DNA of 64,000 nucleotides from an uncultured Paracoccaceae bacterium (GTDB lineage Bacteria > Pseudomonadota > Alphaproteobacteria > Rhodobacterales > Rhodobacteraceae): NCBI GenBank assembly GCA_947499715.1, contig CANMPL010000002.1, positions 124,001 through 188,000 on the forward strand, in the 5' to 3' direction. The notes under the pieces were generated by a model, which was not told where the DNA came from, searched no databases, and was given only the letters and a program-made list of their open reading frames with translations. The translations under genes were made by a program, and so were the position numbers. How positions within the stretch are numbered: position 1 is the stretch's first letter; every line of letters begins with the position of its first letter. Positions 1 to 64,000 of the stretch are shown in pieces.

Positions 1-1737
1 CAACCCGCCTATCAGGTCCTCGCCCGCAAATACCGGCCCGAAACCTTTGCCGATCTCGTCGGGCAGGATGCCATGGTGCGGACGCTGAAAAATGCCTTTG
101 ACGCCGACCGTATCGCGCAGGCGTTTATCATGACCGGCATCCGCGGGACCGGCAAAACCACCACCGCGCGGATCATCGCCAAGGGGATGAACTGCATCGG
201 CCCCGATGGCACCAGCGGCCCCACCACAGACCCTTGCGGGGTTTGCGAACATTGCGTGGCGATCATGGAAGGCCGCCATGTGGACGTCATGGAAATGGAC
301 GCCGCATCCAACACCGGCGTGCAGAATATCCGCGATGCGATCATCGAAACCGTCAGCTACCGCGCGGCAAGCGCCCGGTTCAAGATCTTCATCATTGATG
401 AGGTGCACATGCTGTCCACCAGCGCGTTCAACGCGCTGCTCAAGACGCTGGAAGAACCCCCCGCCCACGTCAAATTCATCTTTGCCACGACTGAAATCCG
501 CAAGGTTCCGGTCACCGTCCTGTCGCGCTGTCAGCGCTTTGATCTGCGCCGGATCGAACCCGAGGTGATGATCGCGCTGTTGCGCAAAATCGCGGGCCTC
601 GAAGGGGCAGAGATTTCCGATGACGCGCTGGCGCTGATCACCCGCGCCGCCGAAGGATCAGCGCGTGATGCGCAATCGCTGCTGGATCAGGCGATCAGCC
701 ACGGCGCGGGGGAAACCACTGCCGATCAGGTGCGCGCCATGCTGGGCCTTGCCGACCGGGGCCGGATTTTGGACCTGTTTGACATGATCCTGCGGGGCGA
801 GGCGGCAAGCGCCCTGAACGAGCTGTCGTCGCAGTATTCCGACGGTGCTGATCCCATGGCCGTGCTGCGCGATCTGGCAGAGGTTTGCCATTGGGTCAGC
901 GTCATCAAGATCACGCCCGATGCCGCCGAAGACCCCACCGTCAGCCCCGATGAACGCACCCGTGGACAGGCGATGGCGGCCAGATTGCCGATGCGTGTGT
1001 TATCCCGCATGTGGCAGATGTTATTGAAATCACTTGAAGAAGTCAGCGTCGCCCCCAATGCGATGATGGCCGCAGAAATGGCGGTGATCCGCCTGACCCA
1101 TGTGGCCGACCTGCCGACGCCGGATGAACTGGTGCGCAAGTTGCAAGACGCAACACCGCCCCCCACCGGCGGCCCATCCGGTGGCAGGCCCGCGCCCGCA
1201 GGCGGCACCACCAACGCCATGTCGACCAGCCCCGCGCCAACCCACAGCGGCCCCGCGGGGCCTTCTGCAGCCCTCGCCGTGGCGACCGACACAGAGGCGC
1301 TGGCGCACTACGCCCGGTTCGAGGATGTCGTCGCCCTGATCCGCACCCACCGCGACGTGAAACTGCTGGTGGATGTGGAAACCTCGTTGCGGCTTGTGGC
1401 CTATCAGCCGGGCCGGATCACCGTGAACCCCACCGCGGCCGCCCCCCGTGATCTGGTGCAGAAACTGGGCAGCCGCCTGCAGGCCTGGACTGGCAATCGC
1501 TGGGCGATCACCGTGGTCAGCGAAGGCGGAGAGCCGACAATTGCCGAGGTCCGCGATGCGGCTGAAAACGCACTGAAGCAGCAGGTGCAGGATCACCCCC
1601 TGATGCAGGCGGTTCTGGCAACCTTTCCCAAGGCAAAGATCACCAATATCGAAACCCCCAGCGACAAAACCCAAGAGGCGCTGACAGATGCCCTGCCAGA
1701 GGTTGACGACGAATGGGACCCCTTTGACGAGGACTGA
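1..1737 (+). CDS. dnaX: DNA polymerase III subunit gamma/tau (5' truncated)
   Basis: This is the clamp-loader ATPase subunit that loads the beta clamp and, as tau, tethers polymerase cores. The frame is open from base 1, and residues typical of the extreme N-terminus (LARKYRPETFADLVGQ) precede the first internal ATG at 73, so only a few codons lie outside the window. Visible are the Walker A GTGKTT, a Cys cluster of the zinc module (CGVCEHC), the DEVHMLS Walker B region, the sensor SRCQRF and a Pro/Gly/Ala-rich linker leading to a C-terminal tau-like domain. It is followed by ybaB and recR, the usual order. I saw no obvious slippery A-run for a gamma frameshift. Confidence 0.95.
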   Translation, partial: QPAYQVLARKYRPETFADLVGQDAMVRTLKNAFDADRIAQAFIMTGIRGTGKTTTARIIAKGMNCIGPDGTSGPTTDPCGVCEHCVAIMEGRHVDVMEMDAASNTGVQNIRDAIIETVSYRAASARFKIFIIDEVHMLSTSAFNALLKTLEEPPAHVKFIFATTEIRKVPVTVLSRCQRFDLRRIEPEVMIALLRKIAGLEGAEISDDALALITRAAEGSARDAQSLLDQAISHGAGETTADQVRAMLGLADRGRILDLFDMILRGEAASALNELSSQYSDGADPMAVLRDLAEVCHWVSVIKITPDAAEDPTVSPDERTRGQAMAARLPMRVLSRMWQMLLKSLEEVSVAPNAMMAAEMAVIRLTHVADLPTPDELVRKLQDATPPPTGGPSGGRPAPAGGTTNAMSTSPAPTHSGPAGPSAALAVATDTEALAHYARFEDVVALIRTHRDVKLLVDVETSLRLVAYQPGRITVNPTAAAPRDLVQKLGSRLQAWTGNRWAITVVSEGGEPTIAEVRDAAENALKQQVQDHPLMQAVLATFPKAKITNIETPSDKTQEALTDALPEVDDEWDPFDED

Positions 1738-1783
1738 CCGAACCCCTATCTGAGAAGGCAACAGACATTGACGGAGGCATGAG

Positions 1784-2128
1784 ATGCTCAAAGGTTTAGG
1801 CGGTCTTGGCGATATGGCCAAGATGATGAAACAGGCGCAGGAAATGCAGGGCAAAATGGCCCAGATGCAGGATGACCTTGATAACATCTTGGTCACCGGC
1901 GAAAGCGGCGCGGGTCTGGTCAAGGCCACCGCCACCGCCAAGGGAGAGTTGAAGGGCCTTGATATCGACCCCAGCATCTTCAACGGCGACGACAAGGAAG
2001 TGGTCGAGGATCTGATCCTTGCGGCCATCAAGGACGCGCAATCCCGCGCCTCGGACCGCAGCCAGCAAGAGATGTCGAAGATGGCAGAGGCCATGGGCCT
2101 GCCCCCCGGCATGAACCTGCCATTCTAG
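1784..2128 (+). CDS. ybaB: YbaB/EbfC nucleoid-associated protein
   Basis: This is a 114-residue DNA-binding protein of the YbaB/EbfC family, which forms dimers on DNA. The sequence has the family's helical N-terminus (repeated [19 protein letters not shown]-type heptads) and the central [20 protein letters not shown] strand region. The start at 1784 is supported by a GGAGG eight bases upstream. It lies 46 bases after dnaX and precedes recR, the conserved recombination/replication gene trio. Confidence 0.93.
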
Positions 2129-2133
2129 CCCGT

Positions 2134-2171
2134 CCCCTGCTTCTTTTGGCCAAAAATATCCCCGCCGGAGG
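2134..2171 (-). repeat. Rhodobacteraceae-type intergenic element, copy A
   Basis: Read on the minus strand this contains CCTCCGGCGGGGATATTTTT followed by GGCCAAAAGAAGCAGGGG. The centre is the perfect palindrome TTTTGGCCAAAA. About 29 bases are identical to copy B near 55.9 kb and the left half resembles copy C near 26.8 kb. It sits between the ybaB stop and recR. A second small hairpin (AAATCCC/GGGATTT, 2176-2193) follows it immediately. Function is unknown; terminator-like or structural roles are possible. Confidence 0.7.
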
Positions 2172-2201
2172 CGCGAAATCCCCCTTGGGATTTTGCATCC
2201 C

Positions 2202-2795
2202 ATGACCAGCGGCACGGATGATCTTGAAGACCTGATCGCGCTTCTGGCCAAGTTGCCGGGGCTTGGTCCCCGTTCGGCCCGCCGCGCGGTCTTGCACCTG
2301 ATCAAGAAGCGGGGTCAGGTGCTGATCCCGTTGGCCGATGCGATGCAAAAGGTCGGCGCCACCGCGCGCGAATGCCTCAACTGCGGCAACATCGGCACCA
2401 CGGATATCTGCGATATCTGCGCGGCTGAAAAACGCAGCATCGGCCAGATTTGCGTGGTCGAAGACGTGGCCGACCTTTGGGCGATGGAACGCAGCGCGGT
2501 CTTCAAGGGCCGCTACCATGTCCTTGGCGGCACCCTATCGGCGCTGGACGCTGTCGGCCCCGAAGATCTGCGCATCCCCAAGCTGATTGACCGGATCAAG
2601 ACCGAGGACATCACCGAAGTGATCCTCGCCCTGTCCGCCACCATCGACGGCCAGACCACGGCGCATTACATCGCCGACCAACTGCCCGGCGTGACGGTCA
2701 CATCACTGGCCCAAGGCGTCCCCGTCGGGGGTGAGCTCGACTACCTTGACGACGGCACAATCACCGCCGCCCTCAACGCCCGCAAGGCGCTTTAG
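2202..2795 (+). CDS. recR: Recombination mediator RecR
   Basis: RecR acts with RecO/RecF to load RecA on gapped DNA. The 197-residue protein has the N-terminal helix-hairpin-helix ([19 protein letters not shown]), a four-Cys zinc finger (CLNCGN...CDIC, about residues 57-72) and a Toprim domain ([15 protein letters not shown]...YHVLGG). I choose the ATG at 2202, because a TTG three codons earlier has no ribosome site and lengthens the protein beyond the usual N-terminus. The Shine-Dalgarno signal is weak for either start. Confidence 0.95.
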
Positions 2796-2879
2796 AACAG
2801 GTTCGACCGTGCAGATGTAGCAGCCAGTGTGACACGTCTGCGCAGCTCTGATGGTGGCATGGCCGCAAAAGACCAAGCG

Positions 2880-4661
2880 CTAAAGCCGTGTGATCACTTT
2901 CCAGATTGCCAGCCCATAAAGCCCAACAAGTATTGTGCTTAAGACGTCCGACTTACACAAATGCCAGACCCCGATCCCGCCGCCCAGAATGATAAGCAGC
3001 AGGACAATCCACACCAGCGGTGCCGCTTGGGCGACACGCGCAAGCCAGACGTTTTGCGCGTCGGCTCGAATGTTTTTGGGAATTTCCGGCGGCTCTCCTG
3101 TCACGACAAAATCGGCAATGGCACCCCAGTTCACTTCGGCCAGCGCGGCGCTATGGGCGCCTTTGACAAAGGCCCGACCCGTATCTTTTGAAGCAGAGAT
3201 TTCCTGCGTCCTGCCGCGATATTGCTGGTCGCTCAGATCGTCAAAGCCGTCATGTCCTCCGCTTCCGAGGTCCTGCAAATTCACCAGCTCAATCGCCTTT
3301 GGAAAAATAGCAACAACCCAGTCAAAGGTCGCGACATAGTTCAACACATTCTGGACCTGCTTGCGCTCAATCAGGTCCGCCCACGGATAGCCAGTTCGCA
3401 CCACACTTCCCGCAAGTACAATGTTTTTGAAGGTCACAAACTCATAATCCTGCAATGCACGGGCCAGAATATAGGTGCCGTGGCTATGTCCAACGAAGGA
3501 AAAGCTTGCGTTGGGAAATTCCGCTTTTGCTTCGGTCAACTGATCCATGAACCATTCGACCTTTTGGCGCCGTTTCCAGGGGAGCAGGAAGGGCAGCATA
3601 GGGAAGAACCCATAGCTGGACGTTTCGGAGGCCATCAGGATCACGCCGTGCGTCTTCTTGTGACGGGACAAAATGGCGCGCGCGATTTTTTGCGTCCAAT
3701 GTCCCACATCGCGGATTCCGTGAACCACAAAGACAACGTCTGTGATGTCTTTGTTGGCGGCAAGCAGCGGCCTGTCGGACGGGATGTAAGAGGCATCTTC
3801 CAACTGGTAAGCTTCTTGCTTGAGCGCACGTGTCAAAACGGCGCGGCGGAGCGTCCCCACCTCTGCCACAGTGCCGTCTTCGGTTTGCACGAGGCGACGG
3901 GAATTCATCTGGACAACATCTGCGTGGCCCGAAAATGGCACATCAAGATAGTAGAATGCGCGCCCAGACACGAGGTCGATGTTATCCGATGGCGCAACCA
4001 TGTCGTCGATTGACCCAAGCAATTGCACAACCATCGGAAATGGCTTGCCTTTCTCTGCTGCCTTATGCGCCGCATCAATCCAATCCACGCGCAGCTTTGT
4101 AATGAATGGTGCGCCGCGACGAATGGACATAATCAACAAGGGCGCTTTCGTCATCCATCCCATGACGACTGCAATCGGGGTCCCAATCCGCCACTTGATC
4201 AGCTCTGCCAGACTAAGGTGATGCCCCGCCTGCCATCCCCGGTTCATGCCTGCAAGCAACACGATACGGGTCACGTTCTTTGACCAATGGGGTGTGCTGT
4301 CTTTTTGTTCCGTCGGTGCCGATTGGCGCGCAATAAGGTAAATACGACGCGCGATCAGGCCACCCAAACTGTGACCAACGAACAAAACAGACTCGTATTG
4401 CTGCGCGTTGCAGATTTGATTTATCACCTCATATTGCTGCTGCGCGATCTCTTCTGGATTTGCCCGAGAGGTTGTTCCAAATGGCAGGTCGGGCACGTAT
4501 TGGTCTGCGTCCGGGAATTCCCGCGCAAGATGCTCGCTGAGGCTGCTCACCGTTTCGGAGCTTCCCCGGTATGCGTGAAGGATCACGACAAGGTCGCGCG
4601 AGGTCCCATGCCTGCCCAGTGATCCGGTGGGCGGGGAAGGATGCGAAGCGGTGGTGTTCAA
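2880..4661 (-). CDS. Tandem alpha/beta hydrolase, membrane-anchored
   Basis: This 593-residue protein carries two separate lipase-type hydrolase signatures. The first is VILHAYRG (oxyanion region) with nucleophile elbow GHSLGG (Ser about 98). The second is FVVHGIRD with elbow GHSHG (Ser about 393). The C-terminal 50 residues hold two hydrophobic segments (about 545-593), so the protein is probably anchored in the inner membrane. The start is TTG, because no ATG precedes the first domain and the ribosome site is poor; the N-terminus is therefore uncertain. It stands alone, convergent with recR. Substrate is unknown; esterase or lipid hydrolase is likely. Confidence 0.72.
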   Translation of the reverse strand: MNTTASHPSPPTGSLGRHGTSRDLVVILHAYRGSSETVSSLSEHLAREFPDADQYVPDLPFGTTSRANPEEIAQQQYEVINQICNAQQYESVLFVGHSLGGLIARRIYLIARQSAPTEQKDSTPHWSKNVTRIVLLAGMNRGWQAGHHLSLAELIKWRIGTPIAVVMGWMTKAPLLIMSIRRGAPFITKLRVDWIDAAHKAAEKGKPFPMVVQLLGSIDDMVAPSDNIDLVSGRAFYYLDVPFSGHADVVQMNSRRLVQTEDGTVAEVGTLRRAVLTRALKQEAYQLEDASYIPSDRPLLAANKDITDVVFVVHGIRDVGHWTQKIARAILSRHKKTHGVILMASETSSYGFFPMLPFLLPWKRRQKVEWFMDQLTEAKAEFPNASFSFVGHSHGTYILARALQDYEFVTFKNIVLAGSVVRTGYPWADLIERKQVQNVLNYVATFDWVVAIFPKAIELVNLQDLGSGGHDGFDDLSDQQYRGRTQEISASKDTGRAFVKGAHSAALAEVNWGAIADFVVTGEPPEIPKNIRADAQNVWLARVAQAAPLVWIVLLLIILGGGIGVWHLCKSDVLSTILVGLYGLAIWKVITRL

Positions 4662-4958
4662 TACGAGTTTCCGACTTTTGTTTTGCCCGAGCCGACGCCG
4701 CCCGGCTTCCTCAATATGTCCGGAGCGTTTCCGCCAAATACGCGGCCGAAGACCAAACAGCCCCTATTGATGTTCTTTTTGTAATGCGCCGCCCAAAGGT
4801 TGTGAACCGTCCATTTCTTTGGGGATTTATGCGAAAAAAGGCGCGTCTCGCTACGGATTGAAGAGGGAAAATGACCTCAAACCTCAATAAAATAAGCGGA
4901 TGTATTGTTCTGCAATGCCCATGGGGAAGGCGGGTTGCCCACCCCATGGGGTCAGGTC
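4662..4958. other. Gene-free stretch with one inverted repeat
   Basis: I see no credible gene in these 297 bases. The only clear structure is a perfect inverted repeat CCCATGGGG/CCCCATGGG at 4918-4926 and 4942-4950, just past the stop of the minus-strand aminotransferase. It could end that transcript, although no T-run follows on the minus strand. Confidence 0.4.
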
Positions 4959-6341
4959 TTAGCCCAGAACGCGCGTGATCGCCTGATCGACGGCGTCCGT
5001 GATCTGATTCAGATCGTCAGCCGTTGCAATCAGCGATGGGGCGAAGAGCAGGGTGTTGTTGAACCCTGGCAGCGAGCGGTTTGTCGCACCGATAATCACG
5101 CCTTGCGCCATGCAGTCGGCGACGATGGCACCGACATGGGCCTCTGCCACCGGTTCCTTGGTGTCGCGGTCTGCGACCAGTTCGACACCGGCAAACAGGC
5201 CCTTGCCGCGGACGTCGCCGATCCATTTGTGCTTGTCCTGAAGGGCCAGCAGGTTCGCATTCAGGTGCGCGCCCATGGTGGTGGAGTTATCAAGCAGCCC
5301 CTCTTCCATGATGATGTTCATGTTCTCAATCGCCGCCGCAGGCCCGCCGGTGCAGCCGCCAAAGGTGGAGATATCGCGGAAGTAACCCATCTTGTCGGTG
5401 TCGTCCTTGAACTGTTCGAACACCGCATTTGTGGTCACACAGCAGGAAATCGCGGCATAGCCAGAGGCGACGCCCTTGGCCATCGTCACGATATCCGGCT
5501 GAACGCCGTATTGCTGGTAGCCGAACCATGTGCCGGTGCGACCAACGCCACAGACGACTTCGTCGATGTGCAGCAGGATGTCGTACTTTTTGCAGATCTC
5601 CTGCACCTTGTCCCAGTAGCCCTTGGGTGGGGTGATGACGCCGCCGCCAGCGGTGATCGGCTCAAGACACAGCGCGCCGATGGTGTCGGGGCCTTCGCGC
5701 AGGATCACCTCTTCAATCAGCTCGGCGGACTTGATGCCATAGTCTTCGCCCGCCAGCCCGTCCTGGGCGCGGTATTCAAGGCAGTGTGGCACGCGCACAA
5801 AGCCGGGCGTGAAGGGGCCATATTGCGCGTTGCGCTCGTCCTGACCGCCTGCCGACATCGTGGCGATGGTGGAGCCGTGGTAGTCACGCTCGCGGTAGAG
5901 GATCTTGGATTTCTTGCCGCCATGATGCTTGTGGCTGATCTGGCGGACCATTTTGAAGGCCTTCTCGTTCGCCTCTGACCCGGAGTTGGCATAGTAGACG
6001 CGGTCGAGGCCGGGCATTTTGTCGATCAGCATTTCGGCAAATTGCGAGCCGGGGATCGTGCCAAGGGTGCCGCCGAAGAAGCACATTTTGGTGACGGCGT
6101 CAGAGATTGCCTTGCCCATGCGCTCGCGGCCATAGCCGATGTTGACGGTCCAGACGCCGCCAGAGACAGAGTCGATATGCTCTTTGCCCTTGATGTCCCA
6201 CAGGCGCATGCCTTTGCCTTCGACGATGATGCGCGGGTCGATGGATTCAAACGGTTTGTGCTGCATCAGGTGGTGCCAGATATGGGCACGGTCGGCTTCG
6301 ACGATTTTCTCGGGATCGTTGGTCAAGGCTTGCAGGTTCAT
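4959..6341 (-). CDS. tpa: Class III aminotransferase, taurine--pyruvate aminotransferase-like
   Basis: This is a 460-residue PLP-dependent omega-aminotransferase. From memory it closely follows the taurine:pyruvate aminotransferase family over its whole length (VWTVNIGYGRERM, YYANSGSEANEKAFKMVRQI, HCLEYR, ITPPKGYWDKVQEI). PLP-binding Asp is about 260 in HIDEVVCG and the Schiff-base Lys about 289 in VTMAKG. Taurine catabolism would normally show tauABC, xsc or a TauR regulator beside it. None is here, so the true substrate may be another omega-amino acid such as hypotaurine or beta-alanine. It lies 116 bases downstream of the MttB operon on the same strand and could be its last gene. Confidence 0.75.
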   Translation of the reverse strand: MNLQALTNDPEKIVEADRAHIWHHLMQHKPFESIDPRIIVEGKGMRLWDIKGKEHIDSVSGGVWTVNIGYGRERMGKAISDAVTKMCFFGGTLGTIPGSQFAEMLIDKMPGLDRVYYANSGSEANEKAFKMVRQISHKHHGGKKSKILYRERDYHGSTIATMSAGGQDERNAQYGPFTPGFVRVPHCLEYRAQDGLAGEDYGIKSAELIEEVILREGPDTIGALCLEPITAGGGVITPPKGYWDKVQEICKKYDILLHIDEVVCGVGRTGTWFGYQQYGVQPDIVTMAKGVASGYAAISCCVTTNAVFEQFKDDTDKMGYFRDISTFGGCTGGPAAAIENMNIIMEEGLLDNSTTMGAHLNANLLALQDKHKWIGDVRGKGLFAGVELVADRDTKEPVAEAHVGAIVADCMAQGVIIGATNRSLPGFNNTLLFAPSLIATADDLNQITDAVDQAITRVLG

Positions 6342-6457
6342 GGCGCTCTCCTATCGGGCATGCGAATCCCCGCAGCGTGGCGGGTGAAAGATGCGTGAGT
6401 GTGCCAGCGTTTTGCCTTTTGCCAATAGGGCCAGATGTGGCCGAGCGTGAGGCCAGA

Positions 6458-7789
6458 TCAGAGTTCGGCCCCGGCGCGAAATTCGCCCCAGCGCAGGCGG
6501 GCAGTGGCCCCGAGTTGTGCCAGCGGTGCGGGGGGCAGTTTGCTGGGGCTGGGTGCCGCGCGGGCGCGGGTGAGGGCGGGCGAGGTCACGCCACAGGCGT
6601 CCTCGGCCGCAAGGATACCCGCCAGCGTGCCCTTGGCGGTGCCAAGGCCGTTCTGGCAGCAGGCGGACCAGAGGCCGACATCCAGCGGGCCGATGACTTG
6701 GGTGTTGTTATAGGACAGGCAAAGCCGACCGCCCCAGCGATAGTCCATCGTGACCCCTTTGAGCATCGGGAAACGGGCGGCAAAGGCGCGGTCGTGGCTG
6801 TGGGCGATATTGGCGATGCGGCCGTCGGGGACTTCCATGCTGGGATCAAAAGTGAACCGGTTGCGGATCACGATCCGGTCGCCGCCTGTGCCAGAGATGC
6901 GGCGCACCGTGGTGCCAAGCGGGTCGGCGGGGGTCACGCCCCATGTGGTTGCGCCGCCAAGCCGGGCGCATTCGTCTGCCGTCAACGCGCGGGTCATGGA
7001 GGCATAGGTGAAGACATGCATCAACCGACCGGGCAGGTAGCCGAAGGATTGCAGGTGGCCGTTTACGGCAAGGATCACGCGGGGTGCGGTGATGCGGCCA
7101 CTCGGCGTGGTGGCAGTCCAGTCGCCGTTGCGGGTGAGGTCGGTGACGGGGCTGTTTTCGTGGATTGTCACACGGTTTGACCGCAGGCCGGTCGCGAGGC
7201 CTCGGACATACATCGCGGGTTGGATGATGGCAGCGCCGGGGGTGAAGAGGCCGGAGCGGTAATAATCTGTGCCCGTCATTGCCTGCATCTGTGCGGCGCC
7301 CAGCATCTCGTGCGGTTCATCTAAGGCGGTCAGGTGACGGGCGAAATCGCGGTTATGTTGGTGGCCCTTTGCACTGGCGGCGGCGTTGATCTTGCCGGTT
7401 TGGGCGAAGGCTTCGGCGCTGAGGCCATAGGCCTGCGCTGCTTCGGCGGCAAAGGCGATGGCGCGGCGATTGTCGACGGTTTGTGCGCGGTCGGCGTCAA
7501 GCTTGCCTGCGTAATTGTCAGAGGCCAGATCGTGGGGTAGGTCGATCATGAAGCCGGAATTGCGCCCCGCTGGCCCGTCGCCCACGCGGGTTGCATCCAG
7601 CACGACGATCTTGCCCGTTGGGTCCAGTTGGCTGAGGCGGCGGGCGGCGGAGAGGCCCGCAAAGCCTGCGCCAATGATCAGCCAATCGGCGGTGGTGTCG
7701 CCCGAAAGCGGCGTGGCTGGATCGGGGTCTGGCAAAAGCCGGTTCCATGCGGCTGGGCCGGGATCAATGGGGAGCCGCGTGACCTGCAT
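6458..7789 (-). CDS. FAD-dependent amine oxidoreductase (DAO family, PuuB-like)
   Basis: This is a 443-residue DAO-superfamily flavoenzyme. It has a dinucleotide-binding GAGFAG (residues about 40-45), the AGRNSGF motif typical of gamma-glutamylputrescine oxidase-like proteins, and a late FAD contact region (MDYRWGGRLCLSYNN...QNGLGTAKG). Such enzymes oxidise a secondary or primary amine to an imine or aldehyde. The ATG shares one base with the mttB stop (TGATG), so translation is coupled. Together with the PuuC-like aldehyde dehydrogenase upstream it suggests amine to aldehyde to acid chemistry. Confidence 0.8.
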   Translation of the reverse strand: MQVTRLPIDPGPAAWNRLLPDPDPATPLSGDTTADWLIIGAGFAGLSAARRLSQLDPTGKIVVLDATRVGDGPAGRNSGFMIDLPHDLASDNYAGKLDADRAQTVDNRRAIAFAAEAAQAYGLSAEAFAQTGKINAAASAKGHQHNRDFARHLTALDEPHEMLGAAQMQAMTGTDYYRSGLFTPGAAIIQPAMYVRGLATGLRSNRVTIHENSPVTDLTRNGDWTATTPSGRITAPRVILAVNGHLQSFGYLPGRLMHVFTYASMTRALTADECARLGGATTWGVTPADPLGTTVRRISGTGGDRIVIRNRFTFDPSMEVPDGRIANIAHSHDRAFAARFPMLKGVTMDYRWGGRLCLSYNNTQVIGPLDVGLWSACCQNGLGTAKGTLAGILAAEDACGVTSPALTRARAAPSPSKLPPAPLAQLGATARLRWGEFRAGAEL

Positions 7790-9339
7790 CAGTGGTCCTG
7801 ATTGAGCGCGTCGGCTTCGGGGATTTCCCGCTCACGCCGGGCGATATAGGCGAGGAGTTCTTCGTTGATGCCGGGGTCGAGTGTGGGTTCTTCGTAGTCC
7901 TTGAGCAGCGCCTTGGCTTGGGTTCGGGCGCGTTCATTGATCTCAATGGCGCCCTCGGCCTGCCATTGCTCGATGGAGTTGTTGTCGAAGAGTTCCGGCA
8001 TGAAAAACGCCCGCTGGAAGTTCTCTAACGTGTGCGGATGGCCAAGGTAATGACCGCCGGGGCCGACGTCGCCCACGGCTTTCAACGCCTCGTCAAAATC
8101 GTCCCAGTTGATGCCTTGGGCCATGCGATACCCCATGGCGCATTGTTCGGCATCCACCACGAATTTCGCCATGGAACAATGCATCCCGGCCTCGTTCCAC
8201 CCCGCGGAGTGCCAGATATAATTGGCCCCTGACATCAACACGGCCATGAGCGTCGTGGCGCTTTCGTAGCCTGCTTGCGCGTCAAAGGTCTTGGCCCCGC
8301 CCAACGTGTTGGAGGTGCGCCACGGCACGCCGTAGAACCGTGCCATCTGGCCGATCATGAAGTTCATTAGGCTGATCTCTGGCGTGCCCGCCATGGGCGC
8401 GCCGGACTTCATGCTGACGGTCGAGAGATAGTGACCGTAGATTGCGGGCGCGCCCTTGCGGATGACTTGGGTATAAGCCAGCGCGCTGAGCGCTTCGGCG
8501 TTGAGCTGCGCCACGGTGGGCGCGACAGAGGCGGGCGTGTTCGCGCCGCCCAGCACGAAGGGCGAGCAAAGCACGGGCTGGTTGCGGCGGGAAAACGCCC
8601 GCATCGCGCCCAGCATGGTTTCGTCCCAGACCAGCGGCGAGTTGCCGTTGCAATTGCCGGTGACAACGGGGTGAGTTTCGAGGAAATCGTCGCCGAACAG
8701 GATCGCCGCCATGTCGAGGACGTCTTCGGCGTTCTTGGTGCTGGTGGTCATGCCCATGAAGGTTTTGTCGGAATGCTTCATGGAGCTGTAGGTGATCCGC
8801 AGGTGACGGTGGCTGATCGGGTGGTCGTAGGGCTCAACAATGTGATGCGCAGAGGAATGCATGGCGGGCAGCATATGCGCCAGTTTGTGAAAATCGGCGA
8901 GGTCAGAGAGCAGCGGGTTGCGGCGGGTGTCGTCAAGGTCGCGCAGGTAGGGCGCGCCGGTCATGGGGACGAACATCGCGTGGTCGCGGCCGAACGCGAG
9001 GTTATTGGCCGGGTTGCGGGCGTGGTAGGTGAAGGTTTCGGGGATGGTTTTGATGAGGTCGCGGACGAGCGCGCGGTCAAGGTGAACGGTCTCGCCCCGC
9101 ACATCGGCCCCGGCCTTTTTCCAATCGGCAAGTGCGATGGGGTCGCGGAAGACGACGCCGACATTTTCGAGGATACCCATCGACGCCGCGTCAATGCGGG
9201 CGATCTGTTCGGCATCCATCGGCTCTGTCAGCGGCAAGCCACGTTTGAGGGCGGGTAGCATGGTGAAATCCCGCTTGGCCCGCGCCGCCTGACGCGCACC
9301 ACGGCCCCGGCGGGTGGTGCCGACGGCGTCAACCGACAT
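7789..9339 (-). CDS. MttB-family (trimethylamine methyltransferase superfamily) protein, non-pyrrolysine
   Basis: This 516-residue TIM-barrel protein belongs to the MttB superfamily. Characterised members without pyrrolysine transfer a methyl group from quaternary amines (glycine betaine, proline betaine, carnitine) to a corrinoid protein. The frame contains no amber codon, so it is not a pyrrolysine enzyme. The body is typical (LENVGVVFRDP, FHKLAHMLPAMH, PVVTGNCNGNSPLVWDE, GGHYLGHPHTLENF). The start is ATG 9339, overlapping the aldehyde dehydrogenase stop by 11 bases. Longer upstream extension of the frame lies inside that gene and is rejected. No corrinoid protein or corrinoid:folate methyltransferase is in the window. 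Confidence 0.85.
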   Translation of the reverse strand: MSVDAVGTTRRGRGARQAARAKRDFTMLPALKRGLPLTEPMDAEQIARIDAASMGILENVGVVFRDPIALADWKKAGADVRGETVHLDRALVRDLIKTIPETFTYHARNPANNLAFGRDHAMFVPMTGAPYLRDLDDTRRNPLLSDLADFHKLAHMLPAMHSSAHHIVEPYDHPISHRHLRITYSSMKHSDKTFMGMTTSTKNAEDVLDMAAILFGDDFLETHPVVTGNCNGNSPLVWDETMLGAMRAFSRRNQPVLCSPFVLGGANTPASVAPTVAQLNAEALSALAYTQVIRKGAPAIYGHYLSTVSMKSGAPMAGTPEISLMNFMIGQMARFYGVPWRTSNTLGGAKTFDAQAGYESATTLMAVLMSGANYIWHSAGWNEAGMHCSMAKFVVDAEQCAMGYRMAQGINWDDFDEALKAVGDVGPGGHYLGHPHTLENFQRAFFMPELFDNNSIEQWQAEGAIEINERARTQAKALLKDYEEPTLDPGINEELLAYIARREREIPEADALNQDH

Positions 9340-10801
9340 TGTCGCCCTCCGCGGGGTCAGTGAGGTCGATCCAGATGGTTTTGACTTCGCAGTATTGGTC
9401 GTGGGCGTGGAGGCCGTTGTCGCGACCGCCAAAGCCGGATTGTTTGTAGCCGCCAAAGGGGGTGGTGATGTCGCCTTCGCCGTAGCAGTTGACCGTGACC
9501 GTGCCTGCGCGGATGTCGCGGGCGGCGCGGATGGCGGTGCGGGTGTTGGAGGTAAAGACAGAGGCCGCGAGCCCGTAGGCGGTGTCGTTGGCGACGGCGA
9601 TAGCCTCTTCGGTAGAGGCGACGGTGATGACCGAGAGCACGGGGCCGAAGATTTCGTCGCGGGCTTTGGGGTCACCCTTGGCGACCTCGATCACCCGGGG
9701 GGTGACAAAGATGTTCTTCTCGGTTTCGCCGATGTAGCCCCAGACCTTGGCGGCGTGGTCTGCGTCGATCAGCGCGCCGATATGGTTGGCGGGGTCGAGC
9801 GGGTCGCCTGTTTTCCAGTCGCGCAGGCGGGCGGTGATGCGGTCCATCAGGGGGGCTTTGATGTCCTTGTGGACGATCAGACGAGACGCGGCAGAACAGT
9901 TTTGGCCCGCGTTCCAGAAGGCCGCGTTGACCACATGTTCGGCGACATGGTCGAGGTTTTCGGCGTCGGCCAAGACCACGGCAGGATTCTTGCCGCCGCA
10001 TTCGAGGGTCACTTTTTTCATATTGCTGTCAGCGGCATAGCGCAGGAAGCGTTTGCCGGTCTCGGTCGAGCCAGTGAAGGTGACCATGTCGATATCGGGG
10101 TGCAGGCCGAGCGGTTCGCCCACTGATGGGCCGTCGCCGGGCAGCACTTGGAACACCCCACGCGGGACGCCTGCCATATGGGCAAGTTCGGCCACGCGCA
10201 GGGCGGTCATGGAGGTTTGCTCTGCCGGTTTGACGATGATGGAACAGCCAGCGGCGAGCGCCGGGCCGATCTTCCATGCGAGCATCATCAGCGGGAAATT
10301 CCATGGCAGCACGGCGGCGACGACGCCAATGGGTTCCCGCACAATCATCGAGATTGCGTCGTCCCCAGCGGGGCCGGTTTGGTCGTAGATTTTGTCGGCA
10401 GCCTCTGCGTGCCATTTGATGCAGTGGATGGTTTCGGGGATGTCGATCAGCTCGCAATCGCGGATCGGTTTGCCGGATTCGATGCTTTCCATCACCGCCA
10501 GTTCGCGTTTGCGGCGGGTGATATATTTGCACAGTTTGATCAGCACGTCCTTGCGGTCTGAGGGGTGCATCTTGGACCAATGTCCTTGGTCAAAGGCTTC
10601 GCGCGCTTTTGTAACTGCAAGGTCCACGTCCTTGGTATTGGCGGTGCTGATCTGGGTCAGCACCGCGCCCGTCGCGGGGTTCGTGGTGGGCATCATTGGG
10701 CCGGACCCTTTGCGGAATTTGCCGTCGATGAAAGGTGTCGCTGGCAGGTCAATTTCGGCGGCGATTGCGGCGTATTCGGCGCGTGTCAAAAGGTCTGTCA
10801 T
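9329..10801 (-). CDS. NAD(P)-dependent aldehyde dehydrogenase (PuuC/betaine-aldehyde type)
   Basis: This 490-residue ALDH-superfamily enzyme oxidises an aldehyde to a carboxylate. Landmarks are the PWNFPLMM cofactor region, FTGSTETGK, the general base Glu267 in LECGGKNP and the nucleophile Cys302 in GQNCSAASR. It resembles gamma-glutamyl-gamma-aminobutyraldehyde and betaine aldehyde dehydrogenases. The start overlaps the dapA-like stop by four bases (ATGA), and its stop overlaps the mttB start by 11. The aldehyde is probably the product of the FAD oxidase in the same operon. Confidence 0.88.
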   Translation of the reverse strand: MTDLLTRAEYAAIAAEIDLPATPFIDGKFRKGSGPMMPTTNPATGAVLTQISTANTKDVDLAVTKAREAFDQGHWSKMHPSDRKDVLIKLCKYITRRKRELAVMESIESGKPIRDCELIDIPETIHCIKWHAEAADKIYDQTGPAGDDAISMIVREPIGVVAAVLPWNFPLMMLAWKIGPALAAGCSIIVKPAEQTSMTALRVAELAHMAGVPRGVFQVLPGDGPSVGEPLGLHPDIDMVTFTGSTETGKRFLRYAADSNMKKVTLECGGKNPAVVLADAENLDHVAEHVVNAAFWNAGQNCSAASRLIVHKDIKAPLMDRITARLRDWKTGDPLDPANHIGALIDADHAAKVWGYIGETEKNIFVTPRVIEVAKGDPKARDEIFGPVLSVITVASTEEAIAVANDTAYGLAASVFTSNTRTAIRAARDIRAGTVTVNCYGEGDITTPFGGYKQSGFGGRDNGLHAHDQYCEVKTIWIDLTDPAEGDNVG

Positions 10802-11706
10802 GTGGCGTCCCCGGTGATGGCTGAAATGGCGGTGTTCATGGTGCGAATGACCTCTTCCAATTCACGCTTGTCGTCCTTGTTCAGTGGTTGCAGCGGCTTG
10901 CGTGGGGGGCCTGCGTTGATGCCGCGTGTCGACAACCCGTGCTTGATGCATTGCACAAACTTGCCGCCCTGTTCGAGCACGCGCATCAGGGGCAGCATGG
11001 CGGACATGATGGCGCGGCCTTTGGCGAAGTCGCCGTCGACCGCGCAGGCCTGGTAAAGCGCGATGTGCGCCTCCGGCGCGAAGTTGGACCCGGCACAGAC
11101 CCATGATCGCGCGCCCCATGCGAAGAACTCTAGCGCCTGGTCGTCCATGCCGCAGGACAGGCCAATGTGCGGATAGTCGCGGGCCAACATGTGCAGACGG
11201 TTCACGTCGCCAGAGCTTTCCTTGATGGCGCAGAAGTTGGGGGAGCGGCCAAGGCGGTCGAGTGTTTCTTCGCCCATGTTGACGCACATCCGACCGGGGT
11301 AATTATAGAGCATCGCAGGCAGGTTCGCGGCGCGGTCAATGGCCAGACAATGCAGCGCGATTTCGCGTTCGGTCGGGTAGGCGTAGGGCGGCGTGGCGAT
11401 GAGTATCGCGTCGGCGTTATGCGCTTTGGCCTGTTCGGCGTAGGTCACCGCGTCCTCTGTTCTTATGGCGCCGGTGCCGATGATCATGGGCACGCGGCCC
11501 GCAATCAGTTCCTTGGCGCGACCCATCATCCAGACGCGTTCTTCCATGGTCTGGGCGTAGTATTCGCCCGTGGTGCCCGCGACGATGATGCCGTGCACGC
11601 CCTTGTCGATCAGGAGTTCGACGGTGTCGGCCAACGCGTCTTCGTTGACCGAAAAATCCGCATGGTAGGGGGTCACGAGCGGGGTGTAGATGCCTTCAAA
11701 TTGCAT
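10798..11706 (-). CDS. DapA/NAL-family aldolase (dihydrodipicolinate synthase-like)
   Basis: This is a 302-residue Schiff-base class I aldolase or dehydratase. It has GTTGEYY (residues about 44-50), catalytic Tyr136 in LYNYPGR and Schiff-base Lys162 in CAIKESSGD. It is unlikely to be the lysine-pathway DapA, because it is embedded in a catabolic operon with its own GntR regulator. Homologues act in hydroxyproline or sugar-acid breakdown. I choose the ATG at 11706 (MQFEG) rather than ten codons upstream, because the family starts at this point and it lies inside the end of the GntR gene (11-base overlap), implying coupling. Confidence 0.85.
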   Translation of the reverse strand: MQFEGIYTPLVTPYHADFSVNEDALADTVELLIDKGVHGIIVAGTTGEYYAQTMEERVWMMGRAKELIAGRVPMIIGTGAIRTEDAVTYAEQAKAHNADAILIATPPYAYPTEREIALHCLAIDRAANLPAMLYNYPGRMCVNMGEETLDRLGRSPNFCAIKESSGDVNRLHMLARDYPHIGLSCGMDDQALEFFAWGARSWVCAGSNFAPEAHIALYQACAVDGDFAKGRAIMSAMLPLMRVLEQGGKFVQCIKHGLSTRGINAGPPRKPLQPLNKDDKRELEEVIRTMNTAISAITGDAT

Positions 11707-12400
11707 TGCGGCGGTCCTTGAGCGAGACGACATCAACGGGCAGCGGGTCGGGGCGCACGAAGCGTTCGAGCCGGTCGCGCGAGAGGTCCCAGTGTTGCAG
11801 TGTCAGGTCGATGGCGAGGGCGGTTTCGTGGGCCTCGATGGCGGAAATCATGGCGTCATGTTGGTCTGCCGCCTTTTTGATCAACACGGATTCGGCAGGT
11901 GATGCCGGGCGATAGAAGGTCTGGGATAGGCGTGTGTGGTCGATCAGCAGCCGGTCAAGCGAGGCTGTCAGATAGGGGTTCTGCGCCATCTCGCCGATCA
12001 GCGCGTGAAAGCGGTGGTTGGACAGGGCGGCGGCAGAGGCGTCGCCTTTGGCGGTTTCGCGGGTGAAATCCAGTTGTGCGGATTTAAGGGCGTCCAGCTG
12101 CGCAGCGGTCCGGTTTTCAGCGGCGAGGCTGGCGATATTGGCATAGATCATCGGTGCAGTCTGAAAGAAGGTGCGCATGGTGCCGATGTCCATGGATGCG
12201 ACCTTGGACCCCCGGTTCTCTGCCTGCGTAATGTAGCCCACCCCGGCGAGGCGCTGCAAAACCTCGCGCAGGGGGGTGCGCGACAGGCCGTAGTGCGCGG
12301 CCAACGTGACCTCATCCAGCGCGGAGCCGGGGGCGAGATCCGTGGTCAGGATCCGCAGTTTGAGATCGGCAAAGCAGTCTTCTTTGGTGAAGTTGGGCAT
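11696..12400 (-). CDS. GntR-family transcriptional regulator, FCD subfamily
   Basis: This 234-residue repressor has an N-terminal winged helix (ALDEVTLAAHYGLSRTPLREVLQRL, about residues 30-54) and an all-helical FCD ligand domain with a possible metal-binding His in HRFHALIGEM. It is first in the overlapping catabolic operon, so it likely controls that operon and itself in response to a pathway intermediate. ATG 12400 is preferred over 12436, because it has GAGGA seven bases upstream and gives the canonical length. A palindrome TGTATACA lies 28 bases upstream. Confidence 0.88.
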   Translation of the reverse strand: MPNFTKEDCFADLKLRILTTDLAPGSALDEVTLAAHYGLSRTPLREVLQRLAGVGYITQAENRGSKVASMDIGTMRTFFQTAPMIYANIASLAAENRTAAQLDALKSAQLDFTRETAKGDASAAALSNHRFHALIGEMAQNPYLTASLDRLLIDHTRLSQTFYRPASPAESVLIKKAADQHDAMISAIEAHETALAIDLTLQHWDLSRDRLERFVRPDPLPVDVVSLKDRRNAI

Positions 12401-12427
12401 GGAGTCCTCGGATGATTGTGCACATTT

Positions 12428-12435
12428 TGTATACA
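12428..12435. promoter_or_regulatory. Candidate GntR operator
   Basis: The perfect palindrome TGTATACA (in TTTTGTATACATTC) lies 28 bases upstream of the chosen GntR start. GntR/FCD regulators commonly bind short palindromes of this TGTATACA or TTGTATACAA type, so this is a plausible autoregulatory site. Only one copy is seen. Confidence 0.5.
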
Positions 12436-12512
12436 TTCAGCGAGTCGGTCAAGAGGGATGGTGATCCCCGCCGCCGGGACCTAGGTTTATCGAAAACACG
12501 AAGGCATTTGAG

Positions 12513-13052
12513 ATGAGCGATTTTGAGGTCGTAGCGGCGTTTGGCATCGCATTGCTGGTGTTGCTGGTCGCTCTCCTACTGACCCGCAAGACCAAGGCAG
12601 CCCCGACCAAAGATCAAGACAAGGCCTTGATCGATGACTCCGCACCCGAAAATGCGATTTTGGTGGATGGGTCCAATGTGATGCACTGGGGCGGAGAGCC
12701 CTCTGCCCGGGTGGTGGAGCAGGTGGTGATTGCGCTCGAACGCGAGGGGTTTGTTCCTTACATCTGTTTTGACGCGAACGCGGGCTATAAGTTGAGTGGT
12801 CACTACATGAAATCTTGGGACATTGCGCCATTGATCAGTGTCACGTCGGACCGGATCTTGGTGGTCGACCGTGGCGTGGTTGCCGACGAGGTGATCCTCG
12901 CGGAGGCGGGACGACGGGGCCTGAAGGTTGTCACCAATGATCGGTTTCGTGATTGGACAGTGGCCCATCCATGGGTGAAAGATCACAAAAGATTTCGACG
13001 TGGAACGTGGAAAGAGGGGGCAGTTGTGTGGCGATCTGGAAGAAAGCGTTGA
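12513..13052 (+). CDS. Membrane-anchored NYN/PIN-like ribonuclease domain protein
   Basis: This 179-residue protein has one N-terminal transmembrane helix (about residues 6-24), a short polar linker and a NYN (Zc3h12a/PIN-like) domain. The domain starts with ILVDGSNVMHW (Asp about 52) and has further acidic positions in ILVVDRGVVADEVILAEAG and VVTNDRFRDW. The family consists of metal-dependent endoribonucleases. The membrane anchor would hold the nuclease on the cytoplasmic face. Its 3' end overlaps the next gene by 25 bases, suggesting a two-gene unit. Enzyme activity is inferred. Confidence 0.75.
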   Translation: MSDFEVVAAFGIALLVLLVALLLTRKTKAAPTKDQDKALIDDSAPENAILVDGSNVMHWGGEPSARVVEQVVIALEREGFVPYICFDANAGYKLSGHYMKSWDIAPLISVTSDRILVVDRGVVADEVILAEAGRRGLKVVTNDRFRDWTVAHPWVKDHKRFRRGTWKEGAVVWRSGRKR

Positions 13053-13930
13053 AGTGGCTTGCGGGGATAGCAGCCGTTGGGTTGGGGGCCTTGGTCGCCT
13101 GTAGCCCAAGGGCCGTGCCGATTGCCGAGGCCCCAGCGGATACGTTCCGGGTTGGGTCGTTGAACGTGCATTACATCATCCTTGGGCAAGACAGCGGTGC
13201 ATGGTCGGAAGGCGATTGGGAACGTCGCAAGGGCCCGATGGACGCGGCGTTCAAGGCGATGAACGCTGATATCGTCGCCTTTCAAGAGATGGAGAGTTTT
13301 TCGCGTGGCGGCGACAAGAACACCAATCTGGCGCGCGACTGGCTGCTGGCGCGCAATCCGGGCTATGCGGCGGGTGCAAATGGGGATGCGGCTGTCTTTC
13401 CGTCGACCCAGCCGATTTTCTACCGCACCGACCGGGTGAAGCTGCTGGATCAGGGCTGGTTCTTTTTCAGCGAAACGCCGGATGTGATTTACAGCCGCAC
13501 GTTCAACGGATCATGGTCCGCCTATGCGAGTTGGGCGCAGTTCGAGGTGGACGGAAAGGCGCTGCGCGTGGTGAATGTGCATAACGATTACGCCAGCCGA
13601 TCGAACCGGCGGCTGTCGTCAGAGCTGATCGCGGAACGGATCTCCCCATGGATCGCGGCGGACGAGCGGGTGATGGTAGTGGGTGACTTTAACGCCCGCG
13701 CAGGCGGTGAGCCTTTGACCTTGGTCGAGGCCGCCGGGGTCACGTTTGTCCCGGTGTCGGGGGCCACCGTGCATTTCAATCGCGGGCTGAACCTTTTTGG
13801 TGCCATTGACCATCTGGGTGTGTCGGATGGAGTGCGGCTGGTGGGTGAGACGCAGGTGTTGCGCCAGAAGTTTGACGGCGAATGGCCGACGGATCATTAC
13901 CCCGTGGTGGGCGATTTTCTGTTGGAGTGA
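13028..13930 (+). CDS. Endonuclease/exonuclease/phosphatase-family lipoprotein
   Basis: This 300-residue protein starts at GTG 13028 with GAGGGGG nine bases upstream. It has a signal ending in lipobox LVAC (Cys about 25). The mature part is an EEP-fold hydrolase with VGSLNVHY, DIVAFQEME (metal Glu), VVNVHNDY, VMVVGDFNARAG and a C-terminal DHYPVVGDF. These are the family's catalytic motifs, so it probably cleaves phosphodiester bonds of nucleic acid or lipid headgroups outside the inner membrane. A longer frame from 12953 would lose the lipobox and is rejected. Confidence 0.8.
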   Translation: MAIWKKALKWLAGIAAVGLGALVACSPRAVPIAEAPADTFRVGSLNVHYIILGQDSGAWSEGDWERRKGPMDAAFKAMNADIVAFQEMESFSRGGDKNTNLARDWLLARNPGYAAGANGDAAVFPSTQPIFYRTDRVKLLDQGWFFFSETPDVIYSRTFNGSWSAYASWAQFEVDGKALRVVNVHNDYASRSNRRLSSELIAERISPWIAADERVMVVGDFNARAGGEPLTLVEAAGVTFVPVSGATVHFNRGLNLFGAIDHLGVSDGVRLVGETQVLRQKFDGEWPTDHYPVVGDFLLE

Positions 13931-13949
13931 TGCCGGTCTGAAGCCCGGC

Positions 13950-14372
13950 CTACGACGTGGCGGGTGCCGGGCACAGGCGGAAAGCGGCGACCGCTTCGGC
14001 GGCGTTTGCGAGGTCAGCTGTGATATTGAGCGGCCCGGCGGTGGCCGTCGCGGTTGCGTTGAATTGCAACCCGTTCAGGACGTTGCCAAAGCCGCTGTCC
14101 TTGACCGTCAGAGTCGGGCCGTCGGTGGTATGGCGGTCAGTGCCGATGGCAATCGGGCTGGCCCCATCAAAACGCATGCTGAACGCGGGGGATTGGGGCC
14201 ATGCGCCTTCAGCCAGCGTGATTGACAGCGCATATTCCGGCACGTCCGCGTCATAGGTGACGGTGAATTCGGCGGTGGCGGTGCTGTGGGTCAAGGTGCA
14301 GATAGGCGACGGGGTAAAGTCCCACGCGGTGGCGGGGGAGGCGAGGAGGAGGAGGGGGATAATATGGCGCAT
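13950..14372 (-). CDS. Small secreted protein of unknown function
   Basis: This 140-residue protein has a clear signal peptide (MRHIIPLLLLASPATA, cleavage before WDF). The mature domain is beta-rich with two Cys (CTLTHST near the N-terminus, RLCPAP near the C-terminus) that could form a disulphide. I do not recognise the family. It lies alone between the EEP lipoprotein gene and uvrB, 44 bases from the uvrB stop on the same strand. Confidence 0.6.
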   Translation of the reverse strand: MRHIIPLLLLASPATAWDFTPSPICTLTHSTATAEFTVTYDADVPEYALSITLAEGAWPQSPAFSMRFDGASPIAIGTDRHTTDGPTLTVKDSGFGNVLNGLQFNATATATAGPLNITADLANAAEAVAAFRLCPAPATS

Positions 14373-14416
14373 GAGGGGGACCTAGGGCGCGAAGTCGGGT
14401 GGGCAATCTGCCAAAC

Positions 14417-16633
14417 CTACCGCTTCTTCCCCCCATACCGCGATTTCCCGCCGCGCATGCCGCCGCGGCCGCCGGTGCTGCGGCCGGAGGCTTTTTGGGC
14501 GTCATCAACGGCCCTGTCCACGGCGAATTGTCGGGCGAGGGGGTCGTCGGCGAGGGTGAGTTCAACCGTTTCGAGACGTTTCAATTCATCCCGCAGGCGG
14601 GCGGCTTCTTCAAACTCCAAGTTCTCAGCCGCTTTGCGCATGTCGGTACGCAGGCCGTCCATCACGGCCTCGATATTTGACCCTGCGAGTTTGCTGTCGA
14701 TCTTGGTGGTCACGCGGGCCTGATCGGTGTCGCCTTTGTAGAGGCCAGCCAGAATATCCTCGACGTTCTTTTTGACGGTCTCGGGCGTGATCCCGTGTTC
14801 GATGTTATAGGCCATCTGCTTGGTGCGGCGGCGCTCGGTCTCTTTCAGGGCGCGTTCCATCGATCCGGTGATCCGGTCGGCATACATGATCACGCGGCCA
14901 TCAGCGTTCCGCGCGGCGCGGCCAATGGTCTGCACCAGCGAGGTTTCAGAGCGCAGGAACCCTTCTTTGTCGGCGTCCAGAATGGCCACAAGCCCGCATT
15001 CGGGAATGTCCAAACCTTCGCGCAAAAGGTTGATCCCGATCAGCACGTCAAAGGCCCCAAGGCGCAGATCGCGCAGAATTTCGATCCGCTCGATCGTGTC
15101 GATGTCAGAGTGCATGTAGCGCACGCGAATGCCCTGTTCGTGCATGTATTCGGTCAGGTCTTCGGCCATGCGCTTGGTCAGCGTGGTGCACAGCGTGCGG
15201 TAGCCGTCGGCGGCGACTTTGCGGACCTCATCCAGCAGATCATCCACCTGCATCTCAACCGGGCGAATTTCGATCTGCGGGTCCAAAAGACCGGTGGGGC
15301 GGATCACCTGTTCTGTGAAAACGCCGCCTGTCTGCTCAATCTCCCACGACGCGGGAGTTGCGGAGACAAACACCGATTGCGGGCGCATTGCGTCCCATTC
15401 CTCGAACTTGAGGGGTCGGTTGTCCATGCAGGACGGCAGGCGGAACCCGTGTTCGGCCAGTGTGAATTTGCGGCGGTAGTCGCCCTTATACATGCCGCCG
15501 ATTTGCGGCACGGAGACGTGGCTTTCGTCGGCAAAGACGATGGCGTTGTCGGGGATGAATTCAAACAGCGTGGGGGGCGGTTCACCCGGTGCGCGGCCTG
15601 TCAGATAGCGCGAATAGTTTTCAATGCCGTTGCAGACGCCTGTGGCCTCCAGCATTTCAAGATCAAAGTTTGTGCGTTGCTCCAGCCGCTGTGCTTCGAG
15701 CAGTTTGCCGTCGGCGACCAGTTGATCGAGCCGGACGCGCAGTTCCTTTTTGATGCCGATCACGGCCTGCTGCATCGTGGGCTTGGGCGTGACGTAGTGA
15801 GAATTCGCGTAGACGCGGACCTTTTCAAAGGTGTCCGTTTTTTCGCCCGTGAGCGGGTCAAATTCGGTGATCGACTCCAGCTCTTCGCCAAAGAACGACA
15901 GCTTCCACGCGCGATCATCAAGGTGGGCGGGCCAGATCTCGAGGCTGTCGCCGCGCACCCGGAAGGACCCACGTTGAAAGGCCTGATCATTGCGGCGGTA
16001 TTGCTGCGCGATCAGGTCGGCCATGATCTTGCGCTGGTCATACATCTTGCCGACGTGGATATCCTGCGTCATCGCGCCGTAGGTCTCGACAGAGCCGATG
16101 CCGTAGATGCAGGACACCGAGGCCACGATGATCACATCGTCGCGTTCCAACAGCGCCCGCGTGGCAGAGTGGCGCATGCGGTCGATCTGTTCGTTAATCT
16201 GGCTTTCTTTTTCGATGTAAGTGTCGGAGCGCGCGACATAGGCTTCGGGCTGGTAGTAGTCGTAGTAGCTGACGAAATACTCCACGGCGTTGTCGGGAAA
16301 GAAGCCTTTGAATTCGCCATAAAGCTGGGCGGCCAACGTCTTGTTGGGGGCAAGGATAATGGCGGGGCGCTGGGTTTCCTCGATCAGCTTGGCCATGGTG
16401 AAGGTCTTGCCGGTACCGGTGGCGCCCAGCAGCACTTGGTCACGCTCGCCCGACAGGATGCCTGCGGTCAGTTCCTTGATCGCGGTGGGCTGATCGCCTG
16501 CGGGTTCAAAGTCGGTCTTCATCACAAAAGCGCGGCCGCCTTCCAGCTTTTCGCGGCTGCGGACGTCGGGGGCCGGGTTAGACAGATAGGCGGCGTCCGA
16601 AATCTCTCGCTTGTCGGTCTGGGCGTAGGCCAT
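14417..16633 (-). CDS. uvrB: Excinuclease ABC subunit B
   Basis: UvrB is the damage-verifying helicase-like subunit of nucleotide excision repair. The 738-residue protein has Walker A GATGTGKT (Lys about 76), the beta-hairpin region [15 protein letters not shown], helicase motifs [13 protein letters not shown] and TIGRAARN, and a C-terminal UVR motif ([15 protein letters not shown]). A Gly/Arg-rich tail extends beyond the usual end. The ~20 residues before the canonical start of the domain are a lineage extension. A LexA box was not convincing upstream. Confidence 0.97.
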
Positions 16634-16674
16634 GGGGGATTCCTTTGCGGTTGACCTATAGTTGGCCCCACAGC

Positions 16675-16716
16675 TGTCAGGATCAACCCCACCTCCTGAC
16701 AGGACATGTCAGGAGG
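16675..16716. promoter_or_regulatory. Three alternating TGTCAGGA repeats forming competing hairpins
   Basis: Between divergent uvrB and the VPLPA-CTERM gene lie TGTCAGGA (16675-16682), its complement TCCTGACA (16694-16701) and TGTCAGGA again (16707-16714). The last two form a perfect ten-base stem CCTCCTGACA/TGTCAGGAGG with a five-base loop. The first two can form an alternative nine-base stem. It may be a terminator, an attenuator or a dimeric regulator's site. Confidence 0.6.
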
Positions 16717-16837
16717 CTCTTGACCCAATCCGAAGGAGAACACGGGTTTGTCGCGAGATCGTCGCCAATTATGGCCAAAAGTTGACACGAATTCAGATTT
16801 TCCGTATCGCTTTCTCTGCGAAAAGAAGGAGCTTTAC

Positions 16838-17497
16838 ATGTTTGATATCAGGCCTTTAGCGGTAGGTTTGGCTTTCACCCTTGCGGCCAGTGGTGTGCAG
16901 GCTGCGACGGTGAATGCCACCATTGGCGGGCCAGACACATTCGAGGTGGGTGAATTCTTTGCGGTTATCGCTGATATCGAAGTGACGCCCAGCAGCGATC
17001 CGGTCCTTGTTTTTGGAATACCGCAATTCCTGAGTTGGGATCAGGTGGTGCTGACGGCAAGTTTTGATGGCGGGAACGGATACATGGAAAATGTGACCAT
17101 GACCGACACATCGGCGCCATCGCCCAATATCACGACCGCAGACCTTTTTGACTTGAACCCGATCAGCTTTTTCCCTGATTTCATTCCGGACTACACTGCG
17201 CCCGGCATCTACACGCAGACACTGTCAGGAACGGTCAGATTCTTCGAAGAACAAAGTGTCACGTTCACGGAACTCGTTTGTAATCGGGTCTACTCTAGTT
17301 TCGGAAGCTATTGCATTGGTTACACGGAAGTTGTGCGCACCGAATTGCGCGACGTCGAGGTTGATAGTGCCACTTTTAGTGTGTCGCGCGACATTACCGT
17401 CGTGTCCACAATTGCACCTGTCCCGCTGCCAGCGTCGTCGCTGCTGTTGTTGGCCGGTCTGGGCGGGTTCGCTGCGATGCGGCGGCGTCGCGGATAA
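16838..17497 (+). CDS. VPLPA-CTERM sorting-domain exported protein
   Basis: This 219-residue exported protein has an N-terminal signal peptide (ending VQA|ATVNA). It has a beta-rich middle, a Cys pair (about 14 residues apart near 160-175) and a C-terminal VPLPASSLLLLAGLGG helix followed by MRRRRG. That tail is the VPLPA-CTERM sorting signal used by exosortase-type systems in Rhodobacterales. The start at 16838 has AAGAAGGAG upstream; the longer frame from 16748 has no signal peptide. No exosortase is in the window. The product may be a surface or exopolysaccharide-associated protein. Confidence 0.82.
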   Translation: MFDIRPLAVGLAFTLAASGVQAATVNATIGGPDTFEVGEFFAVIADIEVTPSSDPVLVFGIPQFLSWDQVVLTASFDGGNGYMENVTMTDTSAPSPNITTADLFDLNPISFFPDFIPDYTAPGIYTQTLSGTVRFFEEQSVTFTELVCNRVYSSFGSYCIGYTEVVRTELRDVEVDSATFSVSRDITVVSTIAPVPLPASSLLLLAGLGGFAAMRRRRG

Positions 17498-17536
17498 ATG
17501 CATTTCGCAAGGCGGCTGCTGTGCTACAGTCGGCCA

Positions 17537-18151
17537 ATGATGCGCGCAACCCTTCTGGGACTTCTGATTTGCGGTCCTGCAATGGCCGATCCAGTGCAAA
17601 ATGTCGTCGCCGCGGCAGAGCGGTCATTTGACCAGATGCCGCGGGTGGAGCGGGTCGATCAGATCGCGGGGCATTGCGGGGCTGACGCTACCGTTGATCC
17701 ACATGCCGTGTTTTGCACCAGTCAGAATGTGATCTATCGGGCCGATGCAGGTCAGACCGAGGGGCAAGATCTTTACTTTGTGGCACATCTTTTTGGTCAT
17801 GCGGTGCAGGTGCGCCATGGGATCGCGGATGTCGCTCTGCGCACGATTAGCGCCAACCGTGACCGCGAGACCGAATTGCGCCGGGACGTCGAACGCATGG
17901 TCGATTGCCTTGCCGGTGTGATTTTGTCGGCTGCAGGGGTGCAGGACTACAATCTGGAACAGGAATTTGCGGCTGAACCCTTTGCCAGACCGCATTGGGG
18001 CCGTGATCCGTTATCCCGCGGACCTTGGGTTGAACTGGGGCTGCAAGAGCGGGCGATATGGTTAGCCAAAGGGCTGGAAACGCAAGATCCCGGCGTGTGC
18101 GACACCGATAATTTCCCTGCCGATCTGGCTGTCGCAGCCTTTCGTCGTTGA
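17537..18151 (+). CDS. YpfJ-like metallopeptidase homologue lacking catalytic residues
   Basis: This 204-residue protein has a signal peptide (MMRATLLGLLICGPAMA). The central segment FVAHLFGHAVQVRHG aligns in my reading with the HExxH helix of YpfJ-type neutral zinc peptidases (usual form HEVGHHVQ), and MVDCLAGVILSAAG with their ELQADCxAGV segment. Here the catalytic Glu is Leu (HLFGH) and the third-ligand Glu is not conserved, so it is probably a non-enzymatic relative. The start is the first of two adjacent ATGs at 17537. It follows the VPLPA-CTERM gene by 39 bases. Confidence 0.6.
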   Translation: MMRATLLGLLICGPAMADPVQNVVAAAERSFDQMPRVERVDQIAGHCGADATVDPHAVFCTSQNVIYRADAGQTEGQDLYFVAHLFGHAVQVRHGIADVALRTISANRDRETELRRDVERMVDCLAGVILSAAGVQDYNLEQEFAAEPFARPHWGRDPLSRGPWVELGLQERAIWLAKGLETQDPGVCDTDNFPADLAVAAFRR

Positions 18152-18200
18152 CGCGGCCAGCGCGCGGCGTAGGTTCAGGCCAAGCAACAGGAGCGCGCCC

Positions 18201-19439
18201 ATGTCTGACCATATTGATCCCGAAAAACTGAACCGTTTGGCAGAGGTCGCGGTGCGCACCGGCGTGAACCTGCAGCCGGGCCAGGACCTGATCATCACCG
18301 CACCGATGGCGGCCTTGCCATTGGTCCGGTTGATCACGGAACACGCTTACAAAGCGGGTGCAGGACAGGTTCTGCCGTTCTTCAGCGACGACGCCATCAC
18401 GCTGGCGCGGTTCGAATATGGGGCGGACGAGAGTTTCGACAAAGCGCCCGGCTGGTTCTTTGAGGGCATGGGTAAGGCGTTCAAAGAGGGCGCGGCACGT
18501 ATGGCGGTCTCGGCCGAAGATCCGATGCTGCTGGCCGATGTGGACCCCGCCAAGGTCGCGCGGGTCAGTAAGGCGACATCCATTGCCCGCAAGCCCGCCA
18601 TGGACCCGATTGTCGGGTTCGAGGTGAACTGGAACATCGTGGCCTACCCCGGCGAGGGCTGGGCGGCACAGGTGTTCCCCGACCTGCCGGTGGAAGAGGC
18701 GCAGGGCAAGCTAATGGACGCGATCTATGCGGCCTCGCGGCTAGAGGGCGACGACCCAGTCGCCAATTGGGAAGCGCATACCGCAGAGCTGAAAAAGCGG
18801 GTCAAATGGTTGAACGATCACAACTTTGCCAGCCTGCATTACACCGGGCCCGGCACCGATCTGATGCTGGGACTGGCCGAAGGGCACATCTGGAAAGGTG
18901 GGGCGTCGCCCGCGCTGAATGGCGTGGTTTGTCAGCCGAACATCCCCACCGAAGAGGTCTTTACCTGCCCGCACGCCTATAAGGTCGATGGCACTGTGTC
19001 GGCCACCAAGCCGCTGGCACATCAGGGCACCGTGATCGAGGATATTACGGTCCGGTTTGAAGCGGGCAAGATCGTGGAGGCAACGGCCAGCAAGGGCCAG
19101 GACGTGTTCCGCGAATTGCTTGCGGTGGACGATGGTGCCAGCCGGATTGGCGAAGTGGCGCTGGTGCCGCATTCCTCGCCCATTTCGCAGTCGGGTGTGC
19201 TGTTCTTCAACACGCTATTTGATGAAAATGCCTCCTGCCATATCGCGCTTGGCCAATGTTATGCCGACACGATTGAGGGTGGGTCAGAGCTGTCGCCAGA
19301 AGAACTGAAGCAAAAGGGCGGCAACCAAAGCCTGATCCATGTGGATTGGATGATGGGCAGCGACGCGGTGGATATCGACGGCATCACCCGCGCGGGCGAG
19401 CGCGTGCCTGTGATGCGCGGCGGTGAATGGGCGAGCTAG
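18201..19439 (+). CDS. Aminopeptidase of the M29 (AmpS/AmpT) family
   Basis: This 412-residue cytosolic metallo-aminopeptidase releases N-terminal amino acids. It is full length, with the C-terminal metal-site motifs of M29 enzymes: PTEEVFTCP, SRIGEVALVPHSSP, NASCHIALGQCY and LIHVDWMMGS. The ATG follows an AACAGGAG ribosome site. Its stop codon overlaps the stop of the convergent minus-strand hydrolase (shared CTAG at 19436-19439). Confidence 0.93.
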   Translation: MSDHIDPEKLNRLAEVAVRTGVNLQPGQDLIITAPMAALPLVRLITEHAYKAGAGQVLPFFSDDAITLARFEYGADESFDKAPGWFFEGMGKAFKEGAARMAVSAEDPMLLADVDPAKVARVSKATSIARKPAMDPIVGFEVNWNIVAYPGEGWAAQVFPDLPVEEAQGKLMDAIYAASRLEGDDPVANWEAHTAELKKRVKWLNDHNFASLHYTGPGTDLMLGLAEGHIWKGGASPALNGVVCQPNIPTEEVFTCPHAYKVDGTVSATKPLAHQGTVIEDITVRFEAGKIVEATASKGQDVFRELLAVDDGASRIGEVALVPHSSPISQSGVLFFNTLFDENASCHIALGQCYADTIEGGSELSPEELKQKGGNQSLIHVDWMMGSDAVDIDGITRAGERVPVMRGGEWAS

Positions 19440-20401
19440 CCTGTGATCCGGTTGTGCAGGCGTTTCATGATCTTGCGCAGCCCGCCGGGGGAGCTGGCTT
19501 GCGCCAAGATGTCTTTGCGGCCCTCTGCGGTTTTGGCTTTTGATGCGGCAGCATTGAACCCAGCTTTCTTACGCTCTTTTTTCACGATCTGAGAGAATAC
19601 CGTGGAGGACTTGACCCGGTCTTTTTTGACAAGCTGTTTGAAATAGCGCTCTTGCGACCGGCGCCCGCGAAGCGCGGCATAAAACGGCGTCAGATCATCG
19701 GTTTGACCTAGCGCGTAGGCCAGCAAGGGTTTCGCTGCCTTCAGTTTCACCAAAGGAATTGCGATGCCGTGGCCCTGAAAGGGGGTGCTGATGTGGTGAA
19801 GGTTGGGTTGGTTCAGTCGCGCAACATGGGCGCGGTCCAAGGCGTGATGGGTGTCATAGACACATAACACCCGCTTCGCAGAAAGCGATTTTCCGATGGC
19901 GTCATTATTTGACCCGGTCCAGTCCTGTTGGCGAGCGACCGGGAAACGGTCTTCCCATGGCACAAGATCCCGGTTCAGGGTCGTTTGGGGCGAAAGCGCC
20001 AGAACCGTCGTGGCTTGCACCTGATCGGCAAAGGCAATCGCGGCAAAGCCGCCCATCGACGTGCCATAGGTCACGACATTACGGAACTGGCTAAACAGCC
20101 CGGATGCGCGCAACTGGGCCAGCGCGGGGGACAGACACGGGGCCTGATACCAATCACCCGCCTTGGGCTTCACTGCGATATGCGACACGCGCTGCGCACG
20201 AAAGAGCTTGGCACCCCAGCCGTGGCGGAACACGTCTGTTTCAGAAAATTCCCCTTGGGCGTTTTCAAAGGTGATCACAAGCGTGTCGGCGTCGTAGATG
20301 TAGCCGTCCAGGACGTAGCGCCCGGTGTCGAACAGCAGGTGATGCGCCCAATGGGCAGGGTCCGCCAGCTTCATGGGTTGGAATGCAGTTAAATCTGTCA
20401 C
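19436..20401 (-). CDS. Alpha/beta hydrolase-like protein of unknown substrate
   Basis: This 321-residue protein has a hydrolase nucleophile elbow in [16 protein letters not shown] (about residues 110-125) and a late His in QGHGIAI. A basic C-terminal extension (about residues 240-321, rich in Lys/Arg) is unusual. Similar proteins occur near polysaccharide genes, but nothing here supports that. A GTG start at 20401 is taken; an ATG nine codons later has no better ribosome site. Confidence 0.6.
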
Positions 20402-20488
20402 GAAATCTCGGGTCGTTGGGAATTCTGGCCTCTTGTATCAGTGGTACGCGATGTGGCAAGTAACACCCAGCCAAACCGGAGCTTTCTT

Positions 20489-20800
20489 ATGCGCGCCAGA
20501 ATCTATCGTCCCGCCCGTACCGCAATGTCTTCGGGCACAGCCAAGACCAAGCAATGGGTGCTGGACTATGAAAAGGACAGTGCCCGCGAGATTGATCCGC
20601 TGATGGGCTGGACGTCGTCCGACGACACGCAAAGTCAGGTCCGACTGACCTTTGACAGCAAAGAGGCCGCCGTTGCCTATGCCCGTGAAAACGGGATTGA
20701 TGCCGTGGTGACAGAGCCCAAGCCGCGCAAAGCCAACATCCGCCCCGGCGGCTATGGCGAAAATTTTGCGACGAACCGGCGTGGTGTTTGGACGCATTAG
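20489..20800 (+). CDS. NADH dehydrogenase NDUFS4-like accessory protein
   Basis: This 103-residue protein belongs to the ETC complex I subunit (NDUFS4, 18 kDa) family found in alphaproteobacteria and mitochondria. Signature regions are [45 protein letters not shown] and a C-terminal [16 protein letters not shown]. It stabilises the peripheral arm of complex I. As usual in this group it is encoded alone, away from the nuo operon. The start at 20489 matches the family; the upstream extension from 20441 does not. It is followed by tRNA-Arg. Confidence 0.88.
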
Positions 20801-20845
20801 GCCCTTGCCAAGGGCTATCACGTCAAGCCATATCGGGGCCAGAGC

Positions 20846-20922
20846 GGTCCCTTAGCTCAGCTGGATAGAGCAGCCGACTTCTAATCGGCAGGCCGAGGGT
20901 TCGAATCCTTCAGGGACCGCCA
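20846..20922 (+). tRNA. tRNA-Arg (anticodon TCT)
   Basis: This is a complete cloverleaf with acceptor stem GGTCCCT/AGGGACC, D arm GCTC..GAGC, anticodon stem GCCGA/TCGGC with loop CTTCTAA (anticodon TCT, 20880-20882), T arm with GGTTCGAATCC, discriminator G and an encoded CCA. It reads AGA (and AGG) codons. Confidence 0.96.
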
Positions 20923-21312
20923 ATCTCATGCGCTTGGTTGTCAGATGTGTTTGGCATTTAAGTCCTGTTGGGGTCCAACATCATGCTGCGTGGATGAAGT
21001 GATATCTAGGCGAGTTGGAGCAAAAGTCAGCTATGCCCTTATTGAACATCATTCGACTGCCCCGGATCGGAACAAGCGAAGCGCCGATCCATCGCCGGCC
21101 CGCCCCCCGGGCAGGCGATTTCTCTGATCTTGGTATGTCTCCGCGGTGTTACGCTAAAGCCGAATGATAAAGTACCATACGACTTCACTCTGGTCGCCAA
21201 CCCGCGAGCCGCCGACGGATCGGCGAAACGCGATGGCACCTAAGTCCCGCTGATCTGACTTTGACCTGCGCCTTCACCCGTTTGTTTTGCCTAGAATTCT
21301 ATGGGCGGCTCA
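20923..21312. other. Gene-free 390-base stretch after tRNA-Arg
   Basis: I see no convincing gene here. Base composition is somewhat more AT-rich and open frames are short, with no recognisable protein. No repeat of the tRNA 3' end, as would mark an integrated element, was found. Confidence 0.5.
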
Positions 21313-22230
21313 TCAAGTCTTGCGCCATTCCAGAAAGTTCAGGATGGCCTGCCGGGTGATGTCGCCGCGGGTGCTGTGGCGGTGGTTTTCCAGCAGGCGG
21401 CCATAAAGCTGCGTACCGATGAAAAAGGGCAGAATGGTTTCAACCTCTGACAGGGGCAGTGCCTTGCCAGTCAGGATCGCGGCAAAATCGGCGCGGGGCA
21501 CACCGCAGAGCGAGGGGCCGGGTGCGGGGCAGTGGATGGTGCTCCAGGCCAGAAATTTGGCGATGTCGCGCGCGACGGGCAGCCATGCGGTGCCTTGCAC
21601 ATCAATGCCCGTCATTACGCCGTCGGCGTAATGCAGGTTGATCGCTGCGAAATCGCCGTGGGTGGCGGCTTGGGTGACACGGGCGCCGCGCAGGTCCGTC
21701 GCCATGTCCGTCAAACTGTCCATCAGCGTCGTCAACAACCCTTCGTCAAGCAGCGGGATCTGCCGCGAGGACAGGCGTTTGAGCCAATAGCCGGGGCCGA
21801 AATCTGCTGTGCGGTGGCGCGGGCCAATATATGCCGTCAGCCATGCCCCGGCCTGCTGCATCAGTGCCGCCCGCTCTGCCGGGGGGGCCGCAGCGATCAC
21901 GCCAGTCAGCCGTTCGCCGGGGGCGTTGGACAGAACCAGAAGGCCAAGATCAGGGCGTGCCAAAAGGCAGCGGTTTATCTGGAGCGGGCCGGTCGACAGA
22001 CGCGGGGCGACGGCGGCAAGCTCGGTCTGCGCATCCGTGACGATCTGTGCGGCGTTTTCGGTCTGGAACCATTTCAGCACGGCTGGCAGTTCACCGTATT
22101 GGCCAGCGAAGACGCGGCTGCTCGCGCCGATTTTCAGCGTCTCGGTGACCACGCAAAGCGGCACGCTGGCGACATGCGCACGGGCAGCGGCGAGGGCAGA
22201 GGCACGATCGGCATCAGTAAAGCGCGACAA
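21313..22230 (-). CDS. Aminoglycoside-phosphotransferase/choline-kinase-fold protein
   Basis: This 305-residue protein has the kinase-like APH fold hallmarks: ATHGDFAAINLHY (the HGDxxxxN catalytic-loop motif, about residues 190-200) followed by MTGIDVQG (metal-binding Asp). Near the N-terminus VFAGQYGELPAVLKWF may hold the ATP-binding Lys. Substrate is unknown, perhaps a small alcohol or sugar; it need not be a resistance enzyme. It starts at a TTG with a poor ribosome site, so the N-terminus is uncertain. Confidence 0.65.
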   Translation of the reverse strand: MSRFTDADRASALAAARAHVASVPLCVVTETLKIGASSRVFAGQYGELPAVLKWFQTENAAQIVTDAQTELAAVAPRLSTGPLQINRCLLARPDLGLLVLSNAPGERLTGVIAAAPPAERAALMQQAGAWLTAYIGPRHRTADFGPGYWLKRLSSRQIPLLDEGLLTTLMDSLTDMATDLRGARVTQAATHGDFAAINLHYADGVMTGIDVQGTAWLPVARDIAKFLAWSTIHCPAPGPSLCGVPRADFAAILTGKALPLSEVETILPFFIGTQLYGRLLENHRHSTRGDITRQAILNFLEWRKT

Positions 22231-22336
22231 TGGGCAAACTTTCGCGTGTCATGAAAGGTTAACAAAAAGGACGTGCAAGGCACGCAATATCTGGTAGCTT
22301 GCCGCAAAACAGACCCAAGGTCGAGCAGGCAGGACG

Positions 22337-22807
22337 ATGAAAACCATTTACTTTTGCGCGCTTCTCGCGCTTGCGGCTTGTGCTGCGCCGCCTCAGGTGT
22401 CGCGCAGCCAGATGTCCTTGATCGAGACGCCACAGGTCTCTGTCGGGCAAGTGCTTAATCAGATGCGGGCGCAAAATGGGCTTGCGCCGATGCGCCGCAA
22501 CGCGACGCTGGATCGGATCGCACAGGCCCATGCGGCTGAGATGGTCGCCACGGGCAATTTCTCTCATCAAGGGCGCGACGGGCGCGGGTCATGGCAAAGG
22601 GCGCAGGCGGCGGGATACAACCCCCGGCTTGTGGCCGAGAATATCGCCTGGGGCCCGTTTGAGACGGGTGAGGTGCTGCAATTGTGGCAGGGCCGAGCCG
22701 ATCACAGGTCCAACCAGATGCACCCGCGCGCAAAGGAATTCGGTCTGGGCGTGGCCGGTCAAGGGTCACGCCGTCACTGGGTTCTGGTGGTGGGCACCGC
22801 GTTTTAG
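22337..22807 (+). CDS. CAP/SCP-domain lipoprotein
   Basis: This 156-residue protein has a lipoprotein signal (LALAACAAP, Cys about 15). Its CAP (SCP/PR-1) domain shows the family's features: LNQMRAQNGLAPM, LDRIAQAHAAEMVATGNFSHQG, VAENIAWG and a C-terminal HWVLVVG. Bacterial CAP proteins are envelope-located and of unclear biochemical role. It is divergent from the kinase-like gene and convergent with the CdsA-like gene. Confidence 0.85.
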   Translation: MKTIYFCALLALAACAAPPQVSRSQMSLIETPQVSVGQVLNQMRAQNGLAPMRRNATLDRIAQAHAAEMVATGNFSHQGRDGRGSWQRAQAAGYNPRLVAENIAWGPFETGEVLQLWQGRADHRSNQMHPRAKEFGLGVAGQGSRRHWVLVVGTAF

Positions 22808-22829
22808 CGGCCAGCCTTGTCTCACGACG

Positions 22830-23810
22830 TCAGACGGACCACAGATACCGCGTAACGTGGTAAAAGATGGGTGCCGCAAAAACCACGCTATCCAGCTGAT
22901 CGACGAAACCGCCCTGACCCGGAATGAGGTGTGACCAATCCTTGACGCCGCGGTCACGTTTGATCGCTGCAAAGACCAGATTGCCGAACATGCCCACCAG
23001 GGAGGCCATTGCCGCCATCAGCGCCGCGCCGATGACGCCAAAGGGTGTGAGCCACGCCAGAAAGCCGCCGATAACGGCCGCCGATGCAACACCGCAGGCC
23101 AGCCCTTCCCACGTCTTGGGCGACAGGTCCGGTGCGATGCGGGTCTTGCCAATGCGGCGGCCAAAGAAGAAATCCAGCAGATCCCCTAATTGCACCACAA
23201 CGATCAGGAAGGCGATCAGCAGCACGCCGCGTTCGCCATAGCCGGGAATATCCAGCGACATCAGCGCAGGCACGTGGCTGACGCAGAAGACGGTGATCAT
23301 CAACCCCCACTGCGTTTCGGCCACGCGGGTCATAAAGCGGGTGTAATTGCCACGCAGGGCGCTGACGATGGGCAGCAGCAGGAAGGCATAGACGGGAATA
23401 AAGACCGTAAAGATCCCATGCCACCCCATCCATACAAAGATATATTGCAGGGGCAAAACCGCAAAGAAAGCCAGCGCCAGTGACATGTGATCCGCACGGT
23501 TCTTGGCCGTCAGCGTCAGAAATTCGCGCATCGCCGCAAAGCTGGCGAACAGGAAAAGGATCACGACACCCAGCCGCCCCGTGATCAGCGCCAAAGAGAT
23601 CAGCGCCACCATCGCCCACCAGCTTTCAACGCGGGTCATATAGGTATCAAGCACGGGGTTCTGGGTGCCCGGCATCTGACGGGCACGGATCAACTCTCCA
23701 AAAAGCGTCAGAACAACCAGAACACCAAAACCGGCCAATGCCAGCAAGACAATGCTGCCAGTTGTGCCTGCCATCGCGGCCTCGAGGATGGGGTTGCTTG
23801 CGGGGTTCAT
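22830..23810 (-). CDS. Phosphatidate cytidylyltransferase-like membrane enzyme (CdsA family)
   Basis: This 326-residue polytopic membrane protein has the CDP-alcohol-forming signature near its C-terminus: KRDRGVKDWSHLIPGQGG followed by VDQLDS. CdsA makes CDP-diacylglycerol from phosphatidate and CTP. It lacks the usual neighbours of the canonical cdsA (uppS, dxr, rseP). Instead it overlaps by four bases an acyltransferase, so it may be a second, specialised paralogue acting on the acyltransferase product. Confidence 0.85.
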   Translation of the reverse strand: MNPASNPILEAAMAGTTGSIVLLALAGFGVLVVLTLFGELIRARQMPGTQNPVLDTYMTRVESWWAMVALISLALITGRLGVVILFLFASFAAMREFLTLTAKNRADHMSLALAFFAVLPLQYIFVWMGWHGIFTVFIPVYAFLLLPIVSALRGNYTRFMTRVAETQWGLMITVFCVSHVPALMSLDIPGYGERGVLLIAFLIVVVQLGDLLDFFFGRRIGKTRIAPDLSPKTWEGLACGVASAAVIGGFLAWLTPFGVIGAALMAAMASLVGMFGNLVFAAIKRDRGVKDWSHLIPGQGGFVDQLDSVVFAAPIFYHVTRYLWSV

Positions 23811-24478
23811 GGCGCGGCCTCTTCGGGTTCAGCCGGGCGCAAGTCAGCCAACGCGGCAGAGGCGCGGGCCAAAAAGTCGTCCTTGCTTTCGTCCGGTCCA
23901 ATGTGAAGCGGTGCGCCAAAGGTCACGGTGCAGATCAGGGGCAAGGGAATGACTTCCCCCTTTGGCATGATGGAATTGAGATTGGCGACCCAAGTTGGCA
24001 CCAAATCCACTTCGGGAAAGGCTTTGCCCATGTTGTAGATCCCCGCCTTGAACGGCAGCAGCGGGTCGGGCCCCATGTTGCGGCCCCCTTCGGGAAAGAT
24101 GATCAGGCTGTCGCCGGTCGCCATCGCCTCTAGGATTTTGGCCATCGGGTCGTCGTTCACCTCGCGGCGTCGGTCGATCAGCACGGCCCGAAACACTTCA
24201 CCCCCCGCAAAGGCGCGCAGCTTGTTCTTCAGCCAGTAATCGGCGGCGGCCACGGGGCGGGTCTGGCGGCGAATGGCCGGCGGCAGAACCGACCAGATCA
24301 TCGGCATATCCCCGTTAGATGTGTGGTTGGCAAAGAAGATCCGCTGTTTCGGCACAGGTTCGATCCCCTGCCAATCGGCGCGCACAGCGGTCAAGAACCG
24401 CACAAAAAGGCGGATGATATTGCCGACGATGTCGGCGGCAAAGCGGCGCAAGGCGGTCAGAATGCTATTCATATTCAA
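23807..24478 (-). CDS. 1-acyl-glycerol-3-phosphate acyltransferase-like (PlsC family)
   Basis: This 223-residue acyltransferase has the HX4D-type motif in NHTSNGD (about residues 51-57), FPEGGR (in place of FPEGTR, about 129-134) and a basic region LIDRRREVNDDP. Enzymes of this family acylate lysophosphatidate or related lipids on the inner membrane. Its stop overlaps the start of the CdsA-like gene (ATGA), giving consecutive steps in phospholipid synthesis. Confidence 0.82.
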   Translation of the reverse strand: MNMNSILTALRRFAADIVGNIIRLFVRFLTAVRADWQGIEPVPKQRIFFANHTSNGDMPMIWSVLPPAIRRQTRPVAAADYWLKNKLRAFAGGEVFRAVLIDRRREVNDDPMAKILEAMATGDSLIIFPEGGRNMGPDPLLPFKAGIYNMGKAFPEVDLVPTWVANLNSIMPKGEVIPLPLICTVTFGAPLHIGPDESKDDFLARASAALADLRPAEPEEAAP

Positions 24479-24531
24479 AGTTTGCCTTGTTGTTGGCGGG
24501 TTGCAAGCTTTCTGTGCAGACGCGTGCCGCG

Positions 24532-24921
24532 TTAGCCGTCATGGGGGATCACATCATCCCAAGGTTGGGCGGAAGCGGCATAGATCGACTTGGCCGGCAC
24601 GTAGTTCTCTGGTGTATCGAGTGATCCTGCATGAATGTAGATCCGGTCGCTCGATCGTTCGCTGCGGCGGGTCAATTGCGATCCGCAGGTCGGGCAGAAT
24701 CCGCTGAACGTCGATTTACCCGATCCGCCTGTCATTTCGAAGATCTGGCAGGACGCGCTGATTTCAAAAGTCGCGCGGTCAAGCGGCAGCATATCGGCAT
24801 GTCCGGTCCCGGTCAGTTGCTGGCAGTCGCGGCAGTGGCATCGAAAGGCCGGAACATCAGACCGTTGGCCTGCGTAGCGCACGCGGCCACATTTGCAGCC
24901 GCCTGTGATCTTGTTTTCCAT
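24532..24921 (-). CDS. GFA/CENP-V-domain zinc protein
   Basis: This 129-residue protein belongs to the GFA family (glutathione-dependent formaldehyde-activating enzyme-like; zinc-binding CENP-V fold). Zinc ligands are seen in GGCKCGRVRY, RCHCRDCQ and SGFCPTCGSQL. Most single-domain members have no proven function. It is monocistronic, just downstream of the psp operon terminator. Confidence 0.88.
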   Translation of the reverse strand: MENKITGGCKCGRVRYAGQRSDVPAFRCHCRDCQQLTGTGHADMLPLDRATFEISASCQIFEMTGGSGKSTFSGFCPTCGSQLTRRSERSSDRIYIHAGSLDTPENYVPAKSIYAASAQPWDDVIPHDG

Positions 24922-25015
24922 GTCGAACCCTCCGTGGGGACCAGTTTAGGGCAGGATTGGCCATCTGTCAGTGTCTGCCGTCTTTTCCGGTGTGTTTGCC
25001 CTTGGCGGATGGAAA

Positions 25016-25040
25016 CGCCCCGAAGAAGATCTTCGGGGCG
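25016..25040 (-). terminator. Terminator of the pspA-yiaA operon
   Basis: An eleven-base perfect stem CGCCCCGAAGA/TCTTCGGGGCG with a three-base loop lies nine bases past the YiaA stop. On the minus strand a short T-run follows. Confidence 0.7.
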
Positions 25041-25048
25041 CGCCGTGA

Positions 25049-25333
25049 TTATTTGATGTCGGCGTCGACATATTCCGACAGAAGCTTTTCGTTGCGCGCG
25101 TCTTCCAGCCGCTGGATGCGGTCGTCGGACAGGCGTTCGTCGAAGCGGTATTTGACGAAGTTCACCAAGGCCAGCGTCAGCAACAGGATGCCGATGCCCC
25201 AGTAGCCCTTTGTCGCCAGCGGCACGTCGGGGGACATGTAGAGCGAAAGCGCGAGCATCCCATAGGCCACCACGACGGCGAAGCCATTGAAGAACATGAT
25301 AAGGGCGTTGTCTGATTTGAATGTATTTTGCAT
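25049..25333 (-). CDS. YiaA/YiaB-type inner-membrane protein
   Basis: This 94-residue protein has two predicted transmembrane helices (about residues 11-31 and 41-60) followed by a charged cytoplasmic helix (FDERLSDDRIQRLEDARNEK). This is the YiaAB two-helix layout. It is 24 bases downstream of pspA and precedes a terminator, so it is the second gene of a TetR-controlled envelope-stress operon and may help bring PspA to the membrane (inference). Confidence 0.75.
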   Translation of the reverse strand: MQNTFKSDNALIMFFNGFAVVVAYGMLALSLYMSPDVPLATKGYWGIGILLLTLALVNFVKYRFDERLSDDRIQRLEDARNEKLLSEYVDADIK

Positions 25334-25357
25334 TGGACTGTCTCCTACTTGAGTCGA

Positions 25358-26032
25358 TTATTTCTTGGTTTTCAGGCGGTTGAGCACGTCTTGTGCGGTC
25401 GCCCGTGTTGGATCGCCGTAGCCTGCGTCGGCCATGCGGTCGATGATGCCACCCTGATTAAGGTCGCGATTGATCTCGGCCACGATCTGGCTTTGTTCAA
25501 ACGGGTCATCCTTGCCGATAACGCGGGCGATCAACTCTTCGGCCTCTTCACTGGCAGAGGTCTGGCTGATCGAGCCAAGCTTCATCTGGATATCCTGTTC
25601 GCGGCGGACGGCACGGGCCTGGATGGCGCCTTGCTTGAGGTCGATGATCCGGCGGTGACCGTTTTCGATCGAGTTGCGCAGGCGCATGACCTTTTGTTCC
25701 AGCCGCGCGCAGGTTTCATTGCGCAGCGCCAGTTCGTTTTCCATCTGCGCAATGGCCTCGGCCGCTTGCAGGGCCATATCTTCGTTTTTGGCCTCAAGAG
25801 CTTCGGTTGCGCGGGCGGTCAGATCGCTGATCCGCTTTTGCAGGTTACTGCGTTGGGCATTCTCAGAGCGTTGGCGCTGGATCAGGCTGGCAAGCGTTGC
25901 TTTGGCGGCCTTCAGTGAGCCTTCGGCCTCGCGGATTTTCTGGTCGATCAACTCAATCGCAAAAGCATCACGCACGCGGTCCTCGGCGCGGGCATTGGCC
26001 CCGACGATCAGTGTGGAAAGTGTCTTGAACAT
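25358..26032 (-). CDS. PspA/IM30-family membrane-stress protein
   Basis: This 224-residue protein is almost entirely predicted coiled coil (about residues 25-185). It has the PspA/IM30 opening MFKTLSTLIVGANARAEDRV with an amphipathic N-terminal helix. Family members form ESCRT-III-like assemblies that support damaged inner membranes. A GGAG lies just upstream of ATG 26032. No PspF, PspB or PspC is nearby; instead the promoter holds three copies of a palindrome also found before the adjacent TetR gene. Confidence 0.83.
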   Translation of the reverse strand: MFKTLSTLIVGANARAEDRVRDAFAIELIDQKIREAEGSLKAAKATLASLIQRQRSENAQRSNLQKRISDLTARATEALEAKNEDMALQAAEAIAQMENELALRNETCARLEQKVMRLRNSIENGHRRIIDLKQGAIQARAVRREQDIQMKLGSISQTSASEEAEELIARVIGKDDPFEQSQIVAEINRDLNQGGIIDRMADAGYGDPTRATAQDVLNRLKTKK

Positions 26033-26047
26033 CTGTCTAACTCCTCG

Positions 26048-26117
26048 TGAACGCTGTTCATGAATTGGATATAGAAGTTGAATGAACGATGTTCAAGAAA
26101 AAAATGAACGACGTTCA
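26048..26117 (-). promoter_or_regulatory. pspA promoter with three TetR operators
   Basis: Three 13-base palindromes of form TGAAC-N3-GTTCA occur: TGAACGCTGTTCA (26048-26060), TGAACGATGTTCA (26083-26095) and TGAACGACGTTCA (26105-26117, overlapping the tetR stop). On the minus strand a sigma-70-like promoter TTGAAC (26096-26091), 17-base spacer, TATATC (26073-26068) sits exactly among them. Operator 2 covers the -35 box and operator 1 covers the likely start site, a classic repression layout. Confidence 0.78.
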
Positions 26118-26720
26118 GGAAACAGTGTGTTCAGAGGTGATATTCGTCAGCACGACAGCGATCATGTCTTCGATGCGTTCCATCGGAACACCCGAGATAC
26201 GGCGCTCGAGGCCCAGCGACACAATTCCATGCACCGATGAGAACAACGCGCGGGTCATCAGGTCAATCTGGTCGGCGTCCCATTCGGGAAAGATTTCGCG
26301 CAAGGGGGCGGCGATCAGGGAAAAGACCTGACCAAGTTCAGCCAGATACCAATCGGGGACTTTCATGTCGGTGGACATTTGCAGATCAAAAAGGGCTCGC
26401 CAAAGGTTCGTATTCTCGGCCGCAAAGCCTAGGTAGCCGTGGCCCATGACGATCAGCTGGTTTTGTGGTGCAATGGTCTGGCCTGCCAAAATGCCAGAGA
26501 CATGCGCGCCAAGGCGGCGAAAAGTGCGGCCGTTGACGGCCATGATCAATTCGTTGAGGTCATGAAAGACATTGTAGATCGCCCCGACAGAGCACCCCGC
26601 CATCCCGGCCAGATCCCGCGCCTTGATGGCAGAGGTGCCGTGGGTGGTGATGATCTGCTCTGCGGCGTCGATCAGTTTCTCGCGCAGTTCTGTGCGACGG
26701 GCTTCGGTTTTGGCTGCCAT
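26115..26720 (-). CDS. TetR-family repressor of the psp operon
   Basis: This 201-residue regulator has an N-terminal TetR helix-turn-helix (AAEQIITTHGTSAIKARDLA...SVGAIYNVFHDLNEL, about residues 18-58) and a C-terminal ligand domain of the WHG type. It is directly upstream of pspA on the same strand. A copy of the palindrome TGAAC-N3-GTTCA lies just before its own start and three copies lie before pspA, so it very likely represses itself and pspA-yiaA. The inducing ligand is unknown. Confidence 0.88.
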   Translation of the reverse strand: MAAKTEARRTELREKLIDAAEQIITTHGTSAIKARDLAGMAGCSVGAIYNVFHDLNELIMAVNGRTFRRLGAHVSGILAGQTIAPQNQLIVMGHGYLGFAAENTNLWRALFDLQMSTDMKVPDWYLAELGQVFSLIAAPLREIFPEWDADQIDLMTRALFSSVHGIVSLGLERRISGVPMERIEDMIAVVLTNITSEHTVS

Positions 26721-26735
26721 GGTGTCTATCCGGTG

Positions 26736-26748
26736 TGAACGCGGTTCA
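26736..26748. promoter_or_regulatory. TetR autoregulatory operator
   Basis: TGAACGCGGTTCA, the fourth copy of the TGAAC-N3-GTTCA palindrome, lies 16 bases before the tetR start. It is next to a weak -10-like TATAGC on the minus strand, so it would cover the transcription start. Confidence 0.75.
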
Positions 26749-26785
26749 GCTATAAGTGACGACGCGGGCTGAGGAAAGGGCAGGT

Positions 26786-26820
26786 GCCTCCGGCGGGCAT
26801 ATTTAGGTTCAAAAGAAAGA
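26786..26820 (+). repeat. Rhodobacteraceae-type intergenic element, copy C (degenerate)
   Basis: GCCTCCGGCGGGCATATTTA followed by GGTTCAAAAGAAAGA matches copies A and B in its CCTCCGGCGGG-ATATTT...AAAAGAA layout, but the central TTTTGGCCAAAA palindrome has decayed. It lies just past the stop of the minus-strand enolase-superfamily gene. Confidence 0.55.
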
Positions 26821-26824
26821 CCGG

Positions 26825-28051
26825 TCAGCCGTCACGTTTGACCGGTGCGCCGCCTGCAAAGGTGTTGACGGCGTGATAGCTGATTGGGTCTTCCTGCATT
26901 TGAAGGTGCAAACCGTCGCCGGTAAAGGGGTGCGCGCGCGCGAGGTCTTCGTCCACGTCGATGCCAAGGCCGGGGGCGGTGGGGACCGGAATATAGCCAT
27001 CTTCGACCGTCAGGGTGTTTTTGATCAGCGCGGCGTGGAACGGTGTTTCAATCGTTTCGGCCATGAGGATGTTGGGAATGGAGGCGGCCAGTTGCACATT
27101 GGCGGCCCATTCCACGGGGCCTGCGTAAAGGTGCGGCGCCATTTGCGCGTTGTGCACTTCGGCGATGGCTGCGATTTTCTTGGTTTCCCAGATGCCACCG
27201 GAACGGCCCAAGGCGGGCTGCAGGATACTGGCCCCTTGGCGCAAGGCAGTGGCAAACTCGGCCTTGGTGGTCAGGCGTTCGCCAGTCGCGACCGGAATGC
27301 GGACCTGCGCAGCGACGGTCGAGAGATCAGTGTCAGGGGGGCAGGGTTCTTCGAACCACAGCGGCGAGAAAGGCTCTATCGCTTGCCCCATACGCACAGC
27401 ACCCCCTGTCGAGAATTGTCCGTGGGTGCCAAACAGCAGGTCTGCACGGTCGCCGACGGCGTCGCGGATCTTGCGGCAGAAATCGACGGAGGTTGAGATG
27501 TCGAACATCGATGGCATGTGCCCGGCGCGGATCGTGTAGGGGCCGGCGGGGTCGAATTTGACGGCGGAATAACCCGCCTCGACGCAGGCCAAGGCACTTT
27601 CGGCGGCCATATCAGCCGAGGCCCAGAATGCGGGCAGGGGATGATGATCTTGCGGATAAAGGTAGGTGTAGGCGCGGATGTGGTCGTTGAGGCGCCCACC
27701 GATCAAGGCATTTACAGGCCGGTCGCGATCCTTGCCAAGAATATCCCAGCAGGCGATTTCCAACCCCGACCAAGCGCCCATCACGGTCAGATCGGGCCGC
27801 TGGGTGAAGCCCGCAGAATAGACGCGGCGGAACATCAGTTCGATATCTTCGGGGTTCTCGTCGGCCATGTGGCGGGCAAAAACATCCTGGATCACATGGG
27901 TCATGGCGTCGGGGCCGATGGAAGAGGCATAACATTCGCCCCAGCCGACAACGCCGGTATCCGTGGTCAGTTTGACAAGGATCCAATAGCGCCCGCCCCA
28001 GCCCGGTGCGGGTGGCGAAGTGACGATGATATCAAGGTCGGTGAGTTTCAT
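26825..28051 (-). CDS. Mandelate racemase/muconate lactonizing (enolase) superfamily protein
   Basis: This 408-residue enolase-superfamily enzyme is probably an acid-sugar dehydratase. Landmarks are AVKFDPAGPY (general-base Lys region, about residue 155), WFEEPCPPD and ATGERL (metal Glu ligands) and MAPHLYAGPVEWAAN (catalytic His). The first metal-ligand position reads FGTHGQF instead of the common Asp. From memory GTHGQ is typical of one subfamily, but ligand geometry is uncertain. No sugar transporter is adjacent, so the substrate cannot be named. It is divergent from a GNAT gene, with 28 bases between starts. Confidence 0.82.
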   Translation of the reverse strand: MKLTDLDIIVTSPPAPGWGGRYWILVKLTTDTGVVGWGECYASSIGPDAMTHVIQDVFARHMADENPEDIELMFRRVYSAGFTQRPDLTVMGAWSGLEIACWDILGKDRDRPVNALIGGRLNDHIRAYTYLYPQDHHPLPAFWASADMAAESALACVEAGYSAVKFDPAGPYTIRAGHMPSMFDISTSVDFCRKIRDAVGDRADLLFGTHGQFSTGGAVRMGQAIEPFSPLWFEEPCPPDTDLSTVAAQVRIPVATGERLTTKAEFATALRQGASILQPALGRSGGIWETKKIAAIAEVHNAQMAPHLYAGPVEWAANVQLAASIPNILMAETIETPFHAALIKNTLTVEDGYIPVPTAPGLGIDVDEDLARAHPFTGDGLHLQMQEDPISYHAVNTFAGGAPVKRDG

Positions 28052-28079
28052 GTTAGGGTCCGAACCGAAGGGGTTTCAG

Positions 28080-28508
28080 ATGAACAAGATCACGGTTCGC
28101 GTTTTGGGTCCAGACGACTTTCATCGGCTGATGGCGGTGCCGGAAGGGTTGTTTGATGCGCCCTTGCGTGAAGATCAGGCCCGCGCATTTCTGGATGACC
28201 CGCTGCACGCATGCGTCTTGGCATATGATCGCGATTTGGCGGTCGGAATGGCCACGGGCGTGGTGATGTATCATCCCGACAAGCCACCGGCGATGTTCAT
28301 CAACGAGGTTGGCACCCGCGATGGATACCTGCGCCAAGGGATCGCAACGGCTGTCACCGACCGCATGATTGCGCTGGCAAGAGAACGGGGTTGCGAAGGT
28401 GTCTGGCTGGGGACAGAGACCGACAATGCCGCAGCGCTGGGCCTTTATCGCAGCATGGGTGGCGAAGAAGTGGCGGGCGTCTATTTTGGCTGGGACAACG
28501 CTTTTTGA
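28080..28508 (+). CDS. GNAT acetyltransferase (AAC(3)-I-like)
   Basis: This 142-residue GCN5-type N-acetyltransferase has the acetyl-CoA loop RQGIATAVTDRM (about residues 82-93) preceded by FINEVGTRDGY and followed by ALGLYRSMGG. The layout resembles the AAC(3)-I group, but that alone does not show aminoglycoside resistance. The start is ATG 28080; the upstream extension lies over the divergent gene. Confidence 0.8.
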   Translation: MNKITVRVLGPDDFHRLMAVPEGLFDAPLREDQARAFLDDPLHACVLAYDRDLAVGMATGVVMYHPDKPPAMFINEVGTRDGYLRQGIATAVTDRMIALARERGCEGVWLGTETDNAAALGLYRSMGGEEVAGVYFGWDNAF

Positions 28509-28624
28509 GGCATCTGTGCATTTTCGCACGCGAAAAGACCCAGAATCTTCTTTTTTATCAAAATCGCACGATCACGTTACGCGATCTTAACGGTTGATCC
28601 TGACGGATTGCCCGCAGCGTTGCC

Positions 28625-29707
28625 TTAGTCAAAGATGATGACGTTGCGCTTGGCGGATCCGGTTTTGGTATCTGCAATCGCGTCGTTGATCTGGTCGAGG
28701 GACCAGCGGTTCGAAATCAGCTCGTCCAGTTTCAACCGGCCCTGTTCGTAAAGATCGACCATCCATGGAATATCGCGCTGGATCACCACATCGCCCATCT
28801 TGGAGCCGATCAGGGATTGGCCGACAGCGGCGAAATTGGCGGGTTCGTAGGATGAAAACGCGCCGGTTGCGGGCATCCCGACCATGATGACCTTGCCACC
28901 ATAGGCCAGATAACGCGGGGCGGCGTCATAGACCGCCGGCACGCCAACGGTGACCAGCACGGCGTCGGCACCACGGCCCATCGCGGCCTTGGCGTCGCGC
29001 CACGGGGCGTCGCCTGTGCCAAGAACCGTGTCGGTGGCACCAAAATCACGGGCGATTTGCAGCTTTTCTTCGGACATATCCACGGCGACGATACGCCGGG
29101 CCCCGGCGATGCGCGCGCCCTGGATCGCGTTCAGGCCGACGCCGCCTGCGCCAATGACCACAACGTCCTGACCTGCGCGCAGTTTCGCGGCGTTGACCAC
29201 GGCACCAACCCCGGTGATGACGCCGCAAGCGAGCAGTGATGCAGCCTCCATGCTGATACTGTCAGAAAGTTTGACGATCTGGCTTTGGTCCACGACGACC
29301 TTTTCGGCAAAGGCACCGGCGTTCATGGCTTGCACGACAGGCGTGCCGTCTGCGTCGGTCAGCACGGTGTCGGCACTGTTGGGGGTTTCGCAGATCGTCG
29401 GTGTGCCGCCGCCGCAAGAGGGGCAAGTGCCACAGGCGCGGATCAGGGTGACGACAACCGGATCGCCCATGGCGAGGCCTTTGACGCCTTCGCCAACGGC
29501 GGTGACATGGCCTGCGGCCTCGTGCCCATAGACGGCAGGCAGATCGCCGCCCCACGCGCCATCGGCGTAGGAAATGTCGGAATGGCAAATGGCGCAGGCC
29601 TTAAGCGTGACTTCGACCTCGCCCATGACGGGGGCACGCAGGGTCAGCGTTTCAACGGTCAGCGGCTGGCCGTGGGTGCGGCAGACGGCGGCTTTGATCT
29701 GGGTCAT
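28625..29707 (-). CDS. Zinc-dependent alcohol dehydrogenase (medium-chain)
   Basis: This 360-residue MDR-superfamily enzyme has catalytic zinc motifs CAICHSD and YGHEAAGHV, a structural zinc site CGTCPSCGGGTPTIC and a Rossmann VIGAGGVGLNAIQGA (about residues 180-194). The fold and Cys pattern are close to class III alcohol dehydrogenases, but the glutathione adduct specificity is not shown. It is followed (minus strand) by no partner and stands 30 bases downstream of the MFS exporter gene's far end. Confidence 0.88.
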   Translation of the reverse strand: MTQIKAAVCRTHGQPLTVETLTLRAPVMGEVEVTLKACAICHSDISYADGAWGGDLPAVYGHEAAGHVTAVGEGVKGLAMGDPVVVTLIRACGTCPSCGGGTPTICETPNSADTVLTDADGTPVVQAMNAGAFAEKVVVDQSQIVKLSDSISMEAASLLACGVITGVGAVVNAAKLRAGQDVVVIGAGGVGLNAIQGARIAGARRIVAVDMSEEKLQIARDFGATDTVLGTGDAPWRDAKAAMGRGADAVLVTVGVPAVYDAAPRYLAYGGKVIMVGMPATGAFSSYEPANFAAVGQSLIGSKMGDVVIQRDIPWMVDLYEQGRLKLDELISNRWSLDQINDAIADTKTGSAKRNVIIFD

Positions 29708-29736
29708 GTGCAGGTCCTGTGGTGTGGTCTGACGCC

Positions 29737-30984
29737 CTATTTGGGCGTATTTTCCAAGGTTGCCTTGTCCCCCAGCGACTTTTCAAGTCGTTGTCGCGCC
29801 GAGGCGAAAATAATGATGCAGATGACCGTCAGAGCCGCAGACAGCAGGAATGGCGCACCGGGCGCGTAGATCGGTGCCGTGGCAGAGGTGAAATACCAAA
29901 ACGTCGAGGTGACGATCAAAGGGGCGACGATGGTGGCCACGGCGTTGATGGAGGAGATCAGGCCCTGAAGCTCGCCCTGCTGGTCGTCGCTCGCGGCGCG
30001 GGACATGATGCCTTGCAGCGCGGGTCCTGCGATGGATCCCAATGCGGTAAGCGGCGTCAGCGCCAGCGCGATCCAGCCGTTGGTCACAAAGCCAAGGGCA
30101 AGAAAGGCGAGAACATCAATCGAAAGGCCAAGCACCACGGCGTTACGCTCCCCAATCCGGTTAAGGATCGGGCGCATCAGGAGGCCCTGAACCACCGCAA
30201 TGCCGATGCCAAAGATACCCAGCGACAGGCCGATCATGCCGGGGCTCCAGTCAAAGCGTTCGGCGCCATAATAGGCCCAGACGCCGGGATAGACGAAGAA
30301 GGCCACCGCATAGATGAACAGGATGGCCATCAGCCGGGTCAGGCCGGGCAGGGCAGACAGGTGCTGAAACGCGCCCAGCGGGTTTGCGCGCCGGGCAGAG
30401 AACGGGCGGCGGATTTTGTCGGTGACAGTTTCGGGCAGCACAAAGTAGCCGAAGACAAAGTTTGCCGCAGCAAGGAAGGCGGCGGCCCAGAAGGGCGCGC
30501 GCGTGCCGAATTCGGCCAAGGCACCGCCCAGAAGCGGGCCGAGCACAAAGCCCACGCCAAAGGCCGCACCAATCAGGCCAAAGTTGGCGGCTTTCTCTTC
30601 TGGCTTGGAAATGTCGGCCATATAGGCGGCAGCGGTGGCTTGGGTGGCGGCAGTGATGCCGCCAATGATGCGGCCGATAATGAGCAGTGTCATCGTGCCC
30701 GCCACGGCCATCAGCACGTAGTCAAAGGCCATCACGGCGAGGCTGATCAGCAAGACCGGGCGGCGGCCAAAGCGGTCAGAAATGCTGCCGATGGTGGGGC
30801 CAAAGAGGAACTGCATCACCGCAAAGATCGTCGTCAGTATCCCGCCCCAGATCGCGGCGTTGGCAAGGTCGTAGTTGCCGACTTCGCGGATCAGGTCCGG
30901 CATGACGGGCATGATCAACCCAATTCCCATGGAATCGAGCACGACAGAAATCAGGATAAAGATGATGGGAAGACGCTTGTCCAT
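29737..30984 (-). CDS. MFS transporter, TCR/Tet type
   Basis: This 415-residue protein has twelve predicted transmembrane helices and the DHA1-family motifs of TetA-like drug:proton antiporters. These are the motif A loop GSISDRFGRRPVLL, an early DSMGIGLIMPVMPDL in helix 1 and GPLLGGALAEFG (motif C region). Many chromosomal members are not tetracycline exporters. There is no divergent TetR regulator here, so the substrate is unknown. Confidence 0.88.
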   Translation of the reverse strand: MDKRLPIIFILISVVLDSMGIGLIMPVMPDLIREVGNYDLANAAIWGGILTTIFAVMQFLFGPTIGSISDRFGRRPVLLISLAVMAFDYVLMAVAGTMTLLIIGRIIGGITAATQATAAAYMADISKPEEKAANFGLIGAAFGVGFVLGPLLGGALAEFGTRAPFWAAAFLAAANFVFGYFVLPETVTDKIRRPFSARRANPLGAFQHLSALPGLTRLMAILFIYAVAFFVYPGVWAYYGAERFDWSPGMIGLSLGIFGIGIAVVQGLLMRPILNRIGERNAVVLGLSIDVLAFLALGFVTNGWIALALTPLTALGSIAGPALQGIMSRAASDDQQGELQGLISSINAVATIVAPLIVTSTFWYFTSATAPIYAPGAPFLLSAALTVICIIIFASARQRLEKSLGDKATLENTPK

Positions 30985-31048
30985 TCGGTGATCCTATCCG
31001 GCCTTTCAGAAATAAACTGATCGGTTCAGAATGCAATGATCGTTTCGC

Positions 31049-31894
31049 CTACAGCGCAAGATAGCCGATCCCGCCAAAGGCCAAGGCGCAGCCGATCCAT
31101 TGGATGATGCGCATCGGTTCGCGCAGGATGGCCCAGGCCAGCACAATCGTCAGCAACCCAAAGGTCGAGGCCGCGACAGCAGCGTATTGCGGGTTGGGAA
31201 GCTCACCCGCTGAAAAGACACAATATAGTGCCACGCCATCAGCCACGCCCATCAGTGTCAGCACGGGGATCGCCCGCGCACCGGGCCAGAACGGCAGGCC
31301 TTGCCATGCCATAAGGGCCAACAGCAGGGTGATTGCGACGAGGCGGGTCACCAATGTAACGGGCAGATCAGAGGAGAGCACCGCGGCCCATTGCCCAAAT
31401 GCAAAGGTGCCCGCAAAGCCCAGGGCGGCAATCGTGGCATAGGCGATGGTGCGCGCCTTGGGGGGATCGACACCAGCGTCATCACGGGCCAATGCCGCCA
31501 CGACCGATACGCCCACAACAATCGCCAGGACAGCCAGCCATTGCAGCGGATGCACAGGCGTGCCGGTGACCGCCGCCCAGCCCACGGACAGGATCGGAAA
31601 GCTGGCGATGATCGGGGCCACAAGCCGCACCGGACCGCGCTGGAACGCGCCATATAGCCCAAGGCTGGCCATCAAAAAGAACCCGCCAGAGATGACCGAG
31701 AGCCCAAGGGCGGGGCCGGGCAAGGGGCGAAACCCGTCAAGAGCGACCATCAGGCCAAGGTGAAACAAAAGCCCCACAAACAGGACAACCAACAAAGAGG
31801 CCAGCAGTGGCACCGATTGGCTGACAAAGCGGACACAGATGTCGTGAAACCCCCAGCACAGGGCGGCAATCAGGCCCAGCGTCAATGCGGTCAA
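31049..31894 (-). CDS. EamA/DMT-family membrane transporter
   Basis: This 281-residue protein has about ten transmembrane segments and a two-EamA-domain layout (repeats near residues 5-130 and 145-280), as in drug/metabolite exporters. I place the start at TTG 31894, which forms a TTGA four-base overlap with the stop of the upstream hydrolase. A longer frame to 31963 would run into that gene and add a non-hydrophobic leader. Confidence 0.78.
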   Translation of the reverse strand: MTALTLGLIAALCWGFHDICVRFVSQSVPLLASLLVVLFVGLLFHLGLMVALDGFRPLPGPALGLSVISGGFFLMASLGLYGAFQRGPVRLVAPIIASFPILSVGWAAVTGTPVHPLQWLAVLAIVVGVSVVAALARDDAGVDPPKARTIAYATIAALGFAGTFAFGQWAAVLSSDLPVTLVTRLVAITLLLALMAWQGLPFWPGARAIPVLTLMGVADGVALYCVFSAGELPNPQYAAVAASTFGLLTIVLAWAILREPMRIIQWIGCALAFGGIGYLAL

Positions 31895-32688
31895 GTTAAG
31901 TGTCCGATGCGGGTGATAAATCCATTCAGCAGGGCGGCATAACCGCTTGGGTCCTCGACGCATGGAAGGTGGCCCAAGCGGCGCATCAATTGAAAATCAG
32001 ATCCGGGGATAAGTGCGACGGTTTCGCGGACCAGATCGGGCGGTGTCGCGCGATCCTCTGATCCGGCGATACCAAGGGTCGACAGCCGCAAACCCGAAGT
32101 GGGGGTATAAAAATCGGTGCCTGCGATGGCGGCGCAAACGCCTGCGTAGCCTGCGGGGTTCGTTGCCTCGAGCATGGTTTGCCATGGCTGCATGGCCGGT
32201 GTCCCGTGGAAATCCCGACCGAACCAACGCTCCATCACACTGTCGGACAAGGCTGCCATGCCTTTGGTCTGAACCATTTCGATCCGGTCCTGCCAAAGCT
32301 GAGGTGTGCCGATCTTGGCGGCGGTGTTGGACAGCACCATTGCGCGGATCAGGTCGTGACGCTTCACCGCCAAGCCCTGCGCCACCATGCCGCCAACAGA
32401 CAGCCCGACAAAAAGCGCCTCTTTCACCGCGAGCGCGTCGCAGATGGCTTCGGCATCGGCGACCAAGGCCCCCATGCTGTAGGGGCCGGGTGGGACGTTG
32501 GATTTGCCGTGGCCGCGCATGTCATAGCGGATGATCCGCAAGCCAGCGGGCAGGTGGGGCAGGATGCCATCCCAAAGATGCAGAGTGGTGCCAAGCGAGT
32601 TTGAAAACATCACAACCGGTCCATCGGCCGGGCCGGATTCTTCGACATGGAGTGTGACGGCGTCGCGGGTAATCTGGTGTATTGTCAT
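31891..32688 (-). CDS. 3-oxoadipate enol-lactonase-like alpha/beta hydrolase
   Basis: This 265-residue protein closely follows the PcaD type: FSNSLGTTLHLWDG (oxyanion region), YDMRGHGKS, nucleophile FVGLSVGGMVAQGLA (Ser about 92) and a C-terminal His in RLGHLPCVEDP. PcaD converts beta-ketoadipate enol-lactone to beta-ketoadipate. No other protocatechuate-pathway gene is in the window, so this may be a stray paralogue. ATG 32688 is chosen, because seven codons upstream the alternative lacks support. Confidence 0.78.
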   Translation of the reverse strand: MTIHQITRDAVTLHVEESGPADGPVVMFSNSLGTTLHLWDGILPHLPAGLRIIRYDMRGHGKSNVPPGPYSMGALVADAEAICDALAVKEALFVGLSVGGMVAQGLAVKRHDLIRAMVLSNTAAKIGTPQLWQDRIEMVQTKGMAALSDSVMERWFGRDFHGTPAMQPWQTMLEATNPAGYAGVCAAIAGTDFYTPTSGLRLSTLGIAGSEDRATPPDLVRETVALIPGSDFQLMRRLGHLPCVEDPSGYAALLNGFITRIGHLT

Positions 32689-32723
32689 GACCGCAAAAGA
32701 GGCATTCAAGCGCGACTTGTCAA

Positions 32724-33047
32724 TCAGACCATGACCATGGCTGCCCCGCCCAGCACCAGCGCCGCACCTGCCAGCTGCTTGACGCTCAATGCTTCGCCGA
32801 TGGCCCAGGCAAAGATCAGCACCAGCATCGTTTCGGCAGCCAGAATGCCGACATAGACCATGCCGATATGAAACTGCCGCATCAGCAAAACCTCTGCCAG
32901 AACAGCGGCGCAGAGGGTTGCGGCAATCAGGAACAAGGGGACTAAACCCGGGGTAATTGCGAAGTGCTTCATCGCAAAGGTTGCGGCGGCATAGGCCAAG
33001 GCGCAGAACGCAATCAACACGGGCGGACGTAAGATCAGATCAAACAT
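32724..33047 (-). CDS. Small four-helix EamA/SMR-like membrane protein
   Basis: This 107-residue protein is four hydrophobic helices with short loops, like half of an EamA transporter or a small multidrug resistance protein. It ends in LAGAALVLGGAAMVMV. ATG 33047 (MFDLILRP) is preferred over an upstream start ten codons earlier. It may work as a dimer. It is 35 bases upstream of the hydrolase gene on the same strand. Confidence 0.68.
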   Translation of the reverse strand: MFDLILRPPVLIAFCALAYAAATFAMKHFAITPGLVPLFLIAATLCAAVLAEVLLMRQFHIGMVYVGILAAETMLVLIFAWAIGEALSVKQLAGAALVLGGAAMVMV

Positions 33048-33147
33048 TGCGTGCACCTTGGCCCAAGACCCCGTCACCGAGGGAGGGCAGTTTCGGGGAT
33101 GGTTTGATCCTGCCCCATTGCCGCAGTTGCCGCTATGCGGGTTTTCC

Positions 33148-34329
33148 TTACTCCGCGTCGCGCAGGGTCATATGAGCCATGATCTGGCCGTGGTCCGAGG
33201 CGAGCTTGTTATACGGCGCCTCTGGGTGGCTGCCATCGGTCAGGTGGTCGTTGAGCGCGCTGAAATACGACATCTGCCCGATCCGGTCCGGGTTTTCGGG
33301 CAGGAAGTGATGGGACATGAAGATCTGGTCGATGCTTTCAAAGACACCGCCAAAGGCCGAAGTATAGACCATATCGCGGGCGGATTTTCGCACGAAAAGC
33401 TTTTCGGCGGAATGCAGGCGGAACCGGGTGATATCGGCTTGGATCTGGTCGTTCTCGTGGTCCTTGTAGCGGTCGCCAGAGTGCTTGGCGTCATGGCGGC
33501 GCATCCATGCGTAGTTCTTGAACGGGGCCTCGCCCGAGATAATTTCGGTCGACACCGCGTGTTCGCCATCGTTGAAGTCGCCCAGCACCATGACCGGGTT
33601 GCCCTGTTCCAGATCGTCGATGATAGCGCGGCGGAGCACCCAAGCCTCTGCCATGCGGCGCAGGCCTGCGCGTAAGCTGCCCAGCGCGCGGGCGGCGGGG
33701 TCATAGTTGGTCAGATCAGCGGCGGGCGGGACGGGCAGGCCGTCGGGGTTGTCGAATTCGCCCAGTTTCGATTTCAGGTGGCAGTTGAAAACGGTCACGA
33801 TTTGACCGCCGATCGGCACGCGCACCCGCAGGATCGGGCGCGACAGGCGGCGCATCACGAACTGGCCGTCGGCGCCAAAGGGGATCACCAGCGGCGTTTC
33901 GAGGTCTTGGATGATCGTGGGCTGGCCGACAAAGCCGTGACGCGACACAACCGCCAGGCCGGGGCGGCGTTGGCCGGGCGCACCGTCATTTGCGTTGGCG
34001 GCAAAGGCGAGAGGGGCATCGGCGTAGGGTTCATAGGCGAGTTTGCGAAAAATCGCCTTGCGGGCGTAGCGGCGCGACGGGTCGGGGATATTTGCGTCAT
34101 TGGCGGCGATGCCTGCGGCGTCTGCCTCTGCCAGCACATCGCGCAGGGCGGCTTGGGAAAAGATTTCCTGAAAGCAGATGATATCGGCGTTCATGGTGAG
34201 GACCTGATCGGCGAGCCAGCTTTGCTTCCAGGCGTGTTCCTCGGGCGTGTAGCGTTCAAATTTGTAGTATTCCTGATCCGTCTCGATCAGGTTTTTGACG
34301 TTGAAACTGGCGATGGTGAATTCGGTCAT
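33148..34329 (-). CDS. Endonuclease/exonuclease/phosphatase-family protein (cytosolic)
   Basis: This 393-residue EEP-fold hydrolase has FTIASFNVKNL, ADIICFQEIFS (metal Glu), TVFNCHLKSK, VMVLGDFNDGEHAV and a C-terminal SDHGQIMAHM. No signal peptide is seen, unlike the lipoprotein relative at 13 kb. It is translationally coupled (ATGA) to the preceding threonine dehydratase-like gene. Substrate is unknown. Confidence 0.82.
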   Translation of the reverse strand: MTEFTIASFNVKNLIETDQEYYKFERYTPEEHAWKQSWLADQVLTMNADIICFQEIFSQAALRDVLAEADAAGIAANDANIPDPSRRYARKAIFRKLAYEPYADAPLAFAANANDGAPGQRRPGLAVVSRHGFVGQPTIIQDLETPLVIPFGADGQFVMRRLSRPILRVRVPIGGQIVTVFNCHLKSKLGEFDNPDGLPVPPAADLTNYDPAARALGSLRAGLRRMAEAWVLRRAIIDDLEQGNPVMVLGDFNDGEHAVSTEIISGEAPFKNYAWMRRHDAKHSGDRYKDHENDQIQADITRFRLHSAEKLFVRKSARDMVYTSAFGGVFESIDQIFMSHHFLPENPDRIGQMSYFSALNDHLTDGSHPEAPYNKLASDHGQIMAHMTLRDAE

Positions 34330-35291
34330 GTCAGGGTCTCCAACGCGCGGGTGAACATGGCGGCGTCGACATTGCCGCCGGTGGCGACGGCGATCACCGG
34401 GGTGTCGCTGTCGGACTGGAAAAGGGCGGCGGCAAGGGCAGCGGCACCGCCGGGTTCGACGACGATGCGCAGGCGTTCAAAGGCGAGGGCCATGGCGCGC
34501 AGGCAGTCGTCTTCGCTGACCACGATGCCGGGGCCGCAATGGGCCTGCATGATCGGAAAGGTCAGGTTGCCTGGCTGCGGGGTGATGATGGCGTCGCAGA
34601 TCGACCCTGACATCTGGTTGTTGCGCTGAATTGCGCCCACCGCGAGGCTCCGGGTGACATCGTCAAAGCCTTGCGGTTCGCAGGGGTGGACGCGCATATC
34701 AGGGGCCTCTGCCGCCAGTGCCAGTGCGATGCCAGAGGTCAGCCCGCCGCCGCCGCAGCAGACCAGCACCTGGGCGTCGGTGACGCCGTGTTCTGCCGCT
34801 TGCGCTGCAATCTCAAGCCCGGTCGTGCCTTGGCCCGCGATCACCTGCGGTTCGTCATAGGGGCGGATCAAGGTAAGGCCGCGGGTGGCTGACAGCGCCT
34901 CGCCGATCTCCTCCCGGCTTTCGGAGTCGCGGTCGTAAAGCACAACTTCTGCCCCGAGCGCGCGGGTGTTGGCGATCTTCACGGCGGGCGCGTCCGACGG
35001 CATGATAATGACGGCAGGGGCGTTGTGGGCGCGGGCGGCCATGGCGACACCTTGCGCGTGATTGCCCGAGGAAAAGGCGATGACGCCCTTGGCCTGTTGG
35101 TCCGGTGTCAGGGCAGAGACGGCCGACCAGCCACCGCGAAACTTGAAGCTGCCGGTATGTTGCAGGCATTCGGCCTTCACAAAAACCGGGCGACCGGCGA
35201 TGTCGTCAAGAAATGGCGAAGACAGCAGCGGTGTCACGCGGGCGTGGCCCGCAAGGCGGGTGGCCGCGGCACGGATCATGTCAATATTCAT
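34326..35291 (-). CDS. Threonine/serine dehydratase-like PLP enzyme
   Basis: This 321-residue fold-type II PLP enzyme has the Schiff-base Lys in GSFKFRGGWSA (about residue 50), the substrate loop FSSGNHAQGVA and the phosphate-binding CCGGGGLTSG. There is no C-terminal regulatory domain, so it is the catabolic single-domain kind, which also includes serine racemases and threo-3-hydroxyaspartate dehydratases. It overlaps both neighbours by four bases in a tight operon. Confidence 0.85.
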   Translation of the reverse strand: MNIDMIRAAATRLAGHARVTPLLSSPFLDDIAGRPVFVKAECLQHTGSFKFRGGWSAVSALTPDQQAKGVIAFSSGNHAQGVAMAARAHNAPAVIIMPSDAPAVKIANTRALGAEVVLYDRDSESREEIGEALSATRGLTLIRPYDEPQVIAGQGTTGLEIAAQAAEHGVTDAQVLVCCGGGGLTSGIALALAAEAPDMRVHPCEPQGFDDVTRSLAVGAIQRNNQMSGSICDAIITPQPGNLTFPIMQAHCGPGIVVSEDDCLRAMALAFERLRIVVEPGGAAALAAALFQSDSDTPVIAVATGGNVDAAMFTRALETLT

Positions 35292-36100
35292 AAGCGTTTC
35301 AGCCAGTTCTGGAGGACACGCAGGGCGTCTGGTTCATCAAGGAAGGGCACATGGCCGCGATCCGGTACGTCGGCAAAGATCATGTCGGGGCGGCGGCGCT
35401 GCATCTCTGACGCGGTCGCAGATGTCAGCAGATCAGAGTTTGCGCCCCGGATCAGCGCAATTGGTAAACCCGCCAGCGCGTCAAACAGCGGCCAGAGGTC
35501 AGGGGTCGGCTGCGCGCCCGCCTCTAACACGGCATCGCGGAGCTTGGGGTCGTAGCGCAGCGCCAATCCGGCGTCGTCCTCAGCGTATTGCTGAGCAACC
35601 TCTTCCAGCCAGCGCGACATCGGCACGTTCTTGAAGTGGACCCAGTTGCGCGCGCGGAAATCGGCGGCTTCGGCATAGGTTTTGAACGGCAATGGCTTGC
35701 CGATATAGTTCTTGATTACCTCCAGACCGGTGTCCGCAATCTCTGGCCCGATATCGTTGAGGGCCACACCAGTCAGGCGGTCCTTGGCTGTCGCGGCCAG
35801 CACCATGGCGATCAACCCACCGCGTGAGGTGCCAAGGATTGCGGCCTTGTCCAAGCCAAGATGGTCCATCAGGGCAAGGGTGTCCTGCGCCTCGACCGGG
35901 ATGGTGTAGGTGGCGGGACCGGCCCAATCCGATTGTCCCCGTCCGCGATAATCCAGCCGGATCAGGCGGCAGTTCAGGTGCGGCGCGACGTGGTTGAAGT
36001 CGGTGCCGTTGCGGGTGAGGCCCGCCAGCGCAATCACAGGTGTGCCGATGCCTTCATCGGTGTAGTGTAGGCGCGTGCCGTCGGGAGCGTTAAAATTCAT
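35288..36100 (-). CDS. Alpha/beta hydrolase
   Basis: This 270-residue hydrolase has DYRGRGQSDW, the nucleophile AILGTSRGGLIAMVLA (Ser about 97), an acid region LIRGANSDLLT and a terminal DRGHVPFLDEP (catalytic His). It resembles small esterases and lactonases. It is coupled by ATGA overlaps to the HAD gene upstream and the dehydratase gene downstream. Substrate is unknown. Confidence 0.82.
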   Translation of the reverse strand: MNFNAPDGTRLHYTDEGIGTPVIALAGLTRNGTDFNHVAPHLNCRLIRLDYRGRGQSDWAGPATYTIPVEAQDTLALMDHLGLDKAAILGTSRGGLIAMVLAATAKDRLTGVALNDIGPEIADTGLEVIKNYIGKPLPFKTYAEAADFRARNWVHFKNVPMSRWLEEVAQQYAEDDAGLALRYDPKLRDAVLEAGAQPTPDLWPLFDALAGLPIALIRGANSDLLTSATASEMQRRRPDMIFADVPDRGHVPFLDEPDALRVLQNWLKRL

Positions 36101-36774
36101 AGCAGATCCGGCAGTGTGGTAAGGTCAGGCAGACTATGCTGCGGCTGGGCATAAAGCCGGTCAAGCGGCGCGCCTGCGCGGTTGACCCAGACGGTGGTGA
36201 AACCATAGCCCGCCGCAGCGCATGCGTCCCAACCGTTGGAGGAGACAAACAAAACCTCGGCCCGATCGCCGGGAAAGCGTTGTTGCACAAGGTCATAGAC
36301 GCGGTCATGGGGTTTGAAGACGCCCACCTCCTCGACCGACAGTGCCGCGTCAAGAAGTGGCGCGAGGCCCGCGCTATCAATTGCGCCGCGCAGCATGTCG
36401 GGCGATCCGTTGGACAGGATTGCGGTCTGCAGCCCGCGCGCTTTCAAGGTGCCAAGCATATCCGGCACTTCAGCAAATGCGGGCAGTTCCCAATATAGCG
36501 CCAGCAGGCGCTCGCGTAGTTCGGGGTCCGTCAGGGCGCAAGCTTCTAATGCCCAATCAAGGCCGTCTTGGGTGACTTGCCAGAAATCGGTATGGCGGTT
36601 CGCGGTGGCCCGCAGCCAGGTGTATTCCAGCTGTTTGGCCCGCCAATGCGCCGCAAGTTCTGGCCAGACCGCGGCAAGCGCGTCCTGACCCGGTTCCTGC
36701 GCCAGCAACCGGGCGGCTGCGTTGACGTCATAGAGCGTGCCATAGGCATCAAAAACGCATGTGGTGATGGCCAT
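36097..36774 (-). CDS. Haloacid dehalogenase, type II (L-2-haloacid dehalogenase-like)
   Basis: This 225-residue HAD hydrolase has nucleophile Asp in VFDAYGTLYDV (about residue 9), ILSNGSPDML, GVFKPHDRVYD and LFVSSNGWDACAAAGYG, the pattern of type II haloacid dehalogenases. Real substrates in marine bacteria may be halo-acids or phosphates. I prefer ATG 36774 (GGAGG seven bases upstream) to the GTG one codon earlier. It is first of a four-gene overlapping operon. Confidence 0.85.
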   Translation of the reverse strand: MAITTCVFDAYGTLYDVNAAARLLAQEPGQDALAAVWPELAAHWRAKQLEYTWLRATANRHTDFWQVTQDGLDWALEACALTDPELRERLLALYWELPAFAEVPDMLGTLKARGLQTAILSNGSPDMLRGAIDSAGLAPLLDAALSVEEVGVFKPHDRVYDLVQQRFPGDRAEVLFVSSNGWDACAAAGYGFTTVWVNRAGAPLDRLYAQPQHSLPDLTTLPDLL

Positions 36775-36891
36775 CACTTTCCCTCCGCTTGGCGCAGATA
36801 AGCACGGCGCGGGCCCAATTGGAAACCGGTTTGCATCGCAATATCGCCACCGCTAGGGTCCGGCCTTTATGTCAGAGCGAGGAAAGCACAG

Positions 36892-37326
36892 ATGAGCACG
36901 GCAAAAGCGGGCGATACGGTTCAGATCCACTACAAGGGGACTTTGGCCGGAGGTGAGGTTTTCGACAGCTCTGAGGGGCGCGACCCGCTTGAATTTGCAG
37001 TCAGCGCTGGCATGATTATCCCGGGCCTGGACGCGGCCATCCCCGGCATGGCCGTGGGCGACAAGAAGGTCGTCGAAGTCCCCGCCGATCAGGCCTACGG
37101 GCCGATCAACGATCAGGCGCGACAGGCCATCCCGCGCGGTGAGATCCCTGCCGATATCCCACTCGAGATCGGCACTCAGCTACAGATGCAAGGGCCAGAG
37201 GGGCAGGTGATCCCGGTGACAGTGGCCGAGGTGACAGAGGCCGAAGTTACCTTGGACGCCAACCACCCGCTGGCGGGCAAGGATCTGACATTTGCGATCG
37301 AAATGGTCGCGATCATGCCGGGTTAA
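36892..37326 (+). CDS. FKBP-type peptidyl-prolyl isomerase, SlyD-like
   Basis: This 144-residue protein has the FKBP opening VQIHYKGTLAGGEVFDSSEGRDPLEF and the flap (IF) domain of SlyD-type chaperones (about residues 70-125), ending in NHPLAGKDLTFAIEMV. It lacks the His/Cys-rich metal-binding tail of E. coli SlyD. It catalyses proline isomerisation during folding. Immediately after its stop comes a small palindrome. Confidence 0.92.
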   Translation: MSTAKAGDTVQIHYKGTLAGGEVFDSSEGRDPLEFAVSAGMIIPGLDAAIPGMAVGDKKVVEVPADQAYGPINDQARQAIPRGEIPADIPLEIGTQLQMQGPEGQVIPVTVAEVTEAEVTLDANHPLAGKDLTFAIEMVAIMPG

Positions 37327-37348
37327 CTTAAGTGATCGGACACTTAAG
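37327..37348. promoter_or_regulatory. Palindrome CTTAAGTG-N6-CACTTAAG
   Basis: A perfect eight-base inverted repeat with a six-base spacer lies directly after the FKBP stop and 66 bases before a small membrane-peptide frame. It has no T-run, so an operator is as likely as a weak terminator. Confidence 0.45.
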
Positions 37349-37413
37349 AGATTGATTTGAATTTTCTGATTTACCTCGGCGTAGCGGTGGAACTTGCGCC
37401 GCTAAAGGAGGTG

Positions 37414-37509
37414 ATGAGACTGAAAGATAATCAATTTCATAAATGGATGATTGGGCTTGCGGTGATGAGCTTGCTTGTCGCAATTATCCAGCTTCGTTTG
37501 ACGCTATAG
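37414..37509 (+). CDS. Candidate 31-residue single-helix membrane peptide
   Basis: This tiny frame encodes a charged start (MRLKDNQFHKW) and one hydrophobic helix (MIGLAVMSLLVAIIQL) ending RLTL. A strong AAAGGAGG lies just before it, although only three bases separate AAGGAG from the ATG. A longer in-frame start at TTG 37357 would give 50 residues. A strong terminator follows 15 bases past the stop, which supports a real transcript. No homologue is recalled; it may be a small stress or transporter-modulating peptide. Confidence 0.42.
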   Translation: MRLKDNQFHKWMIGLAVMSLLVAIIQLRLTL

Positions 37510-37524
37510 GTTAAGAAAGACGTT

Positions 37525-37556
37525 GCCCCGCAGAGTTACAGCTCTGCGGGGCATTT
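37525..37556 (+). terminator. Terminator after the small membrane peptide
   Basis: An eleven-base perfect stem GCCCCGCAGAG/CTCTGCGGGGC with loop TTACAG is followed by ATTTGATT. It would end transcripts from the FKBP/small-peptide side. Confidence 0.72.
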
Positions 37557-37640
37557 GATTCGGTGATGAGACTGAACCAATTTCATGTCACCATTATATA
37601 GCGAATGCCTAACAGATCGTAAACGCTGCTCGGCGTTGCA

Positions 37641-38426
37641 CTAAAGGTGATCGGGCTGCGGCATGCCGAGGATGTGAAAGCCTCCGTCGACACGGATGAC
37701 TTCGCCTGTGGTGTGGCTGCCGACATCTGATGCCAGATAGACGGCAGTGCCGCCCACGGCCTCGAGCGTGGCATTGCCAAGCGGCGCGTTTTCACCGGTG
37801 TGTTTGTAGGTCTTGCGCGCGCCACCGATGGCCGCACCGGCGAGCGTTTTCATCGGGCCGGGGCTGATGGCGTTCACGCGGATGCCTTGCTGGCCAAGGT
37901 CATTGGCCAGATAGCGTGTGGCGCTTTCAAGTGCCGCCTTGGCGACACCCATGACGTTGTAGAATGGTGTGACGCGGTTGCTGCCTTGGTAGGACAGCGT
38001 CAGCAGGGTGCCGCCGTTTGGCATCATCTCTGATGCACGGCGGGCAACGTCGATGAAGCTGTAGCAAGAGATCGTCAGTGAATTACGAAAGTTCTCGGCG
38101 CTGGTGTTGATGAAACGGCCTGTCAGCTCGTTCTTGTCGGAATAGGCGATGGCGTGCACGACGAAATCAATGCTGTCCCAGCGATCCTTCAGGGCGGCAA
38201 AGGCGGTGTCCATGCTCTCGGCGTTGGTCACATCTACATCGACCATAAAGTCCGACCCGACGCTTTCGGCCAGCGGTTTCAGGCGGCTGCCAAAGGCCTC
38301 GCCCTGATAGGTGAAAGCCAGCTCAGCGCCTGCCTCTGCCATGGCGCGTGCGATGCCCCACGCGATAGAGCGTTCATTGGCGACACCCATGATCAGCCCG
38401 CGTTTGCCTTGCAATGAAATGGTCAT
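37641..38426 (-). CDS. fabI: Enoyl-[acyl-carrier-protein] reductase, NADH (FabI)
   Basis: This 261-residue short-chain dehydrogenase-type enzyme performs the last step of each fatty-acid elongation cycle. It has GLIMGVANERSIAWGIA (cofactor loop), VHAIAYSDK, the catalytic Tyr/Lys in FYNVMGVAKAALE and SPGPMKTLA. ATG 38426 matches the family start (MTISLQGKRGLIMG); the longer frame upstream does not. In relatives fabA, fabB and fabI form one run. Here a plus-strand gene separates fabI from fabB. Confidence 0.95.
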   Translation of the reverse strand: MTISLQGKRGLIMGVANERSIAWGIARAMAEAGAELAFTYQGEAFGSRLKPLAESVGSDFMVDVDVTNAESMDTAFAALKDRWDSIDFVVHAIAYSDKNELTGRFINTSAENFRNSLTISCYSFIDVARRASEMMPNGGTLLTLSYQGSNRVTPFYNVMGVAKAALESATRYLANDLGQQGIRVNAISPGPMKTLAGAAIGGARKTYKHTGENAPLGNATLEAVGGTAVYLASDVGSHTTGEVIRVDGGFHILGMPQPDHL

Positions 38427-38583
38427 GATCGTTCCCTTATTGGCTGACGTCTGATTGGACGTTTTGCGTCGTAAGGTCAAGTTTTGCGCGGGTCCACGGC
38501 CCAAAGGAGGCGCGGCGAAAAGATCGTTTAGAAAGCCACCGCAAATCCCTATGCTGCTCATATTGCTTTGAAGGATATTGAAA

Positions 38584-39051
38584 ATGAATAGACATCTTGC
38601 CGCGATGGTCAGCATCGGGATCTTGCAGGTCACCCCCGTTGCCGCACAACAGGCCATTGAGCTCAATAACATCTATCCACTCAACGAAGAGCGGTTTCAG
38701 CTTCCTGACAGCATTTACTTTATGCAGGACAATCTTGGCTTTTTCGAAGTGATTGCAGGCCCGTTCGAAGAAGGCCCCGCGCGTTGCGTCGGTGGCGGGT
38801 TTGGACAGCAGGATGGCATGAACTCCATTGAGGGCATCTGCCTATTTGGCGAAGGTGAAGACACATTTACCATGACGTGGAAAGCAGGCGAGCGGGGGCG
38901 CGCGAACAGTTGGATCATTGTCAGCGGAACAGGCAGGTACGACGGCATCACCGGAGAAGGTATCGCCACAACCGGCGTCAGCGTCATGTACAACGCCCAG
39001 CCGCGGCGAAAATCGCATATCATTGGGACAGTCGTGATTCCGGATCCCTAG
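38584..39051 (+). CDS. Secreted protein of unknown function inserted between fabI and fabB
   Basis: This 155-residue protein has a signal peptide ending VAA|QQAIE. The mature part is beta-rich with ARCVGGGFGQQDG and GICLFGEGEDTFTMTW, and SGTGRYDGITGEG near the end, a pattern seen in lipocalin/allene-oxide-cyclase-like barrels (weak inference). ATG 38584 has AAGGA eight bases upstream. It runs opposite to the flanking fab genes and ends ten bases from the fabB stop. Confidence 0.6.
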   Translation: MNRHLAAMVSIGILQVTPVAAQQAIELNNIYPLNEERFQLPDSIYFMQDNLGFFEVIAGPFEEGPARCVGGGFGQQDGMNSIEGICLFGEGEDTFTMTWKAGERGRANSWIIVSGTGRYDGITGEGIATTGVSVMYNAQPRRKSHIIGTVVIPDP

Positions 39052-39061
39052 GGCTGATGGC

Positions 39062-40291
39062 TTAGTCCCGCAATTTGCTAAGCAGCATCGACCCGTTGGT
39101 GCCGCCAAAGCCAAAGCTGTTGGTCATCACCGTATCAAGGCCCGCGTTTTCCACCAGTTCGGTCGCAATTTCGGCGGGGTTGAGTGCGGGGTCCAGCGTT
39201 TCGACGTTGATCGACGGCGTGATGAAGTCGTCTCGCAGCATCAGCAGACAATAGACCGCCTCTTGCGCGCCGGTGGCCCCTTGGGAATGACCGGTCATGG
39301 ATTTGGTTGAGCTGACGGGCGGTGTCTGGCCTTCGCCAAAGACGCGGCGAACGGCCTCGATCTCGCCCACGTCGCCGACGGGTGTGGATGTGCCATGCGC
39401 GTTGATATAGCTGATCTTGCGGCCCTCGGGCAGCGTCTTCAAAGCGCCGCGCATTGCCCGTTCGCCACCCTCGCCCGAGGGTGCCACCATGTCGGCACCA
39501 TCTGATGTGGCAGAGAAACCCGTGACCTCGGCGTAGATCTTGGCGCCGCGGGCTTGTGCGGAATCGAGGCTTTCCAGCACCACCATTGCGCCACCACCGG
39601 CGATCACGAACCCATCCCGGTCGGCGTCGAAGGCCCGGCTGGCGCGTTCGGGCGTGTCATTATACTTGCTGGACATCGCGCCCATGGCGTCAAAGAGGCA
39701 GGACAGGGTCCAATCAAGTTCCTCGCCACCGCCCGCGAACATGATGTCTTGGGTGCCCAGTGCGATCTGCTGGGCGGCCATGCCGATGCAGTGCAGCGAC
39801 GTGGAACAGGCCGAGGTAATGGAAAAGTTCATGCCCTTGATCTGGTAGGCCGTCGCTAGGTTTGCGCTGACCGTGGAGGACATCGTCTTTGGCACGGCAA
39901 ATGGGCCGACCCGCTTGGTGGCACCGGTTTTCAGCACTGTCTGATGCGCTGCCAGCATGGCAGAGGTGGATGGCCCGCCAGAGCCTGCAATCACACCGGT
40001 CATCGGGTTGCTGACGAGGTCATCACCAAGACCCGCATCCGCAATCGCCTGACCCATTGCGATATGGGCATAGGCCGCACCCGGCCCCATGAAGCGCAGT
40101 GTGCGCTTGTCGACGTGTTCGGTGATGTCGATCTTGAGCGTGCCCGCGATCTGACTGCGAAAGCCATGCTCTGCCATCTCTGGCGATGCTTCGATCCCGG
40201 ATTTGCCTGCCTTCAGTGCGGCAGTGACTTCTTGAGCATTATTTCCGATGGGTGACACAATGCCCAACCCGGTGACGACGACACGACGCAT
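39062..40291 (-). CDS. fabB: 3-oxoacyl-[acyl-carrier-protein] synthase I (FabB)
   Basis: This 409-residue condensing enzyme elongates acyl-ACP, with FabB needed for unsaturated fatty acids. The active site is Cys162 in ITSACSTSLH, with the two His in NAHGTSTPVGD and SMTGHSQGATG and the C-terminal NSFGFGGTNGS. It should act on the cis-3-decenoyl-ACP made by FabA, whose gene lies on the same strand but about 0.9 kb upstream. Confidence 0.95.
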   Translation of the reverse strand: MRRVVVTGLGIVSPIGNNAQEVTAALKAGKSGIEASPEMAEHGFRSQIAGTLKIDITEHVDKRTLRFMGPGAAYAHIAMGQAIADAGLGDDLVSNPMTGVIAGSGGPSTSAMLAAHQTVLKTGATKRVGPFAVPKTMSSTVSANLATAYQIKGMNFSITSACSTSLHCIGMAAQQIALGTQDIMFAGGGEELDWTLSCLFDAMGAMSSKYNDTPERASRAFDADRDGFVIAGGGAMVVLESLDSAQARGAKIYAEVTGFSATSDGADMVAPSGEGGERAMRGALKTLPEGRKISYINAHGTSTPVGDVGEIEAVRRVFGEGQTPPVSSTKSMTGHSQGATGAQEAVYCLLMLRDDFITPSINVETLDPALNPAEIATELVENAGLDTVMTNSFGFGGTNGSMLLSKLRD

Positions 40292-40628
40292 GACTGCTCC
40301 TTCGTTATTGTTCCAATCTGTTTAGGCGAGGGGGGAAGGTGCGTGCAAGAGGGAAGGCAGAAGCTCACGGCATGGGTGCACAGGCGCAAAGGCGGGTTGG
40401 GGGCCAATGTGACCGATGCTGCACAGCGCCCGGATAACCGTTTGACGTCTGAAATAGTCAGGCGAGTCGCATTGCAAACGGGCGTTGCCCCGCCGCGTCA
40501 GAAACCGCACCGGCAGACCTGGTGATGACAGGTTCTGCGCCCGGTATGTGGAACAAGGCCGACCGTCTGTTTGGCGCCATATCCGTGGTTTTCCAGTTGT
40601 GGTAGTCTAGAAAAAGAGGAGATTTCAG
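40292..40628. other. Gene-free 337-base stretch before the VOC gene
   Basis: No gene is supported. It must hold the minus-strand promoter of fabB and the plus-strand promoter of the VOC gene. The only clear element is the ribosome site AGAGGAG at 40614-40620 region serving ATG 40629. Confidence 0.4.
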
Positions 40629-41093
40629 ATGCCAAATTTCACGATGCCGCCAACAAATCCAACAGCGCCTATGGCCAATTTACGTGCCAGCCATTTCTGC
40701 CTGCGGGTGCCTGACTACAACGAAGCCAAGCAGTGGTTCATTGAAAAACTCGATTTTCGTGTTGTTCATGAATGGCACGAGGCGATGCTGAACGTCGATA
40801 TGGGATATTTGGCGGCCGCCGATGATGATCGCTGCGTCATCGAACTGGTCGGCGGAAATGACCCCGCGATTTGTGAACGGGCCGCGGCTGACTTTCCCAA
40901 TTCGTTCGCCACAACCGGATTTCATCATTTTTGCTTCACGGTTGCATCAGTTGAACAAACGGTCGCAGACCTTCGGTCACGCGATGTGGCGATTGTTGCT
41001 GAACCATTTGAGGTCGAAGCGATCGGCCGCAAGTTGGCGTTCTTTGCCGATCCCTGGGGGAACTTGTTTGAATTAGAAGAAGTGCTTCCGTAA
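40629..41093 (+). CDS. VOC-family (glyoxalase/dioxygenase-like) protein inserted between fabB and fabA
   Basis: This 154-residue protein has one vicinal-oxygen-chelate domain. It starts with SHFCLRVPDYNEAKQWFIEKLDF and ends with KLAFFADPWGNLFELEE, whose His/Glu pattern is that of metal ligands. Codon use looks more AT-rich than its neighbours (for example AAATTT, ATTGAA, GAATTAGAAGAA), which hints at recent gain. Reaction unknown. It is opposite in strand to the flanking fabB and fabA. Confidence 0.78.
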   Translation: MPNFTMPPTNPTAPMANLRASHFCLRVPDYNEAKQWFIEKLDFRVVHEWHEAMLNVDMGYLAAADDDRCVIELVGGNDPAICERAAADFPNSFATTGFHHFCFTVASVEQTVADLRSRDVAIVAEPFEVEAIGRKLAFFADPWGNLFELEEVLP

Positions 41094-41168
41094 TCCGGTT
41101 CATCGCCTTGGTCGCGTTATGAGGGCTACGCCTGAGCGTCGCGCCGCGTTCAACCCGACGCGCCGCGA

Positions 41169-41678
41169 TCAGCTTTCGCTGAGCGCGACCTTCATGTCCT
41201 TGACCTGATAGATCACCTCGCCGTCCGCCTCGACGGTGCCGTCGGCGACGCCCATGGTCAGGCGGCGGGTTTGCAGGGCTTTGGTAAAGTCGATCTTGTA
41301 GGTCAGCATCTTGCGGTCTGGCCGAACCATGCCGGTCAGTTTGACCTCGCCCACGCCAAGCGCATAGCCGCGCCCTTGCCAGCCACGCCAGCCAAGATTG
41401 AAGCCGGTCAGCTGCCACAGACCATCAAGGCCCAGACAGCCGGGCATGATCGGGTTACCGGGGAAGTGGCAGTCAAAGAACCATAGATCCGGCGTGATAT
41501 CGAATTCGGCAATCACGTGACCCTTGCCATGGGCACCACCATCGCCCGAGATCTCGGTGATCCGATCCATCATCAGCATCGGGGGGGCCGGAAGCTGGGC
41601 GTTGCCTTCGCCAAACAACTCGCCACGGGCGCAGGCCAACAGGCCTTCTTTGTCAAAGCTGGATGGGAAATCGGCCAT
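41169..41678 (-). CDS. fabA: 3-hydroxydecanoyl-[ACP] dehydratase/isomerase (FabA)
   Basis: This 169-residue hot-dog enzyme makes and isomerises trans-2-decenoyl-ACP, the branch point to unsaturated fatty acids. Catalytic His71 is in [12 protein letters not shown] and Asp85 in GLDGLWQ. Together with fabB and fabI on the same strand it completes the anaerobic unsaturated pathway. The arrangement is interrupted by the VOC gene downstream. Confidence 0.96.
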
Positions 41679-41754
41679 AGGATCGGGCTTTCTAGTTGTT
41701 TTCGCTTAACTGACCACTACCACTAGGGGGAATGGCGGGGCAAGAGCGACACAA

Positions 41755-43281
41755 CTAGATGCCGTGATTGTCCACCGTCTCTGCCTGATCAAGCTTGCCG
41801 TCCAAAAGCGCGCCCTTGTCCAACACGATCGCAAAGTTGGAATAATCGCCAAAAGTCCAGCCAAACAGACGGCTTGGCACAAGTTCCAGCATCACCGCAT
41901 CGCCGTCGCGTTCGAATTTTGCACCGCTGCCGCCCATTGTGGTGACCTCTGACGCGGCGATGGCCTGCCATTTTGGTTCCAACATGTCGCGCACCGGCAC
42001 AGAGAGCGCTGCGGGGTCAGCGGCATAGATGTGCCTTGCGCGCAGATCATGCAGGGCGGGGTATTCGGAATTCGCGACGAACGCCGCAATACGGCCACGC
42101 GTCATCTTGTGAAACTTGCCGTCTGTGTAATCGGGTTTGTCATATTCAAGCGCCAGGATCGGGTTCAGAATGCGATCTCGTTCGGCGGTGGTAAACTCTG
42201 CCTCTTCGGACCGCTTGCGGATCAACTCGGACAAGGTTTCCAGAGGCGGCATTAGTGCGTCGAGCGAAGTGAGCCGCGCCTCTTCATGCGGGGGCAGCGC
42301 GTTGGAGAAGCGTTTTTGACGCAGGTTCATATGCCACCTTGTCTGGCCGATCAGTTCTGCCAGAAAGATCGACAGCGTGGGCCAGTCGAAGGGTTTCCAG
42401 GCCTCTTGCGTCAGATCAAAACCGTGGTTGGGATGGACTTCGGGTTGGTTCGCCGGACGCGCGCCACCGTCAGCGGGTACGACGCTGACCGGCCATTTGG
42501 GCGGTTGCAGGCCCTGATCGCCCATCATCTGCTGGGCCTGTGCGTCATAACGGCCATAGCGATAATACCGAAAGACCTGACCGTAGGGGCGGCGGCGTTC
42601 CTGCCCCAGCGAGGTGGTGTGCAGGATCGTGCCGCCGCCATAGCCCTGATCCCCGCCAAAGAACAATAGCCAGCCAGAGCGCGGGCCCTGCCAGCCCCAG
42701 ATATCAGCAGGCAGATGGTGGGCGGCGATCTGAGCAAAGAAGGTGGCCGGTTTCCCGTCCACCTCTGGCCATGGCATGTCGGGCGGCATTGAGGGGTTGC
42801 CGCCGATCCAGCTGTCAGAGGGTTGGGGCGGCACCATCACCTGCAAGCGCACCGGTGCGGTATCAACCTGCAACTGCACTATTTCGTCCCGCCGGGCGCG
42901 TTCGGCGGGTGTCATCGCGGCTTCGCGCGCGGCGCTGAACCGATCAAAGGTCGCGTGAAGGTCTTGTGGTGACAGCGGGTTGTCGCCCTGAAAGTGGTCA
43001 TAGATCTTTTGCGCATCCGCCGGGTCCATGACCGGTGTGGGCTTGGGTGCGGGCGCGGGTCTTTTGCGGCCGGGCAGATGCGGGGCAAGGTCATTGCCCA
43101 TCACTTGCGCCAAAAGGACGATGCCGAAGCAAAACACGAAGCCAGCGATGGTCCAGGGGATGTATTCCGGCGCGTCGATCAAGGGCCGACCACGCCGGCC
43201 AATCAGCGCAACGAACAAAAAGATGCACCCGACGCCAAGCGCGGCGGCGGTCACATAAAGGGTGCGGGCAAAATAGATCAT
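41755..43281 (-). CDS. DUF1963-type membrane-anchored protein
   Basis: This 508-residue protein has two N-terminal hydrophobic segments (about residues 3-25 and 43-61), a linker and a large C-terminal domain of the DUF1963/YwqG type (SWIGGNPSMPPDMPWPEVDGKPATFFAQI, GWLLFFGGDQ). Function is unknown. I take ATG 43281; the frame can be extended to 43572, but the extra residues overlap the divergent desaturase gene and look non-coding. Confidence 0.62.
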   Translation of the reverse strand: MIYFARTLYVTAAALGVGCIFLFVALIGRRGRPLIDAPEYIPWTIAGFVFCFGIVLLAQVMGNDLAPHLPGRKRPAPAPKPTPVMDPADAQKIYDHFQGDNPLSPQDLHATFDRFSAAREAAMTPAERARRDEIVQLQVDTAPVRLQVMVPPQPSDSWIGGNPSMPPDMPWPEVDGKPATFFAQIAAHHLPADIWGWQGPRSGWLLFFGGDQGYGGGTILHTTSLGQERRRPYGQVFRYYRYGRYDAQAQQMMGDQGLQPPKWPVSVVPADGGARPANQPEVHPNHGFDLTQEAWKPFDWPTLSIFLAELIGQTRWHMNLRQKRFSNALPPHEEARLTSLDALMPPLETLSELIRKRSEEAEFTTAERDRILNPILALEYDKPDYTDGKFHKMTRGRIAAFVANSEYPALHDLRARHIYAADPAALSVPVRDMLEPKWQAIAASEVTTMGGSGAKFERDGDAVMLELVPSRLFGWTFGDYSNFAIVLDKGALLDGKLDQAETVDNHGI

Positions 43282-43420
43282 GGGCGTGGTCCGAAATGAC
43301 TTTATGCGCCGTCTAACCCATGGATCTGGCAAATTTATAACGACAATGGGGCAGTCAGTTTTCGGTTGGGCGCGGGCGCGGGGTGGGTTTAGACTGCTTC
43401 CGAACCAAAGGAGACTGGGC

Positions 43421-44404
43421 ATGGATGCGCAATTTTCACGTCGCAAACTGCTGACCCCGCCAGAATTGCGGGAACTGACGGCGCGGTCGGATGCCAAGGG
43501 CTGGCAACAAATGGGCAGCTTTCTGACGGCGATTGCCATTGCTGCGGTGCTGCACGCCTTGGCCATGGGCACCTGGTGGGTGCTGCTGACCGGGCTGGCG
43601 CTGGGGGTCTTGCTGAATTTTACCTACGCAGGTCAACACGAGTTGAGCCATGCGACAGTGTTTGAGACCCGCAAGCTCAATACATTCTGGGGACGGGTGA
43701 TCGGGTTCTTGCAGATCTTTCCGCGCGACTATGACCAGATCATGCATTTTGCGCACCACCAATACACGCAAGACTGGGAACGTGACGGCGAGTTGGTGCG
43801 CGAACCCTATACGCTGACGACTTATCTGTTGTGGCTGAGTGGCGCGACCTATTGGCGCAATCGCATCTTTGGCGTGATCCGGCGCGCGCGGGGGATCATC
43901 GTGGAACCTTATATCCGGGCCGAGGAAGAGGCGAAGGTGATCCGTGAAAGCCGTCTGCATCTGGCCGGTTACGGCGCGATTGCGGTGCTGGCGCTGGTGG
44001 CTGGGTCGTGGTGGCCGCTGACCTTCTGGCTGCTTCCCATGGTGCTCACCAAGCCGATCCACCAATTGCAGAACACGATTGAGCATCTGGGGCTAAGCCA
44101 CGAAAGCGATATTCTGGAAAACACGCGTTCGACCCGCGCCGGGCCGTTCATCAAGTGGCTGTGCTGGCAGATGCCCTACCACACTGCCCATCATACCTTT
44201 CCTGCCGTCCCGTTCTGGAAACTGCATGACCTGAACGAAAAGATCGAGGCGCAGGCCGGCGAAGTGCACCGCATGGGCTGGATCGAGTTTCAGATCGAGG
44301 TGATCAAGAAGCTGCGCGCCAAGGATGAAAGCCAATACCCGATGAACGAGGTCTGGATCGTCCCGGTCAGCGGTGGCCGCACCGCCCGGATTGCCGCTGA
44401 ATGA
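43421..44404 (+). CDS. Fatty acid desaturase-family membrane enzyme
   Basis: This 327-residue di-iron membrane enzyme has His boxes in GQHELSHATV (HxxxH), HFAHHQY (HxxHH) and YHTAHHTFP (HxxHH), plus an extra EHLGLSHE. Four to five transmembrane helices lie about residues 30-75 and 200-235. It could desaturate or hydroxylate an acyl chain or another lipid. ATG 43421 has AAAGGAG upstream; the longer frame from 43280 does not match the family. It overlaps the next gene by four bases. Confidence 0.82.
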   Translation: MDAQFSRRKLLTPPELRELTARSDAKGWQQMGSFLTAIAIAAVLHALAMGTWWVLLTGLALGVLLNFTYAGQHELSHATVFETRKLNTFWGRVIGFLQIFPRDYDQIMHFAHHQYTQDWERDGELVREPYTLTTYLLWLSGATYWRNRIFGVIRRARGIIVEPYIRAEEEAKVIRESRLHLAGYGAIAVLALVAGSWWPLTFWLLPMVLTKPIHQLQNTIEHLGLSHESDILENTRSTRAGPFIKWLCWQMPYHTAHHTFPAVPFWKLHDLNEKIEAQAGEVHRMGWIEFQIEVIKKLRAKDESQYPMNEVWIVPVSGGRTARIAAE

Positions 44405-45249
44405 GGCGGCTTCAGGTCTATACATCGCTATGGGCGATGCAGCCACATGACCAGAGCGGGGTCAAACTGCCTTACGATCAGGTGTGTGAAATGGTCGCAG
44501 CCGCGGGCTTTGACGGGATGGCGATCGATCTTGGCGCGGCGGATGTGGCGGTGGCCCATCAGGTCCGCCCGCATATGGAGGCTAACGGCCTTACGCCGCT
44601 GATCGTGGCGTTTCCCAAGACCATCGACAGCATGGAAGACACGCTGCTGATGGCCCGCGATTTTGGTGCGCCCTTCGTGGATATCATCGGTCAGGTCATG
44701 CCGATTGCGCTGGACGACATGGTGCCGGTGATCGCGGCGTGGATGGCAATGGCCGACCGGATCGGCGTGCCTGTCCAGTTTGAAACCCACCGCAATTGCA
44801 TCACCAACGATCTTTACACCACATTGCAATTGCTGGACCGCATCCCGGATATGCGCATTTGCGCGGATCTGAGCCATTATGTGGTGGATCGGGAGTTCTG
44901 GTTCCCGCTATCGGACCACGACAAGGGGCTGATCAGCCGGGTGTTGCAGCGTTCCGATAGCTTTCAGGGCCGGGTGGCAAGCCGCCAGCAAATCCAATTG
45001 CAACTGGACTTTCCGCAGCATCAAAAGTGGGTCGATCTGTTCAAGGGCTGGTGGCGCGAAGGTCTGGCCGATTGGCGCGCCCGCAATGCATCCGGCGATT
45101 GCATCTTTGTCTGCGAGTTGGGCCCGCCGGAATACGCGATGACGGACGCAAAGGGCCGCGAAATGTCCAATCGCTGGGCCGAAGCGCAGGTCATTAAAGG
45201 GTGGATTGAGGAGATCTGGAATGACCTCGGCGGCGACGATCCCGCATAA
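44401..45249 (+). CDS. Xylose-isomerase-like TIM-barrel protein (sugar phosphate isomerase/epimerase family)
   Basis: This 282-residue protein has the AP-endonuclease-2/xylose-isomerase TIM-barrel pattern: AAAGFDGMAIDL, VPVQFETHRNCITND (metal Glu), MRICADLSHYVV and CIFVCELGPPEYAM (metal Glu near the end). It is coupled to the desaturase gene by an ATGA overlap, so the two may act on one substrate. Reaction unknown. Confidence 0.72.
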   Translation: MRRLQVYTSLWAMQPHDQSGVKLPYDQVCEMVAAAGFDGMAIDLGAADVAVAHQVRPHMEANGLTPLIVAFPKTIDSMEDTLLMARDFGAPFVDIIGQVMPIALDDMVPVIAAWMAMADRIGVPVQFETHRNCITNDLYTTLQLLDRIPDMRICADLSHYVVDREFWFPLSDHDKGLISRVLQRSDSFQGRVASRQQIQLQLDFPQHQKWVDLFKGWWREGLADWRARNASGDCIFVCELGPPEYAMTDAKGREMSNRWAEAQVIKGWIEEIWNDLGGDDPA

Positions 45250-45291
45250 ATGCGTTGATTGCCGCACGGTTTTCCCCATATTAGGGGCGTA

Positions 45292-45723
45292 ATGAAAGAT
45301 TTTGACCTGACCTACGACAAAACCTGCAACGGGGCCGCTTGGCTGGCCACGGCTGATGTGCGCCCGACACGGCAGCGCGTGACATTGGCGGCTTTGCTGG
45401 TCGGGGATGGGCAAGACCGGCATGTGACGGCAGAAAGCCTGTTTGATGCGGCAACCCGAACAGATGAAAAGGTGTCGCTGGCCACGGTCTACAACACGCT
45501 GCGCGCCTTTAGCGATGCAGGGCTTGTGCGTGAAATCACCGTCGATGGCTCCAAAAGCTATTTTGACACCAACATGACCGACCACCCGCATTTCTACTGG
45601 GAAGACACCGCCGAACTAACCGACGCGCCCGCAGATCAGCTTGAGATTGCGCGTCTGCCCGGCGCGCCTGACGGCGCAGAAATTGCCAGCGTCGATGTGG
45701 TGATCCGGCTCCGCCGCACCTAG
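45292..45723 (+). CDS. irr: Irr, haem-responsive Fur-family iron regulator
   Basis: This 143-residue Fur-family protein has a winged helix (VRPTRQRVTLAALL...HVTAESLFDAA, TVYNTLRAFSDAGLVREI) and the DHPHFYWED segment at the place where Fur proteins bind their regulatory metal. The short C-terminus without the usual CxxC zinc site fits the alphaproteobacterial Irr group, which represses or activates iron and haem genes. ATG 45292 matches the family; the upstream start at 45259 does not. Confidence 0.8.
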   Translation: MKDFDLTYDKTCNGAAWLATADVRPTRQRVTLAALLVGDGQDRHVTAESLFDAATRTDEKVSLATVYNTLRAFSDAGLVREITVDGSKSYFDTNMTDHPHFYWEDTAELTDAPADQLEIARLPGAPDGAEIASVDVVIRLRRT

Positions 45724-45805
45724 AAAACCCACACCAGATCAATTTATTAATGAGCGCCGCGCGTTTGTTAACGATTTCTTTACCCCTTTGGAGTGAGGCT
45801 GAGGC

Positions 45806-46273
45806 ATGTCTCGGTTTCACCCTCTCTTCGTTCCTGGTGCCACCTATTTCTTCACGGTCAGGCTCAAGGATCCTCAGTCAAAGCTGCTGATTGCGCAGGT
45901 CGATCTGCTGCGACAGGCGGTGAAGTCCTGCCGTCAGCGGGCACCGTTTCGGATCGGGTCAAGCGTGGTGCTCCCCAACCGCATTCACACCATCTGGACG
46001 CTACCGCCGGGCGATCATGATTATGGGCGACGCTGGAAGAACATCAAAGCGACATTTGCCCGCCACGCCCAATTGCCGCGCGGGGCGACCGCGGCGGGGC
46101 TGTGGCAGCGTCGCTATTGGGAATGCCCGATCAAGACCCCGCAGGATCTGGCGCTTTATGAAGGGATGATCCGCACCGCGGCCATCGACGACGGTCTGGT
46201 CAAACCCGGCGAAGACTGGCCCTATTGTGCGATGCAGGGGGCGGATGTTGCTGTCTTTGACGCTGTCGCCTGA
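45806..46273 (+). CDS. Decayed REP-associated tyrosine transposase (RAYT, Y1 family)
   Basis: This 155-residue protein follows the RAYT family: GATYFFTVRL at the start, VVLPNRIHTIWTLPPGD, RRWKNIKATFARH and LWQRRYWECPI. Two functional motifs are altered. The HUH-type DHIHxxW motif is NRIHTIW (first His to Arg), and the usual Tyr-containing NPV region before GLV reads IRTAAIDDGLV. Catalysis is therefore doubtful; it may be a domesticated or dying copy. No REP palindromes flank it closely. Confidence 0.75.
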   Translation: MSRFHPLFVPGATYFFTVRLKDPQSKLLIAQVDLLRQAVKSCRQRAPFRIGSSVVLPNRIHTIWTLPPGDHDYGRRWKNIKATFARHAQLPRGATAAGLWQRRYWECPIKTPQDLALYEGMIRTAAIDDGLVKPGEDWPYCAMQGADVAVFDAVA

Positions 46274-46277
46274 TCCG

Positions 46278-47141
46278 CTAGAACCATTGCCCCGGTTCGA
46301 TAATCCCCAGATCCATCAACTGCTGTGAATGCCAGGCAAATTCTGTCGAATTGCGCCAGCGGAAGCTGTCGATCTGGTAACCGCTACCCGGATTGCGCTT
46401 GAGCGCTTTGGCGGTGCGGAAGGAACAGATCGCCGCCGTCACCGAATGATGCCACGGACAGGCATAGGTGTTGTATTCGGGATCGTTGAAGGTGTGATCG
46501 GGTCGCAGCACCAAACCGGGTTTGGCCCGAAACAGGCCCACACGATCAATCCGGCGACGGTTAGAGGGGATATGTTCCTCGTACCGCCAACGCAGTCCGC
46601 CAAAGAAATCAAGCTGGCGTTCCTGAATCTCACCACGCTCATTCTTGCGGGCCAGTGCATAGTAACCGGACTTGTCCATATGCGCGTCATCAAGCGACAC
46701 GGCATTGGGGTTTGCGGAAAGATCTCCAGCGTAAAGATCCACCACATAGGTCAACACTGAATCGCGTCGTTCCTCTGCGGCAAAGGCCAGCATCTCGCCC
46801 ACCGTGCGATGTTCGCAGAAGGGAAAGAACAAGTATTCGGTGTTGTAGCCGTAATAGACCCAGCGACCCGCTGCGGCTTTGATGACGGCATTCACCACCG
46901 TTTCCATCGCGGCATCCGCCAACATATCGAAATGGACCCGCGCCACTTTGTCCGACAACTCATCCGCAAGCGCGATGTCCGCAGCCCCGAAAACCACCAC
47001 CGCGCCAAAGCCGCTGTCGATGTGGTGGCGCACGGTGCTGTCGGCTTCTACGCCGTCTTCCAGCATCACCACTGCAATCGCCCCTTTTCCAAGGGCCGTT
47101 TTGGTGTCGCGGGTGAACGCAGCAAGGTCGCGGTAAATCAT
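46278..47141 (-). CDS. Conserved glycosyltransferase-like protein of unknown function
   Basis: This 287-residue protein has an N-terminal Rossmann-like region ([31 protein letters not shown]) and a middle [10 protein letters not shown] and [13 protein letters not shown] that look like GT-A-type acidic motifs (inference). The C-terminal half holds a [24 protein letters not shown] region. The start is ATG 47141 (MIYRDL). It is convergent with the RAYT gene and divergent from miaB. I cannot name a reaction. Confidence 0.5.
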
Positions 47142-47255
47142 CGGGTCCGGTGCCTGTTTGTTGCCGCGCAAGGTCGCGCGGATTGCAGATCATTGCAAGT
47201 GGGCGCAGGCCCGGATAGAACCCGCGCGATTATCCCCAGCGTAATGGAAAAAACC

Positions 47256-48569
47256 ATGTCCGCCCCTAAGAAACTGTTTATCAAAACCTACGGCTGTCAA
47301 ATGAACGTCTATGACAGCGAACGCATGTCAGAGGCGCTGGGCGGGCAGGGATATGTCGAAACCCAGACGCCCGATGACGCGGACATGATCCTGCTGAACA
47401 CATGCCACATCCGCGAAAAGGCCGCTGAAAAGGTCTATTCAGAACTGGGGCGCTTCAAGGGGCTGAAGGCCGAAAAGCCGGATCTGAAAATCGGCGTGGC
47501 AGGTTGCGTCGCACAGGCCGAGGGCGAAGAGATCATGCGCCGCCAGCCGCTGGTGGATCTGGTTGTGGGGCCGCAAAGCTATCACCGCCTACCCGCGATG
47601 GAAGAGGCGGTCACACGAGGTGAAAAAGCGCTCGACACAGATTTCCCAGAGGATGACAAATTCGACACCCTCAAAAAGCGGTCCAAAGCCAAGCGCGGTC
47701 CGACCGCATTCCTGACCGTGCAAGAAGGCTGCGACAAGTTCTGTGCCTTTTGCGTGGTCCCCTATACGCGGGGGTCAGAGGTCAGCCGCCCCGCTGACCG
47801 GGTCATCCGCGAAGCACAGGAACTGGTCGAGGCCGGGGTGAAAGAGATCACGTTGCTGGGCCAGAACGTGAACGCCTACCACGGCCACGCGGGCGGTTTG
47901 GCCGGTCTGATATGGGCGCTTGATAAGGTCGACGGGCTGGAACGGATCCGGTTCACCACCAGCCACCCCAACGACATGGATGACGCCCTGATCGAGGCGC
48001 ATGGCACCTGCGATAAATTAATGCCCTATCTGCACCTGCCGGTCCAATCCGGCTCTGACCGGATCCTCAAGGCGATGAACCGCAAACACACCGCTGAAAG
48101 CTACATCCGTGTGATCGAACGGATCCGCGCAGCACGGCCTGACATCCTGCTGTCGGGTGATTTCATCGTCGGATTCCCCGGTGAGACCGATCAGGACTTT
48201 GCCGACACAATGGATCTGATCGCCGAGGTGAACTACGGACAAGCCTATTCCTTCAAATACTCAACCCGGCCCGGCACGCCAGCGGCGGAAAAGCCGCAAT
48301 TGCCGGAAGAGGTGATGGCGGCGCGGTTACAGGCGCTTCAGGCGTTGTTGCGCGATCAGCAACAAGCCGTGCAGCAAAGCATGGTGGGCCGAGACGTGAA
48401 GGTCTTGTTTGAAAAGGCAGGCCGCGAGACGGGCCAAATGATTGGAAAGTCGGACTATTTGCACGCTGTCTATGCCGACGCCCCTGAAAGCGTTCTGGGA
48501 CAAGTGGTGCCCGTTAGAATCACGCAGTCCAGTCCAAACTCTTTAAAAGGCGAAATACTGCGCGGGTAA
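47256..48569 (+). CDS. miaB: tRNA-2-methylthio-N6-dimethylallyladenosine synthase (MiaB)
   Basis: This 437-residue radical-SAM methylthiotransferase modifies A37 of tRNAs reading UNN codons. The N-terminal auxiliary cluster ligands are Cys14 in TYGCQMN, NTCHIRE and AGCVAQ. The radical-SAM motif is CDKFCAFC, and a TRAM domain closes the protein. ATG 47256 is preferred over an in-frame ATG 12 bases upstream on ribosome-site grounds. It heads the conserved run that continues with phoH, but an OmpA/lipoprotein pair now lies between. Confidence 0.96.
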
Positions 48570-48788
48570 CGTCATCTCAGGCGAGTTTGCCTTAGTTTCG
48601 CGCGATTTCGTGACCCAAAGGCAATTAATCCACGGATTTTCGCGATACTGTTGCCGGTTTCGACACAATATATGGTAATTATGTCTTTTCTCAGGCATAG
48701 ACCTTGGTAATGTCTCTGCAATATCTGCTGAGTGGGATCAAACGGCGCGCTGTGTGTGGCGCGCACTAGAAATCAAGGGGTGAATGCC

Positions 48789-49349
48789 GTGGCATTATCG
48801 TTTCAAAAAGCAAAGTCGGCTCTGGCAGCCGCGCTTGTGCTGGGCATGGTGAGTGGACCTGCCATCGCACAACAACAGCGTGTCATTCAGGGCGAAGAAT
48901 ATACGCCAACCATCTGGATCGACCCAGATGGCTGTGAACATTGGGTGATGGATGACGGCTTTGAAGGCTTCATGTCGCCGCACCGCCGTCGCGACGGTAG
49001 CCCGGTCTGCCATCGGACCGAGATTTGTGGCGTTATCCCCACGGACACCTTGTTCGCCAATGATGAACCCTGGATCCCGGCCCACGCCAAGGCGCAGTTG
49101 ATGGACTTCTTCAACCAAGCCGACGCTTTTGGTTTCCTGATCTACGGCCACACCGACGCGAATGCCTCGGATGAATACAACATGCGCCTGTCAGAGCGCC
49201 GCGCCAACATGGTTGCGGGCATTGCACAGGCCGCCGGTAAGCGCGTCGTTGATGTGCGCGGCTTTGGTGAGCGTCGGCCCCGCGCCGAAGGTCATTCGGC
49301 TGCTGCCTATGCGCAGAACCGCCGTGTTGAAATCTACTGTGTGAAATAA
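48789..49349 (+). CDS. OmpA-like domain exported protein with novel N-terminal module
   Basis: This 186-residue protein has a signal peptide ending AIA|QQQRV. A short module follows (IWIDPDGCEHWVMDDGFEG...DGSPVC, about residues 45-80), then an OmpA/MotB peptidoglycan-binding domain (YGHTDANASDEYNMRLSERRA, RGFGERRPRA, NRRVEIYCV). It should bind peptidoglycan in the periplasm. The start is GTG 48789, with AAGGGG eight bases upstream. The module is repeated in the lipoprotein encoded 12 bases downstream. Confidence 0.82.
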   Translation: MALSFQKAKSALAAALVLGMVSGPAIAQQQRVIQGEEYTPTIWIDPDGCEHWVMDDGFEGFMSPHRRRDGSPVCHRTEICGVIPTDTLFANDEPWIPAHAKAQLMDFFNQADAFGFLIYGHTDANASDEYNMRLSERRANMVAGIAQAAGKRVVDVRGFGERRPRAEGHSAAAYAQNRRVEIYCVK

Positions 49350-49360
49350 GGAGCGGTACA

Positions 49361-49699
49361 ATGACTGCATTGAAAATTTCCGCCCTGATCGTCGCTGGCC
49401 TGTCTGTTTCGGGCTGTGCAGAGCAGCTGGTTGGCCTTGCCGGGATCGAAGGCGGCAACCGCACCGGGGCTGAACGCTTCGTGGACGCGGGCACCGACGC
49501 CAAGAACCTCTCGACGCTGGTCGCCGGTATCTGGGTCGACCCCAACGGCTGTGACCACTGGATCATCGACGACGGGATCGAAGGCTATCTGTCAGAGCGT
49601 CTGACGCCCGATGGCCGCCCCGTGTGTTCCGGCATCGCGCCGCCGAACATCGCAACCGGTCCATTCCGTCAGGGCACAAACATTCCTGACCCGCTCTAA
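49361..49699 (+). CDS. Small lipoprotein sharing the IWxDPxGCxHW module
   Basis: This 112-residue lipoprotein has a signal with lipobox VSGC (Cys about 19). Residues about 57-90 (GIWVDPNGCDHWIIDDG followed by IEGYLSERLTPDGRPVC) align position for position with the module of the OmpA-like protein upstream, including both Cys. I do not know this module by name. The two genes form an operon ended by a strong terminator, so the products may interact in the envelope. Confidence 0.78.
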   Translation: MTALKISALIVAGLSVSGCAEQLVGLAGIEGGNRTGAERFVDAGTDAKNLSTLVAGIWVDPNGCDHWIIDDGIEGYLSERLTPDGRPVCSGIAPPNIATGPFRQGTNIPDPL

Positions 49700-49720
49700 G
49701 CGTGCTGGAAAACGCATCAC

Positions 49721-49753
49721 AAAGGGCCGCAGCATCACGCTGCGGCCCTTTTT
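49721..49753 (+). terminator. Rho-independent terminator of the OmpA/lipoprotein operon
   Basis: A thirteen-base perfect stem AAAGGGCCGCAGC/GCTGCGGCCCTTT with loop ATCAC, ending in TTTTT, lies 21 bases after the lipoprotein stop. Confidence 0.92.
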
Positions 49754-49849
49754 CGTATCAAGTCTGTGACATTTACCACGCTGTCCCTTGCGCCCGTCTT
49801 GCGAGCTTGCCACCATTGGAATCAGCCACCATGTGCTTAGGAGAATTGA

Positions 49850-50866
49850 TTGGCGACAACCGCCCTTCCCCCCGCTGACGATATTTCGGAATCCCTGCTG
49901 GAATTTCCAGATAACTTTCTGCTGATTGACCTGTGCGGTGAACACGACCGCAACCTTGCAACGATTGAAACACAGACCGGCGTGCAAATCCTGCGACGCG
50001 GCAATCAGCTTGCCATTATCGGCGAAGAGGCCCCGCGCAAGTCCGCTGTTGATGTGCTCAAGGCGCTGTATCAACGGCTGGAGGCTGGCAAATCGCTGGA
50101 ACCCGGCGACATTGATCGCGAATTTCGCATGGGCAATCCCGGTCCCGAAAACCCGACCGAACCGGGCGACCAGAAAGAGCTATTCAAAGGCGCGACCGGC
50201 GACCGGGTTGAGATCAAAACCCGCAAGAAACTGGTCGAACCCCGGACAGAGGCGCAGAAAGCCTATGTGCGGTCCTTGTTTGACAATGAACTGGCCTTTG
50301 GCATCGGCCCCGCTGGTACGGGCAAGACCTATCTGGCCGTCGCGGTGGGCGTGAATATGTTCATCAACGGCCAGGTGGATAAGATCATCCTGTCGCGCCC
50401 GGCGGTCGAGGCGGGCGAAAAGCTGGGCTATCTGCCCGGTGACATGAAGGACAAGGTCGACCCCTATATGCAGCCGCTTTATGACGCGCTGGGCGATTTT
50501 TTGCCGGGAAAACAAGCGGCTAAACTGATCGAGGAAAAGCGGATCGAAATCGCGCCACTGGCGTTCATGCGCGGGCGCACGCTGTCGAATGCCTTTGTGG
50601 TGCTGGACGAGGCGCAGAACGCCACCTCGATGCAGATGAAGATGTTCCTGACTCGTCTGGGCGAGGGGTCACGCATGGTCATCACCGGCGACCGGACCCA
50701 GATCGACTTGCCGCGCGGCGTGTCATCGGGGCTGTGGGATGCGGAGCGGTTGCTCAAGTCCATTCCCAAGATCAGCTTTAACTATTTCACCTCCAAGGAC
50801 GTCGTGCGCCACCCGTTGGTCGCCGCAATCATTGAGGCTTATGAGGCGGAAGAGGCCAACAGGTGA
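49850..50866 (+). CDS. phoH: PhoH-family ATPase
   Basis: This 338-residue protein has an N-terminal KH-like region and a PhoH P-loop domain with GPAGTGKTYLAVAVGV (about residues 150-167) and Walker B FVVLDEAQNAT. PhoH-like proteins are RNA-linked ATPases associated with YbeY. The start is TTG 49850, with GGAG six bases upstream. Its stop overlaps the ybeY start by four bases. Confidence 0.93.
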   Translation: MATTALPPADDISESLLEFPDNFLLIDLCGEHDRNLATIETQTGVQILRRGNQLAIIGEEAPRKSAVDVLKALYQRLEAGKSLEPGDIDREFRMGNPGPENPTEPGDQKELFKGATGDRVEIKTRKKLVEPRTEAQKAYVRSLFDNELAFGIGPAGTGKTYLAVAVGVNMFINGQVDKIILSRPAVEAGEKLGYLPGDMKDKVDPYMQPLYDALGDFLPGKQAAKLIEEKRIEIAPLAFMRGRTLSNAFVVLDEAQNATSMQMKMFLTRLGEGSRMVITGDRTQIDLPRGVSSGLWDAERLLKSIPKISFNYFTSKDVVRHPLVAAIIEAYEAEEANR

Positions 50867-51363
50867 CCGTTGATTGCGTCATCGAAGATACGCGCTGGAC
50901 GGAACTAGATTTGGAAACCCTTGCAGCGGCGGCGACCGCTGCGGCCCTTGATGGTGTCGGGCTGGATGGATCGGTCTGGGACATCAGCCTGTTGGCCTGC
51001 GATGACGCAAGGATCGCGGCGCTGAATGCGGATTTTCGGGGCAAACCGCAGCCGACAAACGTCTTGTCATGGCCTGCCATGGAACGCGGCGTCGCAGTTG
51101 CGGGTGAAACTCCCTCGCCGCCAGATCCGGTGGACCCGGAACTCGGCGACATTGCGATTTCATATGACACTTGCGCGCGCGAAGCGGCAGAGGCGGCCAA
51201 GTCGATGGCCGATCATACCACCCATCTGATTGTTCACGCGACGCTACACCTTTTGGGCTACGACCACGAGCGTGACGCAGATGCCACCCTGATGGAGGGG
51301 TTGGAATCACAAATACTTGGCAATATGGGGCTTGCTGACCCATATAGGGAACAGGGCGCATAA
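50863..51363 (+). CDS. ybeY: Endoribonuclease YbeY (rRNA maturation factor)
   Basis: This 166-residue zinc-dependent RNase is needed for 16S rRNA maturation and ribosome quality control. The metal motif is HATLHLLGYDHERDAD. The GTG start overlaps the phoH stop (GTGA), and the substrate-binding FRGKPQPTNVLSWP is present. Gene order phoH-ybeY-corC-lnt is the usual one. Confidence 0.94.
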   Translation: MTVDCVIEDTRWTELDLETLAAAATAAALDGVGLDGSVWDISLLACDDARIAALNADFRGKPQPTNVLSWPAMERGVAVAGETPSPPDPVDPELGDIAISYDTCAREAAEAAKSMADHTTHLIVHATLHLLGYDHERDADATLMEGLESQILGNMGLADPYREQGA

Positions 51364-51386
51364 CGCCCCACATTTGGCTGGAGACA

Positions 51387-52265
51387 ATGAACGACACCAA
51401 CGACGGATCGTCTATCGCGGCGCAAAGCGCGCAGGATGACCAGACAGCGACTGACAACCGCGGCTTTTTCAGCCGCCTGGTTGATGCGCTCAATCCCCAA
51501 AACGAAGAGGATGCCAACCTCGCAGAGGTTGGAACCACGCAGCCGCAGACGGCGACGCTTGGTATGCTGAACCTGCGTCGGATGCGGGTTGAGGATGTGA
51601 TGATCCCCAAGGCCGACATCAAGGCGACGCCTGTGGGTGCCAGCAAGGATGAACTGGTCGAGGTGTTTCGCGACTGCGGCCTGACCCGGCTGCCGGTGTT
51701 TGACGGCACCTTGGACACGCCCATCGGCTTTGTGAACCTCAAGGATTTTGCCCTGCGCTATGGTTTTAACGGCAAGGGCAACAAGATTGACCTGCGGGCG
51801 ATGGTGCGGCCCTTGCTGTTTGTGCCGCCGTCGATGTCGTTGGGTGTTCTGCTGCAAAAGATGCAGGCTGAACGGACCCATATGGCGCTGGTGATTGATG
51901 AATATGGTGGCACCGACGGGCTTGTCACGATCGAGGATCTGATCGAACAGGTTGTCGGCGCGATTGAGGATGAACACGACGTTGACGAGGCCAAAAGCTG
52001 GGTCGCGGAAAGTGATGGCACCTATCTGGCGCTTGCCAAGACCGACCTCGAAGATTTTGAGGCCGAAATCGGCATGGCCCTCACCGACCACGACGACATC
52101 GACGAAGAAGAGATTGAGACCCTTGGCGGTCTGGTCTTTATGTTGTCAGGCCATGTGCCGGTGCGCGGTGAAGTGATCCCGCATCCCGCTGGCGTCGAAT
52201 TCGAAGTGCTCGACGCGGATCCGCGCCGGATCAAGCGCCTGCGGGTGCGGTTACCCAAGGGCTAG
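51387..52265 (+). CDS. corC: CorC/HlyC-type CBS-domain protein
   Basis: This 292-residue cytosolic protein has two CBS domains (about residues 70-200, with VEDVMIPKADI and VIDEYGGTDGLVTIEDLIEQ) and a C-terminal CorC_HlyC domain. It lacks the DUF21 transmembrane part. It has been linked to cobalt/magnesium efflux by genetics in E. coli. It lies two bases upstream of lnt. Confidence 0.92.
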   Translation: MNDTNDGSSIAAQSAQDDQTATDNRGFFSRLVDALNPQNEEDANLAEVGTTQPQTATLGMLNLRRMRVEDVMIPKADIKATPVGASKDELVEVFRDCGLTRLPVFDGTLDTPIGFVNLKDFALRYGFNGKGNKIDLRAMVRPLLFVPPSMSLGVLLQKMQAERTHMALVIDEYGGTDGLVTIEDLIEQVVGAIEDEHDVDEAKSWVAESDGTYLALAKTDLEDFEAEIGMALTDHDDIDEEEIETLGGLVFMLSGHVPVRGEVIPHPAGVEFEVLDADPRRIKRLRVRLPKG

Positions 52266-52267
52266 CG

Positions 52268-53746
52268 GTGGGGCGTTTTGCGTCTTGGTTGCATGACGGA
52301 CCGCGCCTGCGCCGGGGCTTTGTCCTTGCCATGTTGGGTGCTGTCGCGGGTCTGGGTCAGGCGCCATTCTCGCTGTGGTGGGCCAGTGTGGCCGCCCTTG
52401 CCCTCGCCCTTTTTCTGATCCCCGCGGCCCCGACCCCGCGCCGCAGCTTTGGTGCGGGCTGGGCCTTTGGATTGGGGTATTTCGCCCTGTCGCTGCGTTG
52501 GATTGTTGAACCTTTTCTGGTGGATGTCGCCGCCACGGGCTGGATGGCGCCTTTTGCGATGATCCTGATGGCCAGCGGGGCCGCGCTGTTTTGGGGCACC
52601 GCAAGTTGGCTTGCCGCGCGTTTGCGGTCGGGCGCGCTGGGGCTTGCCCTGACATTGACCTTGGCCGAGATCACCCGGTCGTTGATCCTGACCGGGTTCC
52701 CATGGGCACTGATTGGGCATGTCTGGGTTGATACGCCTATCGCGCAGGCCGCAGCTTTTGTTGGGCCGCACGGTCTGACGCTGATTGCGGTGATCTTTGC
52801 ATGGAGCCTGAGCATGTTGGCACAAAGGCGCTGGTGGGCGATGGTGGGGCCCGCGTTGATTGCGGCAGGCTGGGTCACGCTCGCCCCCGGTGCGGCGCCT
52901 TCCTATGACGGACCCATGGTGCGGCTGGTGCAACCCAACGTGCCACAGGATGAAAAGTGGGATCCTGACAGGCGCGAATTCTATTTTGACCGCCTGCTAC
53001 AGATGACCGGGGCAGGCGACCGTCCCGACCTGATTGTCTGGCCTGAAACCGCCATTCCCACCTTGCTTGATTTCGCCCAGCCGCAACTTGATCTGGTGGC
53101 AGAGGCTGCTGGCGGCGTGCCGTTGATCACCGGCATCAACCGCAGCAACGCACGCCGCTATCACAACTCTTTCATTCTGCTGGGGCAGGGTGCCGCGATC
53201 CAGCGGATCTATGACAAGGCGCATCTGGCCCCCTTTGGCGAATATATTCCGTTTGGTGAGTTTTTCGCCCGGTTCGGCATCCGGCAATTCGCGCCCTCGG
53301 CAGGGGGCGGGTTCAGCCCCGGCGGGGTGCAGCCGCTGGTCGACATTCCGGGCATCGGTCCGGCACGGGCCCTGATCTGCTACGAAGGCATTTTTGCCGA
53401 AGAGGTGGGCCACACCGACCGCGCCCGCCTGATGGTGCTGATCACCAATGATGCGTGGTTCGGCACCGCTGCAGGGCCATTCCAGCATCTTGCCCAGGCG
53501 CAGCTGCGGGCGATTGAACAGGGCCTGCCGATGGTGCGGGTCGCCAATACCGGCATCAGCGCAATGATCGACGCGCAGGGCCGGATCACCGCGATGGTGC
53601 CGCTGGGGCAGGCGGATGCGCTTGACGTGCCACTGCCACCCGCGCTGGATGTGCCGCTTTATGCACGCATGGGCGACATTCCTGTGATTTTGCTGGTGAT
53701 TTTGTCACTGGCCGCAACGTCCCGCGCCTTACGCCGGATTTCCTGA
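52268..53746 (+). CDS. lnt: Apolipoprotein N-acyltransferase
   Basis: This 492-residue inner-membrane enzyme adds the third acyl chain to lipoproteins. It has about seven transmembrane segments and a periplasmic nitrilase-fold domain with triad Glu260 in WPETAIP, Lys317 in YDKAHLAPFGEY and Cys371 in ICYEGIF. Several lipoproteins in this window (13.0, 22.3 and 49.4 kb) are potential substrates. The start is GTG 52268. Confidence 0.95.
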   Translation: MGRFASWLHDGPRLRRGFVLAMLGAVAGLGQAPFSLWWASVAALALALFLIPAAPTPRRSFGAGWAFGLGYFALSLRWIVEPFLVDVAATGWMAPFAMILMASGAALFWGTASWLAARLRSGALGLALTLTLAEITRSLILTGFPWALIGHVWVDTPIAQAAAFVGPHGLTLIAVIFAWSLSMLAQRRWWAMVGPALIAAGWVTLAPGAAPSYDGPMVRLVQPNVPQDEKWDPDRREFYFDRLLQMTGAGDRPDLIVWPETAIPTLLDFAQPQLDLVAEAAGGVPLITGINRSNARRYHNSFILLGQGAAIQRIYDKAHLAPFGEYIPFGEFFARFGIRQFAPSAGGGFSPGGVQPLVDIPGIGPARALICYEGIFAEEVGHTDRARLMVLITNDAWFGTAAGPFQHLAQAQLRAIEQGLPMVRVANTGISAMIDAQGRITAMVPLGQADALDVPLPPALDVPLYARMGDIPVILLVILSLAATSRALRRIS

Positions 53747-53785
53747 TTGACGCAAACCGGACCTGCGCGTATCGACATGGCTGGT

Positions 53786-53832
53786 TTGTCACAACGGCTT
53801 CCTGACGTGGCAAAGTAACTTTTATCGGAGCA
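53786..53832 (+). ncRNA. SAM/SAH riboswitch upstream of metK
   Basis: GTCACAACGGCTTCCTGAC followed by GTGGC (53788-53811) forms the short stem-loop of the Rhodobacterales SAM/SAH riboswitch. The ribosome site in CGGAGCAT (53826-53833) can pair with the loop GGCTTCC to make the ligand-binding pseudoknot. From memory the loop (CACAACGGCTTCCTG) and the GGAGCA element match the published class closely. Binding of S-adenosylmethionine or S-adenosylhomocysteine would hide the Shine-Dalgarno of metK five bases before ATG 53837. Confidence 0.88.
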
Positions 53833-53836
53833 TTCC

Positions 53837-55018
53837 ATGGCACGTAACGACTATATTTTTACCTCTGAAAGTGTTTCAGAAGGCCACCCCGACAAGGTCT
53901 GTGATCGGATTTCCGACGCCGTGCTTGACGCATTTCTATCCGAAGAACCCGAGGCCCGCGTGGCTTGCGAAACCTTCGCCACCACCAATCGCGTGGTGAT
54001 CGGCGGCGAGGTTGGCTTGTCCGATCAGGACAAGTTGAAAAGCTATATGGGCAAGATTGATGAGATCGCGCGCGCCTGTATCAAAGACATCGGTTATGAG
54101 CAGGACAAGTTCCACTACGCCACTTGCGAGATCACGAACCTGTTGCACGAACAATCCGCCCACATCGCCCAAGGCGTTGATGCGGCGGCCGACAAGGACG
54201 AAGGTGCGGGCGACCAAGGCATCATGTTTGGCTATGCCACAACGGAAACCGACGCGCTGATGCCTGCCCCCATTCAGTATTCCCACGCGATCCTGCGCCG
54301 CTTGGCCGAGGTGCGCAAAAACGGCACCGAACCTGCCCTTGGCCCCGACGCCAAAAGCCAGCTTTCCGTGGTCTACAAGGATGGCAAACCGGTTGGTGTG
54401 TCCTCGCTTGTGTTGTCGACGCAGCACTTGGACCCGGAATTGTCCAGCGCAGATATTCGCGCGATCGTAGAGCCTTATTTTCACGAGGTGCTGCCCGATG
54501 GCTGGTTGACCGCTGACACCAAATGGCACGTGAACCCCACCGGCAAGTTTGTCATCGGTGGCCCCGATGGTGACGCGGGCCTGACGGGTCGCAAGATCAT
54601 CGTGGACACCTACGGCGGTGCAGCCCCCCACGGCGGTGGTGCGTTTTCGGGTAAGGATCCAACCAAGGTTGACCGTTCTGCCGCTTACGCCGCGCGCTAT
54701 CTGGCGAAGAATGTGGTCGCTGCGGGGATGGCGGAACGCTGCACCATTCAGCTGTCTTATGCCATTGGTGTGGCCCGGCCGCTGTCGATCTACGCCGATA
54801 CCCACGGCACGGGCGAAGTTTCCCCCGCCGCGATTGAAAAGGCGATTGATGGTGTGATGGACCTGACCCCACGCGGCATTCGCCAGCAATTGGGTCTGAA
54901 CAAGCCCATCTATCAACGCACAGCGGCCTACGGTCACTTCGGCAGAGAGCCCGATGCCGATGGCGGGTTTTCATGGGAACGGACCGATCTGGTCGAGGCA
55001 CTCAAGAAAGCCGTGTAA
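53837..55018 (+). CDS. metK: S-adenosylmethionine synthase
   Basis: This 393-residue enzyme makes SAM from methionine and ATP. Motifs are [14 protein letters not shown] near the N-terminus, [12 protein letters not shown], and the P-loop [19 protein letters not shown]. It is controlled at translation by the riboswitch directly upstream and followed by a terminator-like hairpin. Confidence 0.97.
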
Positions 55019-55050
55019 GCCTTTGGGCAAATTGCCCACCAGACGCATTG

Positions 55051-55080
55051 CAAAGGCGGTCCATGCGGGCCGCCTTTGTT
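55051..55080 (+). terminator. Terminator after metK
   Basis: A nine-base stem CAAAGGCGG/CCGCCTTTG with a ten-base loop ending in TTG lies 32 bases past the metK stop and before trmB. Confidence 0.65.
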
Positions 55081-55114
55081 GCGTTTGGGGCGGCGTGTTG
55101 CTAAGCCGCCGCGC

Positions 55115-55828
55115 ATGAGCAAGGACAGACACCCAAGCGGCGCCCCATGGCGCAATTTCTATGGCCGTTTCAAGGGCAAGACCCTACGCGACAGCCAGAA
55201 GGATTACCTTGATAACGATCTGGTGGCGCTGTCGCCGGGGGCGGTGTCATGGGATGCCAACCCTGACCGTGACCCCATTGATGTGAAGGGGCTGTTTGGC
55301 GGCAAACCTGTCTGGCTCGAGGTCGGTTTTGGCGGTGGCGAGCATCTTGTGCATATGGCCAAGACCTATCCTGACGTGGGCATCATCGGCTGCGAGCCGT
55401 TCATCAACGGCGTGGCGATGTTGCTAGGCAAGATCCGGGAGGCAGAGGTTGAAAACCTTGCCGTGCATCCCGGCGACGTGCGCGACTTGTTTGATGTTCT
55501 GCCTGACGGCAGTTTGCAAAAAGTGTTCCTGAATTACCCGGATCCCTGGCCCAAAAAACGCCACCACCGGCGGCGGTTCGTGACGCCGGAGCATCTGTTG
55601 CCGTTGCACCGGGTGATGGAGAAAGGCGCCGAACTGCGTGTGGCGACCGATATCGCGGATTACGTGCGGCAGACGCTGGAAGAGGTGCCACCTGCGGGAT
55701 TTGAATGGCAGGCCGAGGGCCCTGCCGATTGGCGTGTGCCATGGGACGATTGGATTTCGACCCGCTACGAGCAAAAGGCGATCCGCGAGGGGCGGCCACA
55801 ACATTATCTGACGTTCCGCCGGTTGTAA
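55115..55828 (+). CDS. trmB: tRNA (guanine-N7-)-methyltransferase (TrmB)
   Basis: This 237-residue SAM-dependent enzyme methylates G46 of tRNA. It has the SAM-binding LEVGFGGGEHLVHMA, IGCEPFINGV and the catalytic region LNYPDPWPKKRHHRRRFV. ATG 55115 (MSKDRHPSG) is the natural start; the ORF can be extended over the terminator upstream but without support. Confidence 0.94.
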   Translation: MSKDRHPSGAPWRNFYGRFKGKTLRDSQKDYLDNDLVALSPGAVSWDANPDRDPIDVKGLFGGKPVWLEVGFGGGEHLVHMAKTYPDVGIIGCEPFINGVAMLLGKIREAEVENLAVHPGDVRDLFDVLPDGSLQKVFLNYPDPWPKKRHHRRRFVTPEHLLPLHRVMEKGAELRVATDIADYVRQTLEEVPPAGFEWQAEGPADWRVPWDDWISTRYEQKAIREGRPQHYLTFRRL

Positions 55829-55840
55829 GAGCTGTGGTTT

Positions 55841-55902
55841 GGGGGCGCTGCCCCCGTCCTTGCGGACTCCCCCGGGATATTTTTGGCCAAAAGAAGCAGG
55901 GG
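55841..55902 (+). repeat. Rhodobacteraceae-type intergenic element, copy B (composite)
   Basis: After trmB come a stem GGGGGC/GCCCCC (55841-55855) and then CCCGGGATATTTTTGGCCAA followed by AAGAAGCAGGGG, which repeats copy A in about 29 identical bases. The TTTTGGCCAAAA palindrome is intact. The composite looks like a terminator plus repeat and is a recurring intergenic pattern in this bacterial family. Confidence 0.72.
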
Positions 55903-55960
55903 CGTGGACCCTGACGTGGCGCTGCGGTATCAGGCGGGCAAGTGAAGAAGGAAGCACCTC

Positions 55961-57313
55961 ATGTCCGGCCACGGCACCCCCATTCCCATGATATCCCGCC
56001 CCTGTGGCCCACTCAAAGGTGAGGCGCATGTGCCGGGGGATAAGTCGATTTCGCATCGCTCGCTGATCCTTGGCGCACTAAGTGTTGGCGAAACGCGGAT
56101 CACCGGGTTGCTGGAGGGGGACGACGTGTTGGACACCGCCAAGGCGATGCGGTCCTTTGGGGCGCAGGTGACCCAGCACGGGCCGGGCGAATGGTCGGTC
56201 AAGGGCGTGGGTGTGGGTGGATTTGCAGAGCCGGACCATGTGATTGACTGCGGCAATTCGGGCACCGGTGTGCGGTTGATCATGGGGTCGATGGCGACCT
56301 CGCCGATCACGGCTACGTTCACGGGTGATGCGTCCTTGAACAGCCGCCCGATGGCGCGGATCACTGACCCACTGGCCCTGTTCGGTTGCCGCGCCGTGGG
56401 GCGTGAGGGCGGGCGATTGCCGATGACGCTTGTGGGGGCGGCAGATCCGGTGCCTGTCCGCTACACAACGCCGGTGCCCTCGGCGCAGGTTAAGTCTGCG
56501 GTGCTACTTGCGGGGCTGAATGCGCCGGGTGAAACCGTGGTGATCGAGAAAGAAGCGACCCGCGACCACACAGAGCGGATGCTGGCGGGATTCGGGGCCG
56601 AAATTCGCATCGAAGAGACCGAAGCCGGGCGGGTGATCACGCTCAAAGGGCAGCCAGAACTGGTGCCGCAGGATATCACGGTGCCGCGCGATCCTTCCTC
56701 TGCCGCGTTTCCGGTTTGTGCCGCGATCATCGTGCCGGGGTCAGATGTTCTGGTGCCCAATATCGGGCTGAACCCAACGCGGGCGGGGTTGTTCTTTACC
56801 CTGCAAGAGATGGGCGCGGATCTGACGTTTGAGAACATCCGCGAGGAAGGCGGAGAGCCCGTTGCGGATCTGCGGGCGAAGTACTCGCCTGACCTCAAAG
56901 GGATTGCTGTGCCGCCGGCGCGGGCGGCGAGCATGATTGATGAATATCCGGTGTTGTCGGTTGTTGCGTCCTTTGCCCAAGGGGTGACGGATATGCAGGG
57001 CGTCAAAGAGTTGCGGGTGAAGGAAAGCGACCGGATTGATGCGATGGCGGTCGGGCTCCGGGCGGCTGGCGTGGCGGTCGACGAGGGCGAGGATTGGTGG
57101 AAAATCAACGGGTTGGGGCATGGCAATGTGCCGGGCGGCGCGCTGGTTGAGACGCGATTGGATCACCGGATTGCGATGGCCTTTGCGGTGATGGGCATGG
57201 CGACCCAAAAGCCGATGAAGCTTGATGATGGCGGGCCGATCACAACGTCTTTCCCGATTTTTGAAAACCTGATGGCCGATTTGGGGGCGCAATTGGTGCG
57301 GAGCAACGGGTGA
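55961..57313 (+). CDS. aroA: 3-phosphoshikimate 1-carboxyvinyltransferase (EPSP synthase, class II)
   Basis: This 450-residue enzyme of the shikimate pathway has [46 protein letters not shown] and [13 protein letters not shown]. These follow the class II type (CP4-like) in overall layout. The glycine-for-alanine form GNSGTG, rather than the CP4 GNAATG, suggests it may not be glyphosate tolerant (inference). Its stop overlaps cmk by four bases (GTGA). Confidence 0.95.
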
Positions 57314-57924
57314 AGTTCACCGTCGCCATCGACGGACCCGCGGCGGCCGGTAAGGGGACGATTTCCCGTGCGGTTGCGGCGGAGTTTAACCTGGCCCATC
57401 TCGATACGGGGTTACTATACCGTGCGGTGGGGGCCGGTGTCCTGGCAGGAGGTGAGGCCGTGGCAGTCGCGCAAGGCCTTGACCCGCGTGATCTGGAGAA
57501 CCCCGACCTGCGCACGCAGGCTGTGGCGGATGCGGCCAGTCAGGTTGCGGTGAACCCGGATGTGCGCGCGGCGCTGGTGCAGTTTCAGAAGGATTTTGCC
57601 CGGCGTGACGGCGGCGCTGTGCTGGACGGGCGCGATATTGGTACTGTGATCTGCCCCGGCGCAGAGGTGAAGTTATACGTCACCGCCTCTGCCCAGACAC
57701 GGGCAGAGCGGCGGCATAAGGAGCTGACAGATAAAGGTTTTTCGACGGCTTTTGAAACGGTTCTGGCAGAGGTCATCGACCGCGACAGGCGGGATTCAGA
57801 GCGGGCAACGGCCCCGCTTCGGGCGGCTCGCGACGCGGTGACGATCGATACCTCTGACCTGTCGATTGCAGCGGCTGTGGCGGCGGCGATTGACGCGGTC
57901 CGGGCGAAATATCCGGTCACGTAA
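57310..57924 (+). CDS. cmk: Cytidylate kinase
   Basis: This 204-residue nucleotide kinase phosphorylates (d)CMP. P-loop [15 protein letters not shown] is at residues about 8-22 and [17 protein letters not shown] contains the substrate-binding region. The GTG start overlaps aroA. In many alphaproteobacteria cmk is followed by rpsA; here it is followed by an unrelated secreted protein gene. Confidence 0.95.
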
Positions 57925-57980
57925 GTTTGCCTTATCGGTGCGATGCGAATGGGTTAGCCTTGATCGCAGGAGGCACCCAG

Positions 57981-58499
57981 ATGTTCAAACCCCTTGTTTT
58001 CAGCGCGCTTTTCATGGCCAGCCCGGTGCTGGCGCAAGAGGCCGAACCACCGATGTCACTTGGCCGGATGGTCGAGATTGTGACCGCACTTGACCCTGAT
58101 GCGGGGCCAGCGGGGGGCGGACTTTCCTTTACAATTCAAGATGTTCCGGTGCAGATCTTTGCGGACCCGGTGATGAACCGGATGCGCGCGGTTGTGCCGA
58201 TCCGGCGGGTCGAGGGGATGACGCCAGAGGAACTTGCCCGCGTCATGCAGGCCAACTTCGACACCGCCCTTGATGCGCGCTACGCGATCGCGCGCGGCCA
58301 GCTTTGGGCGGTTTTTATCCATCCTTTGAAAGAGTTGGAGCGTGATCAACTGATCTCTGGCATTGGGCAGACGGTGAATATCGCACTGACCTATGGATCA
58401 CTTTATCACGGTGGCGCTGCGCAATTCGGCGGTGGCGATAGCATCGCCTTGCAGGAACAATTGCTGGAAGATTTGCTGAAGAAGGGCGAAGATATTTAA
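57981..58499 (+). CDS. Exported YbjN/type III chaperone-fold-like protein
   Basis: This 172-residue protein has a signal peptide (LVFSALFMASPVLA|QEAE). The mature part has a pattern reminiscent of the YbjN/CesT chaperone fold: GGGLSFTIQDVPVQIFADP, VMQANFDTALDARYAIARGQLWAVFIHPL and TYGSLYHGGA. Function is unknown. ATG 57981 has CAGGAGG upstream; the longer frame from 57927 adds a non-signal leader. Confidence 0.65.
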   Translation: MFKPLVFSALFMASPVLAQEAEPPMSLGRMVEIVTALDPDAGPAGGGLSFTIQDVPVQIFADPVMNRMRAVVPIRRVEGMTPEELARVMQANFDTALDARYAIARGQLWAVFIHPLKELERDQLISGIGQTVNIALTYGSLYHGGAAQFGGGDSIALQEQLLEDLLKKGEDI

Positions 58500-58512
58500 C
58501 GCACCGTGCAGG

Positions 58513-58556
58513 ATGCACAGACCATGCAGATTGTATGCACACACCATACACATAGT
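58513..58556 (+). repeat. Two 22-base direct repeats with an internal palindrome
   Basis: ATGCACAGACCATGCAGATTGT is echoed by the next 22 bases (ATGCACACACCATACACATAGT), each shown here as units of about 20 informative positions. Within them TGTATG-N7-CATACA (58532-58550) is a perfect inverted repeat. They lie upstream of the GNAT gene and could be regulator sites. Confidence 0.5.
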
Positions 58557-58608
58557 ATGCGCATGAAAGTCTTAAGACGCGTTAAGTTAACCTTTGAGGA
58601 TATCAGCG

Positions 58609-59058
58609 ATGAGTATCACGATCCGGCCCGTCACATCCGGGGACCGCGCCGCGTGGGGGCGGCTTTATGCGGCTTATGCCGCATTCTACAACGTCACCCA
58701 AACCGAAGCGATGCGTGACCGCGTCTGGGGCTGGCTGATGGATGCGGATCATGAGGTGACCGGTCTTGTCGCCGAGGCCGATGGGCTGATCGGGATTGCC
58801 CATGTCCGCCCGTTTGCCCGGCCATTGGCGGCAGCGACAGGTGGGTATCTGGATGATCTGTTTGTCGATCCTGCCGCGCGTGGATCAGGGGCGGCGGATG
58901 CCTTGCTGGCGGCGATCAAGGCCGAAGGTGCGCAGCGCGGCTGGGGCGTCATCCGCTGGATCACGGCAGAGGACAACGCGCGGGCGCGGGCGGTTTATGA
59001 CCGAACGGCAGAGGCGACGCAGTGGGTGACGTATGATCTGACAACTGCGGCCGATTAG
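58609..59058 (+). CDS. GNAT acetyltransferase
   Basis: This 149-residue GCN5-type acetyltransferase has YLDDLFVDPAARGSGAADALL (acetyl-CoA loop, about residues 78-98) and ITAEDNARARAVYDR. The substrate is unknown. ATG 58609 has TTGAGGA upstream. Confidence 0.82.
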   Translation: MSITIRPVTSGDRAAWGRLYAAYAAFYNVTQTEAMRDRVWGWLMDADHEVTGLVAEADGLIGIAHVRPFARPLAAATGGYLDDLFVDPAARGSGAADALLAAIKAEGAQRGWGVIRWITAEDNARARAVYDRTAEATQWVTYDLTTAAD

Positions 59059-59082
59059 GCAGATGTCTTGGCTGATCTTTGA

Positions 59083-59208
59083 CAGCCGAAGGCAGAAAGT
59101 TCTGATATCACAGACCGCGACACCATCACCGTCATCAAGAATGGCGGTGGTGCGCCTATTGATCTGATGATCGCAAACGTAATCTTTCAATTGGAAGCCA
59201 CTTCGTAA
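59083..59208 (+). pseudogene. Possible gene remnant ending in the aminotransferase start
   Basis: A 41-codon frame without a good start reads through ITDRDTITVIKNGGGAPIDL and IANVIFQLEATS and stops in TAATG, which overlaps the next start by one base. The composition looks coding, and the exact coupling is unusual for chance. It could be a truncated 3' fragment or coincidence. Confidence 0.25.
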
Positions 59209-60131
59209 TGACCGAAAGCAAGCACACAACCCACGACGCCGACGACGACCCGCGCAACCGGGACATCAAGATCTATGTGAACGGTGATCTGGTCCATCGC
59301 GACGAGGCCAAGGTGTCGGTCTATGACAGCGGCTTTATGCTGGGTGACGGCATGTGGGAGGGGATGCGGCTATACAACGGCAAATGGGCCTTTTTTGACG
59401 AACACATGGACCGGTTTTTTGCTTCGTGCAAAGCGGTCTCGCTGGATGTGGGGATGGACCGGGCGGGCATTCTTGAGGCGCTGACACGCACCGCCGAAGC
59501 CAACGATATGCACAACGACGTGCATTGCCGGATGATGTTGACGCGCGGCACAAAGGTGAAGCCGTTCCAGCATCCATCGTTGAGCCGGTCGGGCCCGACC
59601 CTTGTGATCATCATGGAGCATTCCAAGCCGATTGAGGCGTTGCAATCGAAAGGCATTCGTCTGGCGACAGTGCCGCAGGTGCGCGGGTTGCCGATGGCGC
59701 AGGACGCCAAATACAACAGCCATTCCAAGCTGAATTGTGTGATTGCCTGTCTGCAAGCCGAACAGGCGGGGGCTGATGAGGCGCTGATGCTGGACCCGCA
59801 TGGCTTCGTGAACACAACCAACGCATGCAACTTCTTTATCGTGCGGAAAGGCGAGGTTTGGACCTCGACCGGGGATTATTGCATGAACGGGGTCACACGG
59901 CAGAAGGTGATTGATCTGTGCAGGGCCAATGGCATCCCCGTTCTTGAGAAGAACTATTCTCTCTACGAGGCTTATGGGGCAGATGAGGCGTTTCTGACGG
60001 GAACTTTTGGCGCGCAGACGCCAGTGGCGGAGATTGATGGCAAAGAGATCGGGTCCGGCAGCCGTGACATGACGCTGCGCATTCGCGCGCTCTACAAAGA
60101 CCTTGTCGCCCTAAACACCGCGCAAGATTGA
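59208..60131 (+). CDS. Class IV aminotransferase (BCAT / D-amino acid transaminase / ADC lyase-like)
   Basis: This 307-residue fold-type IV PLP enzyme has YVNGDLVHRDEAKVSVYDSGFMLGDGMWEGMR at the N-terminal side, the Schiff-base Lys in SHSKLNCVIA (about residue 170) and a phosphate-binding LTGTFGAQTPV near the end. The sequence cannot separate branched-chain aminotransferase from D-alanine transaminase or 4-amino-4-deoxychorismate lyase. Confidence 0.82.
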   Translation: MTESKHTTHDADDDPRNRDIKIYVNGDLVHRDEAKVSVYDSGFMLGDGMWEGMRLYNGKWAFFDEHMDRFFASCKAVSLDVGMDRAGILEALTRTAEANDMHNDVHCRMMLTRGTKVKPFQHPSLSRSGPTLVIIMEHSKPIEALQSKGIRLATVPQVRGLPMAQDAKYNSHSKLNCVIACLQAEQAGADEALMLDPHGFVNTTNACNFFIVRKGEVWTSTGDYCMNGVTRQKVIDLCRANGIPVLEKNYSLYEAYGADEAFLTGTFGAQTPVAEIDGKEIGSGSRDMTLRIRALYKDLVALNTAQD

Positions 60132-60182
60132 ACCAGCTGCGTCGATCAGCTTGTGTTTAGATCGCGCGCGGATCGCGCCAGC

Positions 60183-60386
60183 CTACCAATGCGGCGGTTT
60201 TTGGTCCGCGAGGGGGACGGAGCCGCCCGCATCCAGATCGCGGCCCGCTTCGCGTTCCATCAGCATCGCGAGGCGACGCTGGGCGAGGGCGAGATCGGTT
60301 TCTTGCCGGGCGACGATGTCGGACAGCTCCTCGACCGTGCGGGTGAGGTGGGCGATTTTTTCTTCCAAGGCGACGAGATCAGTCAT
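60183..60386 (-). CDS. slyX: SlyX-family small coiled-coil protein
   Basis: This 67-residue protein has a predicted coiled coil (LVALEEKIAHLTRTVEELSD and the following 15 residues) and ends in PPHW, the SlyX hallmark. Function is not established. It lies nine bases past the phenylalanine hydroxylase gene's stop on the same strand. Confidence 0.85.
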   Translation of the reverse strand: MTDLVALEEKIAHLTRTVEELSDIVARQETDLALAQRRLAMLMEREAGRDLDAGGSVPLADQKPPHW

Positions 60387-60395
60387 GAAGACCGC

Positions 60396-61187
60396 TTACG
60401 CCGATTCCTTGGCTGGGAAAAGGGCAGGCAGGTCGCCCAAGGCTTTGGCGTGGTCGATCAAGGACGCGATGTCGCGGTCCAGCGCGGCGATCAATTGGTC
60501 AAAGTCGCGGATGGCGAAATAGACCGGTTGCACGATGTCGATGCGATAGGGGGTGCGGAAAACCTCGAGCAGATCGAAGTCACGGATCAAGGGGGTATCT
60601 GACATGGCGTGCGCGGCCTCGGCCGGGGAGGACGCGATGCCCGCGCCATAGCCGCGCAAGCCTTGCGGCGTGTGGATCAGGCCAAATTCGATGGTGAACC
60701 AAAACAGCCGGAACATGTGCCAGCTATAGCCTTTGCCAAGCGCGATGGCTTTGCGCCCAAAGGCCTGGATGAAGTCGGCGTAGGCGGCGTTGGTCAGCAA
60801 GGGGCAATGGCCAAAGACCTCGTGAAACAGGTCGGGTTCTTCGATATAGTCCATCTCTTCCCGGCGGCGCAGGAAGGTGGCGACGGGGAATTTGCGGTCT
60901 GCCAGCAGGGCGTAGAACTGGCTGGGCGGGATGATCGCAGGGACGCCATGGGCGCCAGCGCCGGTGAGTTTGGCAAGGCGCGCGTCAATGTCGACCACTT
61001 GCGGGGTCTTGTCGGCAGAAAGGCCGAGCTGGGCGACACCGGTGAGGTATTCCGGGGCCATGATATCGGGCAGAGCGGCCATTTGGCGGGTGAAGAGTTC
61101 GCCCCAGACGGCGTCATCCTCTGCCGTGTATGGGTAGCGGCCCGCGGCGTCGGGACTGAGGGAGCGGTAGTTGTGATCTTTGGGCAT
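60396..61187 (-). CDS. phhA: Phenylalanine-4-hydroxylase
   Basis: This 263-residue pterin- and iron-dependent monooxygenase converts phenylalanine to tyrosine. The iron-binding HEVFGH (in PDLFHEVFGHCPLL) and the Glu of FTIEFGLI are intact, as is the pterin-side region. There is no regulatory ACT domain, as in other bacterial forms. It is divergent from an Lrp-type regulator. Confidence 0.94.
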   Translation of the reverse strand: MPKDHNYRSLSPDAAGRYPYTAEDDAVWGELFTRQMAALPDIMAPEYLTGVAQLGLSADKTPQVVDIDARLAKLTGAGAHGVPAIIPPSQFYALLADRKFPVATFLRRREEMDYIEEPDLFHEVFGHCPLLTNAAYADFIQAFGRKAIALGKGYSWHMFRLFWFTIEFGLIHTPQGLRGYGAGIASSPAEAAHAMSDTPLIRDFDLLEVFRTPYRIDIVQPVYFAIRDFDQLIAALDRDIASLIDHAKALGDLPALFPAKESA

Positions 61188-61294
61188 GGCGGATCCTCCT
61201 GCGATCAGTGTATTCGGGATTAGGGTGGATTATTTGCCGAATGGCCCGAAACTCACCTATAATGATGGCAGAAATTTTCAGATATGGCGCAGAT

Positions 61295-61753
61295 ATGAAA
61301 TTATCAGATCAGGATCGGGTGCTCTTGCGGGAATTGCAGCGGGACGCGGGGGCGTCGCTGGCGCAATTGGCAGAGCGGTGCGGCATGGCGACCTCGACCG
61401 TGTGGCGCAAGGTGCAGGATTTTGAGGGCGCGGGGCTGCTGGTGGGGCGTGTGGCCTTGCTTGACCCCAAGGCGGTCGGGGCGGGGCTATGCGTTTTTGC
61501 CACGGTGCGATTGCGCGATCATTCGGAAGAGGCGATTGCCGGATTTGCGCGGATGGTCAGCACCCAGCCCAATATTCTGGAGGCCCATGCGATTGCGGGT
61601 GGGGCCGATTACATGCTGAAGATCCGCTGTCGCGACGTAGAGGATTACGAGGTCTTCATGTCCCAGCATTTGCTGCGGGTCGGTGTCGTGAAATCGGTGG
61701 AATCGGCGTTCAGCCTGAAAGCGCTCAAGTTCACGACGGCACTGCCGCTTTAG
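61295..61753 (+). CDS. Lrp/AsnC-family regulator, probably of phhA
   Basis: This 152-residue regulator has an N-terminal helix-turn-helix (LRELQRDAGASLAQLAERCGMATSTVWRKVQ) and a C-terminal RAM effector domain (VSTQPNILEAHAIAGGADYMLKIRCRD). It starts 107 bases from divergent phhA, so it likely responds to an aromatic amino acid. ATG 61295 matches the family; the frame can be extended over the intergenic region without support. Confidence 0.88.
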   Translation: MKLSDQDRVLLRELQRDAGASLAQLAERCGMATSTVWRKVQDFEGAGLLVGRVALLDPKAVGAGLCVFATVRLRDHSEEAIAGFARMVSTQPNILEAHAIAGGADYMLKIRCRDVEDYEVFMSQHLLRVGVVKSVESAFSLKALKFTTALPL

Positions 61754-61826
61754 GCATCCCGGTAAGGCCATTGCCCCCTATGCCGCACCACGGTAAACGG
61801 CGCGTGGACAAACCAAGGGACCGGAT

Positions 61827-63341
61827 ATGGCCAAGGACAAGAAACAACCCAGACCCAAGGCGATCACGCCAAAGGGTTTCCGCGATTATTTTGGGGCAGA
61901 GGTGGCGCAGCGCCAGCAGATGCTGACCCAGATCGCTGGGGTGTATCATCGTTATGGCTTTGACGCGCTGGAAACGAGTGCTGTGGAAACGGTTGAGGCG
62001 CTGGGCAAGTTTCTGCCTGATGTGGACCGCCCGAATGAAGGCGTGTTTGCATGGGAAGAGGATAAGGATTGGCTGGCGCTGCGCTATGACCTGACGGCGC
62101 CGCTTGCGCGGGTCTATGCGCAATTTCGCAATGATCTGCCGACGCCCTATCGCCGCTACGCGATGGGACCGGTCTGGCGCAACGAAAAGCCGGGACCGGG
62201 GCGGTTTCGGCAGTTTTATCAATGCGATGCGGATACGGTTGGTTCCGGTTCAGTGGCCGCTGATGCCGAGATTTGCGCGATGTTGTCGGATACGCTGGAG
62301 GCCGTCGGCATCCCGCGCGGCGATTATGTGATCCGGGTCAATAACCGCAAGGTGCTGAACGGTGTGCTGGAGAATGTTTTTGGGCGCTTCGAGCCGGAAG
62401 ATGCCGTCGATGCTGAAATGGCGGAGGTTTTTGACAGAGCCATGAGCGAAAATATCTTACGCACGGCGGACAAGTTCGACAAAGTTGGTGTCAATGGCGT
62501 GCGGGAGCTTCTTACCACCGGAAGACTGGATGCTTCTGGGGCCTTTATCGAGGGCTTAGGACTGAATTCAGATCAAGCCGATGTCGTGATTGCCTTTTTG
62601 ACAGCTAAGGATGGTGACAACTCTCAAACATTGGAGAATTTGAGAGCATCTGTTGGAAACTCGAAGATTGGGGCTGAGGGTGTAGACGAACTTGAGGCAA
62701 TTGAAACTTTGCTCTCTGCTCAAGGTTACGGCTCGGACCGCATCACAATTGACCCCTCCGTCGTGCGCGGGCTCGGCTATTACACTGGGCCGGTCTATGA
62801 GGCTGAGCTGACCTTTGAAGTGACCGACGAAAAGGGGCGTCCGCGCAACTTTGGCTCGGTCGCTGGTGGCGGACGGTATGATGATCTGGTCAAGCGGTTC
62901 ACCGGGCAGGCGGTGCCTGCGACGGGGGTGTCCATTGGTGTGGACAGGCTCTTGGCCGCGCTGCACGCCAAGGGGCGGTTGGATACAGGCTCAGTCGGGC
63001 CGGTGGTCGTGACGGTGATGGATCGCGACCGGATGGCGGATTACCAAGGCATGGTTGCGGAGCTGCGTAACGCAGGCATCCGGGCAGAGGTTTATCTGGG
63101 CAACCCCAAGAACTTTGGCAATCAGTTGAAATATGCGGACAAGCGTAACAGCCCCGTCGCGGTGATCGCGGGCGGGGATGAGTTTGACGCCGGTGTTGTG
63201 CAGATCAAGGACCTCGTGCTGGGGGCGCAGATCGCCCAAAGTGCCAGCGCAGAAGAATGGAAGGACCGTCCGCAGCAGTTTGAAGTGTCGCGCGACGCGT
63301 TGGTCGCGAAAGTGCGCGAGATTTTGGCGGGGCAGGGCTGA
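61827..63341 (+). CDS. hisS: Histidine--tRNA ligase
   Basis: This 504-residue class II aminoacyl-tRNA synthetase has motif 2 in [24 protein letters not shown], histidine-binding [12 protein letters not shown], motif 3-side [12 protein letters not shown] and a C-terminal anticodon-binding domain. Between about 62,440 and 62,745 the codons become AT-rich (TTA, GGA, AGA, TCT, ACA), unlike the rest of the gene. Its stop overlaps the hisZ start by one base (TGATG), as usual in hisS-hisZ-hisG sets. Confidence 0.95.
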
Positions 63342-64000
63342 TGCAACCGCTTGAGATTGCGGCAGAGGCGGCCCGCCTGCGGGCGCTGTTCGAGGCTGAG
63401 GGCGCTACAGCGGTGGACGCCGATATTCTGCTGTCGGCAGAGACGTTGCTGGACCTTTATGGAGAGGACATCCGGGCGCGGGCCTATCTGACAACGGATC
63501 CGTTTGGCGGAGAGATGGTCTTGCGACCAGACTTTACCGTGCCTGTCGTCGAGCAGCACATGCGGTCCCATGCCGATCCCGCACGCTATACCTATGCGGG
63601 CAAGGTGTTCCGCAAGCAAGAGGACGTCCCCGAGCGGGCACATGAATATGCTCAAGTCGGGTTCGAGGTGTTTGATGGCCGCGATCCAGCGGGCGCGGAT
63701 GCGGCCGTGTTCGCCGCGATTTCAAAGGCTTTGGATGGTCTGGATGTGACACCGGTGACGGGTGATATCGGGATCCTGATGGCTGCGGTGCAGGGGTTGA
63801 AGACGTCACAGACGCGCAAGGCAGCGCTGATGCGGCACCTGTGGCGGCCACGCAAGTTTCGATCTTTGCTGGACCGGTTTGGCGGCCGCACGCCGCCATC
63901 GCCCACGCGCACGGCGCTTTTGGCGCAAGAGGATCCCTTGGCCGATGTGGGGCAGGTCGTTGGCTTGCGGTCACGGGCGGAGATCGCCACACGGATCGCG
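63341..64000 (+). CDS. hisZ: ATP phosphoribosyltransferase regulatory subunit HisZ (3' truncated)
   Basis: The window ends inside this gene, leaving 220 codons. It is a catalytically dead HisRS-like protein that pairs with short HisG in histidine synthesis. Visible are LRPDFTVPVVEQHM, YAGKVFRKQEDVPERAHEYAQVGFEVF and a helical stretch to the edge. hisG is expected just beyond the window. Confidence 0.9.
   Translation, partial: MQPLEIAAEAARLRALFEAEGATAVDADILLSAETLLDLYGEDIRARAYLTTDPFGGEMVLRPDFTVPVVEQHMRSHADPARYTYAGKVFRKQEDVPERAHEYAQVGFEVFDGRDPAGADAAVFAAISKALDGLDVTPVTGDIGILMAAVQGLKTSQTRKAALMRHLWRPRKFRSLLDRFGGRTPPSPTRTALLAQEDPLADVGQVVGLRSRAEIATRIA

Follow-up and report, generated by a model that had tools for sequence, protein, structure and literature searches.

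A TetR-PspA-YiaA module with a conserved operator array in Rhodobacteraceae and a predicted small envelope regulon

The window analyzed here is a stretch of 64,000 nt (contig CANMPL010000002.1, positions 124,001 to 188,000) from the genome of an uncultured Paracoccaceae bacterium (GCA_947499715.1). On its minus strand, open reading frames for a TetR-family regulator, a PspA protein, and a YiaA-like protein follow one another in that order, and exact TGAACNNNGTTCA sites, that is, the palindrome TGAAC-N3-GTTCA, are present at 26048, 26083, 26105, and 26736, as the initial annotation of this DNA had reported. The features of the locus are as follows.

25049-25333, minus strand: gene for a YiaA-like two-helix membrane protein (94 aa), 3' of pspA; its orthologs match YiaAB
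25358-26032, minus strand: pspA, PspA/IM30 membrane-maintenance protein (224 aa; Pfam)
26048-26060: operator 1, exact palindrome, downstream of the pspA -10 and over the presumed start region
26068-26096, minus strand: predicted pspA promoter, TTGAAC (26096-26091), 17 bases, TATATC (26073-26068)
26083-26095: operator 2, exact palindrome, holding most of the pspA -35 box
26105-26117: operator 3, exact palindrome, upstream of the -35 and overlapping the tetR stop codon
26115-26720, minus strand: tetR, TetR-family regulator (201 aa) with a TetR_C_33 ligand domain (Pfam)
26736-26748: operator 4, exact palindrome, separated by 15 bases from the tetR start codon downstream of it; presumed autoregulatory site

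The PspA protein scores 57.5 bits against PspA_IM30 (Pfam cut-off, 33.9) and is the sole match to this family in the genome. The YiaA-like window protein taken alone matches YiaAB (PF05360) below the cut-off (E = 0.0064); a YiaAB match was found in 19 of 19 aligned orthologs of the 94-residue protein when E values up to 10 were allowed, the best being 5e-6. Downstream of the psp operon, on the minus strand, lie genes for a PlsC-type acyltransferase (23807-24478) and a phosphatidate cytidylyltransferase-like protein (22830-23810), both of which were matched within the fetched stretch in 16 of the 80 relatives described below. A gene of the mandelate racemase/enolase superfamily (26825-28051, minus strand) is located upstream of tetR and has matches near TetR in 18 of these 80 relatives. 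The only RNA family match between 20000 and 32000 is a tRNA gene (20846-20919, plus strand).

The regulator matches TetR_C_33 above the Pfam cut-off (E = 2.3e-9) and TetR_N 0.9 bits under the cut-off (E = 6.5e-5; 23.1 bits against 24). It is the sole ortholog of this TetR in the genome, the next match scoring 22.5 bits. The best structural matches of its structure model (mean pLDDT, 92.5) are solved TetR structures, and the nearest of these, 3CJD, a TetR regulator from Jannaschia sp. CCS1, is an ortholog (E = 2e-63, 55% identical, TM-score 0.84); the literature search found no paper pairing "3CJD" with "TetR" and no function for 3CJD. Together, the TetR_C_33 match, the modeled fold, and the site in the regulator's own promoter point to a member of the TetR family. 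The specific small-molecule or lipid signal that had been proposed for this protein is an expectation that the TetR fold alone would suggest. Among the 50 matches listed, no fold neighbor other than 3CJD exceeds 24% identity; these neighbors include KstR, RolR, FasR, and FadR, and at this distance they only hint at lipid or CoA ligands, prove nothing, and fix no ligand.

The four exact sites are the only ones in the whole 64 kb, in agreement with the initial impression that the window held no further copy. Across 100 dinucleotide shuffles, the mean number of exact TGAAC-N3-GTTCA sites was 0.01 and the largest was 1, with 0 of 100 shuffles reaching four. When one mismatch was allowed, a single extra site appeared, at 37573, and the resulting total of 5 (shuffle mean, 1.53) was likewise reached in 0 of 100 shuffles. 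The -35/-10 pair of the pspA promoter had been described as lying between operators 1 and 2. The pair and its spacing exist, and the -10 hexamer TATATC indeed sits between operators 2 and 1, but the -35 hexamer overlaps operator 2. The pspA promoter was not among the promoters listed by a strict sigma-70 consensus scan.

To place the locus in a comparative context, a TetR alignment scan of named genomes yielded 356 relatives, of which the closest 80 were kept. In 64 of these 80, pspA comes after tetR, and the YiaA-like gene stands beside pspA in all 64; in the other 16 loci no pspA match was found within the fetched stretch, yet each has a site before tetR. Cultured genera such as Ruegeria, Leisingera, Thalassovita, and Litoreibacter carry the locus. 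The 80 loci (783,223 bases) contain 268 exact sites: 188 between tetR and pspA and 78 immediately upstream of tetR (266 together), none inside tetR, and 2 elsewhere. The reversed pattern gave 0 sites in the same loci. Conservation of the operators in relatives, which the initial annotation had named as a test of its proposal, is borne out, with three exact operators in the tetR-pspA gap of 60 of the 64 pspA-bearing loci (two in the other 4) and a site before tetR in 78 of 80. In all 60 three-site loci, operators 3 and 2 are spaced 21 to 23 bases apart and operators 2 and 1 are spaced 34 to 36 bases apart, and operator 1 keeps its position at about -29 from the pspA start in relatives.

The bases that flank the operators bear on the promoter. 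A T precedes operator 2 in 60 of 60 loci, completing TTGAAC, compared with 19 of 60 for operator 3 and 1 of 60 for operator 1, indicating that operator 2 doubles as the -35 box. At the 16- or 17-base spacer given by the spacing class, the -10 columns have T as the first base in 43 of 60 loci and A as the second in 45 of 60. A score-based search for the -10 in the relatives produced no clear peak (the mean at spacer 16, 2.43, is no better than at spacer 25). The promoter claim therefore rests on the column counts, and the -10 is weak, whereas the -35 is firm.

The co-occurrence of regulator, operators, and PspA was assessed in 295 sampled genomes of the family. A TetR ortholog was counted at ≥150 bits, where the list falls from 157.6 to 116.9 (14 of 79 genomes are below the threshold), and an operator pair was defined as exact sites 8 to 38 bases apart (the pair placements exclude G012, G043, and G234). 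PspA was found in 56 genomes, an operator pair in 56, and TetR in 65. TetR and PspA occur together in 54 genomes, TetR only in 11, PspA only in 2, and neither in 228; the table of TetR against operator pairs likewise reads both 54, TetR only 11, pair only 2, and neither 228. Operator pairs are thus present in 54 of 65 genomes with TetR versus 2 of 230 without it, and the reversed pair pattern occurs in 0 of 295. Fisher's p is ∼2e-45 for each table, a value that describes rather than tests the association because the genomes share ancestry and are not independent.

Two genomes have PspA and no TetR at ≥150 bits. In G106, a TetR match of lower score (79.9 bits) lies 1.7 kb from PspA. In G112, the PspA match is partial, contains three internal stops (C333:10715-11071), and is apparently a decaying copy. 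Among the 11 TetR genomes that lack a close pair, six (G097, G140, G162, G180, G274, and G303) have PspA and retain two exact sites, located at, or close to, the outermost positions of the operator array, and the remaining five also lack PspA. One genome, G012, has an operator pair and neither PspA nor a TetR match above 150 bits.

PspA lies within 1.5 kb of TetR in 53 of the 56 genomes that encode it, in the same direction in 44 and divergently in 9. The nine divergent loci encode a distant PspA, 27 to 33% identical to the reference PspAs, and each of the nine contains three exact sites, at -86 to -88, -63 to -65, and -29 to -31 relative to where the pspA match begins (spacings, 22 to 23 and 33 to 35). 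The array holds its position before pspA whichever direction tetR faces. Of the arguments for a functioning promoter switch, this fixed placement in both gene orders is the strongest.

A genome-wide scan for the site, as the initial annotation had proposed, returned 11 exact sites in 4.0 Mb (2 for the reversed pattern), and nine relatives pooled gave 62 sites (12 reversed). Four of the 11 are those of the psp locus, and five more lie in three promoters of envelope genes; these five and two sites inside genes make up the seven outside the window.

Two sites (L005): before the gene for a small membrane protein upstream of murB
Two sites (L006): before an operon for a small lipoprotein and a DUF2145 protein, oriented divergently from groES
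One site (L009): before the gene for a DUF5671 membrane protein
One site (L007): inside asd
One site (L008): inside vgrG

The asd and vgrG sites were set aside as probable chance occurrences because they are located in coding sequence; their number equals the reversed count of 2. Exact sites are found again in the five remaining genomes of the genus, ahead of the small membrane protein in 5 of 5, the DUF2145 operon in 4 of 5, and the DUF5671 protein in 2 of 5. In G003, a genome of the same genus, TetR, its own site, and the sites of the small membrane protein are present, and PspA was not found. Along with the 11 of 65 TetR genomes that lack PspA, this genome indicates that PspA is not the regulator's only role. 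A local switch confined to psp was rejected, given the further promoter sites and the TetR-bearing relatives without PspA. The original proposal of a TetR switch on the psp operon thus draws support from conservation and co-occurrence but is too narrow: the same sites before several membrane and envelope genes would define a small envelope regulon, which the first description had missed. No efflux pump was found among the site-bearing genes read, some of which carry an annotation.

Several other genes adjoin exact sites. In two genomes of the genus (L055:2596-3216 and L057:2502-3116), an operator lies 48 bases upstream of a secreted-looking protein of ∼205 residues, whose L055 version has no Pfam match. 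A 394-residue membrane protein of G003 (L062:2512-3696) recurs beside sites in G096, G259, G177, G168, and G039, where the recurrences stand beside operator pairs (L218, L219, L215, L211, and L212); G096 and G259 are without PspA, and the ∼394-residue protein matches no Pfam family over the cut-off. Single cases are a VIT/VWA protein in G188 and a small lipoprotein in G071. In G106, a psp operon, a site, a lipoprotein-DUF2145 operon, and a TetR gene stand in succession. Finally, an operator in G003 overlaps the start of an ORF that by eye resembles a cytochrome P450 (L060:2541-3971), the true start of which may be further in.

To look beyond the family, a class-wide sample of 385 genomes was searched, 23 of which matched TetR with E ≤ 1e-28. 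Of the 24 class-wide loci, 20 were read (L234 to L253), all outside the family, the four Rhodobacteraceae loci being left out. The TetR proteins of these 20 loci are 28 to 46% identical to the references; an exact site is present in 15 loci and absent from 5. PspA and YiaA-like genes lie beside TetR in three of them (L234, L235, and L248). In G656 (L235:2092-2162), only the middle of three operators has the sequence TGAAC-N3-GTTCA; the two that flank it are TGAGC-N3-GCTCA, possibly reflecting a shift in the recognized sequence. The TetR homolog of G481 is accompanied by two sites before a gene for a CDP-alcohol phosphatidyltransferase (L242). In G021, the TetR homolog is 30% identical, and the divergently oriented gene for a fatty acid hydroxylase is preceded by two exact sites; elsewhere in G021, a PlsC-type acyltransferase has a site 45 bases upstream. 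DUF2157, which is part of LiaI/LiaF (PMC11237479), is the site-bearing neighbor of a distant TetR homolog at L245 (seen once).

The observations are best read as a one-component Psp system, to which we assign a probability of roughly 0.8: TetR would bind the palindromes, repress pspA-yiaA, its own gene, and an envelope regulon, and be released by a membrane-linked cue. The neighboring TetR very probably binds the operator row before pspA, as dimers on the TGAAC-N3-GTTCA palindromes. Positioned over the -35 box and the start region, it would repress pspA-yiaA, and at the fourth site it would repress its own gene. Repression is the natural reading because operator 2 carries the pspA -35 box, and, judging from anatomy and conservation, an autoregulated repressor would account for operators that cover both the -35 and the presumed start region, with a further one ahead of the regulator's own gene. 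The same repressor would hold the murB-side small membrane protein, the lipoprotein-DUF2145 operon beside groES, and the DUF5671 membrane protein. Membrane disturbance, or a membrane-derived or lipid-like molecule in the pocket, would cause TetR to release DNA, after which PspA and the YiaA-like protein would be produced and the inner membrane shielded or repaired.

What the sequences show directly is the sites, their position in the promoter, their conservation, and the joint occurrence of TetR, sites, and PspA. From these we infer three elements: TetR as the binder, repression as the direction of control, and a membrane-related signal. For the last of these, a membrane or lipid signal is favored, at slightly less than even odds, by the envelope nature of the genes that bear sites and by the lipid enzymes encoded close to distant homologs. 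More broadly, the alphaproteobacterial TetR clade that shares TGAAC-N3-GTTCA might consist of one-component membrane-state sensors that read a lipid-derived cytoplasmic signal. Their outputs would be PspA and the YiaA-like protein in Rhodobacteraceae and, elsewhere, lipid-modifying enzymes, DUF2157, VIT/VWA, and other envelope proteins, with a single repressor replacing PspF/PspBC. This generalization is a conjecture that we hold to be somewhat doubtful.

The alternative that survives best is that TetR is mainly a sensor of lipid metabolism, of the acyl-CoA or fatty-acid type, with membrane composition as its primary role and PspA as a secondary output that some members of the family acquired. 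It would account for the sites before the fatty acid hydroxylase and PlsC-type acyltransferase of G021 and before the CDP-alcohol phosphatidyltransferase of G481 (L242), and for the 11 of 65 TetR genomes without PspA. The fold neighbors after 3CJD also include KstR and FasR, structures of which have been solved with CoA thioesters. However, the site-bearing genes read in the window's own genus encode small membrane proteins, the lipoprotein-DUF2145 operon, and DUF5671, with no lipid enzymes, and fold neighbors as distant as these do not fix the ligand. A primary role in lipid metabolism is possible, with the odds against it.

Activation of pspA by TetR, in place of repression, is unlikely. Some TetR proteins activate, and operator 3, upstream of the -35, occupies a position open to an activator, but in 60 of 64 loci operator 2 overlaps the -35 and operator 1 the presumed start region, and operator 4 is 15 bases before the tetR start codon. 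It is quite unlikely, too, that another factor recognizing GAAC/GTTC half-sites, such as LexA, binds the sites and that TetR is a bystander. The half-sites of LexA boxes, GTTC/GAAC, resemble the operator halves, and G012 has an operator pair with no TetR above 150 bits. But LexA is widespread, whereas operator pairs occur in 2 of 230 genomes without TetR and in 54 of 65 with it; a site precedes tetR itself in 78 of 80 loci; and the half-sites here are 3 bases apart, unlike LexA boxes, which form a direct repeat with 7 between in Alphaproteobacteria and a palindrome with 4 between in Gram-positive bacteria. Chance palindromes, among which some genomic sites probably belong (the asd and vgrG pair equals the reversed-pattern count of 2), are refuted for the pspA and tetR sites by the shuffles, the reversed-pattern controls (62 versus 12 sites in nine relatives; 0 of 295 genomes with reversed pairs), and the conserved placement (three sites in 60 of 64 loci; 266 of 268 sites).

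The initial finding holds and extends further than its first description, to a TetR-PspA-YiaA module across Rhodobacteraceae and a small predicted envelope regulon, for which TetR binding, the direction of control, and the signal are predictions. The stimulus detected by Psp systems is a long-standing question, for which the explanations described so far invoke membrane partners and complex regulators. TetR is one soluble protein with a pocket, and its ligand would give the Psp signal in chemical terms. With the 3CJD crystal structure, defined operators, and cultured genera that carry the locus, this question can be put to a direct test. For DUF2145, DUF5671, and the small membrane proteins, the shared operators are a first clue to function.

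With PspA present, PspC not found, and PspF not over the cut-off, the system is Psp-like and not canonical. PspC (PF04024) matched in 0 of 12 genomes tested (7 of 14 control genomes match), and PspF (TIGR02974) exceeded the cut-off in 0 of these 12, all of which have weaker matches of the kind expected of other sigma-54 activators. Like the E. coli Psp system (PspF and sigma-54, pspABCDE), the locus has a PspA effector adjoining a regulator gene; unlike it, a TetR-type gene stands in place of PspF, the promoter is sigma-70-like, the partner is YiaA-like, and there is no PspC match. The TetR fold, the palindromic operators over promoter elements, and the site before the regulator's own gene recall the general features of the autoregulated AcrR, TtgR, and KstR, from which the locus differs in that the site-bearing genes encode PspA and envelope proteins.

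Among the matches listed in the literature search, no report of TetR control of pspA was found, and the words "TetR" and "YiaA" are absent from the main texts of two large Psp surveys (PMC11237479 and PMC9239133). The latter notes that pspA genes tend to adjoin genes with HTH domains (PMC9239133). In Zymomonas mobilis, pspA was among the genes that rose when a TetR gene was deleted, and the authors suggested an energy imbalance (PMC10998469), and in another report pspA and a TetR gene occupy separate rows of a table (PMC11406972). PspA systems under PspF, LiaRS, and ClgR have been described (PMC11237479). The Lia (LiaRS) and mycobacterial (ClgR) systems resemble the present one in placing a PspA homolog under a non-PspF regulator, but these are two-component and Cro-like regulators (PMC11237479), whereas the candidate here is a TetR repressor. 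The TetR switch would add a new mode of regulation to the Psp response, one simpler than the described switches.
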